Both the position numbers and the translations under genes were made by a program. The notes beneath the pieces are model-generated. The model saw only the letters and a program-made list of their open reading frames with translations, made no database searches and was not told where the DNA came from. From positions 2,108,001-2,172,000 of the forward strand of contig NZ_CP012373.2 of assembly GCF_001305575.3 (NCBI RefSeq): a DNA stretch of 64,000 nt. The letters are read 5' to 3'. Positions 1 through 64,000 of this stretch are shown in pieces. Within the stretch, counting starts at the first letter, position 1; the number at the start of each line of letters is the position of its first letter. The stretch comes from Beggiatoa leptomitoformis (GTDB lineage: Bacteria > Pseudomonadota > Gammaproteobacteria > Beggiatoales > Beggiatoaceae).

Positions 1-780
1 CCTGTAGAACAAGCCTGCCATCTCATTGACGAGGATGATGCGGCTATCACTGCAATAGAATGGTCAGGCAGTGCTATTCGTCGCTGGTTACATGTTCTAA
101 AAGCAGATTGTGCGGATGCAGAATTCAACAAACAATTTCAAGCCAATTTATCCGCCTTAAACGATAAAAATGCCATTTACAAGGGAACAGCTAATGCGTG
201 GGACAGTCTGCCCATGCCGCATAGCGTTGTTTATGGTTATGGCTTTATGCCCGCAGGCACGCAACGACGGACAAATATCCTAAATAACCAGAAAAAACGA
301 CGCACCATGATGATTGCGGCAGGTATAGTTGTTTTTCTAGGTATATTAGGAGTCGCCTATGCCATTCAGCGGGAATTACGTTTAGAACGTAAACTGGCTG
401 AAGTAAAGGGTAAAACGATTGACGTGACACAATTACGCAATGAAGTTGTGGAAATTGAAGATTATCTTGCCCCTGTGAAAAACTTTCCACAACAGCATGT
501 TACGGTTTTAATGAATAAGCTGAATGACTTAATCCCAAAAAACAGTTGGATATCAGGATTAAAAATAGAAACAGGGGTTGCAGAAGTTGAAGGTTATAGC
601 CCAAATCCGCCTGCATTATTGGAAATTTTGACAAATAACCCAGAATTTACAGAGGTTTCTTTTATCCGTCCAACACAAAAAGAAGCGGATAAACTTGAAG
701 AGCGATTTGGTATCCGTTTTAAATTAACAGGTGTTGATTTCCCAGCTTATTTAGCCGAATACTTCAAAGTAGAACAATAA
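1..780 (+). CDS. GspL/PilN-like inner-membrane secretion or pilus assembly protein, 5' end outside window
   Basis: The reading frame is open from the first base, so the gene starts before the window; the ATG at 214 is internal. Visible are about 100 cytoplasmic residues, one hydrophobic segment (MMIAAGIVVFLGILGVAYAI), a charged coiled-coil-like stretch, and a C-terminal periplasmic domain. That domain has the pattern of PilN fimbrial assembly domains (leucine-rich helix, LIPKNSWISGL, then an EVEGYS strand). In families with this layout (GspL of type II secretion, PilN of type IV pili) the protein links the cytoplasmic ATPase to the periplasmic platform. GspM-, GspC- and GspD-like genes lie 37 kb downstream, so the machine would be split over the chromosome. 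The assignment between GspL and a PilN-type protein is not certain. Tandem terminators follow the stop. Confidence 0.55.
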   Translation, partial: PVEQACHLIDEDDAAITAIEWSGSAIRRWLHVLKADCADAEFNKQFQANLSALNDKNAIYKGTANAWDSLPMPHSVVYGYGFMPAGTQRRTNILNNQKKRRTMMIAAGIVVFLGILGVAYAIQRELRLERKLAEVKGKTIDVTQLRNEVVEIEDYLAPVKNFPQQHVTVLMNKLNDLIPKNSWISGLKIETGVAEVEGYSPNPPALLEILTNNPEFTEVSFIRPTQKEADKLEERFGIRFKLTGVDFPAYLAEYFKVEQ

Positions 781-819
781 TTAAATCCGTCATATAGAAA
801 CTAACTACCTAATAATCAT

Positions 820-845
820 AGCAACCCATCGTGGTTGCTTTTTTA
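820..845 (+). terminator. Rho-independent terminator
   Basis: A 7-bp stem (AGCAACC at 820-826 with GGTTGCT at 833-839), a 6-base loop, then a T run. It lies 40 bases after the stop of the GspL/PilN-like gene. Confidence 0.8.
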
Positions 846-851
846 TGCCTC

Positions 852-880
852 ACCCACTGCTTTGCTGTGGGTCTTTTTTT
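852..880 (+). terminator. Second tandem Rho-independent terminator
   Basis: Stem ACCCAC (852-857) with GTGGGT (867-872), 9-base loop, then C and seven T. With the terminator at 820 it forms a double stop. Nothing else is recognisable in 881-1087 except the AT-rich promoter region and the GGAG-type ribosome site of the next gene. Confidence 0.75.
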
Positions 881-1087
881 ATCTGCATCAAAATTCATAG
901 AATTTCAAAAACTGACAGAATTCAAAGATAAAAAAATATTCCCTACGTTTACACACATAGATACTGTGGTTTTATCCATTATATATCTTTTACCGACAGA
1001 CATCGTTAGAATAATCAATAGGTATTGATACCTAAGATAACCTAAATTTATAATAAAACACTAAGTACAGGGAGAAGTTAAAAGAAT

Positions 1088-1900
1088 ATGTCTATCAATA
1101 TGAAAGGAACAGTTTTCCTACTTATCCTTCTTTCGGGATTAACAACGGGATGTAGCCATTTAAGTGATATTCAAGAAACTAGCTTACAACCAGAATTACA
1201 ACAGCTTGATTTCTCCGTTAGACAAGCAGATTTAAAAGCAGAATTAAATGATTTTCAACAAAGTAAATTGGTTGACCCTGTTGGTGCGTTCGCCTTTTCT
1301 TATGACTCTGTTGTCAGCACATTAGCTGAACAATCTGTTTCTATGGCCTATTTAAATATTCTTCAACAAACAGGGACAGAAAATAACTTTTCATACGATA
1401 AAGTGGTAGAAATTTTTGTCGACACACTAGGACAAATGGCTGAGGCAGAAGAAGAAAACCCCACACTTGCAGATGCTAATGATGCCCTCTCCTATTTGCA
1501 AGCGAGTCACTTACCACGCACAGCACGTATGAATCTAATTTTGACACAAGCCAATAAAGTGTTAGGAACACGGTATCGGTTTGGTGGAAAAACCCCCAGC
1601 AGTGGCTTTGATTGCAGTGGTTTAGTTTATTACGCACATAGCAAAATTGGCATTTCACTACCCCGCACAGCACACGACCAATATTTAGCCTCGCTTCCTG
1701 TCCAACATACCGATTTACAACCGGGTGATTTGGTTTTCTTTAAAACCAATCGTTCACGACGCATTAGTCATGTTGGTATTTATGTCGGCAATGACAAATT
1801 TATCCATGCACCATCACGTGGTAGAAACGTAACCGTTGATAGCCTGGCCAGTGGTTATTATGCTAAACGCTTTGTAAGAGGCGGACGGGTTATCAGCTAA
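1088..1900 (+). CDS. NlpC/P60-family peptidoglycan endopeptidase lipoprotein
   Basis: 270 residues. A signal peptide ends in a lipobox-like LTTGC, which would put the acylated cysteine at residue 22. The middle third is predicted helical and not recognised. The C-terminal 120 residues form an NlpC/P60 cysteine peptidase domain with the catalytic cysteine in FDCSGL (Cys176), a histidine in SHVGIY (His228) and a third polar residue in FIHAP (His240). Family members cleave peptide stems of peptidoglycan (Spr/MepS, NlpC). The expected role is cell-wall remodelling at the outer membrane. GGGAGAAG lies about 12 bases upstream of the ATG. It stands alone, after a double terminator. Confidence 0.85.
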   Translation: MSINMKGTVFLLILLSGLTTGCSHLSDIQETSLQPELQQLDFSVRQADLKAELNDFQQSKLVDPVGAFAFSYDSVVSTLAEQSVSMAYLNILQQTGTENNFSYDKVVEIFVDTLGQMAEAEEENPTLADANDALSYLQASHLPRTARMNLILTQANKVLGTRYRFGGKTPSSGFDCSGLVYYAHSKIGISLPRTAHDQYLASLPVQHTDLQPGDLVFFKTNRSRRISHVGIYVGNDKFIHAPSRGRNVTVDSLASGYYAKRFVRGGRVIS

Positions 1901-2060
1901 AGGTAATAAATTCACTTGTGTCATAAAAAATAGCTATTGAGCAATATCTGATACAACACCATATTCAATGATGCGTTCGAAGAAATTTTTTAGACTGTAT
2001 CTAAATCACATCAAAATGGTTACAATTGAAAGTGTGATATAACGCATGAGTGAGAAAAAT

Positions 2061-2080
2061 CCTGAAAGCTTCAGGTTTTT
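2061..2080 (+). promoter_or_regulatory. Palindrome plus T run in the ahpC leader
   Basis: Perfect 6-bp stem CCTGAA/TTCAGG with a 3-base AGC loop, followed by TTTTT. It is terminator-shaped but lies only about 40 bases before the peroxiredoxin start. It may end a transcript from upstream, act as a leader attenuator, or be a protein-binding palindrome. The sequence alone does not decide. Confidence 0.4.
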
Positions 2081-2118
2081 GATTGCCATAACCTTTCTAT
2101 AATCAAGGAGTTTGAATA

Positions 2119-2721
2119 ATGACAGTTTTAGTTGGACACGCCGCCCCTGATTTCACAGCCGCCGCTGTTTTAGGCAATGGTCAAATCGACGATAATTTCA
2201 ATCTGTCCGCGACTATCAAAGGGAAACCTGCGGTTATTTTCTTTTATCCCTTAGATTTTACATTTGTTTGCCCTACCGAATTGATCGCCTTTGACAAGCG
2301 TTTAGAAGAATTCAAAAAACGCAATGTGGAAGTAATTGGCGTTTCCATCGACTCCCATTTTAGCCATTTAGCATGGCGCAATACGCCCATTGAAAAGGGC
2401 GGCATTGGTTTGGTGAAATATACTTTAGTTGCTGACATCAATCACAGCATTGTCAAAAACTACGGTATTGAAGCGGCGGGTGGTGTTGCTTATCGTGCTT
2501 CTTTCCTTATCAACAAAGAAGGTAAAGTTGTTCACCAAGTTGTGAATGATTTGCCCTTAGGACGTAACGTCGACGAAATGTTACGTATGGTTGATGCGTT
2601 ACAATTCTTTGAAGAAAATGGCGAAGTTTGCCCAGCAGGCTGGAAAAAAGGGGATGTGGGCATGAAAGGCTCACCCGAAGGTGTTGCCGATTACTTAAGT
2701 AAAAACACTGAAGCCTTATAA
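2119..2721 (+). CDS. ahpC: Typical 2-Cys peroxiredoxin (AhpC/Prx1 type)
   Basis: 200 residues, full length for the family. Peroxidatic Cys51 lies in FVCPTEL and resolving Cys171 in EVCPAGW, so it should form the obligate homodimer that reduces hydrogen and organic peroxides through a disulfide cycle. A GGIG motif is present, but the C-terminal YF motif of overoxidation-sensitive forms is absent (the protein ends LSKNTEAL), which suggests a more robust enzyme. An AAGGAG ribosome site sits 8 bases before ATG. No AhpF or thioredoxin reductase gene is adjacent, so the reductant is unknown. It ends at a 12-bp hairpin shared with the convergent phosphatase gene. Confidence 0.93.
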   Translation: MTVLVGHAAPDFTAAAVLGNGQIDDNFNLSATIKGKPAVIFFYPLDFTFVCPTELIAFDKRLEEFKKRNVEVIGVSIDSHFSHLAWRNTPIEKGGIGLVKYTLVADINHSIVKNYGIEAAGGVAYRASFLINKEGKVVHQVVNDLPLGRNVDEMLRMVDALQFFEENGEVCPAGWKKGDVGMKGSPEGVADYLSKNTEAL

Positions 2722-2738
2722 GTTTTTATAAGACACCC

Positions 2739-2779
2739 CTTGTTCCCTGTGCATCTAATTGATTAGTACAGGGAACAAG
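2739..2779. terminator. Bidirectional terminator between convergent genes
   Basis: Perfect 12-bp inverted repeat (CTTGTTCCCTGT and ACAGGGAACAAG) around a 17-base loop, placed between the peroxiredoxin stop and the stop of the minus-strand phosphatase. The T run is weak on both strands. Confidence 0.65.
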
Positions 2780-2790
2780 ATTTGCGCAGC

Positions 2791-4635
2791 TCAATTGCAA
2801 CGTTTAAGTACAACCAGCGTTATATCATCATAAACAGGGGCGTTACCAATATATTGGTTTAAATCATCCATAACCGCCTGCTGGATTAAAGACGCTGAAG
2901 CGTGTTTATACTCTTCTATGACCTGACACAAACGGTCAATGCCATAAAATTCCCCGTGTTCGTTCTCTGCTTCCGTAATCCCATCAGTAAATAAAACAAT
3001 ACCTTCTCCAATCGCCAACCGTATTTCGCATTCCTGCACGAATTCTGACATATCATCTTCTAATAAACCAATAACAAAACCCAATTCAAAAGTGTCTATT
3101 CTTTCTATCATTTTATCTTGGCGAAGAATCAACACCTCCTCATGCTGTCCCATCAGTCTAACTTTGCCGTCGAAATAATCTAACACCAACAAACTTAAAT
3201 TTTTATCTGATTGCATACGACGCACATTTTGATACACCATCTGATTTAGCGCGTTCCAAATTTGTTTCGGTGCTTTAGTATCATTGACGAATAACGCGCG
3301 TAAGGCAGACTGCACCATCAACATGACAACCCCGCTTTCTAATCCATGTCCTGTTACATCGCCAATGCCACAAATAATATGCCCATTTTGTTGAAAAACA
3401 TCACAATAATCTCCACCCACCTCTGTCGCTGTGTGCATAGATAAAGCAATTTCCAAATTAGAAAGTTGTTTTAACTCACTATTTTTTGGTAATACCATGT
3501 ATTGAATACGGCGCGATACTTCTAATTCAGCCGACATACGCAGATTTTCTGTATGTAAACTGGTATTTAGTGCCATTATTTCAGTTTGTGACTGTTGCAG
3601 TGCATTCAACAATGTATTGACTTGCTTGGATAAGGTAGAAAACTCATCTTTGCCTAACGGACTAATTCGTTTGCTTAAATCTCCCGTTATACTGATTTCA
3701 GAGACTTCGTTAATCAGACAACTCAAGCGTTTTAATATCATTTGTTCTAATAAAAACAAAATAACAAATAAAAGAATTAATCCTATCGTTACAACCGCAA
3801 TTAACATATAAGTCAGATTACGCTGTCCCGCTTGATACGTTTTTCGCGGCACTAATAAACGAATAATCAGCAATGGCTTACTATAAATATCAGGAATCGT
3901 TGTATAACCACCGATAAAGCCGTCCGATAATTCATTTGCATACTTAGTTTCTTCTGGCGTGATGTGTTGAAAAGCATCTCGAAAATCAATCGGTAGGTTA
4001 TCAGAATGTACAGAATTAACCGTTAATGTATGCTGAATAATTTTAGATAAATCAAGCCAATAAGTTGCATCTAGCACTTTCCCAACAATTAAATGACCAT
4101 TGGATACACCCTTGTTTTCCGTTGGATAAATTGGATAAGCTGCTATCAATAAGGGATTAGTTGGTAAACTTATCAAGCCCATTACACTTTCTTCTGCATT
4201 CCAAGGTAATTGCAATTGTCCATTCACGACTAATTGTTGTTGAAGTACATCCGATATATCCTCTTCTTTTAAACGCTCATGCCCAAACCCAAGACCATAC
4301 ACATACTTTCCTGATTTATTGAAAAACAGCATAAAATCAACATTACTGGTTTCCATCATCGAAAGCGTTAAATTAGAACTGATGTAGTTTGGATTGAGAT
4401 CATCCACAAATTGATAGGTATCATCCCAAGTTGACCAAGAATAAAGCGTTTGATTAAAATGCGTTTGCGCATATTTTAGGACATATAAAAAATTGTCAAT
4501 TTGCTGTACTGTTTCACGTCTTTCCGCTTGTTGAATATTAAGATATAAAATATGTGCAGAAAAAAAATAAAGGATTGTGATAGAAATAATCAGCGTTGAT
4601 GCAATGGCAAGTAATGTTCTATTTCTTAGTTTCAT
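2791..4635 (-). CDS. CHASE4-HAMP-SpoIIE (PP2C-type) signalling phosphatase
   Basis: 614 residues: an N-terminal membrane segment; a periplasmic CHASE4-type sensor (about 35-265, with the characteristic WSTWDDTY motif); a second membrane segment near 275-300; a HAMP linker; a short coiled coil; then an RsbU/SpoIIE serine phosphatase domain (about 370-610). The phosphatase keeps its metal-binding aspartates in EVGGDYCD (Asp409, Asp412), GDVTGHG, LFTDGITEAEN and the final DDITLVVL. It should therefore be active and dephosphorylate an anti-sigma-factor antagonist in response to an extracytoplasmic cue. No STAS antagonist or RsbW kinase gene is nearby, so the partner is elsewhere. It is transcribed alone. 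Confidence 0.9.
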   Translation of the reverse strand: MKLRNRTLLAIASTLIISITILYFFSAHILYLNIQQAERRETVQQIDNFLYVLKYAQTHFNQTLYSWSTWDDTYQFVDDLNPNYISSNLTLSMMETSNVDFMLFFNKSGKYVYGLGFGHERLKEEDISDVLQQQLVVNGQLQLPWNAEESVMGLISLPTNPLLIAAYPIYPTENKGVSNGHLIVGKVLDATYWLDLSKIIQHTLTVNSVHSDNLPIDFRDAFQHITPEETKYANELSDGFIGGYTTIPDIYSKPLLIIRLLVPRKTYQAGQRNLTYMLIAVVTIGLILLFVILFLLEQMILKRLSCLINEVSEISITGDLSKRISPLGKDEFSTLSKQVNTLLNALQQSQTEIMALNTSLHTENLRMSAELEVSRRIQYMVLPKNSELKQLSNLEIALSMHTATEVGGDYCDVFQQNGHIICGIGDVTGHGLESGVVMLMVQSALRALFVNDTKAPKQIWNALNQMVYQNVRRMQSDKNLSLLVLDYFDGKVRLMGQHEEVLILRQDKMIERIDTFELGFVIGLLEDDMSEFVQECEIRLAIGEGIVLFTDGITEAENEHGEFYGIDRLCQVIEEYKHASASLIQQAVMDDLNQYIGNAPVYDDITLVVLKRCN

Positions 4636-4796
4636 AATTGCTCATTTTCATCCTAAAATCATTAGGATATTAAAACTATAACAGTGCCAAAGTCATAAGA
4701 ATAATGGCTGAATTGTCCCATAGAGAGGGATACAAGAGAGAATTTTTTCATTCTTAAATAGATGATAAAAATCCCTCTGTTTACATATAACTACAT

Positions 4797-6119
4797 CTAT
4801 TTACTGCAAAAAGATTGCTGCAAACGACAATCCACGCTCCGCTCCTGACAATCACGCATTGCACGTTCTTCCGCTTCCAATTGCGTGTTATTCCATGCCC
4901 AACCGAAAATCGTCGCATCAGACGCTTTAGCTAACGCAATACAAGCATTATTTATCATGGATAATACCTGACAATCTTTCTTTGCCGTTAGGCTATTACA
5001 ACGATTGTTTGCTTCCTGCTCGGCTTCTGCTTGAGAACTTTTTTGACTGGATAACCCGTGCATACCACTAGTCGTTGAATAAGCTAACGCACCATACGCA
5101 TTAGGTTTTATTTCACTCTCTGTTGGTGAAACGGGTTCAGCAACAGGCTCGGCAGGTACTTCTTCTTCCGCATTGACTGAAGGCGTACCCATCTCCGTCG
5201 GTAAATCAATCCCATCAGTGGGTAAACGTACATCTACAACGTGCCAATTAATCACATCAACCCGCGCAAACACAACTGTAATTGCTTTACCCTCCACCTC
5301 TGTCGTTACTAAAAATGACGATATCCCATCGTAACTTAATTTAATTTTTTCCATTGAAGAATTAAGTGATTGCGCTTCTTTTTCAGGCACTTTTTCTGCC
5401 AACAATTTCTCCACCGTTTCAGGAACAATAAATTGATCAATTAAAGGTTCAAGCAACGGTTTTGCCATCGCAAAGGAAGTAGCCGCTTGCGCTGCCTCCC
5501 TAGGTGATGCACCACTATTCACGGGCGTTCCCTTAATCTCTTTATCAATTAAAGCAGATAACTGTGATTTTAGATTAAGTCGCAATGTCGGAAAATCAAC
5601 ATAGCTATTCAAGGTTGCCGCATCCCGCGCACTGTATGCTTTTTTCATATTCCACACAGTTAAATAAGGCGTGGCAAAAAATGCACCCGCCACAAGAATG
5701 ACTAACAGGATGATACTGATAAAAACAACAGACCCTTTTTTACGTGGACTTTCTTCTGCGGTATTAAAAATATCCTCGCTGGTTGTTGCAGGCACTTTTT
5801 TTACAACCGCTCGTGATGATGGAATTTTTTTCGGGGTAGGGTTTTTTGGTGGTATTGCATCTGGTGTAACAACCGTATTAGGGGCAGTAATTGCCCGCAC
5901 ATAACAAATTGCACCCGCTTTATGAAAAGCTGTTTGATAACGTTTTGCGGTTACTTCATCCGCCTCTTTAAGCACCGTTATGGGTTTACCAGAAAAGAGT
6001 AATTCAATTTTTTCGGGTGATTGCTTGGTTATTTGCGCAAGCTGTATTTTTACCTGTTCTATGGTTTTTTCTTGCTGAATTTCACCACGAAAAACAACCT
6101 TATAGCGGGTTTCGGTCAT
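4797..6119 (-). CDS. Membrane protein with DUF2939 and C-terminal DUF4189 domains
   Basis: 440 residues. Residues 1-75 form a small alpha/beta domain (YKVVFRGEI...LFSGKP...YQTAFHKAGA) that I have seen at the N-terminus of gammaproteobacterial membrane proteins. A Pro/Lys-rich linker follows, then one membrane helix (VVFISIILLVILVAGAFFA, about 130-150). Next comes a DUF2939-like region (AYSARDAATLNSYVDFPTLR). An acidic Pro-rich linker leads to a DUF4189 domain (about 340-440) with six cysteines and the GALAYS...GWAWN...A...C pattern. The last two domains should be periplasmic and disulfide-bonded. Function is unknown. It may be a small-ligand or envelope-stress sensor, but that is only a guess. 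Confidence 0.75.
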   Translation of the reverse strand: MTETRYKVVFRGEIQQEKTIEQVKIQLAQITKQSPEKIELLFSGKPITVLKEADEVTAKRYQTAFHKAGAICYVRAITAPNTVVTPDAIPPKNPTPKKIPSSRAVVKKVPATTSEDIFNTAEESPRKKGSVVFISIILLVILVAGAFFATPYLTVWNMKKAYSARDAATLNSYVDFPTLRLNLKSQLSALIDKEIKGTPVNSGASPREAAQAATSFAMAKPLLEPLIDQFIVPETVEKLLAEKVPEKEAQSLNSSMEKIKLSYDGISSFLVTTEVEGKAITVVFARVDVINWHVVDVRLPTDGIDLPTEMGTPSVNAEEEVPAEPVAEPVSPTESEIKPNAYGALAYSTTSGMHGLSSQKSSQAEAEQEANNRCNSLTAKKDCQVLSMINNACIALAKASDATIFGWAWNNTQLEAEERAMRDCQERSVDCRLQQSFCSK

Positions 6120-6494
6120 GGGGCTATATCTCTACATCAATGGATTAACAGCGGTTCTTAATTATCTAGGAGATAAGCAGACAACTCAAGATTTCATCTA
6201 GTTTAGCAATGACATTTTGTACTTAAATTTTAAAACGCGAACACGCTTAAAATACGTTTTTTCGTTTAGGCGTTTGAAACCGATTTTATATTTAACATCT
6301 TCTCATCCCTTATTTTTATACCATCTATCGTTAAGACTGAATACATAGATTGTTTCAATACCCAATTTTCTGCATAATGGTCAGTGGGCAAAGGCTTATT
6401 TTATTATTCAGCTGCTTGGGTTCTGTATGCCCATCTGGCGCACTGTGTCTGCAAATTGACATGATGCGTACCGATAATAAAGTTCCTTTATCCC
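6120..6494. other. Gene-free stretch upstream of the tRNA-like pair
   Basis: No credible reading frame on either strand. A TTGACA hexamer occurs near 6456, but I see no well-spaced -10 box with it. A TGGGCA...TGCCCA inverted repeat lies at about 6388-6432. I searched by eye for a sigma-54 (-24/-12) promoter ahead of the tRNA-like RNAs and found none with correct spacing. Confidence 0.5.
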
Positions 6495-6569
6495 GTCCAA
6501 TTAACTCAGTGGTAGAGTTTTAATTACTTGTTAATTAGGTCGCAGGTTCGACTCCTGCATTGGACACCA
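6495..6569 (+). tRNA. tRNA-like RNA with intact acceptor and T arms but an aberrant anticodon arm
   Basis: 75 bases. The acceptor stem is perfect (GTCCAAT with ATTGGAC), followed by A and an encoded CCA. The D arm is ACTC-AGTGGTA-GAGT and the T arm is perfect (GCAGG-TTCGACT-CCTGC). The only good 5-bp anticodon stem (TAATT/AATTA) leaves the loop ACTTGTT, which has C instead of the universal U at position 33 and reads TTG. Shifting the register to give a normal-looking TTGTTAA loop (Asn, GTT) destroys the stem. It is therefore either a tRNA mimic or a decayed tRNA. It lies four bases before a second tRNA-like sequence and 343 bases before the slipin gene. Confidence 0.6.
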
Positions 6570-6573
6570 CCTA

Positions 6574-6646
6574 TGCTAGGTAGCTCATTTGGTAGAGCAG
6601 TTGACTTTTACTCAACCTGTAGTAGGTTCGATTCCTACCCTAAAAT
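6574..6646 (+). tRNA. tRNA-Lys(TTT)-like RNA with broken acceptor stem and no CCA
   Basis: The D arm (GCTC-ATTTGGTA-GAGC), anticodon arm (GTTGA-CTTTTAC-TCAAC, anticodon TTT) and T arm (GTAGG-TTCGATT-CCTAC) are all perfectly paired, so the L-shaped core should fold. The acceptor stem TGCTAGG/CCTAAAA has two mismatches next to its open end, and no CCA follows (TTCGG instead). A functional tRNA-Lys would need a better acceptor. The combination of a good core and bad acceptor fits a tRNA mimic or pseudogene. It sits directly behind the tRNA-like element at 6495. Confidence 0.6.
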
Positions 6647-6911
6647 TCGGCAGTACCCGTGACTGTTCCCGTTATGAGTTAAATGGCTGGTTTAGCAGAT
6701 AACGCATAACAGCCTGCACAGGTTTTGTGTGTTGGGCAAGATAGGATGTGCCGTTGTTCTTCCTCAATATTATGTAATGCTGTGGCGGTGCTTTTATCAC
6801 CTTAGCAGACAGGCAATAATATTGTCGTTGTGCAATCGCCCCCCTGCACCAGCACCCACATTGTGCGGTGGAACAGCCACATTATTATTTTCAGTCAAAC
6901 GGGGATAAGTC
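6647..6911 (+). ncRNA. Hairpin-rich leader between the tRNA-like pair and the slipin gene
   Basis: 265 bases without a reading frame but dense in hairpins. One is a GTTATG-A-GTTA stem with TAAC-G-CATAAC (6671-6710). Others are a GGTG/CACC hairpin (6787-6801), a GGCAAT/ATTGTC hairpin near 6812-6826, and a two-part CACC-A-GCAC/GTGC-GGTG hairpin (6847-6870). A GGGG purine tract then precedes the slipin start. It may be a non-coding RNA that continues from the tRNA-like elements, or the structured 5' leader of the slipin mRNA. No known riboswitch class is recognised. Confidence 0.4.
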
Positions 6912-8060
6912 ATGATGGTGTTATGGCGTAAATTTGTTGTACGCAAAAATGAACGCGGTTTGTTATTCAAAGACGGCGATTTTCAAGGGTTTTTAGAGGC
7001 AGGTACTTATACTTATTTTGACCCTACAAAGAAAATCACGGTAGAGGTTTTTAACCTTGCTAAACCTGAATTTGACCATCCGATGCTCGATTTTCTGCTT
7101 ACCAAATATGCGGATGCCATGCAACAATATTGCATGAAGGTAGAGCTAAATAATCAACAAGTTGCGCTGATTCGGAAAAATGGCGTTGTAACTGATATTT
7201 TATTTCCCACCACTCGCCAACTGTATTGGAAAGGCTTAATTACCGTTGAAGCTGATATCATTGATATTAGTGAGAACTATGAAATTCCGCATGAAAAGGC
7301 GACAATGTTAATTTACGCGAAAAATGCGCCGTTAGCTTCCCGTCTAAGTACCGCAATTTATAGTCCTATTGTTCCTGAATATCATGTTGGTATTTTAACG
7401 GTTGACGGAAAGCGGTTAAAACTTTTGGATGTAGGGCTTTACGCCTATTGGACATTTAACCGTCGCATTGCTGTTGATATTGTGGACACCCGTCAGCAAG
7501 AAACTGAAATTGCAGGACAAGAAATTCTGACTAAAGATAAAGTAACCTTGCGTATTAATTTATCCGCTAGTTACCAAATTACGGATTATTTAAAACTGAG
7601 TTTAGCATTGGCTAAACCAATTGATTTTATTTATAAAGAATTGCAGTTTGGTTTACGTGCGGCGGTAGGCACACGCACCCTTGATGAACTGTTAGAAAAC
7701 AAAACCATGATTGATGACCAAGTATTCGCGCATATTCAGGCAAAAACGACGGATTTAGGCATTGTTGTGCATAGTGTTGGCGTTAAAGATATTATTCTCC
7801 CCGGTGAAATGAAAACCATTTTGAGTAAAGTTGTTGAAGCAGAAAAAGTTGCACAGGCAAATTTAATTCGCCGTCGTGAAGAAACTGCGGCTACCCGCTC
7901 ATTACTCAATACAGCGAAAGTGATGGAAGACAATCCAACCGCATTACGTTTAAAAGAGTTGGAAACCTTGGAAAAAGTCACGGAAAAAGTGGGCAGTATT
8001 TCTGTTTATGGCGGATTAGAAGGCTTGTTGAAAGAGTTGGTTAAAATTCGCGCTAGCTAG
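6912..8060 (+). CDS. Slipin (SPFH/band-7 family) protein
   Basis: 382 residues. The N-terminal 120 residues (WRKFVVRKNERGLLFKDG, then a beta-rich segment) precede a band-7/SPFH domain (about 150-330, with LLDVGLYAYWTFNRRI, DKVTLRINLSASYQI and LGIVVHSVGVKDIILP). The last part is an alpha-helical EA-rich tail (RREETAATRSLLNTAKVMEDNP). There is no obvious membrane helix, unlike classical stomatins. SPFH proteins form ring or cage-like oligomers. This subgroup is, from my knowledge of annotated genomes, often found beside RtcB RNA ligase genes and tRNA-like RNAs. Here tRNA-like sequences are directly upstream but no rtcB or rtcR lies in the window. It is probably transcribed with the structured leader. 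Confidence 0.85.
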   Translation: MMVLWRKFVVRKNERGLLFKDGDFQGFLEAGTYTYFDPTKKITVEVFNLAKPEFDHPMLDFLLTKYADAMQQYCMKVELNNQQVALIRKNGVVTDILFPTTRQLYWKGLITVEADIIDISENYEIPHEKATMLIYAKNAPLASRLSTAIYSPIVPEYHVGILTVDGKRLKLLDVGLYAYWTFNRRIAVDIVDTRQQETEIAGQEILTKDKVTLRINLSASYQITDYLKLSLALAKPIDFIYKELQFGLRAAVGTRTLDELLENKTMIDDQVFAHIQAKTTDLGIVVHSVGVKDIILPGEMKTILSKVVEAEKVAQANLIRRREETAATRSLLNTAKVMEDNPTALRLKELETLEKVTEKVGSISVYGGLEGLLKELVKIRAS

Positions 8061-8177
8061 ACAAAAGGTATTAACAACGGATTGAATGCGTATCCAACGG
8101 ATATTCATTTAATCCATTTACAAAAAAATACCTGCTAACCCACAAGATAAATCATTCAGTATCATCCTTATATCACT

Positions 8178-8879
8178 ATGTCCAGCATTGCCGATACATT
8201 AACCCATGTTCGCCAACAAATTTTAATGGCAGAACGCCAATTTAATCGCCCCGCTAACAGCGTACAACTGCTTGCGGTGAGTAAAATGCAACCTAAAACA
8301 GCCATTATTAATGCTATTAAAGCAGGGCAAACTTGTTTTGGGGAAAATTATGTACAAGAAGCCGTTGAAAAAATTCAAGCCTTACGCGTAGATTATCCAC
8401 AAGTAGAATGGCATTTTATCGGCGCATTACAAACCAATAAAACCCGTGTGATTGCAACCCATTTTCATTGGGTACATACCTTAGATAATCTAAAACAGGC
8501 CAAACGCTTAAGCGAGCAAAGACCGCAAATACTGCCACCGCTACAAGTGTGTATTCAGGTTAATATCAGTGCTGAGCCGCAAAAAGCAGGCGTAAGTGTG
8601 GCAGATGTTCCCGCGTTAGCCTTAGCAATTCAGACCTTGCCGAATATAAAATTGCGCGGTTTAATGGCAATTCCTGCACCTGCTGCCGACTTTACAACCC
8701 AATGCCAACCCTTTCATTTATTGAATGAAATGTTACAACAATTACAAGCACAAGGCTTGTCTTTAGATACGCTATCAATGGGAATGACAGATGATATGCA
8801 AGCCGCGATTGCACAAGGGGCGACTATCGTCCGCATTGGTACGGCTATTTTTGGGGCGCGTTCTGCAAAAACTGAATAA
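8178..8879 (+). CDS. yggS: YggS/PLPBP-type pyridoxal phosphate homeostasis protein
   Basis: 233 residues forming a single alanine-racemase-like TIM barrel without the second domain. The PLP lysine is Lys36 in AVSKMQP, the same position as in E. coli YggS. Further family motifs are FGENYVQEA, WHFIGALQTNK, and the C-terminal LSMGMTDDM and VRIGTAIFG. The protein binds PLP, has no known catalysis and buffers the vitamin B6 pool, with effects on amino-acid and keto-acid balance. It stands 15 bases ahead of a CoA-binding protein, probably in one transcript. In many proteobacteria yggS sits beside pilT and proC, which are absent here. Confidence 0.93.
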   Translation: MSSIADTLTHVRQQILMAERQFNRPANSVQLLAVSKMQPKTAIINAIKAGQTCFGENYVQEAVEKIQALRVDYPQVEWHFIGALQTNKTRVIATHFHWVHTLDNLKQAKRLSEQRPQILPPLQVCIQVNISAEPQKAGVSVADVPALALAIQTLPNIKLRGLMAIPAPAADFTTQCQPFHLLNEMLQQLQAQGLSLDTLSMGMTDDMQAAIAQGATIVRIGTAIFGARSAKTE

Positions 8880-8894
8880 ATAAGGGGAGATAAT

Positions 8895-9365
8895 ATGGAT
8901 GATGTCCAAAGTTTACGCCGTATTTTAAAAGCCTATAAAACGGTTGCTATTGTTGGGTTGTCTAATAATTGGTATAGACCCAGTTACTTTGCTGCAAAAT
9001 ATCTGCAAAAACAGGGTTATCAGGTAATTCCTGTTAATCCTATTTATACAGAAGTTTTGGGCGAAATCTGTTACCCTGATTTACAATCTATTCCCTACCC
9101 TATTGATATTGTAGATTGTTTCCGTAAAGCAGAAGAAATTCCCGCCCTCACTGAGCAGGCTATCGCCATTGGTGCAAAAGTCTTGTGGATGCAATTAGGA
9201 ATTATTGATGAGGTTTCTGCTGCAAAAGCACGGAATGCGGGTTTAGACGTGGTAATGAATCGTTGCATGAAAATTGAGTATGCCCGTTTATTTGGCGGTT
9301 TAAATTTTATGGGTGTGAATACTAAAGTGATTTCAGCAAAACGTCCGTTGTGGTTGCCTTATTGA
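8895..9365 (+). CDS. CoA-binding Rossmann-fold protein (YccU type)
   Basis: 156 residues covering one CoA-binding domain of the succinyl-CoA synthetase alpha type (AIVGLSNNWYRPS, GYQVIPVNP, VDCFRKAEEIP, LWMQLGIIDE, MNRCMKIEYARL). These stand-alone proteins bind CoA; their cellular role is poorly defined. A GGGGAG ribosome site lies before ATG and the gene follows yggS by 15 bases, which suggests cotranscription. Confidence 0.87.
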   Translation: MDDVQSLRRILKAYKTVAIVGLSNNWYRPSYFAAKYLQKQGYQVIPVNPIYTEVLGEICYPDLQSIPYPIDIVDCFRKAEEIPALTEQAIAIGAKVLWMQLGIIDEVSAAKARNAGLDVVMNRCMKIEYARLFGGLNFMGVNTKVISAKRPLWLPY

Positions 9366-9444
9366 ATTCTTTTGCTTTAAACGCGGTTATCCGTTTTTCT
9401 CGCCTATAAAACGAAAGACTGTTTAAATCACAATTTACAGAACT

Positions 9445-9504
9445 ACCAGAATTTTTGGGATTAAAAAGCGAAAAATTAATACTTCTGTCTCCGTCAATTC
9501 TGGT
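9445..9504. repeat. Intergenic inverted repeat
   Basis: ACCAGAATT (9445-9453) and AATTCTGGT (9496-9504), with an outer GTTTAAA/TTTAAAC pair at 9421-9427 and 9504-9510. It lies between two convergent genes, so a shared terminator role is possible, but no T run follows. Confidence 0.45.
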
Positions 9505-9583
9505 TTAAACATATAGCGACATTGTTGTTTTAAGTAGTATTATTCAGCAATAATCTTTTTTTAAATAACAAGTCCGACTTATT

Positions 9584-11104
9584 TTATAACAAGATATCTA
9601 CCAACGTTTTACTCTGTAACAAGTAAGTTGCCATATCCCCTTTCCCTTTTATCGCAATTGTGCCACGCGATTGAAATTGATACTTATCTTTCAAACGCAA
9701 ATAAGTGCTTTCTGTCACTTGAATGGTATTGACTAATCCATGTGATTCCATACGGCTGGCTGTATTGACCGTATCGCCCCATAAGTCATAAATAAATTTT
9801 TTCACACCAATAACACCCGCAACCACAGGCCCTGTATTGATACCGATGCGAATACTTAATGGTGTGCCTTGTCGTCCGCTAAACGTTTGCACATCACGCA
9901 ACATGTCTAATGCCATATTGGCAACAGCTTCAACATGTTCGTCACTAGGCACAGGTAAGCCACCAACGACCATATAGGCATCGCCAATCGTTTTGATTTT
10001 TTCTAGCCCGTGGTGTTCTGCTAAGTGGTCAAAGGTAGTAAAAAGTTGGTTAAGCAACTCTACCATTTCTGCGGGAGGCGTTTGTGCAGATAGTTGGGTA
10101 AAACCAACAATATCCGCAAATAAAACCGTTGCTTCGGGAAAGCTTTCAGCAATCGGATAAACACCTTGTTTAAGTTGGGTTGCAATTGGAATAGGTAGAA
10201 TATTTAGGAGCAGTTTTTCTGCTTGTGTATTGGCTTCACACAATTCATTGACAACCGTGGTTAATTGTTTTTCACGGTCTTTAATGTCACTAACTTGTTC
10301 AACAAGACGTTTTGCCATGTTGTTGAAGGTTCGCATTACGTCACCCAGTTCGTCACAGCGTTGTGTGCGGAGTAGCTTGATATTGGGTGCATCATTTGTC
10401 ACTTCGCTAATACTGGTTAGCGCGGTACGCAGTTGTAAAATAGGGTTAATAACGAGGATAGCTAACACAAAAAGCATAGAAACCGTCACAAATAAGCAGA
10501 TAATCACTACTAACCCTGCAATACGCCACACAAATCCTTCTACTTCTTCGTTGACTTTTTGGGCAGAAATACGCAGAACAAGGATAATACTACCCAATGA
10601 TTGGCAAGGCATGGCGTGGACGTTAGGAATGTAACGACAATGTTGTTCGGCAAGGGCTTTAGCAAGGGAGTCGTGACGACTATTGGGTTGAACAGGGAGA
10701 GCAACATCGTAACGGGTGTTATCAACAGTCCGTTGGCGATAGGGTTCTATGATATTGTTGATTGTATTGAATGCTAATTGTGGTTGCTCACCAAATTGGC
10801 TTAATTGTTTGCCTGTTTGATTATAAAGCGTCCCGCCTAAAATGGGGAAATCGGGGGCTAACATTTGGGCTTTTTCTAGGATTTCTGCCGCGCTGGTATG
10901 TGCTTCACTAAAACGTGCAACCGCATCTAATGTTGCAATGCTGACTTGTTCTAACTGGTTCATCACTTCATATTCACGACGCACCGTAGAGGGCCATAAA
11001 ATAATTATTTCAATAATAACAATACTAACAAATACCCAGAGAGCTATACGGGAAGACAGTCGCGCGCGCAACAAGTTTAAGAAATTGAGTAAAAGACGTG
11101 GCAT
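9584..11104 (-). CDS. Membrane-bound class III adenylate cyclase with HAMP domain
   Basis: 506 residues: a membrane helix at about 20-38, a periplasmic sensor to about 180, a second helix (about 185-215), a HAMP domain, a coiled coil, then a class III cyclase domain (about 320-490). Both metal-binding aspartates are visible (LFADIVGFT and KTIGDAYMVVGG). The purine-selecting residues fit ATP (Lys in EKIKTIGDAY, Asp in LWGDTVNTA), so cAMP is the expected product, triggered by an extracytoplasmic signal. The PilZ gene just upstream on the same strand may be cotranscribed. It could link cAMP and c-di-GMP signalling. Confidence 0.9.
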   Translation of the reverse strand: MPRLLLNFLNLLRARLSSRIALWVFVSIVIIEIIILWPSTVRREYEVMNQLEQVSIATLDAVARFSEAHTSAAEILEKAQMLAPDFPILGGTLYNQTGKQLSQFGEQPQLAFNTINNIIEPYRQRTVDNTRYDVALPVQPNSRHDSLAKALAEQHCRYIPNVHAMPCQSLGSIILVLRISAQKVNEEVEGFVWRIAGLVVIICLFVTVSMLFVLAILVINPILQLRTALTSISEVTNDAPNIKLLRTQRCDELGDVMRTFNNMAKRLVEQVSDIKDREKQLTTVVNELCEANTQAEKLLLNILPIPIATQLKQGVYPIAESFPEATVLFADIVGFTQLSAQTPPAEMVELLNQLFTTFDHLAEHHGLEKIKTIGDAYMVVGGLPVPSDEHVEAVANMALDMLRDVQTFSGRQGTPLSIRIGINTGPVVAGVIGVKKFIYDLWGDTVNTASRMESHGLVNTIQVTESTYLRLKDKYQFQSRGTIAIKGKGDMATYLLQSKTLVDILL

Positions 11105-11169
11105 AGGAATATTGCCTGAGTGGCTGTTGCGTGATGCTGAAAAGCAAAGTTTATTACCTGTTATGTGTG

Positions 11170-11514
11170 TTAATCATTAAAACCCAAGACTTCACTAACG
11201 TCATCAATAAGATACAAGTCATCAGGTTCTATTGTCACAAAGTGACAGCCAACTAATTGTAATTTAGGATTAATATCGGGTTTTTCCCAGCGAACTTCTA
11301 CTGTTACATCGAGAAAAGGTTTGGAGATGTTTTCATCTTCAGGGAGCTTGATTCGTATGTGATAAATGCCGTGCATGGTGAGGGGCTTATCTGTAATAAT
11401 CAAAATACCCTCTTTAGAAATATCGCCTAAATGCCCTATTAGTTCTTGAGTCGCTAAATTTACAATGTCTAAATATAAAAATAGATGCCGCCGATTAGGA
11501 TGTGTACTATGCAT
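11170..11514 (-). CDS. Small PilZ-domain protein
   Basis: 114 residues made of one PilZ beta-barrel. The second c-di-GMP motif is intact (GDISKEG). The first motif is degenerate: RRHLF near residue 8 lacks the second arginine of RxxxR. It may bind c-di-GMP weakly or be a non-binding adaptor. It lies 65 bases upstream of the adenylate cyclase in the same direction and shares sequence features with the PilZ protein at 19683, including the GD-IS-x-x-G-x-L-x-I core. Confidence 0.8.
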   Translation of the reverse strand: MHSTHPNRRHLFLYLDIVNLATQELIGHLGDISKEGILIITDKPLTMHGIYHIRIKLPEDENISKPFLDVTVEVRWEKPDINPKLQLVGCHFVTIEPDDLYLIDDVSEVLGFND

Positions 11515-11546
11515 AACATACCTTCAATGCTTATTTTATAAAGAAA

Positions 11547-12938
11547 TTAAGGAAAAAACTTTTTCTCTGCACGTTCAAAACCACCCAATAATTTAATAAT
11601 TTCTTTTGCATCCGTTTCTGCTTGTTTGCGCGCATCGGAAACAGTTTCACCTGTTAGATTAGAAACTTCTCCCCAACAGGCAAAAGCGAGTTCTAAAACA
11701 GTTTGTCCTTTGGGGGAACGTTGCGTTAAATCCGCGCCTTTTTCTAATAGTAATTTTACATTGTGCAAGGAATAAGCCGCAATTGCTGCAAAAATAGGCG
11801 TGTAACCTTCTTCATCGGGTAGATTAATATCCACCCCTTGGTCTAATAAAGCACGTAAAACGGTATCATTTTTTGTGCAAGAAGCCGCATGAAACAAGAC
11901 ACGTGAACGGCGCACGCCCGTCCCTTTCTTCAGCAGATAGTCTGCCATGCGTGCATCACCATTGCGCGCCGCTAACCCTAATGGCATTAAACCTTTAGCA
12001 TTTTTTGCCTCAATATTTGCGCCATGTTGAATGAGTAATTCCATGAGTAAAAAATAATCGTTATTTACCGCTAGATGTAACGCTGTTTGTGTTTCTACAT
12101 CAGTAGTTAGTGCATTTACATCAACGCCAGATTGTATCAACAAGAGTGCGACATCACGCAAACGGCTTTCTTTCATATCCCTTTCTTGATTCACTGCTCG
12201 ATAAGCAACGAGATAATGTAAGGCGTTATATCCCGGCTCTTGGTCAGTCACATTAGGATTTGCGCCTTTATTCAGTAGCAACTGGATGGTTTTTAAGTCT
12301 TTTGTGTATTTACTGACTAACAATAAGGGGGTGCGTGCTTGATTAACAATATTTTTATCTTCGTTGTCTTTGGGCTGTTCCGTCAGTTTATTGACATCAT
12401 CACCTGCACCTAACAACACATCAACCAGTTCAAACAAGCCCAATTTAGCTGCTGTATGAATCGGAAACTCGCCATTTGCATTAGTAATATTTAAATCTGC
12501 ATGATGGGCAAGTAGTAAACGTACAACTTCACGCCGTCTTTTACGATATTCTAAAAATTGCTCGGGGGTTTTATTCGCAATTTCACGCACATCCCCTTCA
12601 ATGGCAAAATGTAATGGACTTTGTTCTTTACAAATAGCATCCACATCAGCCCCTTGTTCTAGCAAATACTTCACTAATTCAACACGTGCTGTTGATACCG
12701 CATCGTGTAACAGGGTTTTATCTTCCCAATTTCTACAAAAAACGTAATTTTTATTAAATTGGAGATAGGCCTGAATTTTTGCTAAATCGCCCTGCCTAAC
12801 CGCATGGAGTGCGTTAATAAATACATAATTAGGAGGGCTATCTAATGCTTCGGGGGAAAACTCGTGAACCTCTTCAGTTATCTCTATATCATCATTATTT
12901 TTTGTTACTAAATTTTTTATTTTTTTTAGAAAACTCAT
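11547..12938 (-). CDS. Ankyrin-repeat protein
   Basis: 463 residues. The start is ATG at 12938, since GGAGG lies 8 bases upstream; an in-frame TTG at 12953 would put that site inside the gene. After a charged 30-residue N-terminus follow about nine to ten ankyrin repeats (for example KTLLHDAVSTARVELVKYLLEQGADVD and QTALHLAVNNDYFLLMELLIQHGANIE), with longer insertions between some. There is no signal peptide, so it is probably cytoplasmic and protein-binding. The target is unknown. Intergenic spacing to the PilZ gene is 32 bases, so the three genes to 9584 may form one unit. Confidence 0.9.
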   Translation of the reverse strand: MSFLKKIKNLVTKNNDDIEITEEVHEFSPEALDSPPNYVFINALHAVRQGDLAKIQAYLQFNKNYVFCRNWEDKTLLHDAVSTARVELVKYLLEQGADVDAICKEQSPLHFAIEGDVREIANKTPEQFLEYRKRRREVVRLLLAHHADLNITNANGEFPIHTAAKLGLFELVDVLLGAGDDVNKLTEQPKDNEDKNIVNQARTPLLLVSKYTKDLKTIQLLLNKGANPNVTDQEPGYNALHYLVAYRAVNQERDMKESRLRDVALLLIQSGVDVNALTTDVETQTALHLAVNNDYFLLMELLIQHGANIEAKNAKGLMPLGLAARNGDARMADYLLKKGTGVRRSRVLFHAASCTKNDTVLRALLDQGVDINLPDEEGYTPIFAAIAAYSLHNVKLLLEKGADLTQRSPKGQTVLELAFACWGEVSNLTGETVSDARKQAETDAKEIIKLLGGFERAEKKFFP

Positions 12939-13204
12939 ACTATTATCCTCCAAAAAACTAAATTTAATATAACACGTTATCGCTTTATTATGACGTGATA
13001 ATTACGCTTCAAAATGTTTATTCTGATACAAATAGGTCATTAGACATATAAAATAATAGCAAATAGTTTGTTATAACGACTGACAACCGTGATGTCCGCT
13101 ATTTCCAGATATGAACAGTTTTTGCATTGTTACACCAGAGAGACATTTTTTAACGAAACAGTATAACTTTATTAACTACATAACAACAATGTTGGGAGTT
13201 ACCC

Positions 13205-14401
13205 ATGCTACGCACCAGATTAACTATTTTATATCAACTGGTTATAAAGGGGGGAGTACTGCTTTTTTGCCTGTTTGGACCAACAAACATTCATGCAACA
13301 CCCACAACGCTAGACCCACACCAATTATCCACAGCAATTTGTGGGGCTTGTCATCAAGATATTTTTGCACAATGGCAAAGCTCTATGCACGCCCAAAGTA
13401 CGGCATTGAGTGACCCTGTACATGGGGGGATTTATAAAGAAGTTGTCGGTAGCCCAACGACGGAAGGGATTACTTTAAAAGGCGCGTATCCTGTTTGTTT
13501 AAACTGTCACGCGCCCAATGCGGCACTTGTCACCAAAACAAAACTTGATGATGCCAACTATCACGAAGGCGTGAGCTGCGTCACCTGCCACACCGCCAAA
13601 CACTTTAAAGGCATTTTTGACGACAAAGGCGCGGTTTTATTTGGCATACAAACCTATTTATTATCCAACACCCATTTACAAAGCCCTTCAGGGCGTTACC
13701 TTGCACCCGAGCTAGATGCAACCCATCCATTCCCAATGGAACCCAATCAAACGATGCTACGAACCAGCCAAGTCTGTGTTGGGTGTCATAGTCAATTTCA
13801 TGTACTAGCGAGTGAACCCAATACGCAACCAACGCCTACCTGTCAATCTTGTCACATGCCAAAAATCAACGAATCAACTCACCATGCGATTGCAGGCGGA
13901 CATAGTGAAGTTATGATTAAACGTGCGGTTATCGTGACCTTAGAAACGCAAGCAGAGGGAAAAACGTTAAAAACACAAGTGCATTTGCAAAACATTCTGC
14001 CACATTATTTTCCTGACGGCTCACCCTTACGCAATGCCTATTTAAAACTCACGGCATACAGCAAAGAAGGTCAATTAGTTTGGCATAATTTCCAATCTTT
14101 TCCACCTGTTGATACCGACGACCCACAAGCCTTTTTATCCTTAATTGTGGTGAATGAAACAGGTGACGTGCAACCTATTTTGCCGCATCAAATTACAGAG
14201 AAGGATATCAGAAGTGATACCCGTTTACGTCCTTACGAAAAACGGACACTACGTTATGAAATAACGGCTGATAACATCACCGTCATTCGTGCGGAGTTAA
14301 TTTATAACTTATTACCCTATGATGTTATTAATAAGTTTACAGAACTAACAGGTGATTTAACAAACCCTGTTGTGGCAGGAATGGCAGAAATACGGTTTTA
14401 A
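13205..14401 (+). CDS. Periplasmic pentaheme c-type cytochrome (c-554/HAO-related)
   Basis: 398 residues. A signal peptide ends near THIHA. The first 230 residues hold five CxxCH heme motifs (CGACH, CLNCH, CVTCH, CVGCH, CQSCH) with several isolated histidines as distal ligands (SMHAQ, HHAIAGGH). The order resembles the cytochrome c-554 / multiheme family. The C-terminal 160 residues are beta-rich, heme-free and probably an Ig-like domain. A role in periplasmic electron transfer, for example in nitrogen or sulfur metabolism, is likely but the partner is unknown. A GGGAG site precedes ATG. It is a single gene ending at a strong terminator. Confidence 0.87.
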   Translation: MLRTRLTILYQLVIKGGVLLFCLFGPTNIHATPTTLDPHQLSTAICGACHQDIFAQWQSSMHAQSTALSDPVHGGIYKEVVGSPTTEGITLKGAYPVCLNCHAPNAALVTKTKLDDANYHEGVSCVTCHTAKHFKGIFDDKGAVLFGIQTYLLSNTHLQSPSGRYLAPELDATHPFPMEPNQTMLRTSQVCVGCHSQFHVLASEPNTQPTPTCQSCHMPKINESTHHAIAGGHSEVMIKRAVIVTLETQAEGKTLKTQVHLQNILPHYFPDGSPLRNAYLKLTAYSKEGQLVWHNFQSFPPVDTDDPQAFLSLIVVNETGDVQPILPHQITEKDIRSDTRLRPYEKRTLRYEITADNITVIRAELIYNLLPYDVINKFTELTGDLTNPVVAGMAEIRF

Positions 14402-14480
14402 ACGGATTTGATTGGCGAAATGCCAACATGATTTACCCTGTTTTTTTAGGCTTCTTGCAATAGTATGAAATAGGTGAATA

Positions 14481-14520
14481 ACGGATAACATCGCTTGAAA
14501 CGGTGGTATCCGTTTTTTTT
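14481..14520 (+). terminator. Rho-independent terminator of the ACGGATA repeat family
   Basis: Stem of 13 pairs with one mismatch (ACGGATA...TATCCGT outside, CATCG/CGGTG inside), CTTGAAA loop, then eight T. It ends the multiheme cytochrome transcript. Related hairpins occur at 17845, 36903 and 51210. Confidence 0.88.
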
Positions 14521-14750
14521 TGCAAAAATTCTGGCATTTTTATTTTTAAAACAATATATTAGATAATAAATATCACATTGTGCACGCTATTCTAAGTAAA
14601 TTTTTAAAAAATAGAAAGATAGCATCATTACTTATATTTTACCGTTTACATAACACTCATAATGAAAACGGTTTGTAAGCCTTATAAACCGTGCTGTTCC
14701 ATTCTTTATTACTCTCTCTTAATAACACAATACCTAAAGGAAAAATTATC

Positions 14751-17700
14751 ATGCCTATCACCTTGCCCAATACGGGCATTAGTGGGTTGGTAATCATGGC
14801 TTTATTGACATCTGCCGAATTATTCGCCGCAACGCCTAATGAACTAGCGCGTAGCTTATCTGAAACCCGTGCCACACTCGCCCGAACAACACGTGCAGCA
14901 CCGTATGCACCCACAGAAACACCGCTAAAATACTCACCACTATACAGCCCGCTACGCTCAAGTAACCCCATTAATATTCAATGGAATAAAAATGGTACGC
15001 CCCGAGAAATTAAAGGCGGTATCTTACAAACGGCCAACACGATTTCTGCAAATAGTTTACAAACACGGAGCGGAAAAACCACACAAAACGAAACAACCGC
15101 ACGGGATTTTTTACGGATTAACCGTTTTCTATTAAAAATTCAAAACCCCGACCAAGAGTTTGCATTACACCAAGTACAATACGACACACTCAACAGTAAT
15201 ACCCGCTTACGCTTTACCCAACAATACGCAGGGTTAGAAGTGTGGCCCGCAGAGATTGGTGTACGCCTTGATGCACAAGGTAACGTAGTGATGATGAATG
15301 GTATTTATGCAGCAACACCACGTCATCCGCTCAATGTCACCCCGCAAATAAGCGCGGAACAAGCACGTAATCAGGTGATGTCTAGCTATCCTGTTGATAC
15401 ACAAGCGACACAGCCCGTGTTGATTATTTACGCAACCGTTGACCAAGAACCGCGTCTTGCTTGGCGTTTTCAAGTACTAGCCCGGTTAGACCAACGAATA
15501 ATGGTAGTAGTTGATGCACTGAGTGCTAAGGTATTAGCTGAATTTAATCAAATTCATGGTGCAGCCGTAACAGGTTCTGGGCAAGACTTAACAGGACAAG
15601 TACGCACGATTAATGTATTCGAAAAGGAGGGGCGTTATGTGCTTAATGACACCAGCAAGCCCATGTTTGCCCAATATGGTTTAACTGAACCCGACGTTAA
15701 TTTAGGAACAATCCTTATTTATGACGCGCAACATGCGGATGCTGAAATTGTTCAACCAAGCATACTATCTTCTACAACCAATAATAACTTTTTAGCTGAT
15801 GGTGTTAGTGCGGCTTACAATATCTCTGAAGTCTATGATTATTTTCTACAAAAGCAGGAACGGAATTCAATTAATGGTCAAGGCGGTTCAATTATCGGTA
15901 TCGTGCGCGTAGGTGAAAACTACGATAACGCCTTTTGGAATGGGAGTGCGATGTATTTTGGTGATGCGAGACCTTACGCTGCCTCATCAGATGTAGTAGG
16001 TCACGAATTAACCCACGGAGTTGTTGAATATAGTGCGGGCTTGGTTTATGAAGGTCAATCGGGTGCATTAAACGAAGCCTTTGCTGATATTTTCGGCGAA
16101 ATGACACAAACGCGCACGCAAGGACAACCCGATTGGATTATAGGCGGGCAAGAGCTGGGAGTAACCATTCGCAGCTTCACCAATCCTGAAGCTTATGACC
16201 AACCGTCAACGATGAGTAGCTATCAAACACTACCCAATACAGAAGATGGGGATAATGGTGGTGTGCATATTAACAGTGGCATTATTAACCATGCGTTTTA
16301 CCTGTTAAGTGTCGGGCTTAATGATGCTATTGGGACGGAAGCTGCTGCTAAGATTTTCTATCGCGCGCTCACTCAATACTTAACCCGTAATTCACAATTT
16401 ACAGATGCCCGTCTTGCGGCAATAAACGCGGCTCATGACTTATATGGTCAAAATGCTATTGAAGCACAAAAAGTTGCTGAGGCTTTTGATGCCGTTGGTT
16501 TGCTTGCAGACAACCCCACAACCCCTTCACCCACATCATTTAACCCTGTAAGCGAAGCTCCAGATGCCTTGTTATCGGCTTGTTTAACCAGCACTGGGGA
16601 CACAAAATTATGTCGCTATGACACCAATCTTGGAGATACCGAACCCGTTATTTTATCCACATCAAGTATTAAACCATTAAAACGGGTTAGTATTCAAGGT
16701 GATGGAAGCATGGCGGTTTTTATTAACGCAAATGACGACCTTTGCTTTATAGAAATTAATAATGGTCAAGAAGCCTGTGCAGGATTTGACGATGTTCATT
16801 CAGTTACCATGTCACCCGATGGCAATCGTTACGCCTTAACGTTTTATGACAATAATTACAGGATAACCAATCAAATAGTTGTCATTGATTTAACCACGAA
16901 TGAAGCAAATAAAATCTTTACCATTAAAGCCCCTGCACTTGACGGCTCTGAACCAACGGATACCATTTCAGGCGTGGATACGCTGGTATTCAGTTCAGAC
17001 AGTAAAACTATCCTATTTGATGCACAAAATCTAATACGGACAGCAGAAGGTGAAACGATTGGTTTATGGGGAATTTACTCGCTAAATATCAATTCGAGCA
17101 AAGTACTCAGCGTGGTTAAACCCACAAATGGTCAAGATATTGGTTTTCCTCATTTAAGTAAAACCAGCGATAACTTTATCACCTACGATATTTACAACAC
17201 CGCAACAGATAAACTCCAAGTTCACACCCTAAACCTAAACAATGGAAAAGATGGTTTAATCGCTGAATATGTTGGCAGCTATAGTTTTCCTACCTACAAT
17301 GGCGACGACAGCAGCATTGTTTACATGATGCCAGATGAAAATGCCCTATTCGGCTCTTTAGGCTATCAACTCATCACACAACACATTGCAACCGACCGAC
17401 TAACGCCACAAGGTGAGCCACAAAGCTGGCTAAACAATACAGGAACACCCAACTTATACCGTCAAGGGACTTTCGTTGGACAACTGCCTGTTGCTGCTTA
17501 CTTTGACTTACAAACAAGCGTTTTACGTGCATGGGTTACTTATGCAGACCAACTGATTCAAGGGGATATGAAACTTGTTGAAATAGATAGCAACGGTTTC
17601 TGGTTTCAACTATTGAATGCACAACCAACAGGCACTGTATCTGAAGGCGTGACAGGAACACTCACCAACGACATACTTTCCATACCGCGTGCATCGATTA

Positions 17701-17810
17701 CGAATGCCGATGGCAACACCAGCTATTGGAATATAACACTACAACTGCATATAAAAGATGGAAATATCTACTTTTACATGCCAAACGACAGTATGCAAGC
17801 AACTGAATAA
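14751..17810 (+). CDS. Secreted thermolysin-type (M4) metalloprotease with beta-propeller-like C-terminus
   Basis: 1019 residues from ATG 14751, which has AAAGGA upstream; the in-frame ATG at 14691 lacks one and would bury the signal peptide. Order: signal peptide cut near ELFA-AT, FTP/PepSY propeptide (about 90-255), then the M4 catalytic domain (about 290-600). Zinc motif HELTH is at 418-422, with the third ligand Glu442 in GALNEAFAD and the proton-donor region HINSGIINHAFY. A long C-terminal part (about 620-930) carries PD40/WD-like strands (SMAVFINANDDLCFIEI, SVTMSPDGNRYALTF). The final 80 residues form a beta domain. The protein is expected to be exported by the Sec and type II routes; the propeller may anchor it or bind substrate. 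It is followed by a hairpin and converges with pgi. Confidence 0.9.
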   Translation: MPITLPNTGISGLVIMALLTSAELFAATPNELARSLSETRATLARTTRAAPYAPTETPLKYSPLYSPLRSSNPINIQWNKNGTPREIKGGILQTANTISANSLQTRSGKTTQNETTARDFLRINRFLLKIQNPDQEFALHQVQYDTLNSNTRLRFTQQYAGLEVWPAEIGVRLDAQGNVVMMNGIYAATPRHPLNVTPQISAEQARNQVMSSYPVDTQATQPVLIIYATVDQEPRLAWRFQVLARLDQRIMVVVDALSAKVLAEFNQIHGAAVTGSGQDLTGQVRTINVFEKEGRYVLNDTSKPMFAQYGLTEPDVNLGTILIYDAQHADAEIVQPSILSSTTNNNFLADGVSAAYNISEVYDYFLQKQERNSINGQGGSIIGIVRVGENYDNAFWNGSAMYFGDARPYAASSDVVGHELTHGVVEYSAGLVYEGQSGALNEAFADIFGEMTQTRTQGQPDWIIGGQELGVTIRSFTNPEAYDQPSTMSSYQTLPNTEDGDNGGVHINSGIINHAFYLLSVGLNDAIGTEAAAKIFYRALTQYLTRNSQFTDARLAAINAAHDLYGQNAIEAQKVAEAFDAVGLLADNPTTPSPTSFNPVSEAPDALLSACLTSTGDTKLCRYDTNLGDTEPVILSTSSIKPLKRVSIQGDGSMAVFINANDDLCFIEINNGQEACAGFDDVHSVTMSPDGNRYALTFYDNNYRITNQIVVIDLTTNEANKIFTIKAPALDGSEPTDTISGVDTLVFSSDSKTILFDAQNLIRTAEGETIGLWGIYSLNINSSKVLSVVKPTNGQDIGFPHLSKTSDNFITYDIYNTATDKLQVHTLNLNNGKDGLIAEYVGSYSFPTYNGDDSSIVYMMPDENALFGSLGYQLITQHIATDRLTPQGEPQSWLNNTGTPNLYRQGTFVGQLPVAAYFDLQTSVLRAWVTYADQLIQGDMKLVEIDSNGFWFQLLNAQPTGTVSEGVTGTLTNDILSIPRASITNADGNTSYWNITLQLHIKDGNIYFYMPNDSMQATE

Positions 17811-17844
17811 CCCCGCTCCACTCCTAAAACATTAAAAAACAGCA

Positions 17845-17874
17845 CGGATACCACCGCTCTAAGCGGTGTTATCC
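17845..17874 (-). terminator. Terminator-like hairpin of the ACGGATA family, between convergent genes
   Basis: GGATA-C-CACCGCT paired with AGCGGTG-T-TATCC around a CTA loop. On the minus strand it is followed by GTGCTG and a run of six T, so it mainly terminates pgi; it also lies 35 bases after the protease stop. Confidence 0.78.
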
Positions 17875-17897
17875 ATTACATGCTGAGAACTAAAAAA

Positions 17898-19544
17898 TCA
17901 CACCAAGCGGGTTTTAATATAATTCAATAACCCATCAGTAGAAGAATTATAGCCTTGACTAGGCTTAGTATTTTTCAACTCTGTTAAAAATGTACTTGCC
18001 ATCTGTTTACCCAACTCAACCCCCCACTGGTCAAACGCATTAATTCCCCAACACACGCTTTGTACAAAGGTTTTATGCTCATACAACGCGATTAATGCCC
18101 CTAATACCTGTGGAGTGAGTTTCTGATAAACCAACGTATTTGACGGCTGATTACCTTTAAAAACTCGATGCGGAATTGCTGCCTCTAATGCCTCAGCTTG
18201 TAACCCCGTCACCTGCAAAGTTTCGCGCGTTTCTGCGACTGTTCGCCCCTGCATTAAAACATGTGCTTGCGCAAGGGCATTAGATAAAACCGCAAACTGA
18301 TGTTCACCTAAACTATGCTGGCTTTCAATCGCTACCAAAAAATCGGCAGGGACAAGTTGCGTCCCTTGATGAAGTAATTGATAAAACGCATGTTGTCCAT
18401 TATTCCCCAATGTTCCCCACGAGATTGGACAAGTTGCATAATCTACATTTATCCCTTGTTTAGTAACCTGTTTACCTAGACTTTCCATTACCAACTGTTG
18501 CAAATAAGCGGGAAAATGCTCTAATGCGACATCATAAGGTAAAATCACATGCGTATTTGCTGACCAAAAACTACTATACCAAACGCCCAATAAACCCAAG
18601 ATAACAGGCATATTTTCTGCTAATGGCGCGCTTGCAAAATGCCTATCCATCGCATGTGCGCCCGCCAGTAACTGCTCAAAATTATCCATACCAATCATGA
18701 CCGCAATTGACAACCCAATTGCCGACCATAGCGAATAGCGTCCGCCCACCCACCCCCAAAACTCGAACATATTCGCCGTATCAATTCCAAAGTCTTGCAC
18801 TAATTGGGTATTTGTACTCACTGCGACAAAATGCCGTGCGACTGCCATCGGTGTGCCTAATTTCTCAATGAGCCAACGGCGCGCACTATGTGCATTTAAC
18901 AGCGTTTCTTGTGTGGAAAATGTTTTAGACGCGACGATAAATAAGGTTGTTTCAGGATTACAATCTGCCAAAATTTCGGCTAATTGTGTGCTATCCGCAT
19001 TCGACACAAAATATGCACGCAATGGTTGAATATGAAAAGCTTTTAATGCGCGCACTACCATCAAAGGGCCTAAATCTGAACCACCGATACCAATATTCAC
19101 TAAGGTATCAATCCGTTTTCCTGTATAGCCTAACCATTTTCCCTGATTGACGGTTTCACTAAACTGACGCATTTTTGCCAATACCGCATTGACCGCAGGC
19201 ATAACATCTTTGTTATCAACCAAAATAGGATATTGAGAATGATTACGTAATGCGGTATGTAACGCTGCGCGCTGTTCCGTGTTATTAACGTTATCTCCCT
19301 GAAACAACTGTTCAATTCGGCTTTCTAACGCTACTTTTCTTGCTAAATCGAGCAACAAGTTAAACGTTTCACCAGTGAGATGGTTTTTAGAAAAATCGAG
19401 AAATAATCCACATGCACTCAAAGAGTATTTTACAAATCGCTGTGGGTCTTGAGCGAATAAATCGCGCAGATGTACGGCTGTTAAAGTGCGTTGATGTGTT
19501 TGTAAAGCCTGCCAAATAGGGGTATGACTTATAAGTGTGGACAT
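17898..19544 (-). CDS. pgi: Glucose-6-phosphate isomerase
   Basis: 548 residues, full length for the bacterial enzyme. Signatures include IGIGGSDLGP, SKTFSTQETL, the catalytic-glutamate region (FEFWGWVGGRYSLWSAIG) and GTLGNNGQHAFYQLLHQG, plus the KQLAS-type C-terminal helix (ELGKQMAS). It interconverts glucose-6-phosphate and fructose-6-phosphate in the cytoplasm for glycolysis, gluconeogenesis and polysaccharide precursors. It is divergent from the PilZ gene at 19683 and has no carbon-metabolism neighbour. Confidence 0.97.
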   Translation of the reverse strand: MSTLISHTPIWQALQTHQRTLTAVHLRDLFAQDPQRFVKYSLSACGLFLDFSKNHLTGETFNLLLDLARKVALESRIEQLFQGDNVNNTEQRAALHTALRNHSQYPILVDNKDVMPAVNAVLAKMRQFSETVNQGKWLGYTGKRIDTLVNIGIGGSDLGPLMVVRALKAFHIQPLRAYFVSNADSTQLAEILADCNPETTLFIVASKTFSTQETLLNAHSARRWLIEKLGTPMAVARHFVAVSTNTQLVQDFGIDTANMFEFWGWVGGRYSLWSAIGLSIAVMIGMDNFEQLLAGAHAMDRHFASAPLAENMPVILGLLGVWYSSFWSANTHVILPYDVALEHFPAYLQQLVMESLGKQVTKQGINVDYATCPISWGTLGNNGQHAFYQLLHQGTQLVPADFLVAIESQHSLGEHQFAVLSNALAQAHVLMQGRTVAETRETLQVTGLQAEALEAAIPHRVFKGNQPSNTLVYQKLTPQVLGALIALYEHKTFVQSVCWGINAFDQWGVELGKQMASTFLTELKNTKPSQGYNSSTDGLLNYIKTRLV

Positions 19545-19682
19545 GGTTGATAAATAAGTGATGAGTTGCTAATGAGTAACAAAAGTAAAAGATATTCTTG
19601 ATAAGCACAGAATAATAAGGTTAAGGTTATATTAATTGTAACTTTTAAACATCAGGATAAAACAGCATTAAGCGAGGTTATT

Positions 19683-20303
19683 ATGAAAGAACGCCGTCAA
19701 TTTAAACGACAAGTATTAGTCATGTTTTTACATCTCTTTGATTCTGAAACAGGGAAAGTCTTAGGCTATCTGGGCGACATTTCCAGCAATGGCTTATTAC
19801 TTATCAGTGAAACGCCTATAGATGTTGGTAAAAAAGTAATTATTGGCATTCGCTTACAAAAGTTAGAAGCTGATTTACATTATGTGGATATGACAACAGA
19901 CAAACATATCTGCTGTATGGCGCAAAGCCGTTGGGTAGGAAAAGTTGACCACGAATTATATGCAACAGGATTTATGCTACTTGAACCGCCTGACAATGTG
20001 GTTGCAGAAATTCAAACGATTATCAAACGCATCGGTAAAGAAGAGGGAGACGAAACAGCAGCCGAAACACATAAGTATATTGACGCAATGTTACACCTTG
20101 ATAAAACCCTTACCCACGATGAGCGCGTTGCCATTGCTCATGATATTCAAGAATTACAAGGCGTTGCATTCGTCTCATTTCAAGACAATTTACCACACGT
20201 CCTCATTGTCGAACACAATACAGAAGAAATCAGCGCGGATGCCATTTTGAAACATTTAATTGGCCAACAAATTCAAGCGGAATTGGTGACGATTAAGGTC
20301 TAA
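19683..20303 (+). CDS. PilZ-domain protein with extra C-terminal domain
   Basis: 206 residues. The PilZ domain (about 1-120) has both c-di-GMP motifs: RRQFKR (Arg5 and Arg9 in RxxxR spacing) and GDISSNG. The remaining 85 residues (DAMLHLDKTLTHDERVAIAHDIQ...FVSFQDNLPHVLIVEH) look like a small alpha/beta domain of ferredoxin or heavy-metal-associated type without metal cysteines; I do not recognise it further. It is probably a c-di-GMP effector. Stand-alone gene with an AGCGAGG site 4-8 bases ahead. Confidence 0.82.
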   Translation: MKERRQFKRQVLVMFLHLFDSETGKVLGYLGDISSNGLLLISETPIDVGKKVIIGIRLQKLEADLHYVDMTTDKHICCMAQSRWVGKVDHELYATGFMLLEPPDNVVAEIQTIIKRIGKEEGDETAAETHKYIDAMLHLDKTLTHDERVAIAHDIQELQGVAFVSFQDNLPHVLIVEHNTEEISADAILKHLIGQQIQAELVTIKV

Positions 20304-20308
20304 TGACG

Positions 20309-20439
20309 AAAGCAGTCTGAACAAATTCGTAGAGTGATGAAAATAAACAGGTTATGTTATTCCCGCGTTTATATTTTATACGCATAAGAATCTAGCCCTG
20401 ACAGGTAAAACGTGCGTTTCTCGCGGGAATGAACTGCTT
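20309..20439. repeat. Imperfect inverted repeat element
   Basis: AAAGCAGT (20309) with ACTGCTTT (20432) outside, and ATTCCCGCG (20359) with CGCGGGAAT (20422) inside. The arms have unequal lengths. It may be a decayed MITE-like palindrome. The rest of 20304-20594 shows only the upstream region of bacterioferritin. Confidence 0.4.
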
Positions 20440-20594
20440 TTGCAAACCATCGAGTAAAAAAGCGGAATCATCTACTTATTTTTAATGTACTCGCCATCAT
20501 GACAAAATACCGCTAATCACCCATTATATGTAATAATTACCCCGTTGAAGACCGTTCTTCAATCACATACAAAAAACTGAAGAAGGAGCACGTG

Positions 20595-21086
20595 ATGCAA
20601 GGTGACAATGGCGTTATTAAACACTTAAACCACTTACTAGCGGGTGAATTAACCGCGATTGACCAATACCTGATTCATTCTCGGATGTATCACAATTGGG
20701 GTTATCATCGCTTGTATGAAAAAAGCCATCATGAAATGTTAGAAGAAATGGAACATGCTGATTGGCTGATTAAACGAATTCTCTTTTTAGAAGGTATGCC
20801 CGATTTATCCGTGCGTCATGGCTTAAATGTCGGTAAAACAGTTCCAGACATGTTAAACAGTGACTTAGCGTTAGAATACAGCGTGGTCAAAGAATTAAAA
20901 ACCGTCATTGCCTACTGCGAATCGGTAAAAGACTATGTTACCCGCGAAATGCTGGAACAGATGTTAGATGATACTGAAGAAGACCATGCTTACTGGTTAG
21001 AAAAACAACTGAGTTTGATTAAACACATTGGCCTACAGAACTATTTACAAGCCTGTATGGGCGATGAGTCTGCTACATCAACCTAA
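20595..21086 (+). CDS. bfr: Bacterioferritin
   Basis: 163 residues from ATG 20595 (AAGGAG 6 bases upstream; the GTG three bases earlier is too close). Four-helix ferritin fold with ferroxidase ligands Glu18, Glu51, His54, Glu94, Glu128 and His131, and heme-ligand Met52 in EEMEHAD. A one-residue insertion shifts the last pair relative to E. coli. It should form the 24-subunit cage that oxidises and stores iron with heme at dimer interfaces. No bfd ferredoxin gene is adjacent. The gene ends at a long palindrome. Confidence 0.95.
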   Translation: MQGDNGVIKHLNHLLAGELTAIDQYLIHSRMYHNWGYHRLYEKSHHEMLEEMEHADWLIKRILFLEGMPDLSVRHGLNVGKTVPDMLNSDLALEYSVVKELKTVIAYCESVKDYVTREMLEQMLDDTEEDHAYWLEKQLSLIKHIGLQNYLQACMGDESATST

Positions 21087-21092
21087 TAAAAT

Positions 21093-21182
21093 GTAGGGGC
21101 GAATTTATTCGCCTGTCGTCTGAAGCAAGATACCCTTAATCAAGTAACACTTCTGACAAAAAGCGAATAAATTCGCCCCTGC
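21093..21182. repeat. 20-bp near-perfect inverted repeat (GGGGCGAATTTATTCGC family)
   Basis: GTAGGGGCGAATTTATTCGC (21093-21112) and GCGAATAAATTCGCCCCTGC (21163-21182) pair with one mismatch around a 50-base spacer. Each arm is itself partly palindromic. It lies between bfr and the convergent acyltransferase gene and may end both transcripts. A relative with a shorter loop is at 58035. Confidence 0.75.
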
Positions 21183-21191
21183 AATTACTGA

Positions 21192-23738
<2,547 letters not shown>

Positions 23739-25682
23739 ATGCGTACTCATTTTTTTGCTTATTTATGCTACTTATCTTTTAGCGTGTGGATGGGCATAGC
23801 CGTTGCTAATCCACCGACTTTAAACGATATGTTGCAACAATCCAAACATAATAGTAAACCAGCAGATAATGGTTTGCAGCCTTTAGCAAATGGTATTCCA
23901 CCCGCCAGTGAAACAGCAACCCAACCCGCCTTGAATGAAGAAGAGGATTTTTTAGACCCTGAAAAAGCCTTTTTTTTAACCGTCACGACCATTAATCACC
24001 AAACAGTACGGGCAACATGGCTGGTTGCAGAAGGTTATTATTTATACGCGCAAAAAATGCACTTTGTTGCAGATAATGCGAGCATTGGCAATATTGCCTT
24101 ACCCCCCAGTAAAACTAAAGATGACCCGCTGTTTGGGAAAGTGCAAGTCTATGAGCAAACAGAAGTCATTATTACATTAACCTTAGAAAATATCCGCAGT
24201 CACACACTCAATTTACAAGTAGATTATCAAGGCTGTGCCACCGCAGGCTTATGTTATCCACCAATGAGTAAAACACTTAGCCTTGTTTTGCCCGCTCCCA
24301 CCACGCCAGCAGAAACCATCACACCTGTCTCAACCCCAACAGCGGTTACACCCGCATTGCCTAACTTGTCCGAACAAGACCAAATCGCTCAAGCCTTGAT
24401 GCAAGATAATATTTTTTATACGTTATTGCTATTTTTTGGTTTTGGTTTGTTGCTGTCTTTTACCCCTTGTGTTTTTCCCATGATTCCCATTTTATCCAGC
24501 ATAATCGTGGGACAAGGTAAGCAATTATCGACACGTTCAGCGTTTTTATTATCGCTCATTTATGTTTTAGCAATGGCACTCACCTATACGGTCGCGGGTG
24601 TATTTGCAGGAATGGTAGGGGAAAATTTACAAGCCGCTTTTCAAGAACCCATTGTTTTAATTGTTTTCGCGTTGATATTTGTCGCGCTTGCGTTTTCTAT
24701 GTTTGGCTTTTACGACTTACAAATGCCCAATGCGTTACAAAGCAAATTAACCGAATTAAGCAATCATCAACAAGGTGGGACATGGATTGGTGTTGCTATG
24801 ATGGGATTTTTTTCCGCACTTATCGTTGGTCCTTGTGTTGCTGCGCCATTAGCGGGCATTTTAATTTATATCAGCCAAACAGGTGATGCGGTATTTGGGG
24901 GATTAGCTTTATTTTCATTAAGTTTAGGGATGGGAATACCTTTATTAATTATTGGGACTTCTGCGGGACAATTATTACCCCGCGCAGGTTTATGGATGGA
25001 CGCGATAAAAAACGTATTTGGTGTGTTATTACTGGCAACTGCTTGGTGGTTATTAGAACGTTTATTAGCTGATTTTATTGTATTAATGGGATGGGCAACT
25101 TTACTGATTGTCTCTGCTGTTTATATGGGTGCCTTAGACAGTTTACAGGCAGGCATGTCACATTGGCGACGTTTATGGAAAGGTATTGGCGTTATTTTCT
25201 TGGTGTATGGGGTTTTATTGATGATAGCCGCCAGCCAAGGCGGACAAGCCGTTTTATATCCTTTACGCTTACAAAACGGTAGTACTTCCACCGCGACAAT
25301 AAACTCATCAGGCTTGAGTTTTCAAACTGTTAAAGGCATAGAAGGATTAAATCAAGCCCTTGCAATGGCTAAACAAGCAGGAAAACCCGTTATGTTTGAT
25401 TTTTATGCAGATTGGTGCGTTTCTTGTAAGGAAATGGAAGCCTTTACTTTTACCGATAGAAATGTGCAAGAAAGTCTTAAAGATTTTGTATTATTACAAG
25501 CAGATGTCACTGCAAATGATGCGCAAGATAAAGCCCTATACAAACAATTTGGCATTTTTGGCCCCCCTGCGATTCTTTTTTATGGCTCCGACGGCATAGA
25601 AAAACGTGCTTATCGTGTTGTTGGATTTACACCTGCAAACACATTTTTTAATCATATAGAACGGTTTAAACAAACATTATGA
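23739..25682 (+). CDS. dsbD: Thiol:disulfide interchange protein DsbD
   Basis: 647 residues: signal peptide, N-terminal periplasmic alpha domain (about 65-190, redox pair in GCATAGLCYPP), a Pro/Thr linker, an eight-helix membrane domain (about 225-500, with Cys in TPCVFPM and VGPCVAAPL), and a C-terminal thioredoxin domain (DWCVSCKEME). It relays electrons from cytoplasmic thioredoxin to periplasmic reductases such as DsbC and CcmG. Its stop overlaps the start of the TlpA-like gene (ATGA), so both are coupled. Expected substrates include the apocytochromes such as the pentaheme protein at 13205. Confidence 0.96.
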   Translation: MRTHFFAYLCYLSFSVWMGIAVANPPTLNDMLQQSKHNSKPADNGLQPLANGIPPASETATQPALNEEEDFLDPEKAFFLTVTTINHQTVRATWLVAEGYYLYAQKMHFVADNASIGNIALPPSKTKDDPLFGKVQVYEQTEVIITLTLENIRSHTLNLQVDYQGCATAGLCYPPMSKTLSLVLPAPTTPAETITPVSTPTAVTPALPNLSEQDQIAQALMQDNIFYTLLLFFGFGLLLSFTPCVFPMIPILSSIIVGQGKQLSTRSAFLLSLIYVLAMALTYTVAGVFAGMVGENLQAAFQEPIVLIVFALIFVALAFSMFGFYDLQMPNALQSKLTELSNHQQGGTWIGVAMMGFFSALIVGPCVAAPLAGILIYISQTGDAVFGGLALFSLSLGMGIPLLIIGTSAGQLLPRAGLWMDAIKNVFGVLLLATAWWLLERLLADFIVLMGWATLLIVSAVYMGALDSLQAGMSHWRRLWKGIGVIFLVYGVLLMIAASQGGQAVLYPLRLQNGSTSTATINSSGLSFQTVKGIEGLNQALAMAKQAGKPVMFDFYADWCVSCKEMEAFTFTDRNVQESLKDFVLLQADVTANDAQDKALYKQFGIFGPPAILFYGSDGIEKRAYRVVGFTPANTFFNHIERFKQTL

Positions 25683-26305
25683 AACAATTTCTATCTTTAT
25701 TGATACTGGCCGCCATTATTGCAAGCATGAGTGGTTATTTATCTTATCAGTACTTAAACCATGCGAATACTGACATGTCCCTAGAAACCAGTGAAGATGA
25801 CCACGTCAATTTATTATTGCGCACAGCGCGGGCAGAGACGGCAACACAGCGTCCTGATTTTAGCCTACCTGATTTGCAAGGAAAACAGCGGAAAAATAGT
25901 GAATGGGACGGAAAAGTTGTCATTCTCAACTTTTGGGCAACTTGGTGTCCGCCGTGTATTCAAGAAATTCCTATGTTCATGCACTTACAACGCACTTATG
26001 CAGAGCAAGGATTACAAATTGTTGGCATTGCGATTGATGAAGCTGAAGCCGTTACTGAGTTTAATACCAGCCTAAAAATGAATTATCCGATTTTGTTGGG
26101 CGAAGAGGCGGGCGTGAATTTGTCAAAAAGTTTGGGCAATAACATCGGTGCGCTACCGTTTACCGTTTTTATTGACCCACAAGGCAATATTATTACACGT
26201 CATATTGGCGAGTTAGATGAGGAACAAACGCTAAAAATCTTACGTCCTTTTTTAACATCAAAAACAACGCGTCCATCGACAAGTGTTCCCGCTCAGTTGT
26301 TATAG
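25679..26305 (+). CDS. TlpA/ResA-like periplasmic thiol-disulfide oxidoreductase
   Basis: 208 residues. An N-terminal hydrophobic anchor (LSLLILAAIIASMSGYLSY) is followed by a thioredoxin-fold domain (about 60-195) with active site WCPPC, the cis-proline loop GALPFTV, and the inserted strand typical of TlpA/ResA/CcmG (DLQGKQRKNSEW). It likely keeps apocytochrome or other exported cysteines reduced, using electrons from the adjacent DsbD. It overlaps dsbD by 4 bases. Confidence 0.9.
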   Translation: MKQFLSLLILAAIIASMSGYLSYQYLNHANTDMSLETSEDDHVNLLLRTARAETATQRPDFSLPDLQGKQRKNSEWDGKVVILNFWATWCPPCIQEIPMFMHLQRTYAEQGLQIVGIAIDEAEAVTEFNTSLKMNYPILLGEEAGVNLSKSLGNNIGALPFTVFIDPQGNIITRHIGELDEEQTLKILRPFLTSKTTRPSTSVPAQLL

Positions 26306-26328
26306 CAACGGCTGGATTAATCCGTTGC
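26305..26328 (+). terminator. Hairpin at the end of dsbD-tlpA
   Basis: 7-bp stem GCAACGG/CCGTTGC around CTGGATTAAT, starting at the last base of the stop codon. No T run follows, so termination is only likely. Confidence 0.5.
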
Positions 26329-26341
26329 GCATAATCCTTGC

Positions 26342-26407
26342 AAAACTATCGGAATCAGGATTTTTAACCCTTATACGTAAGTGCTGAATATCCTGATTCG
26401 GGAAAGT
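26342..26407. repeat. Inverted repeat with ATCCTGATTC arms
   Basis: GAATCAGGAT (26352-26361) and ATCCTGATTC (26390-26399) pair perfectly; AAAACT and AGTTTT extend the arms outwards with one mispaired block. Single ATCCTGATTC half-sites also occur in other gaps (near 37776 and, as TCCTGATTC, near 33661), so it is probably a dispersed repeat. Confidence 0.6.
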
Positions 26408-26492
26408 TTTATGTCGTTAGCCTCAGCTAATAATTAACTTAGCAATATTATTTGCATCCTAGTCTGTTTATCTACACGAAAAAGGAAAAATC

Positions 26493-27383
26493 ATGTTAAT
26501 TATGCCTCATGCTCGTCCTTACTTATTGATTTTCATTGCTTGTTTATATAGTTTTTTTTCTGTATGTAGTTATGCAAGTAATTTCGTGGAAACCAATGCA
26601 AGCATCCTCTATGACGATAATCTTGGACGTGCTGAACAAGATGCTGATATACGAGGAGATTCTGCCTTGCAACTGTCTGTCAGTGCAGGAAAAGTTTTTC
26701 ATCCGAGTGTTGGAAATAGTCTTGTGTTAAAAACAAACTTACAAACAACTCAATGGTTTGATGTAACTGATTTAAGCCAATTTAGTTTAGGTATTATGGG
26801 ACAATTTACCCATAAATTCGGTTTAGGCGCGCTTACACCGCGCGTTAGTGCGAGCTTATCTATTGATTATGCAGATTTTCGTAGTGATATTCGAGATAGT
26901 TGGATTTATCGTGCAGAAACACGCCTTGATAAAAGGCTAGATGAATATTGGGAATTACATGGCGGTATTGCTTATAAAATCAGTCGTGCGCGTGAGGAAG
27001 GCAGTAGTGCGCGTCCGCCGTTTGATGTATTTGACCAACAACGTTTTTCTGTTTTTATGGGGGGCGATTACGCCTTGACGGAAGATGTTCTGCTCAGTGC
27101 GACTTATCGCTATCACAACGGGGATATTGACTCGACGGCAACCGCACCGAATGCACGTTTCTTAAACGCATCAACTGCACGGGCGATTGATGACGCTTTT
27201 GGCAATGATAAAGTCGTTTATAAATTAGATTCGAATACGCAAGATGTTACCTTAGAAGCTAACTGGATACTCACAGACAATACTGCATTGACCATGGGTT
27301 ATGAATACCTATTGACGACAGCAACAGATGAGATTGAATATAAATCAAACCTGTTACGCTTAAGTATCTTTGTTTCTTTTTAA
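26493..27383 (+). CDS. Outer-membrane beta-barrel protein of unknown function
   Basis: 296 residues with a signal peptide (cut near SYA-SNF). It has alternating hydrophobic/polar strands throughout and ends in a phenylalanine (SIFVSF), the usual barrel-targeting signal. About 12 strands can be guessed. AAGGA precedes ATG by 7 bases. It lies 12 bases ahead of the cupredoxin-like gene, so the pair is likely exported together. I cannot name the family. Confidence 0.75.
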   Translation: MLIMPHARPYLLIFIACLYSFFSVCSYASNFVETNASILYDDNLGRAEQDADIRGDSALQLSVSAGKVFHPSVGNSLVLKTNLQTTQWFDVTDLSQFSLGIMGQFTHKFGLGALTPRVSASLSIDYADFRSDIRDSWIYRAETRLDKRLDEYWELHGGIAYKISRAREEGSSARPPFDVFDQQRFSVFMGGDYALTEDVLLSATYRYHNGDIDSTATAPNARFLNASTARAIDDAFGNDKVVYKLDSNTQDVTLEANWILTDNTALTMGYEYLLTTATDEIEYKSNLLRLSIFVSF

Positions 27384-27395
27384 ATGGGGTAATTT

Positions 27396-28046
27396 ATGTT
27401 AAAAAAGCAATTAGTTATATTATTTATGACGGGATGTTTATCAACGGTTAGTTTAGCCGCTTCGGTAAGTGTTAGTGTTTCCGACCAAACGGGAAACCCA
27501 ATTCAAAGCGCAGTGGTTGAAGCGGTTTCTCCAACGGGTGCATTGGCAAAACCAGCAACGTTTGTAGAAATTGTTGACCAAGTGAATAAGGAATTTGTCC
27601 CACATATTACCGTTGTTCCCGTTAATACGCCGATTAAATTCCCGAATAAAGATAATATTCATCATCATGTCTATTCTTTCTCACCCGCTAAACCCTTTGA
27701 ATTGCCCTTGTATGAAGGCACACCAACAGAACCGATTTTATTTGATAAAGCGGGGATTGTTACATTGGGTTGTAATATTCATGATTGGATGTTGGGCTAT
27801 ATCTATGTTGCTGATAGTGATAAGTTTGCACAAACAGATGCTAAAGGACAAGCAACCATTAGCCAACTACCTGCGGGCAAATACCTTATTAAGGTTTGGC
27901 ATCCTAACGCACACAATGCTAAGGAAGCAGATAGTTATCCCATTACCTTGGCTGATGATGATAAACAACAGCTTGCTGTACAAATGACTATAAAACCTGC
28001 CATCCGTATCCGACGTACACCTAGCTCACGAAATAGCCAGTATTAA
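27396..28046 (+). CDS. Periplasmic cupredoxin-like protein with carboxypeptidase-regulatory-like fold
   Basis: 216 residues with a signal peptide (cut near SLA-ASV). An Ig/CarbopepD-type strand set (VSVSVSDQTGNPIQSAVVEA) surrounds a plastocyanin-like core. That core carries a His-rich strand (DNIHHHVYS) and a LGCNIHDWM segment, which together give the His, Cys, His and Met of a type 1 copper site. Proteins of this type are often annotated as methylamine utilization proteins or plastocyanins. Binding of copper is inferred. The partner is probably the barrel encoded just upstream. Confidence 0.78.
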   Translation: MLKKQLVILFMTGCLSTVSLAASVSVSVSDQTGNPIQSAVVEAVSPTGALAKPATFVEIVDQVNKEFVPHITVVPVNTPIKFPNKDNIHHHVYSFSPAKPFELPLYEGTPTEPILFDKAGIVTLGCNIHDWMLGYIYVADSDKFAQTDAKGQATISQLPAGKYLIKVWHPNAHNAKEADSYPITLADDDKQQLAVQMTIKPAIRIRRTPSSRNSQY

Positions 28047-28057
28047 TGAACGATTAA

Positions 28058-28078
28058 CCCCCGTTTATGCTACGGGGG
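28058..28078. terminator. Hairpin between convergent genes
   Basis: Perfect CCCCCGT/ACGGGGG stem with a 7-base loop, 12 bases after the cupredoxin stop and before the convergent GNAT gene. Confidence 0.65.
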
Positions 28079-28155
28079 ATATGATTTAACTTTATTTTTT
28101 AAAGTCTGAAAATTTTGATTTAGACCGTTTGTTAAACGATGTAATGCGAAAATAA

Positions 28156-28635
28156 TCATAAAGATTCAGCTAATACCCGCATCGTTTGTTCTGTAATCTG
28201 ATAAGGAATATGTCCTGTGCGTTGCATGTCCAAATTATCATAAAGGGCTTGATGCGGATTCCAATCAGGGATATGCAAATCAACGCGACTATATTGTTTT
28301 TCTACGGCTTTTTGGCAAACTGCGGCAATCAGTTTTTGCCCTACATGTAGGTTTTGCCCGCTGTCTTCTACATATAAGCTGTCTATATATAAATAAGCTT
28401 GTCCGTTAAACGTTGAATAGCTTTTCATAAAAGTTACCAACCCTATTATTTTATTACTATATTCTGCAAGTAATGTGTGGTAATACGGACAATGCCCAAA
28501 TCCATTGCGGGTAATATCGGCAATTGTTGCTGTAAACAAGTGTCCCATCCCTAAAGAATCTGCCAGCTTTTTTAATAGCGCGTGCATAATAGGTGCGTCA
28601 TCAGGGCGCGCGGGGCGAATGGTGAGCGTGTTCAT
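28156..28635 (-). CDS. GNAT-family N-acetyltransferase
   Basis: 159 residues from the internal ATG at 28635, where the acetyltransferase fold begins (TIRPARPDDAPIMHALLKK). The longer frame to 28737 would run into the start of the divergent kinase and adds no homologous sequence. The acetyl-CoA loop region is visible as SLYVEDSGQNLHVGQKL, followed by LIAAVCQKAVEKQYSRVDLHI. Acceptor unknown; a role in tolerance or small-molecule acetylation is possible. It shares a 76-base divergent promoter gap with the histidine kinase. Confidence 0.82.
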   Translation of the reverse strand: MNTLTIRPARPDDAPIMHALLKKLADSLGMGHLFTATIADITRNGFGHCPYYHTLLAEYSNKIIGLVTFMKSYSTFNGQAYLYIDSLYVEDSGQNLHVGQKLIAAVCQKAVEKQYSRVDLHIPDWNPHQALYDNLDMQRTGHIPYQITEQTMRVLAESL

Positions 28636-28711
28636 ATTATCTTTTGTAAATGGTCGCGTGACCATTGCTAACGTACTTTTTATAGAACAAGTTGGTCTGT
28701 CGAGAATTTGC

Positions 28712-30154
28712 ATGATGTGTCGCCCCCACTCCCTCAAAAACTTACTATTTCTTTATGAAACAACCTTTCTACTGCTGGTTATCGTTACGGGAACGATAGG
28801 CGGTAGCTGGGCTTATTGGTGGCAGAAAACATCTAGTGAATCTGCACGTATCAATGTGTTATATCACAGTATTTACAAAATCCGTGAAACCTTATTTAAG
28901 CAGATAGAAAGCGTCAATAATACCAACCGTTTGGAAGGCCCAGCGGCGTTTATGACTTTTTATCAGGATTATCCAGTGCTGATTAACCAACAATTTGCGC
29001 ATTTAAGCCAGACAACCACGTCAGCCACTGAAAAAGAACTGGTTCAGCAATTTCAAACCGCTTATCTGGTTATTCAAAATAACTTAAATAATTTATTGGA
29101 CTCTAGCACGTTTTACTTACAGTTAGCACAAGGACAATCGGTTAATGCACAAGCTATTATGGCAAAATTTGATGTTGCGTTTACAGCTTTTTTGCGCTTT
29201 TTAGAATCTCAACGGCAAGCCTTAGATGCACAAAACCGACAATGGATACATTGGACATTACTTATCATGCCATTACCTGTTTTGTTAGCTATATTACTGC
29301 TGATTATTTCGCGCCGTGCTGTCCGCCAACGCTTTGTTTTACCTATTTTACAAATCACTGCCGACGCACGACGTATCAGTGCAGGTATGTATGACCCCTT
29401 AATTCATGTTGATGGTGTAGAGGAAGTCCAAACCGTTGCTCGAGCAATCAATCAAATGATGCAAGCCTTATTAGCCAGTCAATCCGCCATCTTAGAAAAA
29501 GAACGCCAAGTTGCTTTAGGTGCATTAGTTCCTGTTATTGCACATAATATTCGTAATCCGCTCGCCAGCATCCGCGCCATTGCACAAATGATGGAATGTC
29601 ACCAAGCGGAAACACTGGAAGCGCGAGATGACATTATTACGACGGTTGACCGTTTAGAACGTTGGGTAACATCACTGGTTTCTTACTTGCATCCTTTAAA
29701 GCCTGTCTTACAACCTGCCAATATGGCAAATGTTTTAACGACAACCGTGCAATTATTGAAGATAAAGCTAGAAGCCAAGCAATTGCAGATAATATTAAAC
29801 GGGTTGACAACCCCCAGCACCGTACTCATGGATGTCAATTTAGTAGAACAAGCCTTGTATGGATTATTAAATAATGCGATAGAAGCCTCACCAACAGGCG
29901 CGAACATTCAATTAACTTTGCATCAACAAGCAGGTGGGCTATTACACTGCACGATTGCAGACCAAGGGAGCGGAATGCCTTTTATTCCTCAAGCACAACC
30001 TCAAGCCCTCGTTGCTCCCATGCCCTCTACCAAGCGTTTCGGTACAGGCTTAGGCATTCCATTTGCGTTTAAAGTTTGTCAAGCACACGGCTGGCAATTA
30101 ACTTTTGCATCAGAGAAAGGACAAGGAACCTGTGTGCAACTCATTATTAAATAA
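28712..30154 (+). CDS. Membrane sensor histidine kinase, orphan
   Basis: 480 residues from ATG 28712, which places the first membrane helix (FLLLVIVTGTIGGSWAYW) at the N-terminus; the frame extends further upstream only as antisense to the GNAT gene. A periplasmic helical sensor (about 40-180) and second helix (about 185-205) are followed by a HAMP segment. The HisKA H-box has phospho-acceptor His278 (AHNIRNPLA). The HATPase domain shows NNAIEAS, DQGSGMPF and the GTGLGIPFAFKV lid. No response regulator is adjacent. By position it may sense the same condition as the neighbouring copper-type pair, but this is a guess. Confidence 0.88.
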   Translation: MMCRPHSLKNLLFLYETTFLLLVIVTGTIGGSWAYWWQKTSSESARINVLYHSIYKIRETLFKQIESVNNTNRLEGPAAFMTFYQDYPVLINQQFAHLSQTTTSATEKELVQQFQTAYLVIQNNLNNLLDSSTFYLQLAQGQSVNAQAIMAKFDVAFTAFLRFLESQRQALDAQNRQWIHWTLLIMPLPVLLAILLLIISRRAVRQRFVLPILQITADARRISAGMYDPLIHVDGVEEVQTVARAINQMMQALLASQSAILEKERQVALGALVPVIAHNIRNPLASIRAIAQMMECHQAETLEARDDIITTVDRLERWVTSLVSYLHPLKPVLQPANMANVLTTTVQLLKIKLEAKQLQIILNGLTTPSTVLMDVNLVEQALYGLLNNAIEASPTGANIQLTLHQQAGGLLHCTIADQGSGMPFIPQAQPQALVAPMPSTKRFGTGLGIPFAFKVCQAHGWQLTFASEKGQGTCVQLIIK

Positions 30155-30331
30155 AACTTAAGTATTTTTAAACGCTTTTTATCCCCTCAAATTAAGGTCG
30201 TATTTTTTTATCCTTTTAATACTGCCAATATTTGGAACTTCCGCAAATTCTGATTCAGACAAAAGTAAAGGCTTAGGAAAAATATTTTAACGAATACGAT
30301 GACATGACTCTCTTCGTTTTTTTGGTAAAAT

Positions 30332-32560
30332 ATGACTCCACCTAACTCCCTCATTAAACCGAGTTTACTGATGCGCTATTTTCATTTACTCATTGTTCTT
30401 ACGCTTTTTTACGCCCCCTCTGGTTTCGCCTCTTTTGATATAGATTGTGACGATAATTTAGGACAACTAACCGTAGCACTACAGGCGGAACACCTTTTAA
30501 GTTGTAATGATGAATTAGCAGGCACTGATTTTTTAAATCCCTACAATGATACCCGTATTAACCTGATGTTAATTTTAGAAGATTTAAAATCAATCCCGCT
30601 AGATATTGTTAAGGCAGAAACCACAGACAATGAGAATATTCGTTATGAAATCCCATTTTATTACAAAGATTTATTTAACTCACAATCCCCACCCCAATCT
30701 GACACAAACGAAGCAAAACCAGTAGAATCTATCGGATTGACATTAGAACAACTGGTAACACAATTAGGTGTTGATAAAGAACTAATAAAAACGACAGGTT
30801 ATCAAGAAGCACAATGTATCTCTAATGACAGCCTTGCTGCTCAATTATTTCTAACAACGCTGAATAACTTATCCATATCAACAGAAGAAAAACAAATCCT
30901 TGCAAAAACTCGATTACAATTATTAGGGCTTTGTCAAGCAACCCCAGCAGCGGCATTAACAATTCCTGTCAACACACCTATTGCCCAAGAAATGGCGACA
31001 TATTTACAAGGGATAAATTACTTTTATAGTTCAGATTTTGCCAATGCCGCCAATGAATTCAAAAAATTATCCACCAGTGAACAAGCTTGGTTAAAAGAAA
31101 CTGCCTTGTATATGTTAGCCCGCACGGCTTTAAACGATACTCAAGCAGATGAATCCTTTGTAGAAACGCAATTAAACCAATATTTAACCCACTATCCACA
31201 AGGTGCTTATGCAGACTCAGCACGCGGGCTATTCCGACGTTTATATTGGTTATCTAATAACCAAGCCAAGTTGGCGAAAACCTTAGCAACAGCGATTAAT
31301 TCGCAACCATCGCTTTACACAGAACAACTTTTTGAATTTATTAACGAAGCTGAACACGCCTTATTCTTCCCCTATACCGATACTGAAAACCCTAAACCCT
31401 CTTTTTTATCAACCTCATTAGATTGGGATGCACCATTGCTTTATGCCGTTGCGGTATTAGTACGGATGCGAACAAATGCGGAAAAACCCATCGAGAGTAT
31501 CCCGCTTGCCGTTTTACAAGATAAACAAACATCGTTTACACAAGCAGGATTAGGGGCTTTACATACTTATTTATTACTCGCAGATACCTATTTTGTACAA
31601 AAAGACTATGCGGCTGTTCTCCAAAAAACGACTAATCAAACCATTAGCAGCCCTGTATCAATGACTACTTTTAGCACCCTGACATTACGCGCATTAGCCT
31701 TTGAAAAAACAAAACAATGGGAAAAAGCAGAAACAATTTGGCTGGACTTATTTAAAAATACCCAACACCCTATCCAACAACGTCAATTACAACTTGCTTT
31801 AGCACTTAATTATGAACAATCTGGACGGCTACAATCTATTTTTGCTAAAGATTCTGCTGTTACTGATAAACGCTTACAACATCTGTTAATTCAACGTTCC
31901 GCCTCTGCCAAACTATTAGAAGACATCTTAAACACACCCGATATCGAAGCACTTACCAAAGCAATTGCACTAAAAACCTTATTATTTAAACAATTAATTC
32001 ATGCAAACTACGCAGAATTTACCCGTATTTATCAACAATACCCCATTAAAGACTATCCTGATTTCAAAGAATTACAAAACTTTCAATGGACAGGAGAACC
32101 ACTCGCCACAGACGATGACCACTACACCTGCCAACCTTTGTTAAAAACCGCGCAACGCCTTGCACAGAATAAAAATGATGCCGTTGCTTTAAATTGTGTT
32201 GGCGAATTTTTCCGCCTATTTTTCTACTACAACTATGCAGAAGTCTATCTATTTTATGATGTTAATTTCTCTGCACCGCATGGCGATAAACCCTACTATT
32301 TAGGTGAAATGCCTGATTATTTTGCAGGCAAAACCTACACGCGCTTAGATTACTCATTAGCCGTGATTGACAATCCCAAAGCCCCCGACCAAGCTAAAGC
32401 CTACGCGCTATACCGTGCGATTAACTGCTTTGCAACCAGCGGAGCCAATCATTGCGGACGACAAGAGATTCCACAAACCCAACGTGCTAACTGGTTCAAA
32501 TTATTAAAACAAAAATATAAAGAGACCGATTGGGCAATCCAACAAAAATATTATTGGTAA
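30332..32560 (+). CDS. Secreted helical-repeat (TPR-like) protein of unknown function
   Basis: Up to 742 residues; ATG 30371 is an alternative start that leaves a shorter signal peptide (MRYFHLLIVLTLFYAPSGFA). After cleavage there is a Cys-containing N-terminus, then many helical pairs in the style of tetratricopeptide or YfiO repeats (FANAANEFKKLSTSEQAWLKETALYMLARTAL; KTKQWEKAETIWLDLFKN). The C-terminus holds several cysteines (CVGEFF, INCFATSGANHCG). The following DUF3142 gene starts at the last base of its stop codon (TAATG), so the two proteins likely act together. Such pairing of a large TPR-like protein with DUF3142 appears in other proteobacteria, as far as I recall. Confidence 0.65.
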   Translation: MTPPNSLIKPSLLMRYFHLLIVLTLFYAPSGFASFDIDCDDNLGQLTVALQAEHLLSCNDELAGTDFLNPYNDTRINLMLILEDLKSIPLDIVKAETTDNENIRYEIPFYYKDLFNSQSPPQSDTNEAKPVESIGLTLEQLVTQLGVDKELIKTTGYQEAQCISNDSLAAQLFLTTLNNLSISTEEKQILAKTRLQLLGLCQATPAAALTIPVNTPIAQEMATYLQGINYFYSSDFANAANEFKKLSTSEQAWLKETALYMLARTALNDTQADESFVETQLNQYLTHYPQGAYADSARGLFRRLYWLSNNQAKLAKTLATAINSQPSLYTEQLFEFINEAEHALFFPYTDTENPKPSFLSTSLDWDAPLLYAVAVLVRMRTNAEKPIESIPLAVLQDKQTSFTQAGLGALHTYLLLADTYFVQKDYAAVLQKTTNQTISSPVSMTTFSTLTLRALAFEKTKQWEKAETIWLDLFKNTQHPIQQRQLQLALALNYEQSGRLQSIFAKDSAVTDKRLQHLLIQRSASAKLLEDILNTPDIEALTKAIALKTLLFKQLIHANYAEFTRIYQQYPIKDYPDFKELQNFQWTGEPLATDDDHYTCQPLLKTAQRLAQNKNDAVALNCVGEFFRLFFYYNYAEVYLFYDVNFSAPHGDKPYYLGEMPDYFAGKTYTRLDYSLAVIDNPKAPDQAKAYALYRAINCFATSGANHCGRQEIPQTQRANWFKLLKQKYKETDWAIQQKYYW

Positions 32561-33270
32561 TGAGAAATTACCGTTTATTTTTCTTGAGCTGTAGCGTTTT
32601 TATTGCCGCCGCCACACCGCTAACCCATTCTGTACAGCCACATAACTATCAAGCATTTTGGGTGTGGGGTGGCATAAAAACTGCGCAAATTCCCCCAACG
32701 GCACAACGCTTGTATATTTTGCAAGGCAGTATTCGCCCTGACAAACAACAAGGCTATTTTCAACGTCAAGGTATTTTGGTAAAACCACTAAATACCCCTG
32801 TCTTCTTAGTTTATCGTTTAGAAATATTGGCTTGGGACGCGGTGATATGGCAAAGTATTTTAAATCAAATCCATTATTGGGAGGCGCAATCGCCCGCTGT
32901 TCTAGGGATTCAACTGGATTTTGATGCACAAACGAAACAATTAGATAAATATGAACAATTTTTGCGACAAGTTCGTATAACATTACCGCAACAATATCAA
33001 TTGAGTATTACGGGGTTATTAGATTGGAGTCAAAACGCATCCCCAACGGTTTTACAAATCCTTGCGGACACAGTGGATGAGGTGATTTTTCAAACTTATC
33101 AAGGTAAACACACGATTCCCCACTACAAAGCGTATCTGCATTCTTTAGCAGAGCTACGTGTACCGTTTAAAGTTGGTATTGTGGCGCGAGGGGTGTGGGA
33201 TAGGAAAGATGAGCAATGGTTAGAACAATTAAGCCATTATAAGGGTATCGTGGTATTTTTATTGCCTTGA
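32560..33270 (+). CDS. DUF3142-family exported protein
   Basis: 236 residues from ATG 32560. Signal-peptide-like N-terminus (LFFLSCSVFIAAATP), then the DUF3142 pattern: AFWVWGGI at the start, PVFLVYRLE, GIQLDFDAQTKQLDKYEQFLRQVR, LSITGLLDW, VDEVIFQTYQG, and FKVGIVARG. The strand-helix order, with acidic DFD and E-x-I-F-Q-x-Y motifs, suggests a TIM-barrel related to glycosyl hydrolases. Activity has not been shown to my knowledge. Coupled to the TPR-like gene by stop-start overlap. Confidence 0.8.
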   Translation: MRNYRLFFLSCSVFIAAATPLTHSVQPHNYQAFWVWGGIKTAQIPPTAQRLYILQGSIRPDKQQGYFQRQGILVKPLNTPVFLVYRLEILAWDAVIWQSILNQIHYWEAQSPAVLGIQLDFDAQTKQLDKYEQFLRQVRITLPQQYQLSITGLLDWSQNASPTVLQILADTVDEVIFQTYQGKHTIPHYKAYLHSLAELRVPFKVGIVARGVWDRKDEQWLEQLSHYKGIVVFLLP

Positions 33271-33305
33271 GGATAACTAAGCGATAAATAATGGATAATG
33301 GTATT

Positions 33306-33563
33306 TAACCTGAGTTCGGGATAAGAAATTCTCGTTCCCACGCTCCAGCGTGGGAATGCCTACCGCGTCGCTCCAGCGGCGAGGACTTTAATCACTTATT
33401 TAAGATAAAAACCATTGAGTTAAATCCGCCTCAATGTTTAACCAGCCTAAGCAAACGCGCCGCTAGAGCGACGCGGTAGGCATTCCCACGCTGGAGCGTG
33501 GGAACGAGATAAACCAATTAAATTTATTAATTTTTCCCTATTTCTTATCCCGAACTCAGGTTA
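33306..33563. mobile_element. MITE-like palindromic element, 258 bp
   Basis: Perfect 23-bp terminal inverted repeats (TAACCTGAGTTCGGGATAAG... at 33306-33328 and its complement at 33541-33563) enclose a second 51-bp inverted repeat with one mismatch (33331-33381 with 33458-33508). The inner repeat contains CGTTCCCACGCTCCAGCGTG and TACCGCGTCGCT. There is no coding capacity. The whole can fold into one long hairpin. It fits a non-autonomous transposon mobilised by a transposase in trans; no transposase is in the window. A related inner design occurs at 56718. Confidence 0.75.
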
Positions 33564-33646
33564 TTTAACGCTATGCTATCCCTGCTGTTTTTTGCCATTG
33601 GTTGATTGCAAGACGACTTCACAAGCATTTATCATGCTGTTAATCA

Positions 33647-36600
33647 TTAATATTTTTTCAAGTCCTGATTCAGATAATCTTTTAGCCCGACTACATTTTT
33701 ATTATAAAACGCATAACGTCCTCTACCTGCCTTCTTAGCTTCATACATTGCGTTATCCGCAAATTTTAACAACTGCTCTAAATCTTGCCCATCATCGGGA
33801 TAAATGCTAATTCCAATACTTGCAGAAATGGTGACTTGATGCGTATTTAATATAAATGGTTGTTGTAACGCAGTAATAATCCGTTTTGCCATCACGCTTG
33901 CATCGTATGGGTCATGCAGTTCCGTTAATATCATTGTAAATTCATCTCCCCCTAAACGCGCAATCGTATCTGTTTCGCGCACAGACACAATAAGCCGTTC
34001 TGCAATTTGTTGCAGCAACAAATCGCCCACTGCGTGACCTAAGGTATCATTAACAGGTTTAAAACCATCAATATCAATAAATAACAAAGTAAATAGCCGA
34101 TGATGCCGATTAGCCCATGCACGCGCTTGGATTAAATTATCATGGAATAATAAGCGGTTTGGTAATCCTGTTAGTGAATCATAATTTGCCAAATAGCGAG
34201 CGTGTTCAATATCTTGCTGTAATCGTGAAATATCGCTGAGAATTGCCATATATTGCACAGGATTTTTATGTTCATCCGTAATCAAGGAGATGGTCAACCA
34301 TGCAATATATAACTCGCCATCTTTTTTCCGATTCCAAATCTCTCCTTGCCAATGTCCTGTTTGTTCAATACTTTGCCAGATTTGTTGATAAAATTCTTTA
34401 TCGTGTCGTCCTGATGATAAAAAATGCGTGGATTTACCCAATACTTCCTCAAGGTTATATCCTGTAATCCGACTAAAAGCAGGGTTTGCTCTTAATAAAT
34501 GGTTAGATAAATCTGTAATAAAAATACCATCGGCAGTGGTTTCAAAAACCGTGGCGGTGAGTTGTAAATCTTGTTCAGCCTGTTTTTGTACGGTGATGTC
34601 TTCTATCATCCAAATATCCCCTTTTTCGGGCATAGCGGGGTCAACGGCAGTGCCGACAAGTCGCGCCCAAAAGGGTTTATTATTTTTGGTATGAATTAAA
34701 TACTCTGTCGTAAAATTTTCGCCGCGTTGAAATTGCGCCATTGCCTGTTGCGTAATTTTTTCACAATCTGTTGGTTGTACACATAATTCATCAAAGGTCA
34801 TTCGATATAACGCATCAGGTGGATACCCAATTAAATCAGCTAGTTTATGATTAACCCGAATAAAATGATTATTTTTAACATAAGCGATGCCTATAATACT
34901 GTTTTCAATAATAACTTCTAATTCGCTAACTGTATCGCGCAATTCTGACTCTAGTCGATAGCGTTCTGTAATATCAATAGAAACAGCAACTAAGCCAATA
35001 GTTTCTCGATTTTCTCCCAATAATGGAATGTATTTATTTTCTAAGACCAGCTCTTTTAATTTTGTAATATTACTTAATGTGTTACCTGTTGCAAAAACGG
35101 TTTCGATACAATTCACTTCTGCGGGAAAACCATCCAACACTTGGAAAATGGAGCTACCCACTAATTCATTGCTTTGATAGCCTAACGCACCTAATGATTT
35201 CCCTTGTGAAAATTGAATATTTCCTTGTTTATCAATAACAAATAAAATGATAGGTGCAACATTAATAACTGCCCGTAGTCGCTCTTCACTTTGGCGCAAG
35301 GCTTGTTCTGCTTGCTTACGTTCGGTAATGTCGCGGGTAATGGCATAAACGCTTTGTTGTTCGACGAGTGGGTAGGCTGTCCATGAAACCCATTTGTAAT
35401 CACCCGATTTACATAAATATCTGTTTTCAAAATCAAATATAATATTACCCGCCATCATTTTACGTACCACTTGGCGCGTTATCTCGTGGTCGTCGGGATG
35501 AATAAAATTCAAAATGGGTTTTGCCAATAATTCTGTTTTTGTCCAGCCCAGTATTCGCTCCCATGCGGGGTTTAACTCGGTAAAATAGCCCTGAAAGTTG
35601 CTAATAGATTGCATATCCACAGAAAAATTAAACAGTCGACCGCGCTCTTCTTCAACTTGTTTACGTTCCGTAATATCGATTAATGTTGTAAGAAGCAGTA
35701 ATTGTCCATTCGTTTGTGGCAGGCGTGAGCTGGTAAATAAGATATTGAGTTTCTTACCTTGACGGTTTTGGATGTGCCATTCACCTTCTGTTTCCTGTGT
35801 TTCCTGTTCACCCGCTAACAAGGCGTTATAACGCGCAAGCCAAATGGTATGTTTTTCTGGTGGAATAACCCGTGTAACTGAATGACCAATCAATTCTTCA
35901 GGCTGATAGCCATAAAGTTGGCAGTACGCAGGATTAACGCGAACATACAGACCTTTTTCATCAGTAACGCAAATTCCAATTTTGCTCACTTCAAAAATGG
36001 TAGTCAGTAGGGTTTGGCTTTCTTGTAGTGCGTGTTCGATACGTTTATGTTCAGAAATATCGACATAAATACCAACGATTCGATAGGGAATTTCTTCTTC
36101 ATTCCACAAGGCTGCCGCGCGAATAAGAATCCAACGATAGGTTTGGTCTTTATGTCTTAAGCGGTATGTTCCTTCGTAATCAGCAATTTTTTTGTCCAAA
36201 TAGGCTTCTAAAGTATTCCACATACGCGCAAAATCGTTAGGGTGAACAAAACGGCTGATTTCGTCTAATTCATCAGGAATTTCATCATCTTGATAGCCTA
36301 ACATGTATTTCCAACGTGCGGAAATATGTACTCGATTGGTGAGTAAATTCCAATCCCACATACCATGATTTGCACCTTGCATAGCCAGTTGGAAACGTTC
36401 TTCGCTGTCTCTTAGTTTTTTTTCTATTTGTTTTTGTTCGGTAATATCGGTAGCAACTGCGTAGTAATAGGTTTGTTGAGGGACGCTATTCAGTGACCAT
36501 TGCAACCAGTGATATTGTTCGTCAGCAACGCGCCACTGTCCAACAAAGTTAATACTGGTCTTATGTTGCGCAAAGAGGGTGGTTAGGGTTTTTTGAATCG

Positions 36601-36763
36601 TCTGCTGTTCATCTGGGTGTAACCATGACAGTAAATTAGTATTGACAACAGGTTGTCGCGCCAAGTTAGTTTCCCATGCAGGATTTGCTTGGATAATTGT
36701 CCCTGTCGTGTCTATTACACAGAGTAACGCGGTGACATGGTTAAAGAAATCATGAGCAGCCAT
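33647..36763 (-). CDS. Multi-PAS diguanylate cyclase
   Basis: 1038 residues without membrane helices, hence a cytoplasmic sensor. About seven PAS/PAC modules in series start near residues 1, 115, 245, 370, 490, 610 and 730 (recurring SEERF/SEERL and ITERKQ/ITVQKQ linkers). A GGDEF domain follows (about 865-1030) with an intact GGDEF at 938-942 and an RETD inhibitory site five residues before it. It should make c-di-GMP with product inhibition, and has no EAL domain. Likely targets are the two PilZ proteins in this window. Monocistronic. Confidence 0.93.
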   Translation of the reverse strand: MAAHDFFNHVTALLCVIDTTGTIIQANPAWETNLARQPVVNTNLLSWLHPDEQQTIQKTLTTLFAQHKTSINFVGQWRVADEQYHWLQWSLNSVPQQTYYYAVATDITEQKQIEKKLRDSEERFQLAMQGANHGMWDWNLLTNRVHISARWKYMLGYQDDEIPDELDEISRFVHPNDFARMWNTLEAYLDKKIADYEGTYRLRHKDQTYRWILIRAAALWNEEEIPYRIVGIYVDISEHKRIEHALQESQTLLTTIFEVSKIGICVTDEKGLYVRVNPAYCQLYGYQPEELIGHSVTRVIPPEKHTIWLARYNALLAGEQETQETEGEWHIQNRQGKKLNILFTSSRLPQTNGQLLLLTTLIDITERKQVEEERGRLFNFSVDMQSISNFQGYFTELNPAWERILGWTKTELLAKPILNFIHPDDHEITRQVVRKMMAGNIIFDFENRYLCKSGDYKWVSWTAYPLVEQQSVYAITRDITERKQAEQALRQSEERLRAVINVAPIILFVIDKQGNIQFSQGKSLGALGYQSNELVGSSIFQVLDGFPAEVNCIETVFATGNTLSNITKLKELVLENKYIPLLGENRETIGLVAVSIDITERYRLESELRDTVSELEVIIENSIIGIAYVKNNHFIRVNHKLADLIGYPPDALYRMTFDELCVQPTDCEKITQQAMAQFQRGENFTTEYLIHTKNNKPFWARLVGTAVDPAMPEKGDIWMIEDITVQKQAEQDLQLTATVFETTADGIFITDLSNHLLRANPAFSRITGYNLEEVLGKSTHFLSSGRHDKEFYQQIWQSIEQTGHWQGEIWNRKKDGELYIAWLTISLITDEHKNPVQYMAILSDISRLQQDIEHARYLANYDSLTGLPNRLLFHDNLIQARAWANRHHRLFTLLFIDIDGFKPVNDTLGHAVGDLLLQQIAERLIVSVRETDTIARLGGDEFTMILTELHDPYDASVMAKRIITALQQPFILNTHQVTISASIGISIYPDDGQDLEQLLKFADNAMYEAKKAGRGRYAFYNKNVVGLKDYLNQDLKKY

Positions 36764-37139
36764 AGCAGTTTCTATTGTTAGCGTATTATGAATAACTAAT
36801 CATTTATAATATAAATCATAGCATTAAACTAGCATTAAAATCTTAAGGATTTTATTTTGGATAAAATCAGACTTTCTGCAAAAATATCAAAAAAGACGGA
36901 TAACGGATAATATTGTTTGAAACAGTTATATCCGTATTACTTTCTTGATTTTACCAAGTTGGACATTCCACTTGCCTTATTTGTTTATGGACTCCACAGT
37001 TCCCACATCTTATGCTATTTTCCACATCCTGTTTATTGTGGCTTTTGAGACGGGCTATTTTATCAATGACAATAACACACTTTATTCTTTTAACTAATGG
37101 CGTTAACTATGCTAATTATAAGCAGATGGCAACTAGTGC
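36764..37139. other. Divergent intergenic region with a degenerate ACGGATA hairpin
   Basis: 376 bases between the GGDEF gene and smr. The only feature recognised is the hairpin at 36903-36935. A 61-codon frame at 37012 overlaps the smr start in another frame and is not supported. Confidence 0.5.
36903..36935. repeat. Degenerate ACGGATA-family hairpin
   Basis: ACGGATA (36903-36909) and TATCCGT (36929-36935) around a decayed inner stem and TTTGAAA loop, the same plan as 14481. It lies in a divergent gap, so it is more likely a dispersed repeat than a terminator. Confidence 0.6.
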
Positions 37140-37694
37140 ATGGCTAGTGATGATGATAAAAACAAATCAGATGACAGCATCTTGTTTCATACATTGATGC
37201 AACAATCTGGGGTAAAGCCAAATCCACCTGCTAATCGTGTTTTAGATACGTCACCTCGCCCGCGTCCTATCCCCCGCCAACGATTTTTAGAAGATGCCCA
37301 AGTTAAAGAAGATATGCTGTCAGATGCTTATGACCCAGCAGAATTAGAAACAGGTGAGGAGTTATTATTTTTACGCTCAGGCATTCAGCAAACTTTGTTC
37401 CGTCGATTACGACGCGGACAGTTGAGCATTGAGACAGAATTAGATTTACACGGTATGACTGTGCCTATAGCGCGTGAAGCCATTGCAGAATTTTTACATT
37501 ATTGTCAAAGTCGTAATATTCGTTGTGCGCGCATTATTCATGGTAAAGGTTATGGCTCATGGCAGAAACAACCTATTTTAAAAATCAAGGTCAACCATTG
37601 GTTACGTCAGCGTGATGAAGTGCTGGCCTTCTGTTCAGCCCGTCCTGTTGATGGTGGAACAGGTGCTGTGTATGTGTTGCTTAAACGTGGTTAG
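37140..37694 (+). CDS. Smr-domain endonuclease-like protein
   Basis: 184 residues. A disordered charged N-terminus (1-90) precedes a small MutS-related (Smr) domain (about 95-184) with LDLHGMT and the RIIHGKGYGSW motif, the two conserved blocks of Smr nucleases; RPVDGGTGAVYVLLKRG closes the domain. E. coli SmrA/SmrB have this layout and SmrB cleaves mRNA at collided ribosomes. This length and N-terminal extension fit that class. Which Smr paralogue it matches cannot be told. Confidence 0.9.
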   Translation: MASDDDKNKSDDSILFHTLMQQSGVKPNPPANRVLDTSPRPRPIPRQRFLEDAQVKEDMLSDAYDPAELETGEELLFLRSGIQQTLFRRLRRGQLSIETELDLHGMTVPIAREAIAEFLHYCQSRNIRCARIIHGKGYGSWQKQPILKIKVNHWLRQRDEVLAFCSARPVDGGTGAVYVLLKRG

Positions 37695-37861
37695 CGTGAA
37701 TAACACGACTTTAAAACGGTGAGAGCCGTATCATTATTAAATGAGTGCATTTTTCAAATCTGAAAATTCGGCTAATCCTGATTCAAACAGATTTTTAACT
37801 ATCCGTCATCACGTAGATACTGATACTATTTGTCCCTCCTTATTGGCTTTTATCTGCTCGC

Positions 37862-38425
37862 ATGTCCACTCCTTTAGTTACTGAGTTACAAAATAATATT
37901 CGCCTACGACTTGGTTTATGGTTCATTCTTTTTATTCTCTCTGCTTATGGTCTTTTGTTATTAAATGATTACCGATACAAAGTAATGGGAGAATACACAG
38001 AAGCGAATAAACGCCTAGCGCAATTACAAAGCATTACCCAGCAACAATACTGGTTAGAACGCAAGCAACAAGTACAAACCTTACGACTGGATACAGAAAG
38101 TCATTTATGGCTTGCTAATAGTAAAGGGTTAGCACAAGCCAATGTGCAAGCATGGTTAAGTAATCAACTAAAAGTTGCGGGCATTAAAGAACCGCGTATT
38201 AAAGCAGAAGCAGCAATTGATGCCACACAAACCGCACTTAATTTATGGCAAGTAACGGCACAAGTAGAAGCCCCATTTAGTGTGAATAGCGTTAATACCT
38301 TACTGCTCGCCATCACGCAAAATCCACAATGGCTGATTATTGAACGGTTTGAAATCCGTTCAGGACAATCCATGCGCTTTACCCTCGTTGTTACTGCTTA
38401 TTTTCTACCGTCTGCAAATTCATGA
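37862..38425 (+). CDS. GspM-like type II secretion inner-membrane protein
   Basis: 187 residues: a short cytoplasmic tail, one membrane helix (LGLWFILFILSAYGLLLL), a coiled coil (YTEANKRLAQLQSITQQQYWLERKQQ) and a ferredoxin-like periplasmic domain. This is the GspM plan. The next two genes look like GspC/XpsN and the GspD secretin. The order M-(C/N)-D matches the Xanthomonas xps cluster, where L precedes M; here L is missing at this place and a candidate lies at position 1. It overlaps the next gene by 4 bases (ATGA). Confidence 0.65.
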   Translation: MSTPLVTELQNNIRLRLGLWFILFILSAYGLLLLNDYRYKVMGEYTEANKRLAQLQSITQQQYWLERKQQVQTLRLDTESHLWLANSKGLAQANVQAWLSNQLKVAGIKEPRIKAEAAIDATQTALNLWQVTAQVEAPFSVNSVNTLLLAITQNPQWLIIERFEIRSGQSMRFTLVVTAYFLPSANS

Positions 38426-38886
38426 AACTGATTCCTACCAATAATCGCCAAGTAATTAACTGGTTACTGGCTATTACCCTATGCAGTGCAGGAGCATTAT
38501 ATCTAGGGGTTGCTGAACCGACACGCAATTTACAAACACCAACGCCAGAAGATGAATGGCAATTGCCAACCTTAGCCGCCCCCATAGAAGCACAAGCACT
38601 TTATGCTAAACTGAACACACTGCAACCATGGGGAAAAGAGCTAGAAAACGCATCAAAAACAAATAAAAATCAATCTACCAATAAATTACAACTTGTCGGT
38701 ATCGTCAAAGAAGGCGGAAAACAGTATATTCTGCTTTCTGATGGTCAAAAGATAACCCGTTACACCATAAAAGATACCTTACCTGATGAAACAGTTGTTA
38801 TTTCCATTGACAAGAATACCGTGACTTTACAACGAACAGACACAGAAGAAACCCTTAAGTTGTACGCGCCTAAACCAACTTCCTAA
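38422..38886 (+). CDS. GspC/XpsN-like periplasmic linker protein of type II secretion
   Basis: 154 residues: one N-terminal membrane helix (NWLLAITLCSAGALYLGV), a linker, then an HR-type beta domain (LQLVGIVKEGG...ILLSDGQKITRYTIKDTLPD...TVTLQRTDTEETLKLY). It resembles the homology region of GspC and PilP, which contacts the secretin N0 domain. There is no PDZ or coiled-coil C-terminus, so it is short, as in XpsN-type proteins. It is placed directly ahead of the secretin gene. Confidence 0.68.
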   Translation: MKLIPTNNRQVINWLLAITLCSAGALYLGVAEPTRNLQTPTPEDEWQLPTLAAPIEAQALYAKLNTLQPWGKELENASKTNKNQSTNKLQLVGIVKEGGKQYILLSDGQKITRYTIKDTLPDETVVISIDKNTVTLQRTDTEETLKLYAPKPTS

Positions 38887-38922
38887 CTTATCTCTCAGCG
38901 TTATTTAACTGTTTAACCTCCC

Positions 38923-41088
38923 ATGTCTAAAAATGCCCTACTTTTTATATACACTGTTATCTTCTTATCTGCATGTGTGTTACCACCCGCACAAGATATG
39001 CGCATACCAACCCCCTTACGTGCGCCCGCTGTCAACTACTCCAATGCCACACAAGTTGAAGAAAAAAAAGAAGAACCGCGCGACACAACCCATTTTCAAG
39101 ACACCCCGCGCTATCCATTGACTTTATCCAGTGTTGGAGGAGAAGTTAAAGATTACATTCCCACTTTTGCACATAATCAACCATTGCAAATTAGCGTTGA
39201 AGCCCTCCCACTGCCTGCCTTCATTAACGAAGTGTATGGCAACCTACTAGGGGTATCTTTTGAAATTGAAGCCAGTTTACAAGCCAAAAAAGACCTTGTT
39301 ACCCTGCGTGTTGTTGACTCACAAACCCCTATACAACTGTATAAATTAGCTAACCAAGTGCTAGAAAATTATGGCGTTGCAATCGTACTACAAGGTGATA
39401 TGCTCCGCTTTGTTCCCTCAGCGAACAATACCAACATCGTCCCCCCATTACTCGTCACAGGGACAACACTACCCAACGTACCTATATCACATCGCCCTAT
39501 CTTTCAAGTTGTTCCCTTAAAAGTTGTGCGTAATACACAAGTTGCAGGCTGGTTACGCCAGATTTATAACAACCCAAAACTACAAATGATAGAAGACCCT
39601 GAACGTAACGCGATGGTACTACTCGGAACACCCGAACTCATTCGCAGTGCTGTCGACATCATTGGATTTTTAGACCAACCCTTTATGCGCAGTCGTCACA
39701 GCGTCCGCATTGAACCCGTTTTCTTAAGTGCAGAAGAATTAACCACACAATTAACCAGCGTACTCGCCTCAGAAGGATTTGCAGTATCGGGTGGAGCTAG
39801 CAGCGGGGGAAGCATTATCATGTTCCCATTAAAAGCCAGTAATGCCCTGATTACCTTTGCGAATGATGCAAGCGTTATCGAACATGTCAAACAATGGGTA
39901 AAAACCCTAGATGCCCCCAACAGCACGATTAACAAAAAAGTCGGTGACAGCTTATATTTCTACCCCGTACAAAATACCCAAGCAGAAAACCTTGCTAAAG
40001 TCCTAACACCACTGCTAGATGGTGTCGTTGCCGCCGCAACACCAAACACCAACCGACCCGCTAATGTGCCAAATACAACACCGCCAACCAACGTATCACC
40101 AAGCACCACAACCAGCACGACCACCACAACCACCAGTCGTAAACTTGTCGTTGATACCAACCGCAACGCGCTACTCTATCAAGGTTCATCCGAATCATGG
40201 GCATACCTACTCCCCATCCTAAAACAAATGGACCAACCCCCCAAACTCACCCTAATAGAAGTCACCCTTGCAGAAGTAACGCTTACCGACCAAGAACAAT
40301 TTGGCATTGAATGGCTTGCAAAAGGGATAGACCTTGGCAGTACCTTAGGTGGCACACTCTCAACAATTGCCCTAAGCACAAGCAACTCAGGACTAACCTA
40401 CACCATAGACAACGCAGGACAAACCCGCGCACTCCTTGGCGCATTCGCCAGCAACAGCCGTGTTAGCCTCCTATCCTCCCCGCGTATCATGGTTAAAAGT
40501 GGCGAAAGTGCCACGATTAACGTAGGCACAGAAGTTCCCATCGTAACCAGCCAATCCAGCGACTCCAGCCAACAAAGCGACTCAACCATTCTGCAACAAA
40601 TTCAATACCGCAATACAGGCGTGATACTAACCGTTAAACCCATCGTTCACGCAGGCAACCGCATAGACCTAGACATTAACCAAGAAGTCAGCAATGCCTC
40701 AACAAACGAATTTAGCGGTATAGACTCACCCTCCATTTTTAATCGCAGTATCGCCACCAAATTAACCCTTAACGACGGCGGCTCAGTTCTACTCGGCGGA
40801 CTGATTTCTAGCAACAGCGACACAGGCGACAGCGGCGTACCCATTTTAAAAGACATCCCCATTATCGGCAGTCTATTTAAAACCGAAAGTAGCAACAAAA
40901 CGCGCACAGAACTCATTGCCATTATTGTCCCCTACGTCATCAGCAACGACGCTGAAGCGCAAGAAATTACCCAATCCTTTAGAGAACGCCTAACCGTAGA
41001 AACCACAGATACCGTCTCATCAACCGTACCAACGGCAACCGTTATCCCCAACATCATTCAACCGCTAAAACAACAGACAACACCATGA
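38923..41088 (+). CDS. gspD: Type II secretion secretin GspD
   Basis: 721 residues with a lipobox (LSAC, Cys18), so it is an outer-membrane-targeted lipoprotein. The N0/STN region (about 85-160) and N1-N3 repeats (about 185-440) precede the secretin domain (about 445-670) with VPIVTSQ, YRNTGVILTVKP and GSVLLGGLIS...GVPILKDIPIIGSLF. A Thr-rich low-complexity insert lies in N3 near 385-405. It forms the outer-membrane channel for folded exoproteins; the M4 protease at 14751 would be a plausible cargo. Its stop overlaps the legB start by 4 bases. C-ending codons are frequent here compared with other genes. Confidence 0.92.
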   Translation: MSKNALLFIYTVIFLSACVLPPAQDMRIPTPLRAPAVNYSNATQVEEKKEEPRDTTHFQDTPRYPLTLSSVGGEVKDYIPTFAHNQPLQISVEALPLPAFINEVYGNLLGVSFEIEASLQAKKDLVTLRVVDSQTPIQLYKLANQVLENYGVAIVLQGDMLRFVPSANNTNIVPPLLVTGTTLPNVPISHRPIFQVVPLKVVRNTQVAGWLRQIYNNPKLQMIEDPERNAMVLLGTPELIRSAVDIIGFLDQPFMRSRHSVRIEPVFLSAEELTTQLTSVLASEGFAVSGGASSGGSIIMFPLKASNALITFANDASVIEHVKQWVKTLDAPNSTINKKVGDSLYFYPVQNTQAENLAKVLTPLLDGVVAAATPNTNRPANVPNTTPPTNVSPSTTTSTTTTTTSRKLVVDTNRNALLYQGSSESWAYLLPILKQMDQPPKLTLIEVTLAEVTLTDQEQFGIEWLAKGIDLGSTLGGTLSTIALSTSNSGLTYTIDNAGQTRALLGAFASNSRVSLLSSPRIMVKSGESATINVGTEVPIVTSQSSDSSQQSDSTILQQIQYRNTGVILTVKPIVHAGNRIDLDINQEVSNASTNEFSGIDSPSIFNRSIATKLTLNDGGSVLLGGLISSNSDTGDSGVPILKDIPIIGSLFKTESSNKTRTELIAIIVPYVISNDAEAQEITQSFRERLTVETTDTVSSTVPTATVIPNIIQPLKQQTTP

Positions 41089-42080
41089 AAATACTGGTTA
41101 CAGGCGCAGATGGCTTTATTGGCTCACACTTAACCGAAGCCCTCATACACGCAGGGCATGACGTGCGCGCATTTGTCCTATACAACTCATTCAACACATG
41201 GGGCTGGTTAGACCACATAGACAAATCCACACGCGAACAACTCGACGTTTTCACAGGCGACATCCGCGACCCCTTTGGCGTTAAACAAGCCATGCAAGGC
41301 TGCGATGTTGTCATGCACCTTGCCGCCCTTATCGCCATCCCCTACTCCTACCACTCCCCTGCTACCTACGTAGAAACCAACATCAACGGCACACTCAACA
41401 TCGTCCAAGCCGCACGCGAACTAAACGTACAAAAAGTTATCCACACCTCCACCAGCGAAGTTTATGGCACCGCGCGTTTTGTCCCCATTACCGAACAACA
41501 CCCCCTACAAGGACAATCCCCCTACTCCGCAACCAAAATCGGTGCAGACCAACTCGCCCTCTCCTACTACCAAGCCTTTAACACCCCCGTTACCATCATC
41601 CGCCCCTTTAACACCTACGGCGCACGTCAATCCGCCCGTGCCGTGATTCCAACAATAATCACCCAAATCGCCAACGGACAACACCAACTCAAACTCGGTG
41701 CGCTACACCCCACCCGCGACTTCAACTACGTTCGCGATACCGTGCGCGGTTTTATGGCCTTTTTAACGACAGACAACTGTCTAGGCGAAGTCATTAACAT
41801 AGGCAGCAACTACGAAGTCAGCATTGGCGATACCGTACGCCACATAGCCGACCTAATGAATGTCAACGTCAATATTGAAGAAGAAACCGTGCGCTTACGA
41901 CCCCAAAAAAGCGAAGTAGAACGACTCTGGGCAGACAACCAAAAAGCCCGCGATATACTAGGCTGGCAACCCGAATACGCAGGCTTAGACGGCTTTAAAC
42001 GCGGCCTACAAGAAACCATACACTGGTTCACCAATCCCGACAATTTACGTCGTTACAAAGCAAATATTTACAACCTATAA
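41085..42080 (+). CDS. legB: LegB-like UDP-N-acetylglucosamine 4,6-dehydratase (SDR family)
   Basis: 331 residues of extended short-chain dehydrogenase fold: NAD loop GADGFIGSH, HLAALIAIPYSY, catalytic TSTSEVYG with YSATK, and PFNTYGARQSARAVIPTII. This is the retaining 4,6-dehydratase type used for legionaminic acid, bacillosamine and related sugars. The next gene encodes the matching aminotransferase. The start codon overlaps the gspD stop (ATGA). Only the first two pathway steps are in this cluster, so the end product is open. C-ending codons dominate visibly. Confidence 0.83.
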   Translation: MKILVTGADGFIGSHLTEALIHAGHDVRAFVLYNSFNTWGWLDHIDKSTREQLDVFTGDIRDPFGVKQAMQGCDVVMHLAALIAIPYSYHSPATYVETNINGTLNIVQAARELNVQKVIHTSTSEVYGTARFVPITEQHPLQGQSPYSATKIGADQLALSYYQAFNTPVTIIRPFNTYGARQSARAVIPTIITQIANGQHQLKLGALHPTRDFNYVRDTVRGFMAFLTTDNCLGEVINIGSNYEVSIGDTVRHIADLMNVNVNIEEETVRLRPQKSEVERLWADNQKARDILGWQPEYAGLDGFKRGLQETIHWFTNPDNLRRYKANIYNL

Positions 42081-42093
42081 AGTGAGCAGGGCA

Positions 42094-43263
42094 ATGGCAT
42101 TAAATATCCCTTTGATTACAGAAACATTAAAAACCTGTTTACCACAACGCGATTTTATTGCCCTACACGAACCCCAATTTAAAGGGCGCGAATGGGAATA
42201 CGTCAAAGAATGTTTAGACACAGGCTGGGTATCCTCCGTTGGCAAATTCGTCGACCGCTTTGAACAACAACTTACCGAATATACAGACATTAACCACGCC
42301 ATCGCCACCGTCAACGGCACAGCAGCCCTACACATCTGCCTACTACTCGCAGGCGTACAAACTGACGACGAAATACTAACCCCCGCGCTCACCTTCATCG
42401 CCAGCACCAACGCCATCGCCTACTGTCGCTCCATACCCCACTTTGTCGATTGCGACGAACACACACTAGGCGTTGACCCCATCGCACTAGCCGACTACCT
42501 ACAAACCATCGCCTACCTAAAAAATGACGTATGCTACAACAAACACACCCACCGCCCGATACGCGCCCTACTCGTCATGCACACATTCGGACACCCCGTC
42601 GCCCTAGACCCCTTACAAGACCTCTGTCAACGCTACCACCTAACCCTTATTGAAGATGCCGCAGAAGGATTAGGCTCTTACTACAAAGGGCAACATGTCG
42701 GACATCATGGCAAACTCAGTGCCTTAAGTTTCAACGGCAACAAAGTCATTACCACAGGCGGTGGCGGTGCAATTCTCACCAACGATGCCACCCTTGCCAA
42801 ACAAGCCAAACACCTAACCACCACCGCAAAAATCCCACACGCATGGCGATTTGACCATGACCAACTCGGCTATAACTACCGTTTACCAAATATTAACGCC
42901 GCATTAGGCTGTGCGCAGCTAGAACAACTCCCCAACTTTCTCAACGCAAAGCGTCAACTAGCACACCGCTATCAACAAGCCTTTGCAGCTATAGAAGGCG
43001 TGCATATTTTTTGCGAACCTGCGGATACAAAAGGGAATTACTGGCTAAACGCCCTATTACTAGACAAGCTTTACGCAGACCAACAAACCGCCCTATTAAC
43101 CCACACCAACCAACACGGCATCATGACCCGCCCCGCATGGACGTTACAACACAAACTCCCCATGTACCAAACCTGCCCACGAATGGCATTACCCATAGCA
43201 GAAAGCCTTGAAGCACGATTGATTAATATCCCCAGCGGTCAGGGATTACTGAATGATGATTAA
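42094..43263 (+). CDS. legC: LegC-like PLP-dependent UDP-4-amino-sugar aminotransferase
   Basis: 389 residues from ATG 42094; the GTG at 42082 is possible but has no better ribosome site. DegT/DnrJ/EryC1 fold: CLDTGWVSSVGKFVDRFE, VNGTAALHICLLLAGV, LIEDAAEGLGSYY, and the PLP lysine in FNGNKVITTGGGG. It should transaminate the 4-keto sugar made by LegB. Inner sections (YCRSIPHFVDCDEHTLGVD) match LegC rather than PglE-like enzymes. It follows legB by 13 bases and ends before a terminator at 43373. Confidence 0.83.
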   Translation: MALNIPLITETLKTCLPQRDFIALHEPQFKGREWEYVKECLDTGWVSSVGKFVDRFEQQLTEYTDINHAIATVNGTAALHICLLLAGVQTDDEILTPALTFIASTNAIAYCRSIPHFVDCDEHTLGVDPIALADYLQTIAYLKNDVCYNKHTHRPIRALLVMHTFGHPVALDPLQDLCQRYHLTLIEDAAEGLGSYYKGQHVGHHGKLSALSFNGNKVITTGGGGAILTNDATLAKQAKHLTTTAKIPHAWRFDHDQLGYNYRLPNINAALGCAQLEQLPNFLNAKRQLAHRYQQAFAAIEGVHIFCEPADTKGNYWLNALLLDKLYADQQTALLTHTNQHGIMTRPAWTLQHKLPMYQTCPRMALPIAESLEARLINIPSGQGLLNDD

Positions 43264-43372
43264 TTTTAACGATGGACTAGGGCGTATAATTGTCTGCACC
43301 AACACCAAAACAAACAATAGATTGTTTATTTAGCCCTTGCGAATAACTACTATTGAAAAATGAATGCAACGC

Positions 43373-43402
43373 CCGACAACAATACAACTTTGTCGGTTTT
43401 TT
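43373..43402 (+). terminator. Rho-independent terminator after legC
   Basis: CCGACAA (43373-43379) pairs with TTGTCGG (43390-43396) and is followed by six T. It separates the gsp/leg unit from the TPR-ATPase gene and argues against the TTG start at 43353 for that gene. Confidence 0.82.
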
Positions 43403-43427
43403 GTATCTGAAGAATAGAGATAAAAAA

Positions 43428-46319
43428 ATGAATTTTAATAAACGCTTACGTTTAGCAAATGAAAAAGCTGAAGCAGGAGAACACGCGCTAAATACAGCTA
43501 ACTATCAACAAGCAGTTGATAATTTTTTAGAGGCTTCGGAACTATTTAAGGGCATAAAAGGACAAGAACAAAGTTATACAAGCTGTTTAGTCAATGCTGC
43601 AAATGCCTTGGATAATTTAGGAAATTATACAAAAGCAGAAACCTTATTAAATAAAGCCATTCCAATTCAAAAGAAAATATTAGGCTCGGAACATCCTGAT
43701 ATGGCCACGAGTCTAGGAATTCTCGCAATTATTTATCAAGCCCAAGGCGACTATGCCAAGTCGATAGAATTTAACGAAAAAGCCTTAACCATTTTTGAAA
43801 AGCACTTTGGTTCGCAACATCCTGATACGGCTGGTAGCCTTAATAACCTCGCCACTATTTATCAAGCCCAAGGCGATTATGCCAAGGCGATAGAATTTAA
43901 CGAAAAAGCCTTAGCCATTTTCGAAAAGCACTTCGGTTCGCAACATCCTGATGTGGCTTCTAGCTTTAATAATCTCGCTACTATTTATTCAGACCAAGGC
44001 GATTATGCCAAGGCGACAGAATTTCACGAAAAAGCCTTAGCCATTCGCGAAAAGCTCTTCGGTTCGCAACATCCTGATGTGGCTTCTAGCCTTAATAATC
44101 TCGCCACTATTTATCAAGCCCAAGGCGATTATGCCAAAGCAAACGAGTTTTATGATAAAGCGTTAGCCATTTGGCGAAATAAATTTGGTAATGAACATGT
44201 TGCTATTGCTACAGGGTTAAATAATCTTGCTGAATCCTATCGAAAACAGGGAAAGCACGCAGAAGCAAAACAGTTGCATCAGCAAGCACTTGCAATACGA
44301 GAGGGTAAACTGGGTTTTGAGCATCCGAAAACAACACAAAGTTTAATAAATCTCGCAGAAACTATTAGCACAGAAACAGATAACACGGGCATTTTTTCTG
44401 TTATTAATCAGTTACATAAAACTATTTTACAATTTCTATTACAAAAGCGTGAAAACAATCCGCAATTATTTTTTACTCTGCGCACACATCATAATGATGA
44501 ACAAGGGCGACTTTCTAAAGGTTATTGGTTTTTAGGAGAAGAAGAATTTTTATATTTTTCTTTCTGGAAAGGCATTGATAGCACCAATCAAATGCCAACT
44601 ATTGCTATCGAAATCGATTTAGAACAACAACTCACAATTACTTTTAATGGCAATGATTCCCATGAAAAAACTGATTTTTTACAAGATATAACGCAATTGC
44701 TCGACGGGTTTATTCAATCAACTGATGGAAAACAGTGGAAAAAAACTTACTCGCAAGATTGGCAAAGTGCTTTAGACGCATTTTTAATCGATAAAACCCA
44801 AATTGATGACTATTTAGCCTTTAAAGGTAATCAAATAGCCGATTTTAGTTTTATTCCTGAAACTGAGTTTTTACAGGCTTTAAAATTTACGACTTTATTA
44901 CGTCAAAAATTAGAAAGTGCTGAAATAAAAACTTTAACCGAAATCGGTAAGCCGTTAAAACTGCATTCTTTACAATTAGAAAATATCGGACATTTTGAAA
45001 GCCTTGGCATTGACTTAAGCAGACAAGTTACGATTTTTATTGGTGAAAACGGTAGCGGTAAATCAACAATTTTAAAAGCGATTGCGCTGGCTTTATCAGG
45101 TATTGCAGGAACATTAGATACTGAACTTGTTCAAGATTATTTACGCATTTTAAAAACAGAGTTTGATGGTACAAAACAATTTTGTAACAGTGGTTCTATT
45201 TACTTAAATTTACAAATTAATGCTGTACAAAGTCAGATAATTGAATTTAATCAAACAGAATTGCGGGGCGTAACTGTAAAAACCTTTGTTGATAATGAGG
45301 ATGAATGGTTATTGTCCAGTGAAAACCGCTTTATTGACTTAGTATTAGGTTTTCCACAAGGCAAGAAACGCGCTCAAAAGTCAGTGGGGAAAATTGTCGA
45401 ACCGAATTTAAACGATGTGATTGATTTAATAGAAGACCGCGACATTGCAAACTGGAAAAATGATTTAGTAGAATGGATAGTTGCTTTATATCGTCAACCT
45501 GATGCCAAAATCCGCGAAGATAATTTATTACAAATCAATTGGTTTTTTGATATTTTCTCTAAAATTATTTCTGACACTGATGCAAACGCCATTCGCTTAA
45601 AAAGTGCCGTTCACGACCCTGCAACAGGGAAAAAAGACATTATTATCTGCACCCCCGACATGCCCGATGGGATTTCTTTAGATTTGCTCAGTAAAGGCTA
45701 TACCAATATTTTCATCTGGGTAGGTCGCTTAGTCATGCGCTTATACAGTGCCTTAGCAGCTCATCAAACCGCATATAAAAACGATAAAAACTCCTTTTTA
45801 CGCAATCAAAACACACGCGGAAAACGTTACCAAGCAAACACAATTGAAGAGTTACATGGAATTGTATTAATTGATGAAATTGATACTTATTATCTGCATC
45901 TAAATTGGCAACGGAATATTTTACGGGTTTTAACTGAAACATTCCCTTGTTTGCAGTTTGTTGTTACGAGTCATTCTGTAATCGGTCTATCCTCTTTGAA
46001 AAACAAGGATAATTATTTTATTTATCGGGCAGTCAAAGAAACAAAGCAAGTCGTATTTGTTGAAATTGACCCGACAAAAGAAAATCCATACGGCGCGGAT
46101 TTAAATACAATTGCCGATGATTTTATGGGAGTTCCAGAAAGAGAACCCGAAATAAAAGATAAATTGGAAACCTTACGCAGTGCAATTGCTAGAAAACAGA
46201 TTGAAGAAGCAGACAATTTAATTTCTGAATTAGAAGCTGAAATTAATCCAGAAGATGAAGAATTAAATAAATTAAAAAGCCGATTAGATGCTAAAAAATT
46301 AATTGTCAGCAAAAAATAA
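43428..46319 (+). CDS. TPR repeats fused to a PtuA-like ABC/AAA ATPase (predicted anti-phage protein)
   Basis: 963 residues from ATG 43428. Residues 30-310 are tetratricopeptide repeats of the kinesin-light-chain 42-residue type (NNLATIYQAQGDYAKAIEFNEKALAI). Residues 315-515 form a domain I do not recognise (FFTLRTHHNDEQGRLSKGYW...). From about 520 on there is a RecF/OLD-like ATPase with Walker A GENGSGKS (539-546), Walker B LIDE (Asp816-Glu817) and switch histidine in VVTSHSVI. A short charged coiled coil ends the protein. The ATPase with an HNH partner one base downstream fits Septu (PtuA/PtuB) and retron-Ec78 effectors. The TPR half is an addition to the usual PtuA. Confidence 0.8.
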   Translation: MNFNKRLRLANEKAEAGEHALNTANYQQAVDNFLEASELFKGIKGQEQSYTSCLVNAANALDNLGNYTKAETLLNKAIPIQKKILGSEHPDMATSLGILAIIYQAQGDYAKSIEFNEKALTIFEKHFGSQHPDTAGSLNNLATIYQAQGDYAKAIEFNEKALAIFEKHFGSQHPDVASSFNNLATIYSDQGDYAKATEFHEKALAIREKLFGSQHPDVASSLNNLATIYQAQGDYAKANEFYDKALAIWRNKFGNEHVAIATGLNNLAESYRKQGKHAEAKQLHQQALAIREGKLGFEHPKTTQSLINLAETISTETDNTGIFSVINQLHKTILQFLLQKRENNPQLFFTLRTHHNDEQGRLSKGYWFLGEEEFLYFSFWKGIDSTNQMPTIAIEIDLEQQLTITFNGNDSHEKTDFLQDITQLLDGFIQSTDGKQWKKTYSQDWQSALDAFLIDKTQIDDYLAFKGNQIADFSFIPETEFLQALKFTTLLRQKLESAEIKTLTEIGKPLKLHSLQLENIGHFESLGIDLSRQVTIFIGENGSGKSTILKAIALALSGIAGTLDTELVQDYLRILKTEFDGTKQFCNSGSIYLNLQINAVQSQIIEFNQTELRGVTVKTFVDNEDEWLLSSENRFIDLVLGFPQGKKRAQKSVGKIVEPNLNDVIDLIEDRDIANWKNDLVEWIVALYRQPDAKIREDNLLQINWFFDIFSKIISDTDANAIRLKSAVHDPATGKKDIIICTPDMPDGISLDLLSKGYTNIFIWVGRLVMRLYSALAAHQTAYKNDKNSFLRNQNTRGKRYQANTIEELHGIVLIDEIDTYYLHLNWQRNILRVLTETFPCLQFVVTSHSVIGLSSLKNKDNYFIYRAVKETKQVVFVEIDPTKENPYGADLNTIADDFMGVPEREPEIKDKLETLRSAIARKQIEEADNLISELEAEINPEDEELNKLKSRLDAKKLIVSKK
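43691..44194 (+). repeat. Tandem 126-bp repeats encoding TPR units
   Basis: Four consecutive 126-base units begin at 43691, 43817, 43943 and 44069 and are nearly identical in DNA (shared blocks such as CAACATCCTGAT and TATTTATCAAGCCCAAGGCG). Two diverged units follow from 44195 and 44321. The period is exactly 42 codons, so recombination would add or remove whole TPR units in frame. Confidence 0.9.
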
Positions 46320-46320
46320 T

Positions 46321-47244
46321 ATGATTCCAATTAAAAAACTAAATATCACTATTACACAAACAGATGTTGCTGATTCTGAACTTTTAACGAATTGGCAACA
46401 GTCAATACATCGAGAAATCGAAGGAAATAGTGCATTTAAAAACGCACAACTTGCGAATGCTAATGGTGAATCTTTATGGAAAATTGGCGGACTTGATAAA
46501 GAATCTTTAAAAAAACAGCTTTATCAAGAACAAAAGGGGCTTTGCTGTTATTGTGGGACTCAATTAAAACTGGATGAGTTGATAATAGAGCATTTAAACC
46601 CTAAAAGCTTATTTCCTGCAATGACTTTTGATTATTCAAATCTTTACGCATCATGCAAAGGGGGAAAAGGCGATACACCATTATATTTACCTTATGAAAC
46701 AACAAGAAAGGTGGTTGCAGAACAATATAATGTTGATACGCAAAAGGTCATTGTTCCACGTTATCTCCATTTAAAAGAAACAGATATAATCCCAGCTAAA
46801 ACGGAAATTAAGATAAAATACAACCCCAATGAATTATTTTGTGATACGCATAAAAAGAATGAAAAAATCACAATTCAACCTATTTTAGTAAATGGCTGGA
46901 TACGTAATGCACACCAACCAAAACATGATTATGAAGTATTCAGCTGTGAAAATCGGGTTTCTTATTTAGAAGATGGCACTATTTTAATAGATGAAAATGA
47001 ATGCAATGAAACGATTCGAATATTAAATTTGAATGCAAAAAAACTAAAAGAATCCCGTATTAAAACATTTGAGAATGTAGAAGAATTTACTGATTCTTTA
47101 GAAGAAGAAACAGATTCAGAAGAAATTGATTTAGTTTCACTGATTAATGGAGAAATTAATAAAATTGAGAATATGCCAGAACAGCCCGCTTTTGCTTTTG
47201 TAACAACGCACTTTTTACGTCAAAAACTTGCAGAGGTATCCTAA
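46321..47244 (+). CDS. PtuB-like HNH nuclease (TIGR02646 type)
   Basis: 307 residues; ATG 46321 lies one base after the ATPase stop (an in-frame TTG at 46303 would overlap it), indicating tight coupling. The HNH core has a zinc-type CxxC (Cys75 and Cys78 in CCYCG), then EHLNPKS (His91) and YSNLYASCKGGKG (Asn107, Cys112), followed by a long C-terminal part with further cysteines (LFCDTHKKNEKITIQP). HNH nucleases of this family are the effector in Septu and retron-Ec78 systems and cut DNA or tRNA when released from the ATPase. Substrate here is unknown. The gene end overlaps the following ABC frame by 17 bases. Confidence 0.8.
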   Translation: MIPIKKLNITITQTDVADSELLTNWQQSIHREIEGNSAFKNAQLANANGESLWKIGGLDKESLKKQLYQEQKGLCCYCGTQLKLDELIIEHLNPKSLFPAMTFDYSNLYASCKGGKGDTPLYLPYETTRKVVAEQYNVDTQKVIVPRYLHLKETDIIPAKTEIKIKYNPNELFCDTHKKNEKITIQPILVNGWIRNAHQPKHDYEVFSCENRVSYLEDGTILIDENECNETIRILNLNAKKLKESRIKTFENVEEFTDSLEEETDSEEIDLVSLINGEINKIENMPEQPAFAFVTTHFLRQKLAEVS

Positions 47245-47944
47245 AATTCTCCCCCTTCTTTATGCCGAATCCATAGCCCTAGAACGGGGTTTACGTGAAC
47301 AACGTAAAATTATTTTACGGGGTGGTTCTACTTGCTCCTTAATTTTACGGATGGGCGAGTTAGTCCATTTAATGGGTGCGTCAGGTTGTGGTAAAAGTAG
47401 CTTGTTGTGGGCGTTGGCGCGGATGCGTCCCATTACTGAGGGTAAGTTATTTTTAAATGGCATGTTATATCAAGATGTTCCCGTACATCATTGGCGAGCT
47501 GAAATTGCATTGTTACCACAAAAAAATGTGATGATGTCGGGAACAGTAGAAGATAACTTATTATATCCCTTTAGAAACTTTCAAATTCAACAAGAAAGAT
47601 TACTCGCCCGACAAGAATATGTACCAACACCACCCGATTTACGCCTTGCTATACAACGGGTTGGTTTGCAAGATGTTGCGTTAGAGCGTGATGCGTCTTC
47701 TTTATCAGGGGGACAGCAAAACCGTCTTGCTTTAGTGCGGGTGTTGCTTACAAAACCACAAGTGTTATTAGCAGATGAACCTACCGCAGGCTTAGATGAT
47801 AAATCTGCTAAGTTAGTGATTGATAATTTACATCATTTTTGTGAAACAGGCGGGGCAGTTATTCTCACTAGCCATGTTCATCATCATTTATTGCAGGCAA
47901 GAAAAATAGTGCTTGAAGGACATGGCTTGTTTCAAATGAGTTAA
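47228..47944 (+). CDS. FetA/YbbL-like ABC transporter ATP-binding protein
   Basis: 238 residues if started at TTG 47228; no ATG exists before the Walker A region. Walker A GASGCGKSS, Q-loop LPQKNVMMSGTVEDN, signature LSGGQQNRLA, Walker B VLLADEP and switch His (ILTSHVHH) are all present. Residues near 80-145 match the YbbL/FetA type that works with a YbbM/FetB permease in iron export. No permease gene follows, and the 5' end runs into the HNH gene. The start may be a TTG, or an original start may have been lost when the defence cassette was inserted. Confidence 0.78.
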   Translation: MQRYPKILPLLYAESIALERGLREQRKIILRGGSTCSLILRMGELVHLMGASGCGKSSLLWALARMRPITEGKLFLNGMLYQDVPVHHWRAEIALLPQKNVMMSGTVEDNLLYPFRNFQIQQERLLARQEYVPTPPDLRLAIQRVGLQDVALERDASSLSGGQQNRLALVRVLLTKPQVLLADEPTAGLDDKSAKLVIDNLHHFCETGGAVILTSHVHHHLLQARKIVLEGHGLFQMS

Positions 47945-47949
47945 GAATG

Positions 47950-47976
47950 CCATCAAAACACGATGGATATTATTTT
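47950..47976 (+). terminator. Weak terminator after the ABC gene
   Basis: 5-bp stem CCATC/GATGG with AAAACAC loop, followed by ATATTATTTTTA. Confidence 0.5.
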
Positions 47977-48079
47977 TACGCTACATTTTGTTATTTTTCC
48001 AATATACTTTAAGCCAGTTACAGCATAGATGCGTTTGTCTGTGTTGCCAAAATTTTAAGCTATAAAGGAATCTTCCCTT

Positions 48080-51000
48080 ATGAATGCCCTTATCGACGCG
48101 GCGATTTATAATAAGCGCGTTGTCTTGTTACTATTGGCTTTTATTCTTATTTCTGGCACATCCGCCTATATCAATATCCCTAAAGAATCTGACCCTGATG
48201 TTGCGATTCCTATCATTTACGTTTCTTTGTCGCATGAAGGCATTTCGCCTGAAGATGCAGAGCGTTTGTTAGTGCGTCCAATAGAGAAGGAGTTGCGTAC
48301 TATTGAAGGGGTTAAGGAAATGACCGCGACAGCAGGCGAAGGTCATGCTTCGGTAATGTTGGAATTCGACGCGGGGTTTAATAGTGAGCAAGCCTTGCGT
48401 GATGTGCAGCAAAAAGTGGATATTGCTAAGGCAAAATTGCCTAGTGAAACTGAAGAACCTACTGTTAATGAGGTAAATGTTGCGTTATTTCCTATTCTCG
48501 TCGTGACGTTAGCGGGTGATGTGCCAGAACGGGCGTTATTGCGTATGGCGCGCCAGTTAAAAGATGCAATTGAATCCGTGCCTTCCGTATTAGAGGTTGA
48601 TATTACAGGGGATAGAGAAGAAGTATTAGAGGTGATTATCGACCCGTTGCACGTAGAAAGTTATAACCTGAATTATGCTGAGGTGTTAGCGTTATTTCAG
48701 CGGAATAATCAATTGATTGCCGCTGGTGCATTGGATACAGGACAAGGGCGGTTTAATGTTAAAATTCCCGGTGTATTTGAAACCTTGCAAGATATTAGTA
48801 GCTTACCGATAAAAGTTGATGGGCAACGTGTTATTACTTTAGGTGATGTGGCGGAAATCCATCGCACGTTTAAAGACCCTACGTCTTATGCGCGGGTAAA
48901 TGGTAAACCTGCGTTAGCGTTAGAAATTAAAAAACGGGTCGGTACTAATATTATTGATACTATTGAGCAAGTGCGTTCAGTGGTAGAAGCAGAAAAACAA
49001 GATTTTCCTGCTACGGTGCAAATTAATTTTATTCAAGACCGTTCTACTGATGTACGTAACATTTTGGCAGATTTACAAAATAATGTTTTAACGGCTGTTT
49101 TATTGGTTGCTATTGTTGTTTTAGCTGCGTTGGGTTTACGTACTGCAACATTGGTCGTTATTTCTATTCCCGGTTCTTTTTTATTAGGTATTTTAATTAT
49201 TTATTATTTAGGGCTGACCATGAATATCGTGGTTTTATTCAGCCTTATTTTATCGTCAGGAATGTTGGTTGATGGTGCGATTGTTGTCACGGAATATGCC
49301 GACCGCCGTTTAATGGAAGGAATGCCTCGCGCTCAAGCCTATGGGTTGGCCGCAAAACGCATGGCAATTCCAGTTATTACTTCTACGCTTACAACCTTAG
49401 CCGTGTTTTTTCCTCTGTTGTTTTGGCCCGGTGTCGTTGGCGAATTTATGAAGTATTTGCCAATTACGGTTATTGCAACATTAAGCGCGTCGTTGATTGT
49501 CGCTTTATTATTCATGCCTGCATTGGGTGCATTGATTGGTAAGGCAAATAGCACACCATTGCCCAATCATGATAATGCCCCGTTAGAGAGCATACGCGGA
49601 ATAACGGGTTTTTATATTCATGTGTTAGGATTTTTGCTAAAACACCCGTTAAAAGTCTTATTTCTTGCATTGTGTACCTTAGTTGGCACTTATATGCTTT
49701 ATGGTGCTTATGGTAAAGGGGTGGAATTTTTCCCTGAAGTAGAACCTGAACAAGCGGTTGTTCATGTTCGGACGCGGGGTGATTTGTCCGTAGAAGAGCG
49801 GGATAAATTGGTGAAAGAGGTGGAAGCCCGTATTTTAAATATGCATGAATTTGCAAATATTTATGCAAGTAGTGGGGTACTTAGTCGCAATGATACCCCT
49901 GAAGATACGATAGGCGTGATTCAGTTGGAGCTTGTCGACTGGAAATTACGTCGTCCTGCGGAGGCAATTTTTACAGAGATTCGTCAACGCACCAAAGATT
50001 TAGCAGGTATTGTGATTGAAGTACGCAAACCCCCTTCAGGGCCGGGCGACAGTAAACCGATTCAACTACAAGTCAGTGCGCAATATCCTGAGTTGCTTAT
50101 TCCCGCGACGAAACAAATAGTAGATAAATTAAAAACTTTAGAGGGCTTGGTGGATATTGAAGACAATCGCCCTTTGCCCGGTATTGATTGGAAATTGTTG
50201 GTTGACCGCGAACAAGCTAGCCGTTTTGGTGCGGATATTCTAACGGTTGGGAATGGTATTCAATTAGTTACCAATGGCATTAAAGTTGGTGAATATCGCC
50301 CTGATGATGCGGATGAAGAATTGGATATTCGCGTCCGCTATCCGACGGAAAACCGTAGCGTTGATGAGCTTGACCAGTTACGCATCAGTACCGCTTCGGG
50401 TTTAGTACCGATTAGTCTATTTGTAGAACGTCAAGCCCAAGCCCAAGTTGGGACGCTCAAACGTAGCGATGAAAAGCGTGTGCTAACTATTAAATCGGCG
50501 GTTGCAGAAGGGGTGTTGGTGAATGATAAGTTAAACGAAATCCGCGCAGGATTGGCAGAAGGACAAGCAGACCCCCGCATTAAAGTGACGTTTAAAGGTG
50601 AAGAGGAAGACCAGCGTGAAACCCAAGCCTTTTTAGGTAATGCGTTTTTTGTGGCGATTTTTCTGGTGACATTGATTTTAGTTGCGCAATTTAATAACTT
50701 TTATCAAACAGGTTTAATTCTGAGTGCGATTATTTTCTCAACCGTTGGCGTACTACTTGGCTTGCTGATTACGCAACAACCGTTTGGTGTGGTTATGTGT
50801 GGGATTGGGATTATTGCGTTAGCGGGGATTGTGGTAAATAACAATATTATTTTGATTGATACGTTTAACGTGTTACGACAAGAGGGGTATTTGCTAAGAG
50901 AGGCGATTCTTCGCACCTGCGCCCAACGGTTACGCCCCGTATTTTTGACTACATTTACAACGATTTTAGGCTTAATTCCTATGGTTTTCGCGATAAATAT

Positions 51001-51202
51001 TGATTTTATCACCCGCGATATAACCTTTGGCGCACCCTCTACGCAATGGTGGACGCAACTTTCAACGGCGATTGCAGGCGGTTTAACTTTTGCGACCTTA
51101 TTAACGTTGGTGCTTACACCTTGCTTATTAATGTTAGGACAAGGAAAAAAGCAGTCTGTAGCAAAGATAATACCTGTAGAAGGCGTAGTAAATCACGTGT
51201 AA
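48080..51202 (+). CDS. RND-family efflux permease
   Basis: 1040 residues with the 12-helix RND plan: helix 1 (VVLLLLAFILISGTSAY), a large periplasmic loop, helices 2-6 at about 335-490, a second loop, helices 8-12 at about 875-1020. The helix-4 proton-relay segment reads GMLVDGAIVVTEY, so only the first Asp of the AcrB Asp-Asp pair is kept. Helix 10 reads AGIVVNNNIILID, with Asn where AcrB has Lys940. Variation of this sort occurs in AcrB subgroups. No membrane-fusion protein or outer-membrane channel gene is adjacent. An AAGGAA site lies upstream of ATG. It converges with the malyl-CoA lyase gene. Confidence 0.92.
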   Translation: MNALIDAAIYNKRVVLLLLAFILISGTSAYINIPKESDPDVAIPIIYVSLSHEGISPEDAERLLVRPIEKELRTIEGVKEMTATAGEGHASVMLEFDAGFNSEQALRDVQQKVDIAKAKLPSETEEPTVNEVNVALFPILVVTLAGDVPERALLRMARQLKDAIESVPSVLEVDITGDREEVLEVIIDPLHVESYNLNYAEVLALFQRNNQLIAAGALDTGQGRFNVKIPGVFETLQDISSLPIKVDGQRVITLGDVAEIHRTFKDPTSYARVNGKPALALEIKKRVGTNIIDTIEQVRSVVEAEKQDFPATVQINFIQDRSTDVRNILADLQNNVLTAVLLVAIVVLAALGLRTATLVVISIPGSFLLGILIIYYLGLTMNIVVLFSLILSSGMLVDGAIVVTEYADRRLMEGMPRAQAYGLAAKRMAIPVITSTLTTLAVFFPLLFWPGVVGEFMKYLPITVIATLSASLIVALLFMPALGALIGKANSTPLPNHDNAPLESIRGITGFYIHVLGFLLKHPLKVLFLALCTLVGTYMLYGAYGKGVEFFPEVEPEQAVVHVRTRGDLSVEERDKLVKEVEARILNMHEFANIYASSGVLSRNDTPEDTIGVIQLELVDWKLRRPAEAIFTEIRQRTKDLAGIVIEVRKPPSGPGDSKPIQLQVSAQYPELLIPATKQIVDKLKTLEGLVDIEDNRPLPGIDWKLLVDREQASRFGADILTVGNGIQLVTNGIKVGEYRPDDADEELDIRVRYPTENRSVDELDQLRISTASGLVPISLFVERQAQAQVGTLKRSDEKRVLTIKSAVAEGVLVNDKLNEIRAGLAEGQADPRIKVTFKGEEEDQRETQAFLGNAFFVAIFLVTLILVAQFNNFYQTGLILSAIIFSTVGVLLGLLITQQPFGVVMCGIGIIALAGIVVNNNIILIDTFNVLRQEGYLLREAILRTCAQRLRPVFLTTFTTILGLIPMVFAINIDFITRDITFGAPSTQWWTQLSTAIAGGLTFATLLTLVLTPCLLMLGQGKKQSVAKIIPVEGVVNHV

Positions 51203-51209
51203 AAACAGC

Positions 51210-51242
51210 ACGGACACCACCGCGTTGAGCGGTGGTATCCGT
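51210..51242. terminator. Bidirectional ACGGATA-family hairpin
   Basis: ACGGA-C-ACCACCGC pairs with GCGGTGGT-A-TCCGT around GTTGA. On the minus strand a TTTTT follows after GCTG; on the plus strand GTTTCTAA follows. It closes both the RND and the malyl-CoA lyase transcripts and is almost the same sequence as the hairpin at 17845, including the flanking AACAGCACGGA. Confidence 0.8.
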
Positions 51243-51310
51243 TTCTAACACTTGTCATTGAAAAGCAACATAAAACCCTAAAGCGATAATTAGCGTCTTT
51301 ATCCTGTTGC

Positions 51311-52282
51311 TTACATCCCGATTGTTTTCGCTTTTTGAATCAAATTTTCTGCCATTTTGATACTGGCGACATCTATTAAGCGTCCATCCAAACTCACCGC
51401 ACCTTTTCCTTCTTTTTGTGCTTGTGCCATCGCTTCTAAAATACGCTTTGCCTTGGTAACTTCTGCTTCGGATGGACTAAAAACCGCATTAGCTAAGGCA
51501 ACTTGAGAGGGATGAATTGCCCATTTGCCTTCGTAGCCAAGAATCGCGGCGCGTTTGGCGGCAGCGGTGTAACCATCTGGGTCGCTAAAATCGCCAAAAG
51601 GACCATCAATAGGACGTAAGCCATAAGCACGACAGGCAACAACCATGCGGGCTTGTGCGTAATGCCACATGTCGTTCCAATGGAAATCACGGCTACCATC
51701 GTTTGCTTTATCTGTTAATACACCATATTCGGGGTGCGCGCCACCAATGACGGTTGTCCGCGCGCGGGTGGAGGCGGCATAGTCGGCAACACCAAAGCTC
51801 ATGGCTTCTAGGCGTTTGCTGGCTTGGGCGATGGCTTCAACGTTTGCCATGCCTAATGCGGTTTCTATGAGAATTTCAAAACCAATGCGTTTGGTGCGTT
51901 TTTTGGCGTTTTCAATTTGGGTTACTAGCATGTCGAGCGCGTATAAGTCTGCAGGTACACCAACTTTAGGGATTAATAGCATGTCTAAACGCGGGCAATT
52001 TTCGACGATGTCTATAACATCTTTATACATGTAGTGGGTATCTAAACCATTAATCCGCACGAGCATGGTTTTTTTGCCCCAATCTATATCGTTGAGTGCG
52101 GCAACAACATTACTACGGGCTTTTTCTTTTTCGTCAGGGGCGATGGAGTCTTCTAGGTCTAAAAAAATGCAGTCCACATCCGATTGGGCAGATTTTTCGA
52201 AAAAAGCGGGATTTGAACCCGGTACGGCTAATTCTGAGCGTTGGAGGCGAGGGGTAGCTTGTTCAATAATAGTTGCACTCAT
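51311..52282 (-). CDS. HpcH/CitE-superfamily lyase, malyl-CoA lyase-like
   Basis: 323 residues from ATG 52282 with AAAGGA upstream; the frame extends seven codons further without support. TIM-barrel motifs: RSELAVPGSNPAFFEK, DCIFLDLEDSIAPDEK, LVRINGLDT, LLIPKVG, IETALGMANVEAIA, SFGVADYAAS, and GKWAIHPSQVALAN. These fit the Mcl1-type (3S)-malyl-CoA / beta-methylmalyl-CoA lyase rather than citrate lyase beta. It would make or cleave malyl-CoA into acetyl-CoA and glyoxylate in carbon assimilation. No other gene of the pathway is near; the exact substrate is inferred. Confidence 0.8.
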   Translation of the reverse strand: MSATIIEQATPRLQRSELAVPGSNPAFFEKSAQSDVDCIFLDLEDSIAPDEKEKARSNVVAALNDIDWGKKTMLVRINGLDTHYMYKDVIDIVENCPRLDMLLIPKVGVPADLYALDMLVTQIENAKKRTKRIGFEILIETALGMANVEAIAQASKRLEAMSFGVADYAASTRARTTVIGGAHPEYGVLTDKANDGSRDFHWNDMWHYAQARMVVACRAYGLRPIDGPFGDFSDPDGYTAAAKRAAILGYEGKWAIHPSQVALANAVFSPSEAEVTKAKRILEAMAQAQKEGKGAVSLDGRLIDVASIKMAENLIQKAKTIGM

Positions 52283-52517
52283 GTAGCATTTTCCTTTGGT
52301 CAAAAGCGGTCAGTATATAAAGGATGTGAGGGAAAATTAATGGCTTTTTCTTAGGTTTATTGGTTATATTTATTTATCTATCTAGTTATAAAAGATAATT
52401 TTTTCATATTCGTTGTGTAGTATAGCGGTAATAGGTAATGAAAAGCATACTTTTTCGGTGTGCTGTTCTCTATACTTAAACGTAATTCATAGACCATTGG
52501 ATATAGGAATCAAGCAA

Positions 52518-55500
52518 ATGTGTGTCGATAAAATATTAAAATATATGAAGTGGTTACTGATTCGTCCCTTATGTTATGGCATGTTAGTGGGGTTGAGTTT
52601 TATCAGCCATGCGCAGGCGAGTCCATTATTAGTCACCAATACCGCAGATAGTGGTAGCGGTTCATTGCGTCAAGCTATCATTGATGCAAATGCAACATTA
52701 GGAATTGATACCATTAATTTTAATATTTCAGGGGGAACGTTACCACATACGATTGTGTTGTTATCAGCATTACCGACAATTACTGATTTTGTATTTATTG
52801 ATGGGACATCCGAGCCAGATTTTATCACGGCGGGTACACCCGTTATTCGTTTGGATGGGATAAGTGCGGGGGCTGGGAGTAGCGGTTTAGTGATAACAGC
52901 AGGGGCTTCTACAATCAGCAATTTGATAATAGAAAACTTTGATCAACAGGGTATTATATTATCGTCAGGCGGTGGAAATACTATTATCTCTTGTTATATC
53001 GGGGTTGATGGACATGGTTTAGGATTTCGTCCAAATGCGGGAAATGGCATTTTAATCAGTGATTCCTCTTTAAATGTTATACAGGAAAGTTTAATTGCAG
53101 CAAATAGTAAAGAGGGTATTGCGGTAACAGGCACGTCAAAAAATAATGAGTTTAAAAGAAATTCTATTTATGCTAATAGGTTATTAGATATTGATTTAGA
53201 TGCGGATGGTGTAACCAGTAATGATGTGAATGATGGAGATAGTGGCGTAAATGGGTTGCAAAATTTTCCTGTGTTAGCGTATGCCTATAATAATCAAATT
53301 ATTGGTTCATTAAATAGTACAAATGCAACGAGTTTTCGGCTTGAATTTTTTGCCAATCCATCCGCAAATGTTCACACTTCAGGGCATGGTGGCGGAACAC
53401 GTTATTTAGGCGGAATGACCGTCAGCACAATCAATAATGTAGCTGATTTTACATTTAATTATGTCCCCGTCGCGGGACACCCCTATATTTCTGCAACGGC
53501 AACCAATTTAAGCACCGTAGAAACATCAGAATATTCACTTACTATTTTAGAAAGCCAGCCTGTTTATACCAGCCAGCCTTTACCGGGCGCATCATTGACT
53601 TTTAGCAGTCCTGTCAATATCACAAGTTCAGTCACCACATTAACAATCACTGATGACAGTAATGTTCCATTAAGCGTTACGCTATCTACACCGACAGGCA
53701 CAAATGCCAGTGATTTTACGGTGTTACCATTGGGACATAATGTTTTATTACCCAGCGCAAGTCTTGATGTCAATATCAGATGCACGCCATCTGCGGTTGG
53801 TTTACGCACGGCAATATTAACGGTTTTGAGTGATGACCCAAATAAACCAAGTGTTGATTATCCTTTAGAATGTACAGGAACAGTGGCAAGTGTTGCGGGT
53901 TTTGCTTCAACACCTGCCCCGAATACCACACTAGAACTCATTAGCCCCGTTGGTACACCAAGCATAGCAACCATCAGCGTCACTGAAACAGGCAATGCCG
54001 ATTTACTGGTAACAGTTGACCCATTAGTGACAACCAGCCCTAGCGATTTTACCTTAATGAATGGCGCGGGAAGTTTTACCGTTGTGGATGGTGGGAGTCC
54101 ATTATTAATCCCTGTTCGTTGCATACCTAGCACGGCAAGCACAGAAAGTGCAACCCTGACATTAAGAACCAATTCTCCAACACAACCCATTGCAACCTAT
54201 ATCATTAATTGCACAGGCACCGCCTTGCCACAAGCAGGTTTTGCTTCAACGCCTGCCCCGAATACCACACTAGAACTCATTAGCACCGTTGGTACACCAA
54301 GCATAGCAACCATCAGCGTCGCTGAAACAGGCAATGCAGATTTACTGGTAACAGTTGACCCATTAGTGACAGCCAGCCCTAGCGATTTTACCTTAATGAA
54401 TGGCGCGGGAAGTTTTACCGTTGCGGATGGTGGGAGTCCATTATTAATCCCTGTTCGTTGCATACCTAGCACGGCAAGTACAGAAAGTGCAACCCTGACA
54501 TTAAGAACCAATTCCCCAACACAACCCATTGCAACCTATACCATTAATTGCACAGGCACCGCCCTGCCACAAGCAGGTTTTGCTTCAACGCCTGCCCCGA
54601 ATACCACACTAGAACTCATTAGCCCCGTTGGTACACCAACGACAACAACAATTACCATTTTAGAAACGGGCAACGCCGCTTTAACCGTGACAGTCGACCC
54701 GCTAATCGGCACAAATACCAGCAGTTTCAGCTTATTGAGTGGCACGGGCGATTTTATCATTGCAGACGGTGGTAATCCCTTAATGATTTCTATTCGTTGT
54801 TTACCCAGTGTCGCTGGAACAGAAAGTGTCACGCTAGCATTAAAAACCAATGCACCGACGCAACTAACGGCTAGTTATACCATTGTTTGCACAGGCACAA
54901 CTGTTCCTGTAACTCCAATACCTGTTGACCCAACGCCAGATGATGGTAATCGCGCACCTACTGATATTACTTTATCTAATAGCTTGTTATTAAAGCAAGA
55001 TGCTGTCGGAACCGTTGTTGGCACACTCAGCACGACAGACCCAAATCCAACCGACACCCATACTTATTTACTAATGAATGATAACAATGGTCGTTTTGGC
55101 TTATTGGGAAATCAACTAATAACTAAACAACTTTTTGAAACGGTTAATACCAGTTATTCAATTAGCATCACCAGTGTAGATAACAAAGGCTTATCCTTTA
55201 CTAAACAATTTTTGCTAACCGTTTCAGGTGCGGAAATCACAGGCTTAATTCAAACGGCATTAGGCGACACAGGCGAGCAAATCAGCATAGATGCACCTGA
55301 AACAATTACCGTTACAGGATTGATTAAACCTGATAGCCGTCACGTTGGCGTATTTGCAGATATTATTGTAACTTACTATTGGGAAGCACCTAATAATATA
55401 AATAACTTAACAATTCCGATTACTTTAGCCAAAAATACCGCCTTAAATAAAGAAATACCGCTGACATTATTTACAGGAAACTTAGCCTTTTTAGCGGGGG

Positions 55501-56552
55501 AATTTCGCGTTAAATTGGGCTATCGTTTTGGCAGTACCTTGATTGAAAACGAAATAATAACGCTCACCGTCAATACCAATCGTCAACCAACGGCACTACA
55601 GTTAAGTAACACATCGGTCAGCGAATACAGCGCGCGTGGAACAACAATAGGCACAATTAGCGCGGTTGACCCTGATAAACAAGACCAATTTCACTACGTA
55701 CTCTTAAATAATGATGAAGGTCGTTTTATATTGCAAGATAATGTATTGCAAGTAAATAATGGTTATTTATTGCAAGCGGATGATACACATCATTATCAAG
55801 TTGCGGTACGGGCAATGGATATTGCGGGCAAATACATAGACCAAGATTTTACCCTGCAAATTACACAAACCGAGAATTTACCTTTAAACCTACAATTAAC
55901 CCGACAAACCATTGCAGAAAACAGTTTAAATGGTTCAATCATCGGACGCTTCACCACGCAACAACAAAAAGCAGATACCTATCATTACCGCCTGATAGAC
56001 GATGCAGAAGGGCGTTTCCAAATCATTCAAGACTTACTCATTGTTGCAGATACCCAAAAAATTGATTATGAAACGGCAACACAACACACCATCATCGTAG
56101 AAACCCAAGCGGATACAAGCGGAACGGTATCAGAAAAAGAGTTTACCATCACGGTGTTAAATCATCATGACTTAAAAGTACAAGGACAAGTCATTACAAA
56201 CCCTGACAATGATGAACGTACTATCCAACTGCGTTTACAACCTGATACCCAAGATATAGGCAAAACTGTCGGTTTAATCGTGGTAGGTGCATATATACAA
56301 TCAGGCTATTTAGTAGATTTATTTAATTTAACGCCCACTACATGGCAAGTATGGGACAGAGATTTGGCTAGCCTAGAAACCTTACAACAGGTCACATTAG
56401 TAGAAGGTCAAACGATAACGGTATGGCAAGGGGCATTAACTGATTTTAATGATGGTTCACTGGCGATTTATGCAGGGTATTACATAACAGACACGACAAC
56501 AGGGGAACAAACCCTCGTTTATGACCCACAAGCGTTTGTTATTTCATTTTAA
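52518..56552 (+). CDS. Large secreted repeat protein: beta-helix, Ig-like repeats, cadherin-like domains
   Basis: 1344 residues from ATG 52518 (AGGA upstream). A signal peptide (to about SHAQAS) precedes an N-terminal parallel beta-helix (about 40-330, beginning NTADSGSGSLRQAIIDAN). Four Ig-like choice-of-anchor units follow, of which the last three (about 460-798) are tandem repeats of 113 residues. Cadherin-like modules come next (NRAPTDITLSN, NRQPTALQLSN), and the protein ends without an obvious anchor (QAFVISF). It is probably a cell-surface adhesin or sheath protein; the export route is not clear from the sequence. Single gene, long gaps on both sides. Confidence 0.82.
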   Translation: MCVDKILKYMKWLLIRPLCYGMLVGLSFISHAQASPLLVTNTADSGSGSLRQAIIDANATLGIDTINFNISGGTLPHTIVLLSALPTITDFVFIDGTSEPDFITAGTPVIRLDGISAGAGSSGLVITAGASTISNLIIENFDQQGIILSSGGGNTIISCYIGVDGHGLGFRPNAGNGILISDSSLNVIQESLIAANSKEGIAVTGTSKNNEFKRNSIYANRLLDIDLDADGVTSNDVNDGDSGVNGLQNFPVLAYAYNNQIIGSLNSTNATSFRLEFFANPSANVHTSGHGGGTRYLGGMTVSTINNVADFTFNYVPVAGHPYISATATNLSTVETSEYSLTILESQPVYTSQPLPGASLTFSSPVNITSSVTTLTITDDSNVPLSVTLSTPTGTNASDFTVLPLGHNVLLPSASLDVNIRCTPSAVGLRTAILTVLSDDPNKPSVDYPLECTGTVASVAGFASTPAPNTTLELISPVGTPSIATISVTETGNADLLVTVDPLVTTSPSDFTLMNGAGSFTVVDGGSPLLIPVRCIPSTASTESATLTLRTNSPTQPIATYIINCTGTALPQAGFASTPAPNTTLELISTVGTPSIATISVAETGNADLLVTVDPLVTASPSDFTLMNGAGSFTVADGGSPLLIPVRCIPSTASTESATLTLRTNSPTQPIATYTINCTGTALPQAGFASTPAPNTTLELISPVGTPTTTTITILETGNAALTVTVDPLIGTNTSSFSLLSGTGDFIIADGGNPLMISIRCLPSVAGTESVTLALKTNAPTQLTASYTIVCTGTTVPVTPIPVDPTPDDGNRAPTDITLSNSLLLKQDAVGTVVGTLSTTDPNPTDTHTYLLMNDNNGRFGLLGNQLITKQLFETVNTSYSISITSVDNKGLSFTKQFLLTVSGAEITGLIQTALGDTGEQISIDAPETITVTGLIKPDSRHVGVFADIIVTYYWEAPNNINNLTIPITLAKNTALNKEIPLTLFTGNLAFLAGEFRVKLGYRFGSTLIENEIITLTVNTNRQPTALQLSNTSVSEYSARGTTIGTISAVDPDKQDQFHYVLLNNDEGRFILQDNVLQVNNGYLLQADDTHHYQVAVRAMDIAGKYIDQDFTLQITQTENLPLNLQLTRQTIAENSLNGSIIGRFTTQQQKADTYHYRLIDDAEGRFQIIQDLLIVADTQKIDYETATQHTIIVETQADTSGTVSEKEFTITVLNHHDLKVQGQVITNPDNDERTIQLRLQPDTQDIGKTVGLIVVGAYIQSGYLVDLFNLTPTTWQVWDRDLASLETLQQVTLVEGQTITVWQGALTDFNDGSLAIYAGYYITDTTTGEQTLVYDPQAFVISF
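53897..54913 (+). repeat. Three tandem 339-bp repeats inside the surface protein
   Basis: Units start at about 53897, 54236 and 54575 (landmark TTTGCTTCAA at 53901, 54240 and 54579, exactly 339 bases apart). The first two differ at only a few positions, the third is more diverged. 339 bases equal 113 codons, so copy-number change stays in frame. Confidence 0.92.
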
Positions 56553-56601
56553 ACACGGTTAATTTACCGCTTTAGATTTGTCCGAATGAGAATCGCCACA
56601 C

Positions 56602-56623
56602 AGAAAGACAAGGAGGTCTTTCT
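56602..56623 (+). terminator. Hairpin after the surface protein
   Basis: 8-bp stem AGAAAGAC/GTCTTTCT with a 6-base loop, extended by an imperfect GCCACAC/GTGTTGGC outer stem. It starts about 50 bases after the stop. No T run; termination is probable, not proven. Confidence 0.55.
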
Positions 56624-56678
56624 GATGTGTTGGCGTTCTATCATAGACAGGGAAGAGAAGAAGAGAAAAGGTTATAAC

Positions 56679-56905
56679 TTGATTTAATCGATTTTCTGCA
56701 TAAATCTATTTGATATTGCTCGTTACCAAGCTCTGCTTGGTAATGCCTGCCTTGCAAGCTCCGCTTGCCGAGTACAAGCGGACTTAAGCGCGGGGCGTTC
56801 AAGTACCAGCCAAGCAGAGCTTGGCGAATAGGCACTACCAAGTGAAACTTGGTAACGAGCAATAATTTGATTTAATAGATTTTCTGCATAAATCTATTTG
56901 ATATT
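56679..56905. mobile_element. Palindromic insert flanked by 39-base direct repeats
   Basis: Two 39-base direct repeats (TTGATTTAAT... at 56679-56717 and 56867-56905, one difference) bracket a 143-base palindromic element (56718-56860). Its ends GCTCGTTACCAAG/CTTGGTAACGAGC form about 31 bp of imperfect inverted repeat with a hairpin inside each arm (CCAAG...CTTGG). It has the plan of the MITE at 33306 but a different sequence. The rest of 56553-57017 is AT-rich with no credible gene. Confidence 0.7.
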
Positions 56906-57017
56906 ACAGGTTGCTACCCGTTCTTAGACAGGTATGCTCTAATAGCACATTATATTAATATATACAATAAGTTAAGTATCAACGTAATGTATCTAATATG
57001 TCCTATCGCACCGAAAA

Positions 57018-57986
57018 TTATTGTACGGTCTGAATGCCTAAGCGTTCAAATAAACGGACATCATGTTGAGCGGTTGGGTTTTCCGTCGTTAATAACTTAT
57101 CACCATAAAAAATCGAGTTTGCACCCGCAAAGAAACACAAGGCTTGTAACGCATCATCCATTTCTGTACGTCCTGCTGACAAGCGGATATAAGAAGCAGG
57201 CATTAATAACCGCGCAGTAGCAATACAACGGATAAAATCAAATGGGTCTATCGCTTGAGCATCGGCTAATGGTGTGCCTTCAATTTTAATTAGTTGATTT
57301 ATTGGCACACTTTCAGGATGTTGATTAAGATTTGCTAACGTCATCAGCATTGCCGCACGGTCTTTTACACTTTCCCCCATGCCAATAATACCGCCACAAC
57401 ACACTTTTATATCTGCTAATCGCACGTTTTCTAATGTTTCTAAACGGTCTTGATAAGTACGTGTAGTGATAATTTGTTCATAATATTCAGGTGAGGTGTC
57501 CAGATTGTGGTTGTAATAATCTAAGCCCGCGTCTTTTAGCACTTGCGCTTGTTCTGCGGATAACATGCCCAAGGTTAAACAGGTTTCCATATTTAAGGCT
57601 TTGACTGCGCGCACGATTTCGACAACTTTATCTAAATCTTTAGCTTTAGGACTTCGCCATGCAGCCCCCATACAGAAACGAGTTGCCCCTTGTGTTTTAG
57701 CATGTTGTGCCGCATCCAAAACACTGGCAATGTCCATTAATGGAGCGGCTTCAACACTTGTTTCGTAGCGCGCACTTTGGGGACAGTAAGCACAATCTTC
57801 AGGACATGCACCCGTTTTAATATTTAGTAATGCACTTAGTTGTATTTGATTGGGGTCAAAATAGGCGCGGTGCGCTAATTGGGCTTGAAACAGTAAATCA
57901 TTCAGCGGTTGATTAAAGATGTCAATAATTTCTGAGAGTTGCCAATCATGCCGAATGGCAGTTTTTTGAATAAGGGGTATTTGCAT
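57018..57986 (-). CDS. bioB: Biotin synthase
   Basis: 322 residues, normal length. Radical SAM cluster motif in [16 protein letters not shown] (CxxxCxxC), plus the second-cluster residues in [11 protein letters not shown] and [10 protein letters not shown]. It inserts sulfur into dethiobiotin using two iron-sulfur clusters. Other bio genes are not in the window. It follows panB by 93 bases in the same direction, so it may be the last gene of a cofactor unit pcnB-folK-panB-bioB, although a hairpin at 58035 lies between. Confidence 0.97.
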
Positions 57987-58034
57987 TGCAGATGTAGTCG
58001 AGTAGGAAAAAAGTGAATTCGGATATTTATTGCA

Positions 58035-58054
58035 AGGGCGAAGGCATTCGCCCT
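58035..58054. repeat. Short hairpin of the GGGCGAA family
   Basis: AGGGCGAA and TTCGCCCT pair perfectly around GGCA, between panB and bioB. The same GGGCGAA core forms the long palindrome at 21093. It may weaken transcription into bioB. Confidence 0.6.
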
Positions 58055-58079
58055 GTTTGAACGGGTTGGCGTATTATTG

Positions 58080-58874
58080 TTATGTAAATGTTTGTTCTAT
58101 GGTTGGAAATGCTTTACTTTTAACTGCTTGCGTGTAGGCTTGAACAGCCGCTTGGATGGAATACTGTTCTGTCAGAAAGTTTTTAGAAAATGAAGGGGGT
58201 TTTACCGTTAAACCCAACATGTCATATAACACCAGAATTTGTCCGTCACATTCAGCACCCGCTCCAATACCGATGACAGGTATGTGTAAGGCTTGGGTGA
58301 TTTCTGCTGCTAATTTACCCGGTATGCACTCTACCAATAACATTGATGCCCCTGCTGCTTGTAAGGCGAGAGCATCTTGACGCAATCGTTCTGCATCGCT
58401 GTTGGCGCGACCTTGTACCACATAACCACCCAGTTGATGAACGGATTGGGGCATGAGTCCTAAATGAGCGCATACAGGAATTCCTCGTTCTGTGAGGAGT
58501 TTAACCGTATCAACTAGCCAATTTCCCCCTTCCAGTTTTACCACTTGGGCATAGCCTTCGCGCATTAAGCGTGCTGCATTGTGTAAGGCTGTATCGGGTG
58601 TTGCGTAACTCATAAATGGCATGTCGACCATTAAGAGCATGTTGTCACTACCACGATGTACTTGTTGAGCATGATAAATCATTTCTTCAATAGAAACAGG
58701 GAGTGTGCTTTCATGCCCTTGAATCACCATTCCCAAAGAATCGCCAACCAATACCAATTCAATGCCCGCTTCTTCTATCAGATGGGCAAAGCTCGCATCA
58801 TAAGCGGTTAGAGAAGCAAACTTTTCGCCTTGGCGTTTAAGTTTGCGAAAGTGATTAAGTGATAAACGTGGCAT
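58080..58874 (-). CDS. panB: 3-methyl-2-oxobutanoate hydroxymethyltransferase (ketopantoate synthase)
   Basis: 264 residues, full length. Motifs: LTAYDASFAHLIEEAG, VGDSLGMVIQGHESTLPV, DMPFMSYA, GGYVVQGRA, the catalytic Glu in LLVECIPG, and IGIGAGAECDGQILVLYD. It adds a hydroxymethyl group from methylene-THF to ketoisovalerate, the first step to pantothenate and CoA. Its ATG shares one base with the folK stop (TGATG), a coupled pair. panC, often next in E. coli-type clusters, is absent. Confidence 0.97.
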   Translation of the reverse strand: MPRLSLNHFRKLKRQGEKFASLTAYDASFAHLIEEAGIELVLVGDSLGMVIQGHESTLPVSIEEMIYHAQQVHRGSDNMLLMVDMPFMSYATPDTALHNAARLMREGYAQVVKLEGGNWLVDTVKLLTERGIPVCAHLGLMPQSVHQLGGYVVQGRANSDAERLRQDALALQAAGASMLLVECIPGKLAAEITQALHIPVIGIGAGAECDGQILVLYDMLGLTVKPPSFSKNFLTEQYSIQAAVQAYTQAVKSKAFPTIEQTFT

Positions 58875-59362
58875 CAGTTTTCTATCCTATATAAGCCATC
58901 CATCGGACAGTGTTGTAGTAATATTTCTAGGGGTGTTCCATCGGGTAATATTAATGCGGGTTCGCATTCATACAAGGGGTATAGTACAAATGCCCGTTGT
59001 GTCAGTCCGATATGTGGCAAACACAAACGCGGGTCTGTGGATTGTAGTGCGTCATAAAGAAGGATGTCTAAATCCAACGTGCGTGCGCCCCATCGCTCCC
59101 CTCTCACTCGTCCTTGTTGATTTTCTATCGCTTGCAAGTGTTCTAGGAGAATATATGGGGGGAGTTGTGTCTCTAAAACGGCTACGGCGTTAATATAATC
59201 GGGTTGTAGCATATTAGCGAGCGGTTTGCTTTGATACAGTCCAGATTGTTTACGCAATTGTGTTTGCGGTAACGTAGCGAGAGATTGAAAGGCCTGATGT
59301 ATTTGTTTAACTGGTTCGGCAAGATTACTGCCTAACCCGATATAAGCGATACTATTCACCAT
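58874..59362 (-). CDS. folK: 6-hydroxymethyl-dihydropterin pyrophosphokinase
   Basis: 162 residues with the HPPK signature: AYIGLGSNLAEP, SGLYQSKPL, YINAVAVLET, and RWGARTLDLDILLYD with the magnesium-binding aspartates, then LPHIGLTQRAFVLYPL. It makes the diphosphate used by dihydropteroate synthase in folate synthesis. It lies between pcnB (9 bases away) and panB (one-base overlap), the classical gammaproteobacterial order. Confidence 0.96.
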   Translation of the reverse strand: MVNSIAYIGLGSNLAEPVKQIHQAFQSLATLPQTQLRKQSGLYQSKPLANMLQPDYINAVAVLETQLPPYILLEHLQAIENQQGRVRGERWGARTLDLDILLYDALQSTDPRLCLPHIGLTQRAFVLYPLYECEPALILPDGTPLEILLQHCPMDGLYRIEN

Positions 59363-59371
59363 AATGACCCA

Positions 59372-60850
59372 CTAGGATTCGCTTTGCGATGCGTCGTTTC
59401 TACGCCGATAAGGACGACGTTTCCTGCGATTATGATGCGGTTGTTTATGAATGGCGGGATGCGTCGGTGGTGTTGATATTATTAATGTTTCTTCTATTTC
59501 AGCAATAACGGGTGTATTCTCTTCAGGCACACGCGCCACAACTTCTGTGGTCAATGCCTGCGTCCACCATTCTGCCCCTTCACGCGCTTCCGCGTCTAAA
59601 AATGCCCGCAATAAGAGGAAATCATAAGCGGCCCGAAAACGGGGATGTTCCATTAATAATAGGCGTTTACGCTTATTTTTTCGTTGTAACAAACGTGGTT
59701 GCATTAACCAAATTTCTTGCATAATCACACTAATACGTTTAGGAATAGCAACTTGTTTAACTTGTTTATTCATCACTCGTTGCATTGCATTAATCAGACA
59801 ATCTTGTTCACTCGCCCCTTCTTCACGGTGAAAAGGTAAGACTTTGAGAATAGGCGACCAGAGCAACGCGGCGAATAAAAAGGCAGGATTAACGGATTGC
59901 TGTTTAGCAACTCGCTCATCTGTATTTTTTAATACTTGTTCGACCATCGTCAAGACATTGGGATTTTCTAGAATGCACTCATGTGTTTGACGAAATAAAT
60001 GTTCAAATAAACCGTATTGTCGTAAATAGCGGAAAGATTTTAAACCATGTCCACTTAAAAACAGTTTTAAAACTTCATCATGCAAACGTGCAGAAGGTAC
60101 ATCGGCTAATAAACCACCCAGTTGTGGAATGGGTTCAGCCGTATAGTTTTCAATCGTAAAACCCAATTTTGCCGCAAACCGCACCGCCCGCAACATACGC
60201 ACAGGGTCTTCTTGATAACGTAACATCGGGTCGCCGATTAAACGCACAATACCCGCTTGTAAATCTGCCATGCCATTGGCGTAGTCTAAAATGGCAAAAT
60301 CATTTATGTCATAATACAAAGCGTTAAAAGTAAAATCTCGACGATTCGCGTCTTCATCAACGGTTGTACCATACACATTATCACGCACAATTCTTCCGTC
60401 TTCTATCACCCGTTCATTGCCATTCACTTTGCCACCATGGCTTGCTCTAAAGGTAGCGACTTCAACAATTTCTTGTCCAAAATACACATGCGCGAGTACA
60501 AAGCGACGACCAATTAAACGGCAATTGCGAAAAACGTTTTTAACTTGTTCAGGTAAGGCATTAGTAACAATATCAAAATCTTTTGGTTGTTTACCTAAAA
60601 GAACATCACGAACACCACCACCCACAATATAAGCCTGAAAACCAGCACTTTGTAATTGATACAACACTTTTAGGGCAGATTTACTAATATTTTTACGAGA
60701 AAGGGCGTGTTCTGCACGTGAAATACGTAAAGGAACAGGCTTTTGCGTATCTATAATAGATGACAACGCCGTCTGCGGTTGCACCTCAGAAGGTTCAAAA
60801 GATTTTAATATTTTTTTTATGCCATCAACCAAGCGTTTATAAGGAGTCAT
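59372..60850 (-). CDS. pcnB: Poly(A) polymerase I
   Basis: 492 residues. Class II nucleotidyltransferase core: AYIVGGGVRDVLLGKQPKDFDIVT (metal-binding Asp pair), RRFVLAHVYFG, EDANRRDFTFNALYYD, and EDPVRMLRAVRFAAKLGF. The C-terminus is a basic Arg-rich tail (about 470-490), which fits RNA binding and distinguishes it from plain tRNA CCA-transferases. It adds 3' poly(A) tails that promote RNA decay. First gene of pcnB-folK-panB. Confidence 0.93.
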   Translation of the reverse strand: MTPYKRLVDGIKKILKSFEPSEVQPQTALSSIIDTQKPVPLRISRAEHALSRKNISKSALKVLYQLQSAGFQAYIVGGGVRDVLLGKQPKDFDIVTNALPEQVKNVFRNCRLIGRRFVLAHVYFGQEIVEVATFRASHGGKVNGNERVIEDGRIVRDNVYGTTVDEDANRRDFTFNALYYDINDFAILDYANGMADLQAGIVRLIGDPMLRYQEDPVRMLRAVRFAAKLGFTIENYTAEPIPQLGGLLADVPSARLHDEVLKLFLSGHGLKSFRYLRQYGLFEHLFRQTHECILENPNVLTMVEQVLKNTDERVAKQQSVNPAFLFAALLWSPILKVLPFHREEGASEQDCLINAMQRVMNKQVKQVAIPKRISVIMQEIWLMQPRLLQRKNKRKRLLLMEHPRFRAAYDFLLLRAFLDAEAREGAEWWTQALTTEVVARVPEENTPVIAEIEETLIISTPPTHPAIHKQPHHNRRKRRPYRRRNDASQSES

Positions 60851-61021
60851 CGTTTTCCTTGATGAGAATTAAGCACTACTATTTTACATTAATACCATTA
60901 CCTAAAACATTATATGCTTTTGTGGACGGTTTGAAAGGTGGAAATGACGTAACTCGTCAGTCTTACGCACATCTTGATATTGGTAATACTACATTTATAT
61001 GAATGAATTTACACTAATTTT

Positions 61022-61636
61022 ATGGCAAGCTTACAACTCTACGCACTTATCCCCCAAACCCATGTTTTAGGCCCTTTCACCCGTTTTGCCTTATGGGTAC
61101 AAGGCTGTCCATTCCGTTGTCATGACTGCATGACACCTGATGCGTTGCGTGTGGATGGCGGAACATCTGTGGAAATTACAGAATTAGCTCAACAAATTCT
61201 AAACACTCCCACGATTGAAGGGATTACTCTATCAGGTGGTGAACCCTTTGCACAAAGTGCTGAGTTACTAGAATTAATTCATCAAATTAAACGGGTTAAG
61301 TCATTAGGAATTATTGTTTATTCAGGCTATACCCTAGAACAATTACAAAAAATGGCTAAAAAACATCCCGCTGTTGCAGGCTTATTAGACCAAATAGATG
61401 TATTAATTGATGGTTTATATATTGCAGAACAAAACGATGGCTTGAGTTTGCGGGGTTCAAAAAACCAACAAATCCACGCACTGACTCCACGATATGCGGC
61501 ACTCATTGCTGAATATTATGCGCAATCTCAACGCGCTGTTGAAATGCACTTATTAGCCGATACCGTTATGCTGGTTGGTATTCCGGGAATAAATTTATTA
61601 TCAACATGGCAAACACAGATTAAAAAACAATCTTAG
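61022..61636 (+). CDS. Radical SAM protein resembling the NrdG activase
   Basis: 204 residues. An iron-sulfur motif CxxxCxxC (GCPFRCHDCMT) directly follows LGPFTRFALWVQ, then LSGGEPFAQSAELLELI, the truncated radical SAM barrel of 4Fe-4S single-cluster activases. NrdG activates anaerobic ribonucleotide reductase, but NrdG is usually nearer 155 residues and no nrdD gene is in view, so it may activate another glycyl radical enzyme or act alone. It is divergent from pcnB with a 171-base gap and converges with the glycosyltransferase. Confidence 0.8.
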   Translation: MASLQLYALIPQTHVLGPFTRFALWVQGCPFRCHDCMTPDALRVDGGTSVEITELAQQILNTPTIEGITLSGGEPFAQSAELLELIHQIKRVKSLGIIVYSGYTLEQLQKMAKKHPAVAGLLDQIDVLIDGLYIAEQNDGLSLRGSKNQQIHALTPRYAALIAEYYAQSQRAVEMHLLADTVMLVGIPGINLLSTWQTQIKKQS

Positions 61637-62763
61637 CTTTTATTAACAAATAATTGCACATACTGCTTTGCAACTTGTTCCCATGAAAAATGTTCCATAA
61701 CCCATTGTCTGCCTGCATCCCCTAATACCTTTGTTTGCTGTCGATTTGTTATGAGATATTTAAGCGTTGTTTGTATCTCATCATTATTTTGCAATGCCAA
61801 CAAATACCCTGTTTCCCCATGACGTACAACCGACTCATGTCCTGTTACTTGACTAGCAACAATTGCAAGCCCTGATGCCATTGCCTCCAACAACACATTA
61901 GGCATTCCTTCATATAAAGAAAAACTTAATAAGCAATCTGCCTGTTGATAACAAGCACGTAATATTGTCTTATCTAACCAACCATGCCAAATTAACACAT
62001 CATCAAGTTGCAACTGTTGTGCATAGGCTTGTAATGCTGTCTTCTGGTATCCATCACCAACTAAATGACAACAAAAGGCTAATGTCGTCGTATCGCGTAA
62101 TTTTTTTAACTGCTTTAATAAAAAGAATAAATTTTTCTGTTCCTGAAAACGTCCAACGAATAAAAATTGAAAAATTGGGTTTTCATGCGGAATAGGGAAA
62201 AAAAAGTGGGTATCTACACCATTAGCTATTATTTGGGTCTGGAAGGGGTCAGCTTTTTGCGCGACTTGTTGTAAGCCAATAGAGTTAGCAACAATGGCTA
62301 TTGCTTGTTTTAAAATTACACGGCGTAACGGTTGCAATATGCGGTGTATCCACATAATACGCGGCTCTAAACCGGGAACATCGCCCCCCCGTAATGACAC
62401 AATGTAAGGTGTTTTATACAAAAGCTTAGCCCATAGACCCAATGGGCCACAAGGAATTGAAAAATAAACAATAATTCCTTGAATATTCTGTTTCTTTAAC
62501 AAACGGGGCAAAACCATCATTGCGGATAAAACAAAAGAAAATTGCTCAAACAAACTAGAACGACTGACTTGATGACGGAAAGCTAAACAACGATAAATAA
62601 ATACACCCTGTTCTTCTGACCAACCACGTAATTCTTGGAAACAACTGGTTAAAACAGTAACCTGATGCCCTTGCTTAGCCAACTCATGGGCGGTATTCCA
62701 CGTTGCAGTTGCCGCTCCACCGCCAATAGGCGGAAACTCGTAATTTATCAATAGTAAATTCAT
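61633..62763 (-). CDS. Glycosyltransferase family 4 protein
   Basis: 376 residues in a GT-B fold. The N-terminal loop has FPPIGGGAATATW and the acceptor domain to about 180. The donor domain has FLFVGRFQEQKNLF, VGDGYQKTAL, and the family motif EGMPNVLLEAMASG (two glutamates seven residues apart). It transfers a sugar from a nucleotide donor, probably in surface or extracellular polysaccharide synthesis. Six bases separate it from the asparagine synthetase gene upstream, which is common in polysaccharide clusters. Its stop overlaps the radical SAM gene end by 4 bases. Confidence 0.9.
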   Translation of the reverse strand: MNLLLINYEFPPIGGGAATATWNTAHELAKQGHQVTVLTSCFQELRGWSEEQGVFIYRCLAFRHQVSRSSLFEQFSFVLSAMMVLPRLLKKQNIQGIIVYFSIPCGPLGLWAKLLYKTPYIVSLRGGDVPGLEPRIMWIHRILQPLRRVILKQAIAIVANSIGLQQVAQKADPFQTQIIANGVDTHFFFPIPHENPIFQFLFVGRFQEQKNLFFLLKQLKKLRDTTTLAFCCHLVGDGYQKTALQAYAQQLQLDDVLIWHGWLDKTILRACYQQADCLLSFSLYEGMPNVLLEAMASGLAIVASQVTGHESVVRHGETGYLLALQNNDEIQTTLKYLITNRQQTKVLGDAGRQWVMEHFSWEQVAKQYVQLFVNKS

Positions 62764-62768
62764 ATTTT

Positions 62769-64000
62769 CTAAAAAGACTTAGATTCACTCCAACGACTTA
62801 ATAACGATAGATTCCATAAAAACGCCCGATTATCAACCGTATTGCATCTATGTTCATGAATTTTTTCTTGAATAAAAGGACTATGTAACAGGGGAAATGT
62901 TGTCGGTATTGTTAGTTTCCCTTGTGCTAACCATTTCCCAATGGGTACACCAAAACCTTTTTTACTGCGATATAAAATCTCGTTGGGCAATATACCTTCC
63001 AATGCCTTTTTTAATAAGTATTTCGTCTGTCCATGACGGAATTTATAATCACTGGGAATTTGACGGATAAAATTAACCAAATCAATATCTAAAAATGGAC
63101 AGCGTCCTTCTAAAGAAACCATCATGCTAGCGCGATCTAGCTTTACGAGAATATCATCTTGTAAATATAACTTTGTATAAAACTGCAATGTTTTATCAAC
63201 TAAATTATCCTGTTGACATGCATCCCACTGTATTATTGCTTCAGAATATAAATTTTCTAAATCAATCGGTTCTTGAAATAAATCGTTGAGTTCTTGAGGG
63301 TCTAATGTTGCCATCCACACAGGCGACCAGAGCGATGGGGGATAGCTTAAACCGCGTAATGTCCGCTTAATTTTAAAATCTACGCTCATATTACGGTGAG
63401 AAACAGGCAACCGCGCGAAAAGCAAACGAATTCCCTGATGAAGCGGTTTAGGGATAAACTTTTGATAAAGTGTTGCCCAGCGTAACGCACGAAAGGGGTC
63501 ATAACCTGCAAAAAGTTCGTCGCTACCATCGCCCCCCAATGCGACCGTCACCGTTTGCCGTGCGAAACGACAAAGCAAATAAGTTGGCAATAATGAGCTA
63601 TCCCCCATCGGTTCATCTAACTTATCGATAATACTGGGTAATAAAGTTTGCGCTTTATCCAACGATAGCACATCTAAATGATGTTGCGTGCCTAAATAAC
63701 TTGCAACTTGTTGTGCATACTTAGATTCATCAAAATCTGCTTCTGTAAATCCAATGCTGAACGTATTGAGTTTATCGCGGTCAACATGCCGACGTGCAAA
63801 AGCCGCAACCGCAGAGGAATCCACCCCGCCACTGAGAAAAATCCCCAACGGAACATCTGCCATTAAACGTATTTTAACAGCATTATCCAGCAATTCGCGC
63901 AACTGTTCTGCCCATACAATGTCGGGGTTAGAAGGAATAGTTGTAAAGGGTTCTAGCACAAAATCCCAATATTTTTGAATGTTACAATGCTGTGTTTGCA
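62769..64000 (-). CDS. Asparagine synthetase (glutamine-hydrolysing), 5' part outside window
   Basis: The frame stays open to the window edge; a GTG at 63959 that could pass for a start is internal (the residues before it read KYWDFVLEP, as in AsnB). Visible are about 410 C-terminal residues: the ATP pyrophosphatase loop FLSGGVDSSAV, EPMGDSSLLPTYLL, ALGGDGSDELFAGYD, and KLDRASMMVSLEGRCPFLD. The glutaminase domain would lie beyond the window. AsnB-type proteins encoded next to glycosyltransferases often belong to exopolysaccharide loci and may amidate sugars. Confidence 0.9.
   Translation of the reverse strand, partial: QTQHCNIQKYWDFVLEPFTTIPSNPDIVWAEQLRELLDNAVKIRLMADVPLGIFLSGGVDSSAVAAFARRHVDRDKLNTFSIGFTEADFDESKYAQQVASYLGTQHHLDVLSLDKAQTLLPSIIDKLDEPMGDSSLLPTYLLCRFARQTVTVALGGDGSDELFAGYDPFRALRWATLYQKFIPKPLHQGIRLLFARLPVSHRNMSVDFKIKRTLRGLSYPPSLWSPVWMATLDPQELNDLFQEPIDLENLYSEAIIQWDACQQDNLVDKTLQFYTKLYLQDDILVKLDRASMMVSLEGRCPFLDIDLVNFIRQIPSDYKFRHGQTKYLLKKALEGILPNEILYRSKKGFGVPIGKWLAQGKLTIPTTFPLLHSPFIQEKIHEHRCNTVDNRAFLWNLSLLSRWSESKSF

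What the first reader, a model, noticed from the sequence alone, without database searches (positions are those of the whole stretch)
6495..8060. Two tRNA-like RNAs directly upstream of a slipin gene
Seen: a tRNA shape with perfect acceptor and T arms and CCA but a defective anticodon loop, then a tRNA-Lys-like core with a broken acceptor, then hairpins and a soluble SPFH/slipin gene. Known (from memory): slipins of this type sit in RNA-repair (RtcB/RtcR) loci, and bacterial Y RNAs and related RNAs mimic tRNAs. Inference: these are not translation tRNAs but decoys or sensors for tRNA damage acting with slipin. No rtcB, rtcR or TROVE gene is in the window, so it may be a minimal or split variant.
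Basis: partly seen in the sequence, partly recalled or inferred. Interest (0 to 1): 0.78.

Follow-up and report, generated by a model that had tools for sequence, protein, structure and literature searches.

The report
tRNA-mimicking RNA beside a slipin gene
Just upstream of a slipin gene lies a long structured RNA containing two tRNA look-alikes that do not look able to decode; the same RNA-plus-slipin pair recurs in many bacteria beside RNA-repair genes, so it is a free-standing version of a little-studied but already reported RNA-repair module.

Summary
TL1 (6495-6569) has a perfect acceptor, T arm and CCA but a 5-nt anticodon loop; TL2 (6573-6648) has tRNA-Lys-like arms but a broken acceptor. 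Both lie in a ~480-nt structured RNA (about 6402-6883) just before slipin (6912-8060). A model of its covarying 5' domain matches upstream of slipin in 75 of 80 related loci, 47 of 52 not used to build it. Normal anticodon loops: TL1 5 of 54, TL2 17 of 54, nearby array tRNAs 27 of 34. rtcB lies on 61 of 80 stretches, divergent rtcR on 34; 33 of those 34 have a strong sigma-54 site before the RNA, 0 of 43 others. Here RNA plus slipin stand alone: no RtcR or TROVE, rtcB about 2 Mb away. A relative has a copy without slipin, another three tandem copies. Most likely it is the RNA partner of a soluble SPFH protein in tRNA-damage repair. A 2026 preprint credits this concept to Burroughs and Aravind 2016, so it is a new variant, not a new kind. 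Function is untested.

The parts
6350..6378 (+). weak sigma-70-like promoter (TTGTTT, 17 nt, CATAAT); tentative
   Evidence: Read; the stretch TTTTCTGCATA is shared with the 84% relative. It is not among the sites listed by the scan. No sigma-54 site of 10 or more of 12 positions at -800..-250.
6402..6476 (+). 5' domain of the RNA: hairpin 6417-6420/6430-6433 and long helix about 6435-6473
   Evidence: Covariance model R1 54.8 bits, next hit in the genome 17.8 bits (the window is in the training set); covariation score 0.562 against 0.232+-0.017 shuffled
6495..6569 (+). tRNA-like 1 (TL1): acceptor 6495-6501/6559-6565, T arm 6542-6558, CCA 6567-6569, anticodon arm 6521-6537 with 5-nt loop 6527-6531
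6573..6648 (+). tRNA-like 2 (TL2): tRNA-Lys-like D, anticodon and T arms, broken acceptor, no CCA
   Evidence: aligned in 32 sequences with 11 of 17 predicted pairs changed on both sides in at least one
6649..6883 (+). 3' domain of the RNA, closed by 6659-6669 pairing with 6870-6880
   Evidence: Thiotrichaceae alignment and fold; stretch 6402-6888 folds with z = -2.23, 3 of 100 shuffles as good
6912..8060 (+). SPFH/Band-7 protein (slipin), 382 aa, no membrane segment seen by eye: N-terminal beta modules, SPFH domain, long C-terminal helix
   Evidence: Pfam Band_7 6.1e-32; model pLDDT 81.4, pTM 0.57; fold matches

Best explanation
Window 6402-6883 most likely encodes a long non-coding RNA that works with the slipin encoded directly downstream as an RNA-protein module of the bacterial tRNA-damage response. 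The RNA presents a tRNA elbow and acceptor end (T arms, TL1 acceptor with CCA, TL2 D/T elbow) while its decoding loop is free to change or vanish, so it can be bound by tRNA-handling proteins without being a translating tRNA or, probably, an anticodon-nuclease target. Inferred mechanism: the SPFH protein forms a ring or cage, the RNA is its bound cofactor, and its tRNA-like part recruits or positions cut tRNAs and repair enzymes such as RtcB. In 34 of 80 relatives' stretches the RNA sits next to a divergent rtcR, and in 33 of these behind a likely sigma-54 promoter, so there it would be made when cut tRNAs appear. In Thiotrichaceae it has left that setting and must be controlled another way. 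Shown: sequence anatomy, conservation, covariation, gene context, predicted sigma-54 sites. Inferred: transcription here, binding to slipin, cage formation, recruitment.
For: 5' domain in 75 of 80 slipin loci, all on the slipin strand and upstream, with compensatory changes. Loss of normal anticodon loops: TL1 5 of 54, TL2 17 of 54, against array tRNAs 27 of 34 and own tRNAs 18 of 19. The apparent anticodons differ in the congener while the frame stays. Lys, Asn and Ser tRNAs exist elsewhere in the genome. RtcR divergent on 34 of 80 stretches, RtcB on 61 of 80; sigma-54 site in 33 of 34 RtcR loci, 0 of 43 others, shuffles on average 0.86 of 34. A copy without slipin (L139) and three tandem copies (L132/L039) point to an RNA used in trans. 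In the family, 10 of 42 genomes have the 5' domain and all 10 are among the 17 with a slipin orthologue, p = 1.3e-5 without correction for kinship. Damaged tRNAs activate RtcR in Salmonella (PMC7790460, passages). [quoted passage not shown]
Against: No expression, binding or phenotype data. Six Pseudomonas loci (L079, L091, L092, L096, L100, L110) keep the 5' domain and sigma-54 site but show no T-arm motif, so tRNA likeness is not indispensable. 17 of 54 TL2 keep a normal-looking anticodon loop, the window's included. Seven of the 17 family genomes with a slipin orthologue have no detected 5' domain; in two of these slipin lies at a contig edge. The RNA was found almost only directly upstream of slipin, which also fits a cis-acting leader. 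G034 has RNA and slipin but no RtcB found. RtcR was seen in fewer than half of the stretches.
Confidence: 0.6

Rival explanations
1. It is a cis-acting leader: the tRNA-like parts are cut or bound by tRNA-processing or tRNA-cutting enzymes and the outcome sets slipin translation or mRNA stability, a built-in damage sensor.
For: The RNA lies on the slipin strand upstream of slipin in all 75 matched loci; in the window the 3' closing stem ends about 30 nt before the slipin ATG and no terminator-like site was found between them.
Against: A full copy lies without slipin in G019 (L139) and one genome has three tandem copies before one slipin. The distance from the second T arm to slipin varies from 222 to 466 nt.
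Confidence: 0.25
2. Decaying tRNA pseudogenes left from a tRNA array next to the operon.
For: Runs of 3 to 18 tRNA genes lie upstream in 20 of 73 loci (after setting aside L039, whose extra 'tRNAs' are its own tandem copies), so raw material is at hand.
Against: Compensatory changes in TL2 and in the 5' domain, a D-arm pattern in 54 of 54 TL2, and presence where there is no array. The two T arms are 60-80 nt apart in 54 loci, but pairs were chosen with a 60-85 nt rule, so this is weak evidence.
Confidence: 0.04
3. TL1 and TL2 are odd but working decoding tRNAs.
For: Both pass the Rfam tRNA cut-off; TL2 has a 7-nt loop reading UUU.
Against: Lys(UUU) and Lys(CUU), Asn and four Ser anticodons are covered elsewhere in the genome; TL2 has a broken acceptor and no CCA; TL1 has a 5-nt loop; neither apparent anticodon is kept in the congener.
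Confidence: 0.04
4. It is a Y RNA of the YrlA type.
For: Sub-threshold YrlA match, 26.5 bits, E 0.0024, in the window; 31.7 bits in L078.
Against: Ordinary tandem tRNAs score 22.4-27.0 bits the same way and the cut-off is 69; L063 has a YrlA at 81.1 bits downstream of this RNA and slipin in the same gene cluster.
Confidence: 0.02

Closest known systems
SPFH/Band-7 (MVP-homologue) protein with operon ncRNA in RtcB RNA-repair loci (Burroughs and Aravind 2016; paper not held, abstract recalled as naming 'a novel tRNA-like molecule'; cited in a like sense by PMC13404743, passages)
   Same: SPFH protein with a tRNA-like RNA beside it; RtcB on 61, RtcR on 34 and the RlaP-type nucleotidyltransferase on 20 of 80 relatives' stretches; RtcA confirmed in L063
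   Different: In this genome the pair is free-standing: no RtcR, no strong sigma-54 site, rtcB about 2 Mb away. The RNA is resolved here into a 5' domain, two tandem tRNA-likes and a 3' domain; at Rfam cut-offs nothing but tRNA matched this region in the window or in the 11 loci scanned.
YrlA/YrlB Y RNAs with Rsr/Ro60 in rsr-yrlBA-rtcBA operons
   Same: Non-coding RNA with tRNA-like parts in RtcR-controlled repair operons
   Different: Different partner and no score above tandem-tRNA level in the window; L063 holds both RNAs
Eukaryotic vault (MVP, TEP1, vault RNA)
   Same: SPFH protein with beta modules before the SPFH domain and a helix after it; 5 of 10 listed MVP entries align from residue 5-7 to 338-346, Z 10.8-11.9; L063 also has a TROVE/vWA protein
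   Different: Far smaller; the other MVP entries align only from about residue 141-150 on; the N-terminal part alone matches the first subdomain of other SPFH proteins at Z 5-6, a level the tool calls common, and no MVP row was listed; no cage shown
Anabaena TrcR regulon (PMC10272220, passages)
   Same: A 26-tRNA operon (abstract start) and rtcB under one repressor relieved by translation stress; a slipin gene stands in the same table of changed genes
   Different: Cyanobacterial, different regulator; no such RNA examined here

Membership tests
SPFH/Band-7 + tRNA-like ncRNA module of RNA-repair loci | SPFH/Band-7 protein next to a tRNA-like RNA | tested here: met
SPFH/Band-7 + tRNA-like ncRNA module of RNA-repair loci | orthologues sit with RtcB/RtcR | tested here: met
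   RtcB on 61 of 80 stretches, RtcR on 34 of 80
SPFH/Band-7 + tRNA-like ncRNA module of RNA-repair loci | ligase or RtcR in the same locus in this genome | tested here: not met
   rtcB at C1:130531-131643, window starts at 2108001; no RtcR match
SPFH/Band-7 + tRNA-like ncRNA module of RNA-repair loci | RNA identical to the molecule described in 2016 | not testable with these tools
   paper not held
Decoding tRNA | 7-nt anticodon loop with U33 and purine 37 | tested here: not met
   TL1 fails; TL2 of the window passes but TL2 fails in 37 of 54 loci
Decoding tRNA | intact acceptor with CCA | tested here: inconclusive
   TL1 passes, TL2 fails
YrlA Y RNA (RF02553) | score at or above 69 bits | tested here: not met
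   26.5 bits in the window; ordinary tandem tRNAs 22.4-27.0 bits
YrlA Y RNA (RF02553) | Ro60/TROVE partner in the genome | tested here: not met
   no TROVE match
Vault / major vault protein | MVP repeats before the SPFH shoulder and a cap helix | tested here: inconclusive
   5 of 10 listed MVP entries align over nearly the whole model, Z 10.8-11.9; N-terminus alone matches SPFH1 of other SPFH proteins, Z 5-6; no vault family among Pfam matches up to E = 1
Vault / major vault protein | closed cage holding RNA | not testable with these tools
   needs cryo-EM

The most novel reading that the evidence does not exclude
A bacterial mini-vault: a soluble, MVP-like SPFH protein assembles into a cage around a ~480-nt RNA that mimics tRNA without a working decoding loop, so that cut tRNAs and repair enzymes are gathered there. 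TROVE protein, Y RNAs and spare tRNA arrays are optional add-ons, and in Thiotrichaceae the RNA-slipin core has become an independent module outside RtcR control. This would link the unexplained vault particle to tRNA repair.
Probability: 0.2. Interest if true: 0.85.

Novelty: new variant of a known kind. Interest (0 to 1): 0.56.

Why it matters
Bacterial slipins of RNA-repair loci and the eukaryotic vault are both SPFH proteins with RNA partners and no settled function. A defined, widely conserved candidate RNA partner with a testable tRNA mimicry, present in a form free of the rest of the operon, gives a small system in which to ask what such an RNA-protein pair does. In the genomes scanned here Rfam sees only its tRNA-like parts and ARAGORN reports them as odd tRNA genes, so it is liable to be mislabelled.

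Tried and rejected
YrlA membership: not accepted after the tandem-tRNA control; one pair, in L078, scores 31.7 bits, a little above the controls. Pseudogene and decoding-tRNA readings: rejected on covariation, anticodon-loop counts and the genome's own tRNA set. MVP repeats in the N-terminus: the separate model gave no Foldseek match at E <= 0.001 and no MVP row was listed, which does not exclude MVP. PADLOC: no hit up to E 0.1. Phage relatives of slipin: none at 1e-5 in that collection. Promoter scan: 7 found, 5.7 expected, so not informative. mascRNA-like sub-threshold hits on TL1 of L104 and L095 (26.9 and 23.3 bits, cut-off 42.5) are taken as chance or convergence. Literature: in the listings I saw no held paper that describes this RNA's sequence or structure; some lists were capped (25 of 59, 20 of 1,294, 10 of 17) and only openly licensed PMC papers are searched.

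Limits of counts. The 80 loci are the best 80 of 265 matches; many are close relatives. The structure tested was derived from the same alignment; of its five measures, 'pairs with a change on both sides' (11) was reached by 8 of 500 shuffles, the other four by 0 of 500. TL counts use 54 sequences (53 of the 80 loci, plus the window) where two T-arm motifs 60-85 nt apart were found; 27 loci were left out, three of them with under 350 nt upstream. The D-arm pattern is permissive and misses the window's own TL1; the own-genome and array controls (19 and 34) are only those tRNAs that fit the same T-arm and D-arm patterns. RtcR, RtcB and nucleotidyltransferase calls are tblastn hits on stretches of differing length. 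The sigma-54 scan covered only -800..-250 of slipin, 34 RtcR loci and 43 others with more than 600 nt upstream, the window included; promoters further upstream of tRNA arrays would be missed; its control was single-base shuffling. The genome's tRNA search scored 150 of 288 candidates. The anticodon table comes from overlapping stretches, so its copy numbers are inflated.

Full report
What is there. ARAGORN and Rfam both find two tRNA-like elements at 6495-6569 and 6573-6648. TL1 has a 7-bp acceptor, a perfect T arm and an encoded A-CCA, but its anticodon arm is TAATTA-CTTGT-TAATTA: a longer stem with a 5-nt loop. TL2 has tRNA-Lys-like D, anticodon and T arms; its acceptor is mispaired and it has no CCA. 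Its best match among the genome's other tRNA stretches is the one holding tRNA-Lys(CUU), 81% over 58 nt. Slipin follows at 6912-8060.

The elements are part of a larger RNA. A protein search with slipin brought in 80 loci, mostly Thiotrichaceae, Betaproteobacteria and Pseudomonas, the best 80 of 265. 53 of the 80 carry two T-arm motifs 60-85 nt apart before slipin; 68 of 76 carry at least one at -650..-200. Upstream lies a conserved hairpin plus long helix. In an alignment of 29 sequences, 11 of 16 predicted pairs have changes on both sides, and the covariation score is 0.562 against 0.232+-0.017 for shuffles (0 of 500 reach it) and at most 0.163 for slid versions; the structure came from the same alignment. 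A model of this 5' domain matches 75 of 80 loci at E <= 0.1, on the slipin strand and upstream of slipin each time; 47 of the 52 loci not used for training match. Of the five misses, L033, L038 and L046 hold under 350 nt upstream and L072 under 400. In the window it scores 54.8 bits; the next place in this genome scores 17.8 bits, E 3.75. In Thiotrichaceae a long 3' domain follows, closed in the window by 6659-6669 with 6870-6880; corresponding stems in relatives use different base pairs (by eye). The whole RNA is thus about 6402-6883.

The tRNA-like parts are not ordinary tRNAs. By one automatic rule (4 or more pairs, 7-nt loop, U33, purine 37) TL1 passes in 5 of 54 and TL2 in 17 of 54 sequences, against 27 of 34 tRNAs further upstream in the same loci and 18 of 19 of the genome's own that fit the same patterns. 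CCA is encoded at the tRNA position in 20 of 54 TL1 and 1 of 54 TL2; a permissive D-arm pattern is present in 54 of 54 TL2. TL2 pairs covary (11 of 17 changed on both sides). In the congener G005 the acceptor and CCA of TL1 and the anticodon stem of TL2 are unchanged, while ARAGORN's apparent anticodons become Pro and Gly in place of Ser and Lys. The genome has Lys(UUU), Lys(CUU), Asn and four Ser anticodons elsewhere.

Context. rtcR lies divergent to slipin on 34 of 80 stretches, rtcB on 61 of 80. A strong sigma-54 site (10 or more of 12 consensus positions) at -800..-250 precedes the RNA in 33 of 34 RtcR loci, in 0 of 43 others, and on average in 0.86 of 34 shuffled loci. L063 (Albitalea terrae) shows the full set: rtcR, this RNA, slipin, a TROVE/Ro60-vWA protein, a sub-threshold YrlB-like match, YrlA (81.1 bits), RtcB, RlaP, RtcA. 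None of the nine Thiotrichaceae stretches among the 80, some of them short, has RtcB. In the window's family, 10 of 42 genomes have the 5' domain, all among the 17 with a slipin orthologue (E < 1e-90), p = 1.3e-5 without correction for kinship. None of those 10 has an RtcR match; 9 of 10 have RtcB. G019 has a second copy of the RNA without slipin on the 3 kb stretch (L139), its only close slipin being on another contig, and G034 has three tandem copies.

The protein. The model (pLDDT 81.4, pTM 0.57) has two N-terminal beta modules, an SPFH domain and a long helix; I saw no membrane segment in the sequence (by eye). The best fold matches are stomatin, HflK and prohibitin, mostly over 136-346. 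Ten major vault protein entries are listed; five align from residue 5-7 on (Z 10.8-11.9), five only from about 141-150 on. The N-terminus modelled alone resembles the first SPFH subdomain of other SPFH proteins (Z 5-6, a level that may be a common arrangement), with no MVP row listed. The vault likeness is therefore suggestive only.

Reading. The simplest account is an RNA partner for the slipin within the tRNA-damage response. RtcR is activated by cut tRNAs in Salmonella (PMC7790460, passages). [quoted passage not shown] I recall that paper's abstract naming SPFH/Band-7 modules with 'a novel tRNA-like molecule', but it is not held. PMC13086221 (one passage) notes a P. aeruginosa SPFH protein inside the rtc locus. 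PMC13100048 (passages) calls MVP domains unique to the vault. So the kind is known; the free-standing Thiotrichaceae form and the RNA's anatomy are what this work adds, as far as the held literature shows.

Against the reading: no transcript or binding data; six Pseudomonas loci keep the 5' domain without T-arm motifs; a cis-leader role is not excluded; the YrlA likeness did not rise above its control in the window; the whole RNA folds only moderately better than shuffles (z -2.23).

Noticed in passing
L041, L044, L047, L049, L053, L054, L055, L063, L102 and others, upstream of slipin: Runs of 3 to 18 tRNA genes lie more than 700 nt upstream of slipin in 20 of 73 loci (21 counted; L039 set aside because its extra 'tRNAs' are its own tandem copies). 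16 of these 20 have rtcB on the stretch and 1 (L063) has rtcR. It looks like a repair-or-replace cluster and recalls the Anabaena 26-tRNA operon regulated together with rtcB.
   Followed up: partly
L139 (G019:C85:119730-119803): A full copy of the RNA (5' domain, tRNA-like, 3' domain) with no slipin beside it.
   Followed up: partly
L132 / L039 2421-3581: Three tandem copies of the whole RNA unit, about 545 nt apart, before one slipin gene.
   Followed up: partly
L079, L091, L092, L096, L100, L110: Pseudomonas loci with the 5' domain and sigma-54 site but no T-arm motif: the tRNA likeness has been lost, changed or never gained.
   Followed up: no
L063 7152-12387: TROVE/Ro60-vWA protein, YrlA (with sub-threshold YrlB-like and second YrlA-like matches), RtcB, RlaP and RtcA follow the RNA-slipin pair in one gene cluster: two different ncRNAs with two different scaffold proteins.
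   Followed up: partly
L061 3198-3638 (-), L078 2115-2466 (-): In two Acidovorax loci the RNase P RNA gene lies beside rtcR; not seen in the Delftia locus L073, which was scanned too.
   Followed up: no
L048, L055, L056, L060, L071, L074, L104 and others at about -640 of slipin: A recurring reading frame upstream of the RNA (peptide like DRTPEEAGMPL, translated by eye) may be an HNH-type gene; not scanned.
   Followed up: no
window 4797-6119 (-): Protein with DUF2939 and DUF4189 domains (and a sub-cut-off ubiquitin-like match at residues 13-47) next to the RNA on the other strand.
   Followed up: no
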